This document shows positions 1 through 34,339 of a stretch of DNA of 34,339 nt, piece after piece. The position numbers were made by a program, and so were the translations under genes. Numbering within the stretch: the first letter of the stretch is position 1; each line of letters begins with the position of its first letter. The stretch is from a virus. Under the pieces are notes generated by a model, which was not told the DNA's origin, did not search any database, and saw nothing but the letters and a program-made list of their open reading frames with translations. The stretch is from IMG/VR virus record IMGVR_UViG_3300023049_000356, positions 1 to 34,339 of that record; one strand, 5' to 3'.

Positions 1-117
1 AATTTTTTCTAACCCATCCACTAGTATACGCTTTCGACCATCATCGGTATATGTATCAGGACCAAAATTAGTATTTTCGAATGCTAATTCTATTTCATTA
101 TCTGTCGGCAAATTCAT
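1..117 (-). CDS. Partial small phage protein (C-terminus off the left edge)
   Basis: The minus strand reads open from an ATG at 117-115 to the window edge, giving 39 residues starting MNLPTDNEIELAFENTNFG. Its start codon overlaps the stop of the upstream YopX-like gene by one base (TAATG), the usual sign of translational coupling, so both are probably read from the same leftward transcript. Short phage proteins of unknown function often have this kind of N-terminus (an acidic helix, then F-x-x-T-N-F-G followed by a charged segment); that resemblance is from memory. No catalytic motif is visible and no function is assigned. The rest of the gene lies outside the window. Confidence 0.6.
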   Translation of the reverse strand, partial: MNLPTDNEIELAFENTNFGPDTYTDDGRKRILVDGLEKI

Positions 118-512
118 TATTTGTTATCCTCATCATTTATCACTTCAATAGTATTCATTTCCCAGTATTGCCATTGGTAACCCCGATTATCATCAAAATG
201 AACCGTGTGTGTCCTTTCAGATAAACCACCCGGCCCGAAATCCATAAGACCTCTAATAGTATCACCATCATATATTTCAACACCATTTTTATCTTTCCGA
301 CCTGTATACTGAAGATATTCGAAATGTATATCATATGTTAAATTACCAATATCGATAAACCCACCCGAACCAAAATCTATTTCAGGACCATCTTTAAATG
401 GAGAACGGGCCAACTCATCCATACTATATGAATGTTTGCTTATTTTAAATTCACTGCCATCATCCCAATCAGTAAACATTTTCAATTTAAATCTAATTTC
501 TCTAGATGCCAT
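117..512 (-). CDS. YopX-like phage protein
   Basis: The product has 131 residues. The N-terminus (MASREIRFKLKMF) and the central signature LQYTGRKDKNGVEIYDGDTI are hallmarks of the YopX family found in many phages, where members are small beta-rich proteins of unknown role. Length is normal for the family and the frame is intact. The ATG at 512 lies about 20 bases after a well-formed sigma70-type promoter (540-568) with an AGGA sequence ahead of it. The gene is followed, with a one-base overlap, by another small leftward gene. The host-type promoter suggests expression earlier in infection than the structural genes. Family assignment is confident; function is unknown. Confidence 0.85.
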   Translation of the reverse strand: MASREIRFKLKMFTDWDDGSEFKISKHSYSMDELARSPFKDGPEIDFGSGGFIDIGNLTYDIHFEYLQYTGRKDKNGVEIYDGDTIRGLMDFGPGGLSERTHTVHFDDNRGYQWQYWEMNTIEVINDEDNK

Positions 513-784
513 GTATATATCCTATAATTAATATTTCTAACAGTAACAAAGTTTAATGTATATGTCAATATGTTTTATAATATACTAATAAAAATAAACC
601 ATAGGAACCCCGTAAGCTGGTAGTAATCCTTTAACTGTATCATATAGATTTTCGTCAAATTATTACAATAACTTTAATTCCAATGTTCACTTCGCACTTG
701 ATTATATGGTTTAATAAATAACCAAATACTTATACCTAAAGGGGAAATTACCAGAGTATAACAATTGTTTCTAAAAAATAAATT
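513..784. other. 272-bp stretch without an intact gene
   Basis: Besides the promoter at 540-568, the minus strand holds a short open stretch (659-585) that translates to FDENLYDTVKGLLPAYGVPM followed by five residues and a TAG stop. It reads like the C-terminal end of a real protein, but two in-frame TAA codons lie directly upstream and it has no start. An 8-bp inverted repeat (769-776 with 783-790) overlaps the stop of the neighbouring small ORF but lacks a following T-run. I see no RNA gene. The stretch could be decayed gene remnants. Confidence 0.4.
540..568 (-). promoter_or_regulatory. Sigma70-type promoter with extended -10 for the YopX-like gene
   Basis: On the minus strand a perfect -35 box TTGACA (568-563) is followed after 17 bp by TACTGT (545-540), preceded by TGT, which makes an extended -10 (TGnTAnnnT). 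It lies just upstream of the ATG at 512. It is unlike the TATAAATA late motif before the structural genes, so it probably serves host-polymerase (early) transcription. The -10 hexamer itself is only a partial match. Confidence 0.6.
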
Positions 785-929
785 TTAGAAATGGGAGTTA
801 CCAAACCCAAATGATTTAACATTACCAGCCTTAAAAGGAACTCTATATATCTCCTGACCATGATCCATAAGATGAACATCACCAATGGTGGCCGAATAGG
901 TGCGGGGTTGTTACAGATAAATCTGCCAT
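785..929 (-). pseudogene. Small gene (about 47 residues) with an apparent single-base frameshift
   Basis: An ATG at 929 has a good ribosome-binding site (GGGGAAGG, with AAGG 8 bases before ATG) but its frame stops after 16 codons at 881-879. Dropping one C from the CCCC run (904-907) joins MADLSVTT to a second frame that runs RTYSATIGDVHL...FGNSHF and stops with TAA at 787-785, giving about 47 residues of plausible protein sequence. Either the gene is broken, the base run is a sequence error, or a +1 ribosomal frameshift is used. Without a shift only an internal ATG at 868 (27 residues) could start the second part. I do not recognise the family. Confidence 0.4.
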
Positions 930-996
930 GTTTCACACCTTCCCCTAAAAATCATTGAACCAGTTTTGTTTTTATTGTGGCATCAAAACACTCTTA

Positions 997-1019
997 AAAA
1001 TTCCACATTTAAAATGTAG
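997..1019 (-). terminator. Possible weak terminator after the RuvC-like gene
   Basis: On the minus strand a 7-bp stem (CTACATT / AATGTGG, one G-U pair) with a three-base loop at 1019-1003 is followed by AATTTTT. It overlaps the stop codon of the RuvC-like gene. The stem is short and AT-rich, so termination would be inefficient at best. Confidence 0.3.
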
Positions 1020-1755
1020 TTGTTAACTTCTCTATTGCATCATTAACATCATCATGCTCTTGTAACAACTTTTCTAGTATATGATACATGACCATACTAT
1101 CATTAATATCCTCAATAGGTTTAGGTATTGATTTACTTTCTAATATTTCATCCTCATGTATTCTCAGGAAGTTAACCCAATCCGTTTGAAGATCATTATT
1201 TTCAGTTAATGATTTGTAAATATCATGTTTAGTAAAACTACCACCCATCACACCCTCATTATTCCTATACTCAATCTTAGGCTTACGTTTACCAACATCT
1301 ACTGCTGGGTAAGTTAATCTTGCTGCCATCTTTTTTACAGATGATGGTGGCATAATAATAAATGTAATTTTGTGATCACATAGCATATTTCTGATTATTG
1401 TTCCTAATGCTACTAAGTCAATAATTGGACCAGAAGCTGAGGAATATGAATACCCCTCTATCAGAGCGATGGAATTATACGGATTTGTTATTTGTTTGTC
1501 AAGGAGTTCTGCTATATTATTAGCATAGGTTCGACAGAAATCTATTTTAGCTACTTCTAGATCAGAATATAAATCAATTTGATCGTATGCTTTATAGATG
1601 GTATGCAGTTCAATATGTTTTTGAGTTATATCAAACCATTTTTTTATTCTATTAGTCTTAGTCCATATTAAGTCGGATACTGCAAACGAGTGAGGATTTC
1701 CATTTATGACAATTGCGGTTGAACGTATTGAAGGGTCTATAGTTATTATATCCAT
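1009..1755 (-). CDS. RuvC-like Holliday junction endonuclease (RNase H fold)
   Basis: The product has 248 residues. It opens with a beta strand ending in the first catalytic acidic residue (MDIITIDPSIRSTA, D7). A second acid follows a hydrophobic strand (IALIEGYSYSS, E100), and the helix near the C-terminus carries DINDSMVMYH (D216/D219). This D...E...D order is that of the RuvC/RNase H superfamily. Between them lies PPSSVKKMAA, a position where RuvC-like proteins have basic DNA-contacting residues. In phages such enzymes resolve branched DNA before packaging or in recombination. It has its own sigma70-type promoter (1777-1806) directly after the gp51-like frame, with AGG 5 bases before ATG, suggesting expression separate from the late baseplate genes. 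A related structure-specific nuclease role is possible. Confidence 0.7.
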   Translation of the reverse strand: MDIITIDPSIRSTAIVINGNPHSFAVSDLIWTKTNRIKKWFDITQKHIELHTIYKAYDQIDLYSDLEVAKIDFCRTYANNIAELLDKQITNPYNSIALIEGYSYSSASGPIIDLVALGTIIRNMLCDHKITFIIMPPSSVKKMAARLTYPAVDVGKRKPKIEYRNNEGVMGGSFTKHDIYKSLTENNDLQTDWVNFLRIHEDEILESKSIPKPIEDINDSMVMYHILEKLLQEHDDVNDAIEKLTTTF

Positions 1756-1776
1756 AAACCTATATAGTGTTAACTT

Positions 1777-1806
1777 ATTATAGCGATCATATAATAAAAA
1801 TGTAAA
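1777..1806 (-). promoter_or_regulatory. Sigma70-type promoter for the RuvC-like gene
   Basis: The minus strand shows TTTACA (1806-1801), an 18-bp spacer, and a perfect TATAAT (1782-1777), 22 bases ahead of the ATG at 1755. The -35 box begins right beside the stop codon of the gp51-like frame (ends at 1807). So the promoter fits the 51-bp gap between a late gene and a probable early gene. Confidence 0.6.
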
Positions 1807-2040
1807 TTATATTCTAAACATCGCACTTCTAATTTTCATTTCACGTTCTTCATTTTCTTCAATAAATTCAACAGCAATTTGCTTTTCAAATGGTGTTAAT
1901 TCAAATGATTCAGTATATCCTATACCTTTATGGTAATGGGATATTATAACACAATCCTTAACCAGTTGTCTAATCTGACCCTCAAAACTCTTTAACAGTT
2001 TATTAAGCTCTGTTATTCCACCGATTCTGAGGGTGTCATA
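1807..2040 (-). CDS. gp51-like baseplate hub assembly protein, probably made by frameshift from gp26
   Basis: In the -1 frame relative to gp26 the minus strand is open from 2085 to a TAA at 1809-1807. The sequence looks authentic: ELNKLLKSFEGQIRQLVKDC is followed by VIISHYHKGIGYTESFELTP and an acidic C-terminal helix ending SAMFRI. Small proteins with this pattern (I-S-x-Y, Y-x-E-x-F-x-L-T-P-x-E) lie after gp26 in T4-like marine phages and are named gp51 there; this is a remembered resemblance. No ATG, GTG or TTG exists anywhere in the open frame. The overlap with gp26 contains six T in a row (2045-2040), where a P-site TTT could slip back one base. A gp26-gp51 fusion made by -1 frameshifting is therefore likely; a non-standard start or a base error are alternatives. 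The start given is the first codon after the slip. Confidence 0.6.
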   Translation of the reverse strand, partial: YDTLRIGGITELNKLLKSFEGQIRQLVKDCVIISHYHKGIGYTESFELTPFEKQIAVEFIEENEEREMKIRSAMFRI

Positions 2041-2972
2041 AAAAACGTAATTGGGTTTAATAACGTTGAAATATTTCGTTCGTGGTTACACTTTGTATTA
2101 AGACATTTTACAGTGTAATCAAAGTTAGTACCCCATTCAACAGAATCACCTAATTGTTCATTTAACTCTTTTTTAAGTTTCACAGGAAGACCTCTGGCCC
2201 ATAGTGTGAGTTTTTCACGATTTGTTTCATCATCAACTGAAACAATTGCACTTGCTAATAGAAATGAAACATAATCAGTCATATCATCTAAGTTTAATGT
2301 TTTTTCATCATTTTGAAATTGATATGATGCTACTGAACTATCCAATTTAAGTGGAGTCAATTGTACCCTTTGGCCATTACTTAATGTACCTGAATATTTT
2401 GCAAATTCATCATCATCTACATTGACAGTATTGTTCTGTATAATACCTTCAAGGTTGATATCATATGAATGTTCCTGTGATTGTTTATTTCTTAATGTTT
2501 TAAGTCGGGTTTTTACATCAGAACTTGTCATTGCAGCTTCATATGATATATTTTGTTTTTTGGCCTTATCTCTTACCTCTTCCAAAAATTCAGTAACAGC
2601 CAAATCATTTTTTCGTTTTTGTTTTTCTTCACATACTGGACATCTGGTGTTTACTTGATATGTTCCACCATATGAAACTACACGTAAACATGCAAGGAGA
2701 AAGTCCACATCCCTTCCCAATAATCGTAATGGCTTATTAACTTCAGGTATACAACGTTTAAATACTCGATCTATTGCCTCACCAGTGAATAGAAATTCCG
2801 GTGATCTTAATGATATTTCATCAATTGTAGTCATTGGGAAGATTTCCAACTCACCATTAACCACATTTTCGTCAATCTCACCATCCATATAGAACAGACC
2901 CCTTGATGGGATTCTGAATCGTCTTCCCGGAATTCGGATTTTATCCATTATTGAACTTTCATTATTAGTCAT
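2013..2972 (-). CDS. 26: Baseplate hub subunit gp26 (T4-like)
   Basis: The product has 319 residues, longer than T4 gp26 (208). The N-terminus (PGRRFRIPSRGLFY followed by an acidic stretch and ELEIFPMTTIDE) is typical of the T4 baseplate gp26 family. A cysteine pair at C111/C114 (CPVC) and a second pair at C290/C295 (CLNTKC) could together bind one zinc ion, bringing the two ends of the protein together. The ATG at 2972 is preceded by GAGGT and by an exact late promoter (3014-3007). The 3' end overlaps the gp51-like frame. Location on the strand opposite to the rest of the baseplate genes also occurs in T4. In T4, gp26 acts in assembly of the central hub. Confidence 0.75.
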   Translation of the reverse strand: MTNNESSIMDKIRIPGRRFRIPSRGLFYMDGEIDENVVNGELEIFPMTTIDEISLRSPEFLFTGEAIDRVFKRCIPEVNKPLRLLGRDVDFLLACLRVVSYGGTYQVNTRCPVCEEKQKRKNDLAVTEFLEEVRDKAKKQNISYEAAMTSSDVKTRLKTLRNKQSQEHSYDINLEGIIQNNTVNVDDDEFAKYSGTLSNGQRVQLTPLKLDSSVASYQFQNDEKTLNLDDMTDYVSFLLASAIVSVDDETNREKLTLWARGLPVKLKKELNEQLGDSVEWGTNFDYTVKCLNTKCNHERNISTLLNPITFFMTPSESVE

Positions 2973-3006
2973 ATCTTTATTTACCTCAATATTGATTGAT
3001 ACACCT

Positions 3007-3014
3007 TATTTATA
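3007..3014 (-). promoter_or_regulatory. T4-type late promoter for gp26
   Basis: Exact TATAAATA on the minus strand, 35 bp before the gp26 ATG. T4 late promoters consist of this octamer at -10, read by a phage sigma factor (gp55) with the sliding clamp. It forms a divergent pair with 3054-3061. Confidence 0.75.
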
Positions 3015-3053
3015 TCTGTGTATTAGTAGTGAAAAACGTAGTGTGGTTAGAAA

Positions 3054-3061
3054 TATAAATA
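3054..3061 (+). promoter_or_regulatory. T4-type late promoter for the tape-measure-like gene
   Basis: Exact TATAAATA 27 bp before the ATG at 3088. Together with 3007-3014 it drives divergent late transcription from a region of about 115 bp. Confidence 0.75.
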
Positions 3062-3087
3062 TAAGGATAAACCTTGGAAAATTATAG

Positions 3088-5595
3088 ATGCCTGAAGATA
3101 ATAACATGTTATTAAAGAAAATTGCTGATAGTACGGCAAGAACTGCCGATGCTTTGGCAAAGGGTAGAACTAAGGCTAAACCTGTATTTTCAGATGATGA
3201 TGAAGGTGGTAAAAAATCATCTGATCCACTATCAAAGGATATATTGTCAACTATAAAATCATTCAGACAGTTTAGAAAAGTTGCAGATGAAAACATCAAG
3301 TCACAAAAAGCCGCAATTGATAATCTTAAAGAAAGTAAAAAAGTACGCGAAAATCTTGATAAATTATCAGATGCATTTAAAGATGGCTCTGAACGTGGTG
3401 AAGAATTATCTAAGGTATATGATAAGAATAAGGCAGCATTTGACTCTCTGAATAGTACCCTTAAAGTTCACGGTATTAAATCTAATGAGTTAAATAAGGC
3501 ACTTTCTATGGCTGGTGGTGACATTGGAAAATTTAATGAAAAAATTGAAGGTATAGTTGGAACATTAGAATCAAACAGAAGTGGTCTAAAGAATGAATTA
3601 GATTCACTGCAAGATAGTTTCAGAACTGCTGCTAAAAGTCAAGTAGATGGTGCAAAGGCATCAATGTCAGGTATGGCTACAGGTTTAGGTACAGTACTTA
3701 AATCATTTAGTGATATTGGCCTTAGTACTATGGCCACTGGTTTTGATATTGGTTCTAACATGGAAGAATTCTCAAGTGATATGGGAAGTCTTATTAAGAA
3801 CTCAACATTAATGGGTGCATCACCACAAGAAGTTCAACAATTCGCAGCAAGAAATAGATCACTTCTTACAATGGCTGCGGGTGAAGCATTCACAATGGCA
3901 GGTGATGCTGCGGAGACTGCTAGAATATATGGTGATATGGTAAATAAAACTTTTGGAGTATCAGGCCAAGCACAATTAGATATGATTAGTAAAGGTATGG
4001 AAACATTATCCAATTTAGGTCAAGCAGTCACACCTGAAACATTTAATGCCTTTAATAATTCTATTAATCGAATGGCGAAAACATCAAACATGACCGCCGA
4101 TGAAATATATACACAGGTAAATGAATTATCAAAATTAGATGGTGTTAGGGGATTAGCTTTAAGTCTGGGACAATCTGCTAATACTGCTACATTTCTAACT
4201 GAATCATTCCTAAATCTACAGAAACAGACTGGATTAAATGCTGATGAATTTATGGAATATAGGAAAAAATTAGCACAAGAGCGAAATAGAACTGGTTCTG
4301 ATCGAGTTGTACAGGGTGCTATGACCGCACAATTAGCACAAAGTGTTGGTGGATTTAGTTCTGAAAATATTGGATTACTTGAACGCGGAATGGCATATCC
4401 AGAGTCATTAAAGGACGATCAACTTGCATTATTCGAAGAATTGAGGGTCCAATTAGGTAAATCTTTAGCTGAACAGCGACAGGAAGCACTTGAAAATGGA
4501 CTAACAGGAAGAGTTCAAGAATTAGATATTTTATCAAAACGTTCAAATGTTGAAGAGAGAGTAAGTTTACTTTCACGTGAGGCTTCGGGTGAAACAAAAG
4601 CAATACAGGATGCACAGGATGTGCGGGTAAAAGTAGCTGATGATGGTGCAGGTCCACTATTGGAAACTAATGCAGCATTGCGTGAATTTATTAATGGTTT
4701 TACAAACTCACCATTTGGTAAAGCCGCAGCATTTAGTGGTTTAATGACAGGTGCGGTAACGGCTGGTGTTGTTGCTGGTAATGTATTAACTGGTGGTGGT
4801 GGTGGATTAGCTAAGAGACTTCTAGGCGGGGGGTTGCTAAGGGGTGGACTTATAGCTGGCGTTGCAGTAGGTGCTTTTAAGGGTATACATGCTGTACAGG
4901 GTGCTATGACCACACAATTAGCAAAAAGTTTGGAAACTAATGCCGCATTGCGTAAATTTATTAATGGTTTTACAAACTCACCATTTGGTAAAGCCGCAGC
5001 ATTTAGTGGTTTAATGACAGGTGCGGTAAGGGCTGGTGTTACTGGTGGTGTTGCAGTAGGTGCTTTTAAGGGTATAAATAAGGTTTTACAGATGGACGAA
5101 AATGCACCAGCAATGGAGAAATTCTTAACTGGATTTGGCGAAATTGGTGATACATTAACATTTGGATATGCTAGTAAGGCTGGTGAATGGATTAGTGATG
5201 GATTAAGTAAAGATATAAATCAGGTCACGGGAAATCAGGATACTGAAAAGGTTAAATATAAGACAACTGATGTTAGTTTAGCACAACAATTAGCAAACAA
5301 ACGATCAAATGAATCTCAAATGCAACAGAAGTTACTTGCGGATGCAAATAAATTAGAAGAAAAGTTAAAACAGGAATCTGTTGATAATAATGAAACAAAT
5401 ATGGAGTTGGCCAAAGAGCAGAATTCAACGTTGGTAGCAGAGATACAACATGGTAATAATATTGCCAGTAAACAAGTCGGACTGATAGATAAGATCGTAT
5501 CTGACCAACCAAGAATATCTGTACTGACTGGTGGTTCTATGCCAACTAGAAGTTCAAAAGCTGTACGATTATCAAGTAAAAATAGGCGAGCTTAA
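3088..5595 (+). CDS. Probable tail tape-measure protein (gp29-like role)
   Basis: The product has 835 residues. About the first 175 are rich in Lys, Glu, Asp and Ser with helical, coiled-coil-like periodicity. The middle is helical and Ala/Met-rich. Residues about 525-665 are Gly/Ala-rich and hydrophobic (SGLMTGAVTAGVVAG, GGGGGLAKRLLGGG), as in tape-measure proteins that end up in the membrane. The C-terminus is again charged. The gene comes immediately before the gp5-like spike (3 bases apart), which fits a tail-interior role. DNA coding for residues 408-601 has a shortened second copy for residues 603-664, so the length has changed by internal duplication. No sequence motif proves the function; another tail-tube or hub-associated protein is possible. 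Confidence 0.55.
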   Translation: MPEDNNMLLKKIADSTARTADALAKGRTKAKPVFSDDDEGGKKSSDPLSKDILSTIKSFRQFRKVADENIKSQKAAIDNLKESKKVRENLDKLSDAFKDGSERGEELSKVYDKNKAAFDSLNSTLKVHGIKSNELNKALSMAGGDIGKFNEKIEGIVGTLESNRSGLKNELDSLQDSFRTAAKSQVDGAKASMSGMATGLGTVLKSFSDIGLSTMATGFDIGSNMEEFSSDMGSLIKNSTLMGASPQEVQQFAARNRSLLTMAAGEAFTMAGDAAETARIYGDMVNKTFGVSGQAQLDMISKGMETLSNLGQAVTPETFNAFNNSINRMAKTSNMTADEIYTQVNELSKLDGVRGLALSLGQSANTATFLTESFLNLQKQTGLNADEFMEYRKKLAQERNRTGSDRVVQGAMTAQLAQSVGGFSSENIGLLERGMAYPESLKDDQLALFEELRVQLGKSLAEQRQEALENGLTGRVQELDILSKRSNVEERVSLLSREASGETKAIQDAQDVRVKVADDGAGPLLETNAALREFINGFTNSPFGKAAAFSGLMTGAVTAGVVAGNVLTGGGGGLAKRLLGGGLLRGGLIAGVAVGAFKGIHAVQGAMTTQLAKSLETNAALRKFINGFTNSPFGKAAAFSGLMTGAVRAGVTGGVAVGAFKGINKVLQMDENAPAMEKFLTGFGEIGDTLTFGYASKAGEWISDGLSKDINQVTGNQDTEKVKYKTTDVSLAQQLANKRSNESQMQQKLLADANKLEEKLKQESVDNNETNMELAKEQNSTLVAEIQHGNNIASKQVGLIDKIVSDQPRISVLTGGSMPTRSSKAVRLSSKNRRA
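4309..5077 (+). repeat. Condensed internal tandem duplication in the tape-measure-like gene
   Basis: Three blocks recur in the same order. 4309-4345 matches 4894-4929, 4660-4770 matches 4930-5040 (111 bp with about 3 differences), and 4861-4887 matches 5050-5076. The second set therefore looks like a copy of 4309-4888 (580 bp) that has lost its interior and shrunk to about 184 bp, placed 5 bp after the original. Reading frame is kept throughout. Confidence 0.85.
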
Positions 5596-5598
5596 TCA

Positions 5599-7257
5599 AT
5601 GGATGAAATAATACAGGGTCTATTAGATGATTTTATTTCTAATAGTTCAGAGAATGGAGATTTGGGTCCACTAACAGATGGACTGTCTGTAGGATTTGTC
5701 ATAGATGTTGATGATCCATTACAACAAGGTAGGGTTAAGGTATTTTGTCCTGCATATAATGATGACCCTAAAAAGATACAACATCTACCTTGGTGTGTAT
5801 ATGTGGCACCATATGGTGGTGTTATAAGCCAAACATCATATGCCCGAGGTAGTGATGAAAATAATAATACGAGTGACGGTCCAATACATTATGGATTCTG
5901 GGGTATACCTGAATCTGGTGCACATGTTTTAGTAGCATGTATTAATGGTGACATCAGAAGGCGTGTATGGTTGGGCTGTATGCCAAGTCACCAAGAAACC
6001 CATACAATCGGTAATGGTAGATTTAAACATGCTGATGGGGCTGTTGATGGACCTCTAACCTCAACTGGAAACCCAATTGAGCCAATTTATACTAATTTAA
6101 AATCTGCATTTAATGGTGATACATCATCAAGTGAATGGAAAACCCGTGGTGCAGAATATCAAATAGCAAGTGTAACATCACCACCATCACCTGAAAAGAG
6201 TGTTTATGTCGATGATGACCTAGATACAATTAAGGCTAATGAGGAAGATGAATGGGTTAAGGCTATTCTTGGTGAACATGGATATGATTGGACAGGATAT
6301 AAGAATTTAGGTGCATTTTTGGCATCCAGAGTTTATAACTGGTCAACACCCGGCTTCCATTCTATCACAATGGATGATAGACCCTTCAATTCAAGAATTA
6401 AAATTAGAACTTCTGGTGGTAGCCAAATAATATTAGATGATACTAATGAGCGAATGTATCTTTCAACAGGTGAAGGTGAAAGTTATTTGGAACTCGATAA
6501 TAAAGGTAATATTGATATGTATTCAGGTAATAGATTATCAGTACATGCTGAAAAAGATTTAAATTTTTCGGCTGGTGAATCAATACGATTTAAATCTGGT
6601 GGCTTTATATCAATGTATGCTGGTAATCAAACCGGCCAATCACCACTATCAGCACCATTGGCAGTCGGTGAAATACGAATACACTCTTCAAATGATTTGA
6701 ATTTAAAAGTTGATGGTAAGATGCAAAGCAATATTGATGGTGATTTCTTATCAACAATAGATGGTACTAGCAACATCACATTTGGTAGTGATATTAATAT
6801 AGGTGTTGAGGGTTCTTTTGGACTATCTACACTATCCGATATTAATTTATCGGGAAATGATGTCACATTTACTATTTCGGGAAAGGGAACAACAATAGAT
6901 ACACTAACTTCATTTTTAGATGGATTTGTTGACACTTATAATAATCATGGACATGTTGGTGCTGGTGTTAACTTAAATTTAGAAACACCCATTGAGCTTC
7001 CATCACCAGTAGCAATAACGGTAATTGATGACGATACTCAACTTGCACCTTGGACCAATAGGGTACCACAGCATGAACCTTGGCCTAGAGTCCTAATGCA
7101 GGATTCTGATGACACGGTGAATAGTGAAAATGATGGATATGTAAATAATATTGATTGGGTGGAGCAATATGATAATGTAGGTGAAAGTGGTAGGAAAAAT
7201 ATAGGTAAGGTTGAAGGTGATGTCACTATATCTCGTGGTAAATTCTGGAGAAGGTAA
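5599..7257 (+). CDS. 5: Baseplate central spike protein, gp5-like (OB fold plus beta-helix, no lysozyme domain seen)
   Basis: The product has 552 residues. Residues 30-128 form the OB-fold hub domain of gp5/VgrG proteins (GFVIDVDDPLQQGRVKVFCP, LPWCVYVAP, FWGIPESGAHVLVACINGD). Residues about 270-430 are a regular beta-rich repeat region (SQIILDDTNERMYLST, GNIDMYSG, and so on) typical of the intertwined spike helix. DTYNNHGH (about 445-452) is the common end of such helices. The tail VPQHEPWPR (about 490) resembles gp5 proteins of marine T4-like phages. Between OB fold and helix I see no T4-lysozyme-like sequence, although T4 gp5 has one there. The gene starts 3 bases after the upstream stop, so it is read from the same late transcript. 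Confidence 0.8.
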   Translation: MDEIIQGLLDDFISNSSENGDLGPLTDGLSVGFVIDVDDPLQQGRVKVFCPAYNDDPKKIQHLPWCVYVAPYGGVISQTSYARGSDENNNTSDGPIHYGFWGIPESGAHVLVACINGDIRRRVWLGCMPSHQETHTIGNGRFKHADGAVDGPLTSTGNPIEPIYTNLKSAFNGDTSSSEWKTRGAEYQIASVTSPPSPEKSVYVDDDLDTIKANEEDEWVKAILGEHGYDWTGYKNLGAFLASRVYNWSTPGFHSITMDDRPFNSRIKIRTSGGSQIILDDTNERMYLSTGEGESYLELDNKGNIDMYSGNRLSVHAEKDLNFSAGESIRFKSGGFISMYAGNQTGQSPLSAPLAVGEIRIHSSNDLNLKVDGKMQSNIDGDFLSTIDGTSNITFGSDINIGVEGSFGLSTLSDINLSGNDVTFTISGKGTTIDTLTSFLDGFVDTYNNHGHVGAGVNLNLETPIELPSPVAITVIDDDTQLAPWTNRVPQHEPWPRVLMQDSDDTVNSENDGYVNNIDWVEQYDNVGESGRKNIGKVEGDVTISRGKFWRR

Positions 7258-7264
7258 CATCACC

Positions 7265-7272
7265 TATAAATA
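7265..7272 (+). promoter_or_regulatory. T4-type late promoter
   Basis: Exact TATAAATA 25 bp before the ATG at 7297, followed by a strong AGGAG ribosome-binding site 8 bases before that ATG. It probably also serves gp25 and gp6, which follow without promoters of their own. Confidence 0.75.
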
Positions 7273-7296
7273 ATTATAGATATTAGGAGAATAATT

Positions 7297-7677
7297 ATGG
7301 CATGCTTATCAATCGCAGAAACCGCAATCAACGTGGCAAAGGGGACAGCTTCATCAGCTAAATCATCTTATGATAGTGCATTGTCTTCACTGCGTGGTAT
7401 TAATCCTGAAAATTTCACAAATAGGGCAGATTTTGAAGCAGCAAAAAGTGCAGCAATAGCAACAGGTAAGGGTGCGCTTGACACATATATTAGTGGTATT
7501 GATGGTGTGAACTCCGCAGCAGCAGCATTAAGTATAATTAGTGGTTCCGACCTTGATGCATTGGCCATTACTAATGGTGCGGCTATGAGTGGTATACTGG
7601 CACTAATTCCTGATGGACCGGGTTCATTAGCTGCAATTGATGCCGCTGTTCTTGCCCAACAGTCATTACAGTGTTAA
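7297..7677 (+). CDS. Small Ala/Ser-rich virion-associated protein of unknown function
   Basis: The product has 126 residues and is unusually rich in Ala, Ser, Gly and Ile, with predicted helices and Cys at both ends (MACLS... and ...SLQC). It sits between the spike gene and gp25, has its own late promoter and the best ribosome-binding site in the region, and so is likely made in quantity as a late protein. In T4 the spike-tip PAAR protein (gp5.4) is encoded near this place, but no PAAR pattern is visible. I do not recognise the family; a small baseplate or tail component is the best guess from position. Confidence 0.7.
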   Translation: MACLSIAETAINVAKGTASSAKSSYDSALSSLRGINPENFTNRADFEAAKSAAIATGKGALDTYISGIDGVNSAAAALSIISGSDLDALAITNGAAMSGILALIPDGPGSLAAIDAAVLAQQSLQC

Positions 7678-7689
7678 TTGGTTAATATT

Positions 7690-8067
7690 ATGGCACTGTA
7701 CAAGGGATTTTCTTTTAAAAATTGGAAAAATGACAAATCATTCACTCTTACGGATGTGGATATTGTTAAACGTGATATATTAAATCACATTTTTACTAGA
7801 AAGGGTGAACGTGTCGGCCAGAGAGGATTTGGTACCATTTTACAAGACCTCATCTTTGAACCATTTGATCAGGATACGATCACATTAGCGTCAGATCAGA
7901 TTAGATCAGTTATTGATTTCGATCCAAGAGTCGAATTACTATCTGACGATGACTATGTAGTATATCCAGACTTTGATAAAAGCTTTTTATTTATTTCTGC
8001 AAGATTATATTATATAGAATTAGATTTAACCGATATATTGCATATAAACGTGGAGTTTGAAATATAA
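7690..8067 (+). CDS. 25: Baseplate wedge protein gp25
   Basis: The product has 125 residues from ATG 7690. It matches the gp25/GPW family: MALYKGFSF at the N-terminus, VKRDILNHIFTRKGERVGQR, FGTILQDLIFEPFDQDT, then alternating strands to the end. gp25 forms part of the core of the baseplate wedge together with gp6 and gp53 and contacts the sheath side of the baseplate. The frame is open to a TTG at 7678, directly after the upstream stop, but MALYKGF is the N-terminus expected for this family, so the ATG is chosen. Its stop at 8065-8067 abuts the gp6 ATG, so the two are co-translated. Confidence 0.85.
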   Translation: MALYKGFSFKNWKNDKSFTLTDVDIVKRDILNHIFTRKGERVGQRGFGTILQDLIFEPFDQDTITLASDQIRSVIDFDPRVELLSDDDYVVYPDFDKSFLFISARLYYIELDLTDILHINVEFEI

Positions 8068-11028
8068 ATGAGTAGAATAGTAAACAAGGCAGAAAATTGG
8101 GAAAGAGCATATGAGGCTTTTCAACAAGTCAATTTTGCTGCATGGGATTACACATCAGTTAAAGAGTCATTACTTGATTATCTTAAACTATATTACCCTG
8201 AAGAATTTAATGATTTTATTGAATCTAGTGAACTTATTGCACTATTAGAATTATTTGCATATATTGCAGAGCAATCTGCATACCGTTTTGATCTTAATGC
8301 TCATGAAAATTTCATAACGACTGCTGAACGTAAAGAGTCAGTGTTACGTCTTGCAAAACTTTTATCTTATAGTGCAAATCGTAATATACCAGCACGTGGT
8401 ATAGTTAAATTAACATCAGTAAGTACTACTGAACGTGTTTTTGATTCTAATGGAAATGATCTATCAAATGTAACTATTAGATGGAATGATGCTAACAATG
8501 CAAATTGGAAAGAGCAATTTATAATAGTTATGAATAAAGTTCTAGACCAGCGTTTTGGAACAGTATCACCAACTGATAGAACACAAGTACAGGATATATT
8601 ATTCGAAAGATATAAATTAATCAATAACCCACTTGCAACTAATACACTACCATATACCATAACAGTATCCAATGAAAGCTTCCCAATGGAAATAGTAAGC
8701 TCCGACTTAAATGAATTTGGTCCAATAGAAACTAGACCTGAACGTGATTTAAACATGGGCATATTGTATCTGAATGATGGTTTAGGTGACTCATCGGAGA
8801 ATACTGGATTCTTCGCATTTACTAAACAGGGTACGTTACAACGAACAGTGCAGACATTTGATGGTGTAACACCCAATCAAACATTTGATGTTGAAATTTT
8901 TAACAGTAATGAAACTGATGTATTCCTGAATAACATTGATGCTTCTACTGGTGAAATAATCCAGAATATAACTGGGATTGATACTGTAGAGCGTGAGGGT
9001 GAGTGGAACAAAGTCGATACTGTAATAGGACAAAATGTCGTATTTAATAATCAAACAAACCGAAATAAATATGAAATAGAAACACTTGACGATGATCAAT
9101 TCAGAATTATTTTTGGTGATGGTAATTTTTCAAACATACCTTCAGGTACTTTTGAAATATGGTCACGTGTTTCTGCAAACACAGACCTAACAATACCAAG
9201 GACTGCAATACAAAACATATCATCATCATTCACATATCAAGATTCTATAAACAAAGAACAAACTTTAAGTTTCTCTTTCTCACTATTGTCACCTATACAA
9301 AATGCTGCACCATCTGAGGATATAGATCACATACGCAGAACTGCACCAGCAGTCTATTTTACACAGGATCGAATGGTTAATAATCGGGATTATAATGAAT
9401 TTCTATTACAGGATAATAGTATTCTAAAATTAAGAGCCATAAATCGAACATTTGCAGGTGATTCTAAATATATAACATGGCATGATCCAAGTGAATCATA
9501 TGAAGATGTGAAAATATTTGGTGATGATGGTGTAATATATTTTGAAACTAATGATGGTGATAATGAAATATGTAACACAATATTATCATCCAATCTACCG
9601 GACCCAAATTCACCAACACATGACTTACTTACGACAGCATTGATTGATAATCATATCGAACCATTATTGAGCAACATAGCATTCTTTACTAGATTTGTAT
9701 TGGAAGGTGTAGTGCCATCTGATATACGTAATAATTTTACTGACGCTGAAAAAACCACAATTAAAACCACACTAGCATTAGCAGAAGAAAACCGAGCAGC
9801 TACTAAATATTTTGATTTTGATCCTATTTCAGAAACTTGGTCTGAAGATGTGGGTGGTACTGACTATTGGTTTAGTGTAACCGCATTAGATGGTGTAAAT
9901 TGGGAACTATGTTATGAATCACAACGACTAATATTTAATAGTCAGGAAACTAAATTTTGGAACACCAATAAGGGCAATGCTGTTGTAACTAGTGATACAT
10001 TAAACACTAATTTGGATACAGTGGTAATACTTAAAGCTAATATAGGTACACCTAATTCCACACCTGCAATATTAAGTGGTAATAAGAACTTTGACGTACT
10101 TGATCAAGTTATTATCCCTGATGGTACAGAATCTGGACTTCCAAGTATTCATGATCTTTATATATTACCAGATGATGTAAATGGTGATGGATTGCCTGAT
10201 GGAATTGAATTAGCTGACCTTATAAAAAGGGATGATGTGGATGTAGACCCAGCAACAACGGAAAATGATTATGTATATTTCAGTAGAGAAACTGTAAATT
10301 CAGCATGGATATTTCAGAAGAGTGATCAGGAATTAGATGTTACTGGAGCATGGGAAGATGATCAGACCGCAAACCCATCACCCACAAATCAATTATGGAA
10401 GCGTGAATTTGGATTAGAAGGTGTGAATTTTGCTTGGTTTCATAGGACACCTAGATATCACTTAGTAGACCCAGCACCATCTAATATAATAGATATGTTT
10501 ATTATTACTAGGGGATATGCCCGTAATGTGAGACAATGGCTGAATGGTCAACTTGAAAATGAACCTCAAGCTCCAACACCATTCCAACTACGATCTGATT
10601 ATCAAAAATTATTAGATAATAAGATGATTTCGGATACAGTTATCTTGCATTCTGGTTCAATAAAGCCTATAATAGGGGAGAAAGCTGATCCTGAATTAAG
10701 AGCAACTATTAAGATTGTAAGATCACAGGATAGAAGCCTTAGTGATAATCAGATAAAATCATCAATAGTTGACAGTGTAAGAGAATTTTTTGAAATAACA
10801 AGATGGGAATTTGGTGAAACTTTTTATTTTTCAGAACTTTCATCATTTATTCATACTAGTTTACCATCAGCATTGGATTCAGTTGTACTGGTACCTCAAC
10901 TTAGTACCAATGAATTTGGTGATTTATATCAGGTATTTTCAAGAGAAGATGAGATTCTACAGGTTGATATATCTGTGAATCAAATTGAAATTGTAGCATC
11001 GTTAGACTCTAGAACATTGCGTCAGTAA
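8068..11028 (+). CDS. 6: Baseplate wedge protein gp6 (J-like), enlarged
   Basis: The product has 986 residues against 660 in T4. The N-terminal part (YLKLYYPEEFNDFIESSELI, ELFAYIAEQSAYRFDLNAHE, RLAKLLSYSANRNIPA) is the characteristic start of gp6/J-type baseplate proteins. Residues 390-480 resemble the core with FGDGNFSNIP and a segment from about 420 ending in RAINRTFAGDSKYITW. The C-terminus (about 830-980) has the usual REFFEITRWEFGETFYFSEL block. The extra length lies mainly at about 490-800 and contains a calcium-binding-like loop D703-x-N705-x-D707-G-x-x-D711-x-x-E714. gp6 dimers join the wedges into the ring around the hub. The start abuts the gp25 stop. Confidence 0.85.
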   Translation: MSRIVNKAENWERAYEAFQQVNFAAWDYTSVKESLLDYLKLYYPEEFNDFIESSELIALLELFAYIAEQSAYRFDLNAHENFITTAERKESVLRLAKLLSYSANRNIPARGIVKLTSVSTTERVFDSNGNDLSNVTIRWNDANNANWKEQFIIVMNKVLDQRFGTVSPTDRTQVQDILFERYKLINNPLATNTLPYTITVSNESFPMEIVSSDLNEFGPIETRPERDLNMGILYLNDGLGDSSENTGFFAFTKQGTLQRTVQTFDGVTPNQTFDVEIFNSNETDVFLNNIDASTGEIIQNITGIDTVEREGEWNKVDTVIGQNVVFNNQTNRNKYEIETLDDDQFRIIFGDGNFSNIPSGTFEIWSRVSANTDLTIPRTAIQNISSSFTYQDSINKEQTLSFSFSLLSPIQNAAPSEDIDHIRRTAPAVYFTQDRMVNNRDYNEFLLQDNSILKLRAINRTFAGDSKYITWHDPSESYEDVKIFGDDGVIYFETNDGDNEICNTILSSNLPDPNSPTHDLLTTALIDNHIEPLLSNIAFFTRFVLEGVVPSDIRNNFTDAEKTTIKTTLALAEENRAATKYFDFDPISETWSEDVGGTDYWFSVTALDGVNWELCYESQRLIFNSQETKFWNTNKGNAVVTSDTLNTNLDTVVILKANIGTPNSTPAILSGNKNFDVLDQVIIPDGTESGLPSIHDLYILPDDVNGDGLPDGIELADLIKRDDVDVDPATTENDYVYFSRETVNSAWIFQKSDQELDVTGAWEDDQTANPSPTNQLWKREFGLEGVNFAWFHRTPRYHLVDPAPSNIIDMFIITRGYARNVRQWLNGQLENEPQAPTPFQLRSDYQKLLDNKMISDTVILHSGSIKPIIGEKADPELRATIKIVRSQDRSLSDNQIKSSIVDSVREFFEITRWEFGETFYFSELSSFIHTSLPSALDSVVLVPQLSTNEFGDLYQVFSREDEILQVDISVNQIEIVASLDSRTLRQ

Positions 11029-11057
11029 TATACTGAATTTCTAACACTTACATATTC

Positions 11058-11065
11058 AATAAATA
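11058..11065 (+). promoter_or_regulatory. Possible late promoter (7 of 8 match) for the gp7-like gene
   Basis: AATAAATA differs from TATAAATA at the first base. It lies 35 bp before the GTG at 11100, in a 71-bp gap, within the distance range seen for the exact copies. Confidence 0.45.
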
Positions 11066-11099
11066 ATGTTATTGGACTATATAATAGTTAGGGAAAAAT

Positions 11100-14000
11100 G
11101 TGAAAGATAATAAAACAGATTATAATAAACCTCGAACAGATTTAAATAAACTTCTCCCTGAAGTGAATCTTGATGGTGCCGAAATATTAAAGGGCTTTAA
11201 TGATAACATCTTTGGTAGATTCTTTACCAAAGATGAGATTGATCGCATTGTAGGGTACATTGGTACTGATCCCCAGAATACAAGTGATAAAAATCAGATA
11301 ATTGAACCTTCAGAATATAGACAGGCTAACCAACTACAACCTATAATTTATAGTAAAGTTGGTGATATTGATTGGTTTATGTCGTTTCGTGATTTTATGA
11401 CCAGACTAGAACGTCTGGGTGTAAATATTGATCGATTCAATGAATGGGGTGCAAGCCTACAGTTCAACTGGGTTCCACCTATTGATATTGATAAGCTAAT
11501 TAATTATGGTGATTATTTTTGGGATTCGGATTCATTTAATGATCCACCACAATATGTTACAATAAAAAATCAAGAAAATTGGGTAAATAGTAGATTACAG
11601 CAATCATATAGAAGTATTGCAAATGGACTCCCAACATATATAATTGATTCATATGATACCGGTGCAGACTCCATTACAGTATTATCGGATGTAAGTTCAC
11701 AAATTACATCAGGTATACCAGTAATATTATCGGGAAATTCACAAGATGCAGTATTCTTCACACCCACATCTGTAGTATATGATGGTGGTGGGAATGAAAC
11801 TGTAATAACATTTGATAATGCAGAATATGATATAACTACAGGTGTTAATGATGTATATACCAATATCAATGCTACTCAGTTTATAATAACTGGAACTGAA
11901 ACAGGAACAAGATCGATATTTGTAGGTGATAATTTAACATCATTATTCACTAAATCATATATATTTAGTTCAGAGGATAGTCCTAATCAACCAACAACTT
12001 TATGGAAAGTTGAATCATCTGAATATAATAATCTTACAAATGAAACAAAAATAACAGTAACTGAAGATATATCAGGGTTTGATTGGTTAAAAGTATCAGT
12101 CAAGCCAATCCTACGATCTTTACAGTCTGAAGTACAGGCCATATCATCAGCACCATTAACATCAGCCCCATATGGTGCATTAACTGAGAGTGAAATGGGT
12201 GATATTATTTGGACTAGAAATACTTTACTATACACTGGAACAACAGGTGGTGGAGAAGGAACAGAACTAGGTTCCGAGGTTCTAACTGATACGGCAAGTG
12301 GTGTTGACTTTTTAGATGGTACATATTTAGTCGGAGATACTATTAGAATATCAGGTACATCGTTTGATGGTGATTATATTATAGAGAATTTGATTACATC
12401 AACTCAAGTTGGACTTAGTACTAAATTTTTTACAGATGTTGCAATAGAATATGAAATTGTAAGGAAAACATCTATAACCGAATTAGAGTCCGATATTGCA
12501 CCACTTTTACCTACTACAAATCAAGTGTGGTTCGATACTCCCAATGACCAATTACGTCAATGGGATGGTGCTGATTGGAACGTAATATATGACAATTATA
12601 GCTATTTGGTTGATTTAACAAACTCATCACATTTGATTAATTTATCACAGAATAATCCTTGGACAACTTCAAATAAGTGGATTCATAGAAGTAACATCAA
12701 TAATTTTACAGGTAAGTCTCGTGCCCAGAATCCAATTATAGAGTTTTTCCCGTATATTGAATTATCTGAATTTTCATATTCTGAAAAAGTTTGGAACTAT
12801 AGACGAACTGAAGATATAACATATACTGAATCATCAATATCACCAACACTTTTCGAATTAGTTGATACAACAAAAACAACTTCTGGTATAGAGGTATTAT
12901 TTATAGATGATAATACTATAATATTTGGTCCAGAATTTGGTAACATGACCGAAGGATTAAAATCGGGAACTGAGATTAAATTAGTTGGATTTAATTCAAA
13001 CAATGGTGAATATATTGTAGACTCTTCGGAGTTTGTACAATTTATACCAAACTCAAGATACCAAACAAAAATAACATTACGATCTGACGTTGTGGACCCA
13101 CTAGATGTTCCAGATGGAGCATATGTCGCACCTAAATTTACATCTACTGGTGATTTATGGATTGACCATAATACAAATCATTGGCAGTTTAATAGAATAG
13201 AAAATATTTCCGCATCTAGTTTGCAACCGGAACGTAATCCAATGTTGGATTTTTATGTAACTGACTATAATGATGGATCATACGAATCACAAATTGGGTT
13301 ATATTTCCAAGAATATAAACTATTAACTGGTGAAGCTACTCAAACTGGTGGGGTAATATTTACACTAAACTCATCATTACATGATTTAGCACTTATAGAA
13401 GATTATCAAGAAGGTGATGTGAGGGTTTATATTAATGGTGTCAGACAGTATGGTAATTACACTGACATTAGATCAGCATCGAATTTGAATTATGTTGGTG
13501 GTATAAAATTCAGCTCAAATGTTTCTATAACTGATAATGATATTGTAAGAATTGAAGTAGGTGAGTATGCACTTGAAGATGTTGGGCGTGGTAGTATTTC
13601 AATACCCACAACTACTGGTATAGAATTATTCAATTTAACAAATAATTTTAGGTTAGAACAAGATAAAACTGAAAGAACACAATATCCTTGGTTTTCAATA
13701 TATGATGTTAATGGTAATAGACTGCAAATCGCATCTAATGTTTTTAAATATAAAGATGTGAGCACGGGCACATATTTCCCAGAACTTGATCAACGAATAG
13801 ATTTTAATCCAGTCAGTCAAGATTACATTTTTGATCAAAAGCTATTAGAGCCATCAACAGGTGAACTATACCTATACTTTGATGGTGGTGAATATCAAGA
13901 TGAGCTACAGTCAATATGGAAACGTGGAATTAATAATGAGCAATATGTACCAGTTGAAAAAAATGGATTCTGGGAAATACCAAATCAGTGGTATTTTAAT

Positions 14001-17000
14001 ATTAAACATGAGAATCGTGAATCTGTATCATTAACCGAAACATTCCAACATTTCTCATCAATTACTAACAGTCAAACTGTACCGGGTATTGATGGTACTA
14101 TTTTTAATAATTCATATTTCCTTGATGGTTCACCCAATTATGGTTTGGGTGGGAGAATCAAAGAGCATAATAATGGCTTTGATATCCTAGCATCATCAAT
14201 GTTTATTAATAATGTCAATCCGCTAGACTTGATTGACTTTGCACGAAGTCAATATAATTCAGCCCAGAACAACATACTTAGTATAATTGAAGATAGATTC
14301 GTAGAATTACTTACAGCTCCACTTGATAGCAATGATCTTGGTATTGTAAATGTTTCACAGTTGACTGACTTTATAAGTTATACTACCAAAGATGATTATG
14401 ATAAAAATGATAGGTTGGATCAATGGTTCGGTGATAGTTCAACTTTTAATCCAGTAACTAATGTTGGTGTAAAAAATTGGATTGCAACTGCACCATTCTT
14501 TGGATTACAAAGTAAAACATTCCCATATATCACAAATGATAACAACGGATTTATACAATTAGTTCACCATGATGGACACCGAAAAATAATAAGTGTAACA
14601 CCAGCAATTAAGTCGATATTATTTCAGGAACTACTTAAGAATAACCCTGATTCAACTGACGTTCAGACCGTTACATCTGAATCAGACCCATTCCCGGTTA
14701 CAATAAAGCTATCACCAGTTGAAAGTGGGGATTACATAATAAGAACAAATTCAACATTGAAGACTAGAAATCTTTATAGATATTCAAATATTGATACATG
14801 GGAATTGGTAGACTTAAATTTAATTTATGCAAAATCACTACTAAACATTGAATTATCATTATATAATGTACTATCTGATGAATTACTATCTGAGAATTTC
14901 ACATCAGTATTTGATTTTCGTCAAACGCGAAGTGATATAGAATATAGAACAAAATCACAAGAACGTTTTTCAAATTATATATCTGAAAATAATATTCAAG
15001 CACCATTTTTGAATAATGGATATGTGCAAAATAATCCATTCACATGGAACTACGCATACACCCCAATCCCAACCGATCCAAGAAATGGTGAACTTAATCC
15101 GAATGTTTTTGCATCATGGCAGGCATTATATGAAACAATATATAGGACACCATACCCACATTTGGAACCTTGGAAGTTGCAACAATTCAATGATAAGCCA
15201 GATTGGTGGGACAATGAATATCTAAGTGGTACAACCACTCGCATATGGAAATCCACTATGTGGAGTAATATAATAGACGGTAAAATACCAGTTGGTGAAA
15301 TTGATCCGTATGGGAATATTGGAACTGGATTGTCTAACCAAATAGCTGATCGCTTCACATACATCCCGGTAAACTCAAGCAACACTCCAACATTAGATGG
15401 TTATGGGCCAGATGAAATACTTCCACCATATTGGAATAGTAATAATTCACCAATAAATTCGGTAAGAAGTTTATATGATTCTGCACTGCAAGAATTTATT
15501 ACAACACCAAGTGCGGATTACCAATTTGGTCAATTGTCACCAACTGAGTGGGAATGGAAGTCATCAATTTATAACATATATGATGAATTTAATATTGCAT
15601 TTAAATTATCACCATTAAAATTCACAAACCAAACATTTGGGCTTGAGCTTATTGATGTTGCATGTTTACAAGTAGATTCTAGAGTTAATAAAGTTTCAAG
15701 ACACGATGAAACTATACTACATGGTGATTTGGGATCAGATAGTACAATTAATAGAGTTAATGGATTTAATCAATGGTATATTCATTTCAATAGATATAAT
15801 GGATTTGATGGTGCTTCTTCTGAATTTAGGGAAATGTGGTCTGGATGGACAAACCCACTAACATATCAATTTGGTGCATTTATTGATACCGAAACATTTG
15901 ATGTTGATTCTGAATTCTTTGATGTTGTAAATCGTGACTATGACGTATTATTCAAAAAGAGTTCAGGTATCAGGGATATTTGGCTGGATAGTCTAACGGC
16001 AACTATTACCTCATCACCTTCAAAATTTGCAACTGAGTTTGATTCAAGTAATGATTGGACTGTGGAATTTAACTCAACATCACCTATATCTAGACCAATT
16101 GAATACTTTGGGACACAGAGTTATCCAGTTAGAGTAACTGCGGGTGATGATACAATAAAGGTATTTAGTTTTAGAATATCATCGGCTGAGGTTAATGAAA
16201 GCTTTGGATTTGACACTATACAATACGCAGAGACTGCATCAAGTTCCACACCAACAACACTATTAAATGATAACACTGCATACTCCGCGAGTGTATTTTT
16301 TGACAATACAACTGTAGTTAATTTGTCAATTATTGGTAAAAATGCCCAGACATTCGGGGAACTAGTTAGCGTTATAGACACACAATTAGGTTCTAATGGT
16401 TCAGCATTCCTAGAAGATGGAAATCTAGTTATAAGCAGTGACACTCTTGGTGGTAATACTAAGGCTGTAGTTACTGATCTTGGATTATTCATAACTGCTA
16501 GTCCTAATTTTTTAGGTACAACTGGTAATAAATTTAATCTTGTATCATTTGATAAGGTATTCTATATTGATGGTGATCTATCAAAATACTTCCCTGATGG
16601 ATCGTTGTTTACAGTTTCAGATTCTACAAACTTCAACGGTACATATACGGTATCATCAGCATTTTATAATGTATCAACAAAGGAAACTAGAATTGAGATT
16701 AGAGAAACCGTTGAAATAACAGAATCAACAGTAGATGGATTCATAGAACCATCCACTGGTGTTGATCTTCCTGAAGAATGGATAACTGGCACCGGGGTAA
16801 ATTGGGTTGATGGTGGTTCACTACCTGCTGAATTCAATGATATAAATTTATATTACATAATTAGAGTTGATGATAGAAGTTTCAAACTGTCACCAACTAG
16901 GGAGTCAGCTATAGCGGGTATTAACTTTATAACACCTACAACTACTGGCAGTACGCAAAACTATATAGGCAGAATTAAGAATACATTTACTGCATTCTCT

Positions 17001-20000
17001 GGAAGAAATGTACAAGCGTACTGGAAACAACACTATGTTGATAACAGATCAACATTTACAAACCCAGCACCAATATCAATATCAGGTATTCAAAATATTA
17101 TTGATTTTATAAACGGATATTCTGTTTACTTAGAATCTATAGGCTTTGTATACGAAGATGAAGATGGTACCAATAGGGATTCCAGTACTGGTAGAACATT
17201 GGATTGGTTATTTGAAACTGAAAAGTTGATTGAATTCATTTATGCGTCAAGAAAAAACCAGCAATCAACACGCGAAGAATATCCCGTAACATTAAACAGT
17301 GGATCAAATGTTTTTACTTCTGACAGAGCTATAACATTGTCAACTGGGACAAAAGTTAACTTAATAGTTAATAATAATGGAACACTCCCAATTGAATTTG
17401 ATAATCCTATATCAGACTCTATAGTATATTATATAATACAAACTGCAACACCGGGAGTCTACCAATTAGCTGGTTCGAGTGTACAAGCTAAAAATGGTAA
17501 TGCATTACCATTCAGTGATAACGGAAGTGGTGAAATAAAACTAGTAGAATATATTGATACTGATAGGCTACCAAGTCTACCATTAAATCCACATAAAAAT
17601 CAAATATCTATTGATCATGCAACTGGTATTATATCCAACATGGTTGCTGGTACGGACTTAGATTTGATAACTGATCAGAGAATTTATACGGCAGAAAATA
17701 AAACACTTACCGTAAATGATATATTAGTTTTTCGTAATGATCTTAAGACTACTATAGGTTTAACACCAACTACAAAAGACTCAAATTCAAGCAATAGTTC
17801 GAATGTTTCTGAAATTTCAGGTATGCATGTATTCTTTGATGGGTATGAACATGTAATACAGTTCAAAAATTCAAGCTCAAATGATGTACTTATATATGAT
17901 CAATTTTTAGGTATAAACACTCTTAGATTTTCATTGGAATTGGATAGGCAAGTAGGGTTTACATTACGACCTAATGTGGGTGGTAATGTAATTCTTGATA
18001 GGAGTCAAAATCAAAATATAGAATCAGCAATAGAGTCTATTCGATTTGCATACAGTACATATCGATCTAGAGAAGGCGATTATATAACAGATAAAGTTAG
18101 GGATTCACTTGGATATGATGGACCATTTGATTATGCTGATGATATTGGCATTACAGATAAAACTCAGTTTATATTTTATCGTGGATTAATACAGACCAAA
18201 GGCACCAATTTTGCAGCAAATGCGTTTGCAAATCAAAGTCAATATGAGGGTCTTGATGTTGATGAATTCTGGGCATATAGATTAGATTGTTTTGGTGATT
18301 CAAAAGAGAAAAAATACCCAGAATTTAGACTTAAATCTAATGAAGTATCCAGAAAGGATTTGCGTTTAGAATTTGTCGAATCTTTGGGAACACCAAGTGA
18401 TAACACATTTATTGGTATTGATATAACTGATGATACTCGATGGTTCGAACAACCAGATCAAGTCGAAAAATTATTACCACGTGATAGACTTTATACTACA
18501 GTAACAGTAGTTGAAAAAATCGAAGATGTTGTTAATTCACCACAGTATTTCACAATCGCCAACATAACACCTGAAGATGATAAGTACGTTGAATTGTCAT
18601 CTCCAGCAGATTTCGCAATTATAACATATCTGGCAGCATCTGGTACTAATTTTGACCAACGTGCGGAGTTTACCGAAGGTGTTGAATTTGAATTTGTAAC
18701 TAACACTCTTATTAAATTCATAGGTGAAAAGAACCCGGATACCTTTACGGACATTACTATATACACGCTCACATATAACTATGATGCTCAGAACCCAGCG
18801 AATATAATTAATCGAAAAACTAACACTGTAGTTACGGAAGTTCCATTTTGGAATCCATCAAGGGGTCAATATTACAGTGGTGCAATATATGGTGTCAATT
18901 TTCAAAAATCTACAGACCCCGCAATATATACCGAATGGGTAGAATCTGTACCAAGCACATATACATATACATGGAATTCTAATTTCAAAAATAATATTTG
19001 GTTTGATACTAATTTAGAATACTATCTACCATATGATGACTCCAATATAACAACCAACATTGATAGTAGGATAAACAACTGGGGGAAATTGTCAAACTTT
19101 GGTGAAGTTAGGGTTTATCAGTGGACGGAAAGTGATGTATTGCCATCAGAATATGATGATCAATCAATACAAAATAATAATGATAATTCATTATTAATAG
19201 ATGAGCGAAAAACTGGTATAAGTAGAAAGGTTGTGTATAGAAATGATGGTACCAGTGTATCACCAATATGGGTTGAAGAAAGGGATGAAGTTTTTGAATT
19301 CATTGCTGAAATAGTAGAGACTTCTGGTGATAATTCATTAACAGGAAAGGGTGCACCATTAACCGCAGTCTACGTATATGTTGATGGTGTTGGAAGTAAC
19401 ACTGATACATTTACATTCAATGACACAACATTTAAAGATTTAGCTGACTACGTATCCGGTGATACTGGAATATCACCGATTTCCCCTGCACCCAATCAAG
19501 GTAAAACTATACAGGTTGTCAGTAGAGCAACACTACCAACTCCCCAACAATTAACAGATGTGGATTATAAAATAGATACCCCATTTACGGCGGTAAACAG
19601 AATCGACCCAATCACCGGAAGGTCAATACCTAAATATTATTTCTGGGTAGAGGATACACTTAATCCACTGCCTATAACAGGAGGCTCTACATCAAAGACA
19701 ACTGCTAAAAATATTAAAGATGGTTTGGTAAATATACCAACACCATATATGATCCCTAATAATATAGTTGACATTACTACAACATCATTTTCTAAATTAT
19801 TTACCACAAATAAACCAACAAAAGAGAATACGGTATCATATGAATATCCATTAGTATACAATCAATTAATAATAAAAAGTATTGGTAATAATGTACCAAA
19901 TGAAGATTTTTATACGTTACGATTCACAAAGGATTATACCTTACGGGATAGACTTTTGGATACTGAAGACGACGTATCTGATTTAGAAAGGAAAAATCTT

Positions 20001-20969
20001 CACTGGGAGTGGAAATTATTTAGAGAGAAGCAATTTGAGAAGATTGACCGTAACTTATGGAATGCAATAACTGAATCTATTCTAGGTTTTGAATATGATG
20101 GAACTGATATTGGTGCAAATGTAGCTGTATCACCGACACCAACCGTGACACCAACCGTGACACCAACATTGACACCATATATACCACCATCAGCATCCCC
20201 AACACCGGGAGTAACACCAACCCCAACACCAACAGGTACAGCACCTGTAACGCCATCTCCAACAGCATCGGTTACACCAACTGGTACACCTGCTGGAACG
20301 CCTGCTGTTACAAGCACACCTGCTGGAACGCCTGCTGTAACGCCAACACCAACACCAACACTAACTCCAAACGTTACAAGCACACCTGCAAGCACACCAC
20401 CTGCAACACCACCAGTAACACCTGCCGGTTCAGCTCCTGTTACCGTAACACCAACCAACACACCAGTGGCAACTGCACAACCAACACCAACCCCATCACC
20501 AACTGATAATACTGGTGTGGTTCTTGGTGATAGGGCATTTATAAACATAGACACCGCTCCAGATGTGTCATCGCAGATCACAATAGGATTTGAACCTAAT
20601 GGTAGATTGGGGTACAGAATAGGACAGGGAACTGGATTAATATACATACCGGGAACATGGTGGTCAACATCACCAACAACAACATCATTGGGTGGTTTTT
20701 ATGATATTAGAATAGATTATTTAACTGGAAATCCAGCTAATCAGGTATTTGGACCATCACCCGGAATATGGACTAATTTGGGAACTGCAAAGACTTTCTT
20801 GTGGTCACAAGATGTCGCAGGGTTGTATAATGCATCAATACAGGTACAAATACGAGACTCTAATACCCAGATAGTTAAGGATAGTGCTGTTTTTTCTATT
20901 CAATTGCAGGCTAGAACATCATTTGTTGATAATGGTTCTGGATTTGGTAGAATAGATGACGATAGGTAA
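11100..20969 (+). CDS. Giant baseplate wedge/structural protein, gp7-like (3289 residues)
   Basis: This single intact frame starts with GTG; the ATG two bases earlier runs straight into TGA, while AGGGA lies 6 bases before GTG. It follows gp6 as gene 7 does in T4, and the N-terminal 150 residues (NIFGRFFTKDEIDRIVGYIG, DWFMSFRDFMTRLERLGVNI) resemble the large protein found there in marine T4-like phages. T4 gp7 has 1032 residues. The body is made of many small beta domains with recurring F-x-G-x-Y-x-V and D-x-W patterns, such as SFDGDYIIEN and NFNGTYTVSS. Residues about 3010-3136 are a Thr/Pro linker, followed by a distinct 150-residue C-terminal beta domain. Role as wedge initiator is inferred from position; it may also serve as a fibre-bearing scaffold. 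Confidence 0.65.
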   Translation: MKDNKTDYNKPRTDLNKLLPEVNLDGAEILKGFNDNIFGRFFTKDEIDRIVGYIGTDPQNTSDKNQIIEPSEYRQANQLQPIIYSKVGDIDWFMSFRDFMTRLERLGVNIDRFNEWGASLQFNWVPPIDIDKLINYGDYFWDSDSFNDPPQYVTIKNQENWVNSRLQQSYRSIANGLPTYIIDSYDTGADSITVLSDVSSQITSGIPVILSGNSQDAVFFTPTSVVYDGGGNETVITFDNAEYDITTGVNDVYTNINATQFIITGTETGTRSIFVGDNLTSLFTKSYIFSSEDSPNQPTTLWKVESSEYNNLTNETKITVTEDISGFDWLKVSVKPILRSLQSEVQAISSAPLTSAPYGALTESEMGDIIWTRNTLLYTGTTGGGEGTELGSEVLTDTASGVDFLDGTYLVGDTIRISGTSFDGDYIIENLITSTQVGLSTKFFTDVAIEYEIVRKTSITELESDIAPLLPTTNQVWFDTPNDQLRQWDGADWNVIYDNYSYLVDLTNSSHLINLSQNNPWTTSNKWIHRSNINNFTGKSRAQNPIIEFFPYIELSEFSYSEKVWNYRRTEDITYTESSISPTLFELVDTTKTTSGIEVLFIDDNTIIFGPEFGNMTEGLKSGTEIKLVGFNSNNGEYIVDSSEFVQFIPNSRYQTKITLRSDVVDPLDVPDGAYVAPKFTSTGDLWIDHNTNHWQFNRIENISASSLQPERNPMLDFYVTDYNDGSYESQIGLYFQEYKLLTGEATQTGGVIFTLNSSLHDLALIEDYQEGDVRVYINGVRQYGNYTDIRSASNLNYVGGIKFSSNVSITDNDIVRIEVGEYALEDVGRGSISIPTTTGIELFNLTNNFRLEQDKTERTQYPWFSIYDVNGNRLQIASNVFKYKDVSTGTYFPELDQRIDFNPVSQDYIFDQKLLEPSTGELYLYFDGGEYQDELQSIWKRGINNEQYVPVEKNGFWEIPNQWYFNIKHENRESVSLTETFQHFSSITNSQTVPGIDGTIFNNSYFLDGSPNYGLGGRIKEHNNGFDILASSMFINNVNPLDLIDFARSQYNSAQNNILSIIEDRFVELLTAPLDSNDLGIVNVSQLTDFISYTTKDDYDKNDRLDQWFGDSSTFNPVTNVGVKNWIATAPFFGLQSKTFPYITNDNNGFIQLVHHDGHRKIISVTPAIKSILFQELLKNNPDSTDVQTVTSESDPFPVTIKLSPVESGDYIIRTNSTLKTRNLYRYSNIDTWELVDLNLIYAKSLLNIELSLYNVLSDELLSENFTSVFDFRQTRSDIEYRTKSQERFSNYISENNIQAPFLNNGYVQNNPFTWNYAYTPIPTDPRNGELNPNVFASWQALYETIYRTPYPHLEPWKLQQFNDKPDWWDNEYLSGTTTRIWKSTMWSNIIDGKIPVGEIDPYGNIGTGLSNQIADRFTYIPVNSSNTPTLDGYGPDEILPPYWNSNNSPINSVRSLYDSALQEFITTPSADYQFGQLSPTEWEWKSSIYNIYDEFNIAFKLSPLKFTNQTFGLELIDVACLQVDSRVNKVSRHDETILHGDLGSDSTINRVNGFNQWYIHFNRYNGFDGASSEFREMWSGWTNPLTYQFGAFIDTETFDVDSEFFDVVNRDYDVLFKKSSGIRDIWLDSLTATITSSPSKFATEFDSSNDWTVEFNSTSPISRPIEYFGTQSYPVRVTAGDDTIKVFSFRISSAEVNESFGFDTIQYAETASSSTPTTLLNDNTAYSASVFFDNTTVVNLSIIGKNAQTFGELVSVIDTQLGSNGSAFLEDGNLVISSDTLGGNTKAVVTDLGLFITASPNFLGTTGNKFNLVSFDKVFYIDGDLSKYFPDGSLFTVSDSTNFNGTYTVSSAFYNVSTKETRIEIRETVEITESTVDGFIEPSTGVDLPEEWITGTGVNWVDGGSLPAEFNDINLYYIIRVDDRSFKLSPTRESAIAGINFITPTTTGSTQNYIGRIKNTFTAFSGRNVQAYWKQHYVDNRSTFTNPAPISISGIQNIIDFINGYSVYLESIGFVYEDEDGTNRDSSTGRTLDWLFETEKLIEFIYASRKNQQSTREEYPVTLNSGSNVFTSDRAITLSTGTKVNLIVNNNGTLPIEFDNPISDSIVYYIIQTATPGVYQLAGSSVQAKNGNALPFSDNGSGEIKLVEYIDTDRLPSLPLNPHKNQISIDHATGIISNMVAGTDLDLITDQRIYTAENKTLTVNDILVFRNDLKTTIGLTPTTKDSNSSNSSNVSEISGMHVFFDGYEHVIQFKNSSSNDVLIYDQFLGINTLRFSLELDRQVGFTLRPNVGGNVILDRSQNQNIESAIESIRFAYSTYRSREGDYITDKVRDSLGYDGPFDYADDIGITDKTQFIFYRGLIQTKGTNFAANAFANQSQYEGLDVDEFWAYRLDCFGDSKEKKYPEFRLKSNEVSRKDLRLEFVESLGTPSDNTFIGIDITDDTRWFEQPDQVEKLLPRDRLYTTVTVVEKIEDVVNSPQYFTIANITPEDDKYVELSSPADFAIITYLAASGTNFDQRAEFTEGVEFEFVTNTLIKFIGEKNPDTFTDITIYTLTYNYDAQNPANIINRKTNTVVTEVPFWNPSRGQYYSGAIYGVNFQKSTDPAIYTEWVESVPSTYTYTWNSNFKNNIWFDTNLEYYLPYDDSNITTNIDSRINNWGKLSNFGEVRVYQWTESDVLPSEYDDQSIQNNNDNSLLIDERKTGISRKVVYRNDGTSVSPIWVEERDEVFEFIAEIVETSGDNSLTGKGAPLTAVYVYVDGVGSNTDTFTFNDTTFKDLADYVSGDTGISPISPAPNQGKTIQVVSRATLPTPQQLTDVDYKIDTPFTAVNRIDPITGRSIPKYYFWVEDTLNPLPITGGSTSKTTAKNIKDGLVNIPTPYMIPNNIVDITTTSFSKLFTTNKPTKENTVSYEYPLVYNQLIIKSIGNNVPNEDFYTLRFTKDYTLRDRLLDTEDDVSDLERKNLHWEWKLFREKQFEKIDRNLWNAITESILGFEYDGTDIGANVAVSPTPTVTPTVTPTLTPYIPPSASPTPGVTPTPTPTGTAPVTPSPTASVTPTGTPAGTPAVTSTPAGTPAVTPTPTPTLTPNVTSTPASTPPATPPVTPAGSAPVTVTPTNTPVATAQPTPTPSPTDNTGVVLGDRAFINIDTAPDVSSQITIGFEPNGRLGYRIGQGTGLIYIPGTWWSTSPTTTSLGGFYDIRIDYLTGNPANQVFGPSPGIWTNLGTAKTFLWSQDVAGLYNASIQVQIRDSNTQIVKDSAVFSIQLQARTSFVDNGSGFGRIDDDR
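20129..20505 (+). repeat. Thr/Pro-rich linker repeats in the gp7-like gene
   Basis: The low-complexity DNA codes for runs such as [14 protein letters not shown]. Perfect sub-repeats include a 23-bp unit at 20286-20308 repeated at 20316-20338 and a 12-bp period near 20139-20163. Steps are multiples of three. The linker separates the main body from a C-terminal domain. Confidence 0.85.
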
Positions 20970-20974
20970 ATAAT

Positions 20975-22030
20975 ATGCGATTTGAATATACACAAGGGTT
21001 AGCTTATAACACAACTGCTTCTAATTTTTTAGAACGCAATGTTACTGGTGGTGTGGATATAAGTATACCTAAGACATCAAATATATCTGTGATCTTCTCA
21101 CATGGTGAAGGTAACTATTTAGTAGAACAAGGTAGATTGGCAAAGGCATGGAACTTTGCATTTTCTGACACATCATCATATTGGCTATATTTTGATATTG
21201 ATGTGTTGGATGCTAAGTTAACATATGGGTTTACAACACTGGCACCCAAATTTGGTTTAACACGCCCATCAACACCAACAACTGGTGAAAATTTCTTTGA
21301 TAAAAATATTAATAAAATGCTAGAATGGAACGGTGGGAGATGGATTGAAAAAATACGTGTGTTTGCAGGTAGTTTAAAAAATGGCAACCTTACTACCAAT
21401 AGTTCAAGAACCCAAGTAGACGCACATTTCGATGTTAATGCTGAAAACATTTCACTATTTAATGCATCACACCCAAGTCGCATTGAATTTGGAAATGGTG
21501 ATTTTATTTTCTTAACGAATGGTGATAGTATTAATGACATCAATTCATTTAAATTTAAAAGATTGGATTACCCACTCATTGCTGCTCGTGATTTACCTCA
21601 ATACACGGCAGTAATGTTAGATGATAATGGTGAACTGGTACCCGCAACTAATCGAGAACAAGTAAAGGAAGCTATTGGTATCGTTGATATAGAATATTCT
21701 GCCGGTGATGATGTTCTACCAATAATAAGAGGATTTATAAGCGACCCATCATTTTTTGCATTTTCTGAAAGTGCAATGTGGCCTCTGTTTACAGACGATA
21801 GTGGTGCAATAACTCCAACAGCACCAACCACATCCGCACTACAGAAAATAGGATTTGTTGTAAATGTTAATACTATGTACGTTGATATAACTCCAAAATT
21901 ATTAATTATTGGTGTCACACCACCTAATGTTACAGTAACTCCAACTCTAACCCCATCAGCTACGGTAACTCCAACTCCAACTGTTACACCAACAGTAACC
22001 CCATCACCATCACCATCACCATCAGTATAA
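20975..22030 (+). CDS. Tail-fibre adaptor paralogue 1, ending in a naked Thr/Pro/Ser tail
   Basis: The product has 351 residues. Residues about 1-135 are the adaptor shared with the next two genes: a hydrophobic start, SSYWLYFDIDVLDAKLTYG, then NKMLEWNGGRWIEKIRVFAG. Residues about 205-310 form the second shared domain (ARDLPQYTAVMLDDNGELVP, then IGIVDIEYSAG). From about 320 the chain is a Thr/Pro/Ser linker that ends SPSPSPSV and stops, without the distal domain seen beyond the linker in paralogue 3. It starts 5 bases after the gp7-like stop with no late promoter of its own, so it is probably made from the same transcript and assembled next to that protein. Receptor-binding or fibre-attachment function is inferred from the family pattern. 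Confidence 0.65.
   Translation: MRFEYTQGLAYNTTASNFLERNVTGGVDISIPKTSNISVIFSHGEGNYLVEQGRLAKAWNFAFSDTSSYWLYFDIDVLDAKLTYGFTTLAPKFGLTRPSTPTTGENFFDKNINKMLEWNGGRWIEKIRVFAGSLKNGNLTTNSSRTQVDAHFDVNAENISLFNASHPSRIEFGNGDFIFLTNGDSINDINSFKFKRLDYPLIAARDLPQYTAVMLDDNGELVPATNREQVKEAIGIVDIEYSAGDDVLPIIRGFISDPSFFAFSESAMWPLFTDDSGAITPTAPTTSALQKIGFVVNVNTMYVDITPKLLIIGVTPPNVTVTPTLTPSATVTPTPTVTPTVTPSPSPSPSV
21921..22027 (+). repeat. Thr/Pro/Ser linker at the C-terminus of paralogue 1
   Basis: The repeated ACA/ACT-CCA codons end with CCATCA repeats coding SPSPSPSV directly before the stop. The DNA is similar to the linkers at 24371-24422 and 31180-31215. Confidence 0.85.
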
Positions 22031-22032
22031 AA

Positions 22033-22040
22033 TATAAATA
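22033..22040 (+). promoter_or_regulatory. T4-type late promoter
   Basis: Exact TATAAATA beginning 3 bp after the stop of paralogue 1 and 19 bp before the ATG of paralogue 2. Confidence 0.75.
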
Positions 22041-22058
22041 CTATAAAAGAGAATATTT

Positions 22059-24425
22059 ATGTTAACTAATATAAGACAAGGTATAATACAATCCCCTGAT
22101 AGTGGCAGGTTCTTAGTTAATACTTCTAAGGGTATTGATATTGTACTAAATTCACAGTCATTATTATTTACATTGGCAAATGGCAGTATAGATTATATCC
22201 ATTACGAGTCTGAAGATATAACAAGTGCGTGGACCAACACATTTACATCAAGAACTAACTTTTGGTTATATATTGATATCAATACCACTACTGCCAAACG
22301 GACATTCGGTAGTACATCAATTGCACCATCATCTGGTAATACTAGACCATCATCACCATCAAAAGATCAACATTTTTTTAATTATTCCAATAATAGTATG
22401 GAAGTTTGGAATGGATTTGAGTGGAATATAGTATTGCGTGTATTCATCGGTAAACTAATTTCAGGTAAAGTTGAGGAATATCAAGTGGGTACACAGGTTA
22501 GACTATATAGTCAGAGATTAGCAGGTGAAATTCTATTTGATGAAAATATTGAACCAATGTTCGATAGTGATGGTAAGTTCGTAACTAGTGAAACACCTGT
22601 TAAAACTGTTGACAGTGGAGACTATTCATTTAAACTTGATGTTAAACAAATACGAGCAAGAGCCATTGATAATATTCCTAAATATCATGGGGTTACATGG
22701 AAGGGTAATGGTAAATTAGGTATAGCTGTAAGGGACTCAGATAATAGGGGTGACTGTGTTGGACTGGCAGCAAATAACATATTTAAAAATGAAATAAGTA
22801 CGTTTATTACGTCTGGATATGTAACCAATGAAGAATGGAACTTCGCAAATAGAGCTGGCACACCAGTATACTTAAGTGAGTCTGGTGCAGTTACAGATGT
22901 CATCCCAAGAACAGGTAGAATAATACAGTTTTTAGGAACAATAACTACCCGTAATACAATTTATCTAGCAATAAAAGACAAAATGTTAGTTAATGGACCT
23001 ATATTATCACCAACACCAGAACCTTCAATTACACCATCATCCTCACCACCACCACCATTCACTGGTGGTTTATATAGTCAATATTTTCTTGATGAAACCG
23101 CAGATGAAATAATATTAGGTGCAGCATCTGATGGTAACTTCACAACATATGCAGTAGGTTCTACCACTACAACGGGTGTGACTAATGGTATTTTATTTGA
23201 AATAAACCATGCAAATAATAGCAATGTAGTAGTCAAATCTAAGAAATTTGCAGGTGATGCAAATATCAGTGAACTAAATAGAATAGTATATCATAATGAT
23301 GAGTTATATATGTCTGGTACTGTTGATGGATATACATTTCTTATGAAAACCAATCTAAATTTTGATATTATATGGCAACAAGTTTTTGATTCAGCATCAA
23401 GCACATCAGGGGAACCAACGGTAAATAATTACGGTGCAAAAATTGAAAACTTCATAATAGTAAATGAAAGCGGAACCGATTATATATATTCTTCTGGTTT
23501 TATAGAGCGCGAGAACTTTGGAATTTCACAAACTGATTTTCATATTGCAAAATATGATATGAGCGGAAATATATTATTGCAAAATGGAATTCGTCGAGCA
23601 TCTAACTTCGATGCATATGCTAAAAGTATAAAGGAAGAAAATGGATATATTGTAGTAACTGGGCATCTTCAACAGCCGTTTTTTTCCCCAAGTACTGCAA
23701 TATTTACGGTTAGAAGGGATGATATTGCATTGATCGACGGTAGGCTAATAGGAACTACACCCTTTGGAATCGAAGCATTGAGAACAGATGATACATATTA
23801 TATCATAGTTAACGAGGGTTTTGTCAGTTCAATAGCATCAATGGATATAGCCACATCTAATTTAAATTGGGCTAAGGGTTCTAATAATGGTGAATTAACT
23901 CAAATTGATATTAACTCAGATAATACAATACTAACCATAACAGGTCAGTCAACGTCGAGTAAAATCCCCATATCGATGCGACTTGATGCGTCTACAGGTG
24001 AGGTTATAGATGGATTCACACTATCTGCAAGTTCTACACCACCTGTAAGAAACGGAATATTTAATAAATTAATTGTTGATGATAGTAACAATGTTTTTGC
24101 ATATGGTGCAATGGTTCATAATGATAATTCTACAACTCAAATGATTTCACTTGTTGGTAATTCTTATGGACAGTCTAATAATGGGGTTGGGATTTCTATC
24201 TCAGATATCAAACTTGACCAGCGTAGTACTGCACTTCCAAATTCGTTGACTAATGATTCTACTGGAACTGAGACACGTGGTGGGGACGCATCTGCAATAC
24301 AACTTACTGCATTAAGCTATACATTTACAGACACTAATATAATATCTGAAAGTACCGAATTTGATGGTATTGTTACACCAACCCCAACACCAACCCCAAC
24401 CCCGACTCCATCACCGTCAGTATAA
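22059..24425 (+). CDS. Tail-fibre adaptor paralogue 2 with a beta-propeller-like domain
   Basis: The product has 788 residues. The N-terminus MLTNIRQGIIQSPDS and the motifs TNFWLYIDINTTTAKRTFG, NSMEVWNGFEWNIVLRVFIG and NIPKYHGVTWKGNGKLGIAV mark it as a paralogue of its neighbours. A short Pro/Ser linker (about 312-336) leads to a region of about 420 residues. It has repeating blocks of the type G-x-x-x-x-G-x-T-F-L-x-K-x-N-L-x-F-x-I-x-W, like the blades of a beta-propeller built from delta-60 or PQQ-type repeats. The chain ends with a second linker (TPTPTPSPSV) and stops. Late promoter at 22033-22040 and its own ribosome-binding site indicate separate expression. The propeller is a plausible receptor- or glycan-binding head, but this is inference from pattern only. 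Confidence 0.65.
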   Translation: MLTNIRQGIIQSPDSGRFLVNTSKGIDIVLNSQSLLFTLANGSIDYIHYESEDITSAWTNTFTSRTNFWLYIDINTTTAKRTFGSTSIAPSSGNTRPSSPSKDQHFFNYSNNSMEVWNGFEWNIVLRVFIGKLISGKVEEYQVGTQVRLYSQRLAGEILFDENIEPMFDSDGKFVTSETPVKTVDSGDYSFKLDVKQIRARAIDNIPKYHGVTWKGNGKLGIAVRDSDNRGDCVGLAANNIFKNEISTFITSGYVTNEEWNFANRAGTPVYLSESGAVTDVIPRTGRIIQFLGTITTRNTIYLAIKDKMLVNGPILSPTPEPSITPSSSPPPPFTGGLYSQYFLDETADEIILGAASDGNFTTYAVGSTTTTGVTNGILFEINHANNSNVVVKSKKFAGDANISELNRIVYHNDELYMSGTVDGYTFLMKTNLNFDIIWQQVFDSASSTSGEPTVNNYGAKIENFIIVNESGTDYIYSSGFIERENFGISQTDFHIAKYDMSGNILLQNGIRRASNFDAYAKSIKEENGYIVVTGHLQQPFFSPSTAIFTVRRDDIALIDGRLIGTTPFGIEALRTDDTYYIIVNEGFVSSIASMDIATSNLNWAKGSNNGELTQIDINSDNTILTITGQSTSSKIPISMRLDASTGEVIDGFTLSASSTPPVRNGIFNKLIVDDSNNVFAYGAMVHNDNSTTQMISLVGNSYGQSNNGVGISISDIKLDQRSTALPNSLTNDSTGTETRGGDASAIQLTALSYTFTDTNIISESTEFDGIVTPTPTPTPTPTPSPSV
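24371..24422 (+). repeat. Thr/Pro linker at the C-terminus of paralogue 2
   Basis: ACACCAACCCC-type repeats code for TPTPTPTPTPTPSPSV immediately before the stop codon. Compare the tails at 21921-22027 and 25381-25537. Confidence 0.85.
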
Positions 24426-24428
24426 ATA
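24421..24428 (+). promoter_or_regulatory. T4-type late promoter overlapping a stop codon
   Basis: Exact TATAAATA whose third to fifth bases are the TAA stop of paralogue 2. It lies 17 bp before the ATG of paralogue 3, with AAGGG as ribosome-binding site between them. Confidence 0.75.
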
Positions 24429-24444
24429 GTATAAAGGGTATAAA

Positions 24445-26616
24445 ATGTTAACAGTAATTAGACAAGGAATAATAGAAATCAACGCACCTACTAACTTTTT
24501 AGAGTTATCTGGTGATGATGTAAATATTATTGCTAGTACTGGAAGCACAATATTTACATTTGCAGATATTGATACTAATTATTTACATACTGAAAATAAT
24601 GATGTGACTCCTGCATGGGAAGGTCCATTTGATTCTTCTGATAGATGGTTGTATATTGATTTAGATGTGACAACCGGAATAAGAACATTTGGTACTACAA
24701 TTGTAGAACCACAATTTGGAACATCTAAACCCCAAAACCCAACAACAGATTTACATTATTTTGATTTAGATGCTAATGTAATGTATGTGTGGAATGGTAA
24801 TAGTTGGGATAGGAGAATTCGGGTTTTTGCTGGAACATTAGAAGATGGTGTCACATTAACTGAGTATGCGGTTGGTTCTCAGGTAGGATTAACGGGTTCA
24901 TTTTCAATCGGAGCTATTGTTACAGATTTAACTTCTAATATTAAGAGGGCCAATGGGACATTCCTCACTACAGAAACACCATTGTCAAAAACATTTAACG
25001 AAACAAATAACAGTGCACAGGAAGCTAGAATATTTAGGGCTAAAGCAAATACAGGTATACGTAAATTTCAACCAGTTGTATATGTAGAATCAAATGAAAT
25101 TAAACCAGCTAGTTCATTGGATGTTTCTTTAGGTGGATGCATTGGCATTGCTACAATGGATATGAAAATGGGTGATGTAAGTGATGTATATAGATACGGA
25201 TATATAGAAAATTCAGAATGGAACTTTACAGAATCTCCCGGAACATCATTATTTCTTAATAGGCAGAATGAAATAACTAGTAACACCCCTAATGTTGGAT
25301 ACATTCAAAAGCTTGGGCATGTTGTTTCTGCAACTAAAATATTTCTAGATATTCAAGAACGTGTCATTGTTGGTGTTATACCACCCTCATCAACCCCCTC
25401 ATCAACCCCCTCATCAACCCCAACAGTCACACCAACCCAAACGGTTACTGTGACACCGACCGTTACTGTGACACCGACCGTTACAGTAACCCCAACGGCC
25501 ACAGTAACCCCAACTCCAACAGTATCACCATCCGTAGCAGGTCCACAACCATTCATATCTGAATGGACTACAACCGGGGCTGGCGAATCAATAGAATTGC
25601 CACTAAGAGCAACTGGTGGTTATACTTTTGATGTGGACTGGGGTGATGGGGACAATGATACAATAACAACATATAATCAATCCGAAGTAACACATACGTA
25701 TGCGGTGGCAGATACTTATACTGTAACTATTACTGGGACAATAATAGGATTCTCATTTAATGGACCAGTTGACGCTACAAAGATAACAAACATTTCACAA
25801 TGGGGAACATTACGATTAGGAAATGATGGTGGGTATTTTAATGGATGTACCAATCTAACTATAACTACACCCGATGACACACTTGATATGACAGGAACTA
25901 CAAATTTATTCCGAGCATGGCGACAATGTGAAAGTATGACTTCATTTCCACTAATAGATACTAGTAATGTTACCAATTTTACTTCAGCTTGGGAAGAGTG
26001 TTCTTTACTTTCAGAGTTCCCACTAATTGACACTAGTAGCGCATTATCATTGGAATATACTTGGTCGTATTGTGGCTTAACATCATTCCCATTAATAAAC
26101 ACTGCAAGTGTAACTGATTTTGAAGGAAGCTGGGAAGGATGTTCATTACTTGCAACCTTCCCATTAATTGATGTGAGTGGGGCGACATTACTAGCATTTA
26201 CTTGGAATGCATGTGGATCACTCACATCATTTCCACTAATAGATATTTCGGATATAACTGTGTTGCAAGCAACATGGTTTAACTGTACTGGGCTAACTAG
26301 CTTTCCAACGATGGACTTTACTAACGTAATAACACTAAATCAACCGTGGTCGGGCTGTACAAGTTTAACAACATTAGGCACTGATTTCGGACTCACAATG
26401 GGCAATGTTACTACATTTACCTCAACATTTTCTTTTGCTCCATTAAATACTACTTCTTATGAAGCACTACTAGTTGATTTGGAGGCAGTTAATGCGACTA
26501 ATAGTGTATTCTTTAGTAGTGATGGTACTTATAATGACCCTAGTGCCGGTGCAACCGCTAGGCAGGCTCTTATTGATGATCACTCATGGACATTTTTCGG
26601 TGACTCTAGCATATAA
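24445..26616 (+). CDS. Tail-fibre adaptor paralogue 3 with PKD domain and BspA-type leucine-rich-like repeats
   Basis: The product has 723 residues. The adaptor part (MLTVIRQGIIEINAP, SDRWLYIDLDVTTGIRTFG, NVMYVWNGNSWDRRIRVFAG) and second domain (IRKFQPVVYVESNEIKPAS) match paralogues 1 and 2. A linker at about 313-364 ends TPTPTVSPSV, then continues into a PKD-like domain (about 372-440, FDVDWGDGDND and VTHTYAVADTYTVTITG). Residues about 480-640 hold six repeats of about 24 residues with the pattern W-x-x-C-x-x-L-x-x-F-P-L-I-D-T-S, like BspA/DUF285 surface repeats. The C-terminus QALIDDHSWTFFGDSSI is a usual end of such proteins. PKD and leucine-rich-like modules are common in adhesins, so this is a likely receptor-binding fibre. 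Confidence 0.75.
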   Translation: MLTVIRQGIIEINAPTNFLELSGDDVNIIASTGSTIFTFADIDTNYLHTENNDVTPAWEGPFDSSDRWLYIDLDVTTGIRTFGTTIVEPQFGTSKPQNPTTDLHYFDLDANVMYVWNGNSWDRRIRVFAGTLEDGVTLTEYAVGSQVGLTGSFSIGAIVTDLTSNIKRANGTFLTTETPLSKTFNETNNSAQEARIFRAKANTGIRKFQPVVYVESNEIKPASSLDVSLGGCIGIATMDMKMGDVSDVYRYGYIENSEWNFTESPGTSLFLNRQNEITSNTPNVGYIQKLGHVVSATKIFLDIQERVIVGVIPPSSTPSSTPSSTPTVTPTQTVTVTPTVTVTPTVTVTPTATVTPTPTVSPSVAGPQPFISEWTTTGAGESIELPLRATGGYTFDVDWGDGDNDTITTYNQSEVTHTYAVADTYTVTITGTIIGFSFNGPVDATKITNISQWGTLRLGNDGGYFNGCTNLTITTPDDTLDMTGTTNLFRAWRQCESMTSFPLIDTSNVTNFTSAWEECSLLSEFPLIDTSSALSLEYTWSYCGLTSFPLINTASVTDFEGSWEGCSLLATFPLIDVSGATLLAFTWNACGSLTSFPLIDISDITVLQATWFNCTGLTSFPTMDFTNVITLNQPWSGCTSLTTLGTDFGLTMGNVTTFTSTFSFAPLNTTSYEALLVDLEAVNATNSVFFSSDGTYNDPSAGATARQALIDDHSWTFFGDSSI
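25381..25537 (+). repeat. Thr/Pro/Ser linker repeats in paralogue 3
   Basis: There are three perfect 12-bp units (25384-25419, coding PSST repeats) and two perfect 18-bp units (25444-25461 and 25462-25479) followed by a partial third. All periods are multiples of three, so copy-number change would keep the frame. Confidence 0.9.
25936..26370 (+). repeat. Six leucine-rich-like protein repeats (W-x-x-C type)
   Basis: The segment codes for repeats of 22-24 residues of the form (T/S)SFPLIDTS...W..C..L. They are clear in protein but diverged in DNA, so they are old rather than recently amplified. Confidence 0.75.
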
Positions 26617-26641
26617 TTAATTTACAAGTTATTAGATTTTT

Positions 26642-26649
26642 TATAAATA
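26642..26649 (+). promoter_or_regulatory. T4-type late promoter
   Basis: Exact TATAAATA 29 bp before the ATG at 26678, with GAGGT 7 bases ahead of that ATG. Confidence 0.75.
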
Positions 26650-26677
26650 TTATAAACAATACTAATTGAGGTAATAC

Positions 26678-27478
26678 ATGAAACATTTAGGTAATTTGGA
26701 ATTAAGTCAATCTAGCCAAATTCTAGGAAATAAAACAGAATCATTATCCACGGCACCTGACTTTATAGAGGTTGATGAATCTAGATTAATTTATAATACT
26801 GGAGCTAAAACACTTCAGTATAACAATGGAACTGAATGGAAAACTTTACTATCGGGACTTGATGCCACATCATCTGTAGTACGTAACACATTTGGATCAG
26901 ACCTAGCCAATGCTGATTTATCATTTAACCCAACAGCTATTAATGAATTGGATAATATTGATGGTCTTAATGGTAACAGTGGAATATATGATGTCATAGT
27001 TCAATTAGATGCTGCAATAACATCACAGCTTAGTAATTTAATTGGAGGTGTTACAGTAAATTTAACCGATCTAGTAGATAATGAGATTTTATTTTATGAT
27101 GGTAGTGAATTTGTAAATGGGCCACTTAGTGGCCTGATTGGTGAACTGGAAATCAATATTAACCAATTGAATAATGTTACCTTAGAAGACCAATTAGAAA
27201 ACGACATATTAATATTTCGTGGTGGTGTGTGGAATAACACTAGACTATTTTATAAGTATGATGACACTAGTGGGTTGAATAGTACATTCAGCATAACACA
27301 TAGTATTGGACAAAAGTATTGTCATGTTGATATAATTGATAGATCGACAAGCACAGAATCTATCATAGACCCATCATTAGTAACATCAATAGTTTTTACA
27401 GATGAAAACACTATTGATGTTACATTAACTGAAACAAAGGCAGTTAGTATTATTGTTACTGGATTACAGCAATCTTAA
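26678..27478 (+). CDS. Tail-fibre/baseplate structural protein with C-terminal trimer-type domain
   Basis: The product has 266 residues. The N-terminus (MKHLGNLELSQSSQILGNKT, then ESRLIYNTGAKTLQYNNGTEW) is a pattern of phage virion proteins: a short label-like strand followed by the Y-N-x-x-x-K-x-L-x-Y-N-N-G-x-x-W motif. The middle repeats short segments (LVDNEILFYDGSEFVNG, LENDILIFRGGVWNN). The end (STFSITHSIGQKYCHVDIID, SLVTSIVFTDENTIDVTLTE) resembles a small C-terminal domain common in phage fibres that often trimerises. Late promoter and good ribosome-binding site precede it. Its stop shares the bases TTAA with the stop of thyA on the other strand. Exact role (short fibre or connector) is not determined. 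Confidence 0.65.
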   Translation: MKHLGNLELSQSSQILGNKTESLSTAPDFIEVDESRLIYNTGAKTLQYNNGTEWKTLLSGLDATSSVVRNTFGSDLANADLSFNPTAINELDNIDGLNGNSGIYDVIVQLDAAITSQLSNLIGGVTVNLTDLVDNEILFYDGSEFVNGPLSGLIGELEININQLNNVTLEDQLENDILIFRGGVWNNTRLFYKYDDTSGLNSTFSITHSIGQKYCHVDIIDRSTSTESIIDPSLVTSIVFTDENTIDVTLTETKAVSIIVTGLQQS

Positions 27479-28338
27479 GCTGAAAATGGATAATCGATCT
27501 TAGGGTGTGATATATAATCAATAAAGTCGAAATCATTAACACTCACCCATGTTTCTAAATCCTCAAGTGATCTAATATTAGGATTAATCCATAATGTGGG
27601 TGGATCAAATGGGACTCTTTCAACCTGTTCTTTTGCTAATTCCATTTGGTCGGCATAAATATGAATATTCCACATCATATGCGTAAATTCACCAGCCTCC
27701 AAACCAGTTATTTGAGCCACAATTTTTAACAATAGTGCATAACTTGCAATATTCATAGGTATACCCAATGGAACATCACATGATCGCTGATACATACACA
27801 TATCTAACTTACCATCTCTAATACCAAACTGATAAAACATATGACATGGTGGTAAGGCTTGTAAATGGACTTCACCCGGATTCCAGTGAGATACTATTAA
27901 CCGTCGATCATCTACACCACTACTAAGTTTATCAATACAATTTTTTAATTGATCTACTGAATCACCACCCAAACCACTCTTCCAGTCCCTAGCCTGAACA
28001 CCATAAATTCTACCAAGGTCATCTTCACCCTTACGATTTGGATTTTTCAGCCAATCAACTGATTCATTAGCATTGGCATTCCAAAAATTACACTTTAAGT
28101 CTCTAAAATCTTTAGCGTTATCTACACCTCGAATAAAACCAATAAGTTCACCAATCATGGCCTTAACAGCCATTTTTTTAGTTGTAAGTAGTGGAAATTC
28201 ACCAGATGATAAGTCAAATTTCATCATATCACCATGATAAAAATAACAACCTTTGCCAGTTCGTTCATTCTCTCTATATGATCCATTACTCTGGATATTT
28301 TTTATTAAGTCAATATATTGTGTTTCAAAGTTATTCAT
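27475..28338 (-). CDS. thyA: Thymidylate synthase (ThyA type)
   Basis: The product has 287 residues, normal for ThyA. It converts dUMP to dTMP with methylene-tetrahydrofolate, supplying thymidine for phage DNA synthesis in the host cytoplasm. Visible landmarks are DDRRLIVSHWNP (R145/R146, phosphate binding), ALPPCHMFYQF with catalytic Cys165, QRSCDVPLGIPMNIASYALL (R185, D188, N196) and NIHIYADQ (H226, Y228). The frame is complete with no intron or frameshift. GGAG lies 6 bases before the ATG. It starts 11 bp after the nucleotidyltransferase gene and probably shares its transcript. Many marine T4-like cyanophages use ThyX instead, so a ThyA here is a useful lineage marker. Confidence 0.95.
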   Translation of the reverse strand: MNNFETQYIDLIKNIQSNGSYRENERTGKGCYFYHGDMMKFDLSSGEFPLLTTKKMAVKAMIGELIGFIRGVDNAKDFRDLKCNFWNANANESVDWLKNPNRKGEDDLGRIYGVQARDWKSGLGGDSVDQLKNCIDKLSSGVDDRRLIVSHWNPGEVHLQALPPCHMFYQFGIRDGKLDMCMYQRSCDVPLGIPMNIASYALLLKIVAQITGLEAGEFTHMMWNIHIYADQMELAKEQVERVPFDPPTLWINPNIRSLEDLETWVSVNDFDFIDYISHPKIDYPFSA

Positions 28339-28349
28339 AATTCTCCGTT

Positions 28350-29177
28350 TTAATATTTACTATAGTTTATTTCTAAACACTCATTTAATACAATTTTAAG
28401 TTCATCATAATCTGCATACTCTGGTAATGTCATAGTTTCACTTATCTTCATAACATGCTTTATTTTCCTATCAGTATAGGATAGGAATTCATCCAACGTA
28501 AGTTTGGCTAACTTTATTGGATTTAATATTTCACTATTGACATCTATTTCAAGGTCATGATTTTTAATCACATACTCAGCCTGCAATAACATTCTAACAA
28601 TATGGTACGCACCCTTAACATCATACCCATATTTATCTACATTATCCTGACGTGAGGCTTGTACTTCTGTGAGTTTTTTATAATGTCCTCTAGCGAAACC
28701 AAGCATTTTATACACAGCATATTTAGATAAAAACAATTTACGATTATCGTAAAAGTGTTCACCTTCTTCCTCCATGTGTAAAATACACGATGGAGGTGTA
28801 AAGACCGTATCTATAATATTAGGATTACCTTTTAATGCAAGGTCTGCATATTTTACAAGACTATATAATGTCACATCATACTCAATACCATCATGTTTTA
28901 TGTGGTGAATAGAATAACTGTCAAATGTTGGTCTTGCTGGACCAAATCCAATTATATGACCTTCCAGATGTGGGAAAAACATTTCTCTTGGGCATATATA
29001 TATACCCTGAATATCTACATCAGAACCATCATTATCTACACCATAAGATGTTGAACCTGATATAACCTCAAATATCGGGTTAGTTGCGAATGCTGGTAAT
29101 TCTTTAGGGTTTTTATCTCTGTGATCAAAATTATCTAAAAGACCCAGCTCATCAAGCTTTTTTATTTTTGAAGTCAT
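28350..29177 (-). CDS. Predicted nucleotidyltransferase (RlaP/COG3541-like, Pol-beta superfamily)
   Basis: The product has 275 residues. The active-site pattern GSTSYGVDNDGSDVDIQGIY (G41-S42, D53, D55) is that of Pol-beta-type nucleotidyltransferases of the RlaP group. A third acid is likely D101 in IEYDVTLYSL. The C-terminal half is helical (FARGHYKKLTEVQ, KGAYHIVRMLLQAEY), as usual for this family. T4 has a related protein (NrdC.11, as I recall). The substrate is unknown; RNA, protein or small-molecule nucleotidyl transfer are all possible. It is first in a two-gene leftward unit with thyA, inserted between late structural genes on the other strand. No late motif precedes it on its strand, which suggests earlier expression. 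Confidence 0.8.
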   Translation of the reverse strand: MTSKIKKLDELGLLDNFDHRDKNPKELPAFATNPIFEVISGSTSYGVDNDGSDVDIQGIYICPREMFFPHLEGHIIGFGPARPTFDSYSIHHIKHDGIEYDVTLYSLVKYADLALKGNPNIIDTVFTPPSCILHMEEEGEHFYDNRKLFLSKYAVYKMLGFARGHYKKLTEVQASRQDNVDKYGYDVKGAYHIVRMLLQAEYVIKNHDLEIDVNSEILNPIKLAKLTLDEFLSYTDRKIKHVMKISETMTLPEYADYDELKIVLNECLEINYSKY

Positions 29178-29217
29178 TATTTTCTCTTATATGTGAATTA
29201 TCATTGATTGTATATGA

Positions 29218-29225
29218 TATAAATA
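29218..29225 (+). promoter_or_regulatory. T4-type late promoter
   Basis: Exact TATAAATA 24 bp before the ATG at 29249, in the 71-bp gap separating the leftward nucleotidyltransferase/thyA pair from the rightward late genes. Confidence 0.75.
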
Positions 29226-29248
29226 TAGTATATCAGGAATATATATAA

Positions 29249-30415
29249 ATGTCAATTTTAAAAGATAACATAGGTGTGGGTCTTAAAGGTCATGTTAAGA
29301 TAATAGATGAATCTACTGGTAAGGTATTACTGGATCAGGATAATGCAATTCATCCACAAAATATGACCAGAATCATAGCACGTAAATTAGCCAATGAAAG
29401 CAATTCCTTTTTCTATCGCATTGCATTTGGTAATGGTGGTACATTTGTTGATGCTGGTTCTAATGTAACAACACGTAGACCGAATGATGGTAGTAATGGT
29501 GCTGGTTGGGAAGCTAGATTATACCGGGAAATATACTCTGAAATAATTGATGATAGTAGCCCCAATTTTGGCATTGACCCCGGTTCTGCTGGACCTGATA
29601 ATGTTAGAGTTGGTGGAAAATCATCACCATTAGGTGACGCTACAGGTTTAGGTGTATTTTCTGAAGAGAATGCCATAGATTCTAGTGTCGTTGTTAATAT
29701 GAATATAAACGAATCGGAGCCAATCGGACTAGAACCATTTATTTTTGATGAAATTGGAATATATAGCGAGGGTCTACAGGCAATCAATACGTCAGGTGTG
29801 GCATCTATTGATGTTGGCTCTAAAGTGTCTACAGATATCATATCCCCACCACTAGCAGCATCTACTAGCTACGTTGTCCGTGTTGACATAGATGGTACTG
29901 AGCGTGATGTTGAAATAACAACCCCAGCATCAGGTTCTGGTAGTGCAGGTGCGTTCACATATGGTGACTTTTGTGAAGCTATGAACACTGGATCATGGGA
30001 TGACGGTGGTACACCTTTTAGTTTCACAGATAACCTTGGAGCTTTCTTTCTTATAACCGATACCACTGGTGGGCAATATCCATCTATAAGTGGACAAGAC
30101 TCTGGTGGATTACTAACAATACAGAGTAAATCGAACAGTATAGGCTCATCCATATCATTCCCTAATTCACCAAGTGATATTACCATTGGCGGATCACCTA
30201 ACATAGTATATTTATTGGCAAATAGTTTGTGGGCCAAAACTAATGTACAGCAGTTAAATGGTCAAAATGCAGGTGTTATCAATAGTGATAATGATCTATT
30301 GGAGCGAGAAAGACTACTTACCCACATTATTTTCTCTCCCATAACCAAATCCACATCAAGTATTATACGAATAGTATACACCGTTACAGTATCCACACTT
30401 GATTGCATTGAATAA
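29249..30415 (+). CDS. Probable baseplate wedge protein, gp8-like
   Basis: The product has 388 residues (T4 gp8 has 334). The first 190 residues carry landmarks I associate with the gp8-like wedge protein of marine T4-like phages: GHVKIIDESTGKVLLDQDNA, IHPQNMTRIIARKLANE, YRIAFGNGGTFVDAG, LYREIYSEIIDDSSPNFG and FIFDEIGIYS. Residues about 200-320 look like an inserted domain (TSYVVRVDIDGTERDVEITT, then FTYGDFCEAMN and LLTIQSKSNSIG), also present in the gp7-like giant. After it the core resumes with ERERLLTHIIFSPITKS and VYTVTVS. gp8 dimers link the wedge to gp7 and gp10 in T4. The name rests on remembered resemblance, not a search. Confidence 0.55.
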   Translation: MSILKDNIGVGLKGHVKIIDESTGKVLLDQDNAIHPQNMTRIIARKLANESNSFFYRIAFGNGGTFVDAGSNVTTRRPNDGSNGAGWEARLYREIYSEIIDDSSPNFGIDPGSAGPDNVRVGGKSSPLGDATGLGVFSEENAIDSSVVVNMNINESEPIGLEPFIFDEIGIYSEGLQAINTSGVASIDVGSKVSTDIISPPLAASTSYVVRVDIDGTERDVEITTPASGSGSAGAFTYGDFCEAMNTGSWDDGGTPFSFTDNLGAFFLITDTTGGQYPSISGQDSGGLLTIQSKSNSIGSSISFPNSPSDITIGGSPNIVYLLANSLWAKTNVQQLNGQNAGVINSDNDLLERERLLTHIIFSPITKSTSSIIRIVYTVTVSTLDCIE

Positions 30416-30475
30416 AATTAATACATAGTATCATTTAATTTAAAATATATTCAATATCTTATTGGCAGCACATTC

Positions 30476-30483
30476 GATAAATA
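30476..30483 (+). promoter_or_regulatory. Possible late promoter (7 of 8 match) for the giant fibre
   Basis: GATAAATA, one base off TATAAATA, lies 30 bp before the ATG at 30513 in a 97-bp gap. Confidence 0.45.
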
Positions 30484-30512
30484 TTGTTTATACAATAGAT
30501 TTGGCAAATTAA

Positions 30513-33500
30513 ATGAACCTAAGAGAATTATTCAGAAATATCAAGACTAAAGAGTTGGAAATTGGCAATCCTGATGGAAAAGTGATATGCCCATATACTC
30601 ATGTCCAAACTGATCCACTAATTGAGTGGAACGTTAACCATTCTAATAATTCACTTTTACTTGCCGTTCAGGTATATGTTGATGATATATTGGTAGAACC
30701 TGATGCGATAGTAATTGACACGCTAAATAGATTCACTGTAAAGTTTCTTGAACCAACTGTAGGTAGGGTTAACTTCGTCATTTTGCGTACAGATAATGGT
30801 GAATGTGGTGATATTGTGGTTACACCGACACCAACCGCCACAGTGACACCAACATTGACACCAACTACCACAGTGACACCAACTATTACACCATCTGTAA
30901 CGGTTTCACCAACTATTACGCCAACTGTAACCGCAACAACTGATTTAACACCTACAGTAACAGTAACTCCAACTGCCACACCTATTGGTTCAGCAACACC
31001 AACACCAACAGCTCCGGTAACACCATCTATTACACCAACTAATAGTATCACACCTACACCATCTTTTACACCGGGGCCATCGTTCGGTGCTACACCTACA
31101 CCAACGGCCACTGCAACAGCAACACCTACAGCAACACCAACACCAACGGCCACTGCAACAGCAACACCTACAGCAACACCAACACCTACTGTAACAGTAA
31201 CACCATCACCATCACCATCACCATCTGACGTATCAGCACTTATATTAGACGAGGCAATAGTGCGATATAATTTTGGAGCTTCAGAGTTTACTGGACTAAT
31301 TGCCGATGGTATTAATAATATTTCAGTTGGTACAGTTGATCCATATGTGATATTCACAAGTGGTGGCATATCAACTCCAAATTCAGTAGCCTCAGATTTA
31401 ACAACCGTAATGGATGTACGTGCGTATGTAAGAAAAACTGATTATAATGCAGGTATGGTTACAGAAATTATAGCATCAAAGTGGAATGTGGTTAGTAATC
31501 AACGTGGATTTGCATTCGGTTTCAAAAATGATAAGTTAGTATTATCTATATCTGATAATGGTTCAACCATTGAAGAACAATTATCAGCCGATGTTCTACC
31601 ATATGCTAATAATACATGGAAATGGTTACGTTTTACATACGACGGTACAGTATCTGAACTAAAATTTTATGATTCAGATGATGGCACAAATTGGAATCAA
31701 ATAGGTACTACCATATCAACAACAGCTACCACGGCATTTAGTAATACTTCTGATTTGTATGTGGGTGATGTAAGTTCAAATACTGAAACGTTAGATGGGG
31801 CTATACAAAGAGTAGAATTTCATGATACTATAGATGGCATTACACCGGATGTACTTTTTGATGCAACTGAAAGAGTTTCGGGTAATTCATGGCTTTCATC
31901 AATAGGTGAAACATGGACACGGGACATAGATTCCACATTCTTTGTAGATTCCACACCTAAACACCACGTATATTTACCAAGTGGGTCAGGAAATTCTGTA
32001 GGCACAACGGCATATTCACCAAGTGGTGATTTAGACCTACAAATTGAGGTTGCTCCTGATAGTTGGGACACTGCTTCTACACAAACTTTAATCGCCAGAT
32101 ATGACACTGACACTGACACTAGGGCGTTCGAATTTTCAATCGATGGTACTGCGAGTAATGGACTTAATCTGAATGTTTCCGATGATGGTACGTCACAAGA
32201 AGCTTTATATTCTGGGTCAATATTACCATTTGTTTCTGGTCAGCGAATATGGCTAAGAGCAACATACAACACATCAACCACTACAGCTAACTTCTATTAC
32301 TCAGACGATAATCGCACCACATGGCAATCACTAGGTACCGATTCAGGTACAATAGCAAGTATATTCAGCACTGCGAACCCATTATACATTGGAGCATCAA
32401 ATGATGGTACCACAAACACTTGGTCAGGTAAAGTATATCGTGCGGTAATATATGAAACTGTAGATGGAATCACACCCGTAAAAGACTTTAATCCATCAAA
32501 TAAGACGTTATTCTCTGATACTGATTGGTTGGCACCAACAGGTGAAACATGGACACCAGAAGGAACCTCAATAATTAGAGAGGAATTTGACCTAGATACC
32601 ACACTAGATACAAATGATAACATGATACTTCCACCGGGAACGCTATACTTAAATGGCAATTCTGGAACTTATGGTGAAAGTATAGATGTTGATATAATTG
32701 CAGACTTAACCTTAATTGCATATGTATCCCTAGATGATGTAACACCAGCATCCACATCCACAATAATATCAAAGTATGTTGTCGCAGGTGACAATAGGGC
32801 ATTTAATTTCAATGTTGACAGCAGTGGAAATCTTAGCATTTTAATATCGAGTGATGGTACTGCTGCTAACACTGATACTATAACGTCATCAGTAATTCTT
32901 CCTGCCACAGCAGGGGTCTTATTATGGGTGAGGGCATCATTTGATGCTACCAATCAGGAAGTAACCTTTTTCACATCAACTGACCCTAGTAATATACAGA
33001 TGGGTAGCATGACTTGGACTGAACTTGGGGTAGCACAGGCTACTACAGTATCATCAATAAACACAAACTCAATTAATATAGAATTAGGTTCCTCTGAACT
33101 TGGTACATCTAACATGTGGACTGGTACTATATCAAAAGTGTATGCAATTAATAGCATAAACCCATTGGATGACGCCATAATAACATTTGATGCAACTGAA
33201 TATGTAGATTCAAATACATTATCATCTCCAAATACATTTATATCTCATGGTACACAATGGTCATTATTTGGAGATTATGTCATTCAAAATAGTAAATATA
33301 ACTCAATATTCACCTTCGGTGATGGTGGATTTGAAACATCTATATCAGATAACCTTAGCCCACCATTTACAATAATGTTTAATGCTAAATTCACTGACAT
33401 ATCACCATCAGCAGACCAGATAATTTTCGATTCTAGATCATCTGCAACTAATTTTATCAAAATATTTACCGACTTTTCTAACAGTAACAATATAACTCTT

Positions 33501-34339
33501 GAGACTAATGCTGGTGCTGTAGTAATACCTGAATCTTACCATAATAGTTATAGGGTGCATAAAATACAGGTTAATTCTTCCGGTGTTATTTACACTATAA
33601 GTGGTATTGGAACAATATCACAAGATAGTATAATTGGTTTAGTTGAATTTGTAACGCTATTATCTGATCGTAGTGCCGGTGATAATGGGTCTATGATGTT
33701 TGGTGATGTCTTGATATGGGACGGTATATTAAATGTATCAGACACTAATACTGCATATGAATATTTAATTAGTCAGACAGTATCACCATTCGATAAATCG
33801 GTAGTACATTATAAATCTGAAAACGTGCAATACTCGAATGAAAGTATAGTTGGTATTAAAAATTCAGCTACTGGCTTAGGAATACCATATGCTAGATATG
33901 ATGGAACATCTGGCAACCATTTATCCACCCCTGATTCTACAAGCGTTTCATTGAATAGTGATTTCGATATTAGAATTTGGTTACAATGTGATGATTGGGC
34001 CACTTCAACTACACGGACATTAATATCAAAATATGATGCAACTGGTTCTGATAGATCATATATATTTTATATTGATAATTCAAATAATTTAGCATTAACT
34101 ATAAGTGATGATGGTGCGTTTGATGCTGGCAATGATGTTTCATCAGGTACAGTAATATCATATGCCAATGGGACTCCGAAATGGGTGAGAGTAACATATG
34201 ATTCAAGTGTTCCAGAAGTCCAGTTTCATGATTCTGATGATGGTGAAACATGGGACACGGTAGGCACTGCACAGTCAGTACTTGCAACATCAATACATGA
34301 TAGTACTATAACATTAGAAGTTGGTTCAGGTGAGTCGGG
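30513..34339 (+). CDS. Giant lectin-like tail fibre (LamG/ConA-type repeats), partial at right edge
   Basis: The frame is open from ATG 30513 to the window end, at least 1275 codons, with no stop. Residues 1-102 ([56 protein letters not shown]) form a small beta domain, probably the attachment end. Residues about 103-238 are a Thr/Pro linker. The rest consists of at least four units of roughly 150-210 residues. Several have the concanavalin/LamG-like core: T-x-I-x-x-K-Y near the start, F-x-I-x-x-x-x-x-L-x-x-x-x-S-D-D-G, W-x-x-x-R-x-x-Y-D, F-x-x-S-D-D-G-x-x-W, then L-x-x-G. Repeat starts carry FDATE and GETWT. LamG-like folds commonly bind sugars, so a host-recognition fibre is likely. The ribosome-binding site is weak. 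Confidence 0.75.
30828..31226 (+). repeat. Thr/Pro/Ala linker repeats in the giant fibre
   Basis: About 400 bp of ACACCA-type low-complexity DNA. It contains a perfect 42-bp tandem duplication (31098-31139 and 31140-31181) coding [14 protein letters not shown] twice. It ends with CCATCACCATCA repeats coding SPSPSPS, like the end of paralogue 1. Confidence 0.9.

Follow-up and report, generated by a model that had tools for sequence, protein, structure and literature searches.

A gp26-like gene of a T4-related phage, a probable tail assembly chaperone gene with a probable programmed -1 frameshift

The slip sequence of the tail assembly pair G/GT of phage lambda is GGGAAAG. Genes 26 and 51 of phage T4 are reportedly two forms of a tail chaperone, and several T4-like groups are said to keep frameshifting. 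The G-T frameshift is conserved save in T4, and in lambda the short form is abundant and the long form is scarce (PMC5009743). Tail chaperone genes of T4-like phages were reportedly identified by Vladimirov, Gautam and Davidson (2022, doi 10.1016/j.virol.2021.11.003), and in this work, as paraphrased in PMC12846349, poly-T runs are the -1 signals in T4-like genes for the short form of the tail assembly chaperone (TAC), TAC-N. In the TAC gene of Pseudomonas phage Adele and the Vandenendeviridae a GTTTTT motif is conserved, the -1 frame is uninterrupted, and the extension is annotated as a gene of its own (PMC12846349). Here we describe a locus in a 34,339-nucleotide stretch of viral DNA (IMG/VR record IMGVR_UViG_3300023049_000356, positions 1 to 34,339; hereafter the window) that very probably encodes the TAC pair of a phage related to T4 and probably large. 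In this phage the long form, TAC-NC, would be made by programmed -1 frameshifting with the help of a stem. The locus shares with the T4-like TAC-N/TAC-NC pairs a PF12322 short form, a long form with a C-terminal domain, which is predicted here, and the reported poly-T -1 slip site, but it has a G ahead of its six T. T4 itself has two divergent genes whereas the window phage has a single gene with a predicted frameshift. Sequence homology between lambda G/GT and the window gene was not detected, and the window differs in having a stem downstream of the run and a PF12322 protein that is zinc-finger-like. The arrangement in Adele and the Vandenendeviridae is alike, but they belong to another virus family. 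The sequence-only reading of this DNA knew of no report of such a frameshift for gp26/gp51, and in this it was wrong. Since frameshifting has already been reported in T4-like phages (Vladimirov et al. 2022), the window is a well-supported further example and not a new kind of system.

The gp26-like gene is on the minus strand at 2972-2013 and codes for TAC-N, a 319-aa protein in which two Cys motifs resemble zinc fingers. In Pfam it matched PF12322 (E 4.5e-9, 36.7 bits, cut-off 24.5), and this was the only family above cut-off, so there was no match to a lambda-type TAC family. Among the phrogs it matched phrog_150 (baseplate hub, E 9.7e-9), and its match to phrog_25860, which is labelled 'tail assembly chaperone', lacked significance (E 0.07). 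Sequence searches of the PDB gave no match. Directly downstream of the frameshift locus, at 1009-1755 on the same strand, a RuvC-like Holliday junction resolvase is encoded (phrog_159, E 8e-11).

The 3' end of the gp26-like ORF reads AAC CCA ATT ACG TTT TTT ATG ACA CCC TCA GAA TCG GTG GAA TAA. The six T at 2045-2040, in the gp26 frame ACG TTT TTT ATG, had been singled out as a slip site and are borne out by the sequence, as is the -1 frame, which is open from 2085 after a stop at 2088-2086 and reads YDTLR once slipped. This frame (2085-1807, minus strand) ends with a stop at 1809-1807, and its residues 16-92 (2040-1810) form the extension, TAC-C. The fusion predicted from the slip site, TAC-NC (2972-1810, minus strand), would be 388 aa long, comprising gp26 residues 1-311 and a further 77 aa. 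The figure of 77 codons, given earlier as lying beyond the overlap, is correct when counted from the slip site, but only 67 of them are wholly past the gp26 stop. Similarly, the claim that the -1 frame has no start codon holds for ATG, GTG and TTG in the first 82 codons but not for the rest, where ATG occurs twice, at 1839-1837 and 1821-1819. The two codons are residues 83 and 89 of 92 and are too near the end of the frame to initiate a useful protein. An open frame of 67 codons arose by chance in 0.44% of Markov sequences with the local composition and therefore the -1 frame by itself is no more than suggestive; chance is ruled out because the arrangement is conserved in about 50 relatives. 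Another overhang that has no start codon, the antisense ORF at 4355-4657, was taken as chance and sits opposite the 835-aa gene discussed below. The canonical X XXY YYZ heptamer is absent in the window, which has G TTT TTT. With a G ahead of the six T, the P-site tRNA would end up mispaired if the two tRNAs slipped in tandem, and the pairing-compatible route in the window is the slip of a single P-site tRNA on UUU, which is the only one that pairs fully.

When viral contigs were scanned with the single protein no relatives were found, and an alignment of 11 sequences was too diverse to serve as a query. Sub-group alignments used as queries gave about 90 further loci from viral contigs, and once duplicates had been removed the -1 type, in which the -1 frame is long, was represented by 52 distinct loci. 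The sequence-only reading had named the T run, the -1 relation and the missing start as the features to look for in related phages. The -1 relation and the run recur, an in-frame TTT-TT(T/C) being present inside the overlap in 51 of the 52 loci; some relatives carry an ATG at the overlap. The base ahead of TTTTTY is G in the window and L023 and T in the other loci of the 51. The sole -1-type locus lacking an in-frame TTTTTY, L039, has GTA CTT TTT TCA near the gp26 stop, which is six T in another phase. Phe-Phe pairs elsewhere in the relatives' genes show mixed codon use. Among large phages, TTT TTT or TTT TTC occurs near the end of gp26 in XacN1, Atu_ph07, RAS14, Cassandra/PA5oct, RaK2, 121Q, XaC1, Phosso and SCTP-2, and in these the -1 frame runs 173-224 nt beyond the gp26 stop. 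The -1 extensions of the relatives are alike in length and sequence pattern, and the arrangement is also present in Aeromonas phages, Rhizobium phages and a cyanophage, whose -1 frame is annotated as 'baseplate hub assembly catalyst', a name used for T4-type gp51. Public records split off or truncate the extension in 121Q (L006:3696-3905), Atu_ph07 (L002:3945-4067) and cyanophage Sf-FS3 (L121:2199-2390), and the long form is missing from the annotation of all three.

The closest loci, namely, the window, L023, L024 and L026, were compared at the protein level. Among these four the extension has a pN/pS of 0.27-0.36, which is similar to that of the gp26 part, and the window extension is 65-69% identical to the other three, with a pN/pS of 0.32-0.36 in these three comparisons. 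Directly after the run the -1 peptide is YDTLRIGG in the window, L023 and L024 and YDALRVGG in L026, whereas upstream of the run it is not conserved and stops break that frame within 20 codons. Thus, to judge from these substitutions, the -1 frame evolves as protein, and the beginning of its conservation at the run (YD[TA]LR) points to the T run or its immediate vicinity as the place of the frame switch. This bears on the possibility that the downstream frame belongs to a gene of its own with an independent start, either by re-initiation or from a non-standard start codon. Such a gene would explain why 121Q, Atu_ph07, Phosso, L036 and L069 have an ATG at the overlap and why GenBank annotates small separate ORFs there in some relatives. 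However, most of these ATG codons are downstream of the slip run, where the conservation starts, the window has no ATG, GTG or TTG in the first 82 codons, and start codons are entirely absent from the -1 frame in PA5oct/Cassandra. In addition, T4 gp51 has the corresponding extension fused to a gp26-like domain. We therefore consider a separate gene very unlikely.

A stem is predicted downstream of the run from folding and covariation. Its 5' arm, ACCCTCAGAAT, is at 2024-2034 on the minus strand with its first base 5 nt past the slip run, which is within the 5-9 nt range for stimulatory structures, and its 3' arm, GTTTTGAGGGT, is at 1978-1988 on the same strand; together they form 11 bp. L023 and L024 have this stem in common with the window, L026 shows two double-compensatory changes in which A-U is replaced by G-C (pairs 6-62 and 15-53), and in XacN1 the corresponding position is taken by an 11-bp stem with another sequence. 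For the 70 nt that follow the run, the mean folding z over 51 loci is -1.85, compared to about -0.1 to -0.35 for upstream controls, and z was below -1.5 in 31 of 51 downstream windows vs 32 of the 255 controls taken upstream (p=2e-12 by Fisher's test, a value that is indicative only because the loci are related). The mean z was -1.80 when the codons of the -1 frame were shuffled synonymously, and for the window none of 150 synonymous shuffles reached the native stability. Among the 45 loci with a stem of at least 6 pairs, 28 have it starting at position 6, 7 or 8, with 5 to 7 nt between it and the run. The stem is common but not universal, because a minority of the loci are without it.

The same fusion would result if the slippage were transcriptional, with an extra base put into some of the mRNAs at the T run, and the fact that the T run is the conserved element agrees with this. 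The run, however, is short, at six or seven T, and its last base is often C, and a stem that is 5-7 nt downstream and survives synonymous shuffling fits ribosomal pausing, so that slippage by the polymerase is very unlikely. That a sequencing or assembly indel or gene decay split a single ORF into two frames has practically no probability, because, although homopolymers are error-prone and the record is a metagenomic contig, the arrangement recurs in about 50 distinct loci, including those of the isolates 121Q, RaK2, PA5oct and XacN1. Programmed -1 frameshifting following the logic of lambda G/GT, as originally suggested for this locus, is thus upheld by the run, the stem, the -1 relation, the length of the product and the -1 conservation, all of which recur in the relatives.

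The relationship to T4 gp26 and gp51 is direct. PF12322 matches T4 gp26 (208 aa) over its full length with an E value of 8.8e-64. In T4 gp51 (249 aa) the match covers residues 1-201, with an E value of 3.9e-52, leaving 48 C-terminal residues. Since both proteins belong to PF12322 they are paralogues, gp51 having an added C-terminal part. The label 'gp51-like' given to the window -1 frame is apt, because T4 gp51 is the paralogue of gp26 and its extension resembles that frame. On the other hand, the suggestion that the frameshift joins two T4-type hub-assembly proteins has to be replaced: what is added would be a C-terminal domain, so that the one chaperone also has a long form similar to gp51. 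For T4 itself we rejected a tandem arrangement in which a frameshift links gp26 and gp51, the two genes being divergent on opposite strands. A profile of 51 extensions matched the tails of gp51 proteins with a best E value of 5.7e-5 (Z=1000), where shuffled controls reached 0.022, and matched the extensions of the +1 group described below with a best value of 4.2e-9; T4's own gp51 gave 0.25 and thus the link between the extensions rests on the gp51 family. An earlier profile built from 10 fusions missed the gp51 extension and the larger set found it. The alignment of the fused family profile with gp51 extended over 221 columns and stayed colinear through the slip point (hhalign single-comparison E 3.3e-10), and the window extension alone matched the gp51-type profile weakly (E 0.005, Z=1000). 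A further hhalign comparison with the gp51-type profile is not counted as independent, two sequences being in both profiles. According to a 2010 review (PMC3004832), T4 gp51 is needed for assembly, is absent from the virion and has no known function, and being essential yet not in the virion fits the role of a tail assembly chaperone. In the record of an Acinetobacter phage the homologue of gp26 is already named as a tape measure protein assembly chaperone.

The sequences show the anatomy of the locus and its conservation, selection at the protein level in the -1 frame, a stem that is conserved as well, and the homology to T4 gp26/gp51. The mechanism that we propose is as follows. Ordinary translation would give TAC-N, while a minority of ribosomes would slip one base back at UUU UUU (2045-2040), the stem-loop about 5 nt downstream promoting the slip, and would produce TAC-NC with its added C-terminal domain. 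By analogy with lambda, numerous TAC-N molecules would coat the tape measure protein and the few TAC-NC would bring in tube subunits. The slipping and its rate, the chaperone role and the partners are what we infer, a tail assembly chaperone working as in lambda being the most likely account. The gene order in Listeria phage LIS04 is tail tube, gp26, tape measure, and in Rhizobium phage IC12 the relative of the gene adjoins the tail tube gene. In the window, an ORF of 835 aa at 3088-5595 on the plus strand is divergent from the gp26-like gene and contains repeated segments and segments rich in Gly/Ala. It gave no firm family match, and its position is the one feature that makes it a tape measure candidate; neither family searches nor comparison with RaK2 ORF088 supported that assignment.

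Other loci of the family take different routes. L010, L013 and L084-L115 form a sister group with a homologous extension in the +1 frame and apparent +1 (or -2) frameshifting; their sites are mostly TTY TTT CGN, where the P-site tRNA would move from UUU to UUC, and AAT CCC AGT in a subset. L073 has tandem PF12322 copies (1326-2381 and 2384-3271) with the extension in frame in the second copy, and L074, L075 and L079 are similar. These tandem copies are apparently a second case, besides T4 26/51, of duplication replacing frameshifting. We put forward, tentatively and as a possibility that falls short of being likely, that one chaperone family reaches the same short and long output by a -1 slip on U6-7 with a conserved stem in the window and in most of its large-phage relatives, by an apparent +1 slip in Listeria- and Streptococcus-phage-like members, and by duplication at least twice. 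The general idea has already been published and therefore the gain here is in breadth and detail. For many large phages the annotation shows the long form split or not at all, and the conserved slip site with its stem is a compact and testable predicted frameshift signal. The findings support a role as tail assembly chaperones for T4 gp26 and gp51, which have long been called hub-assembly proteins with unclear function. If the several routes are real, the gain, swap and loss of recoding signals could be followed in this family as a natural series.
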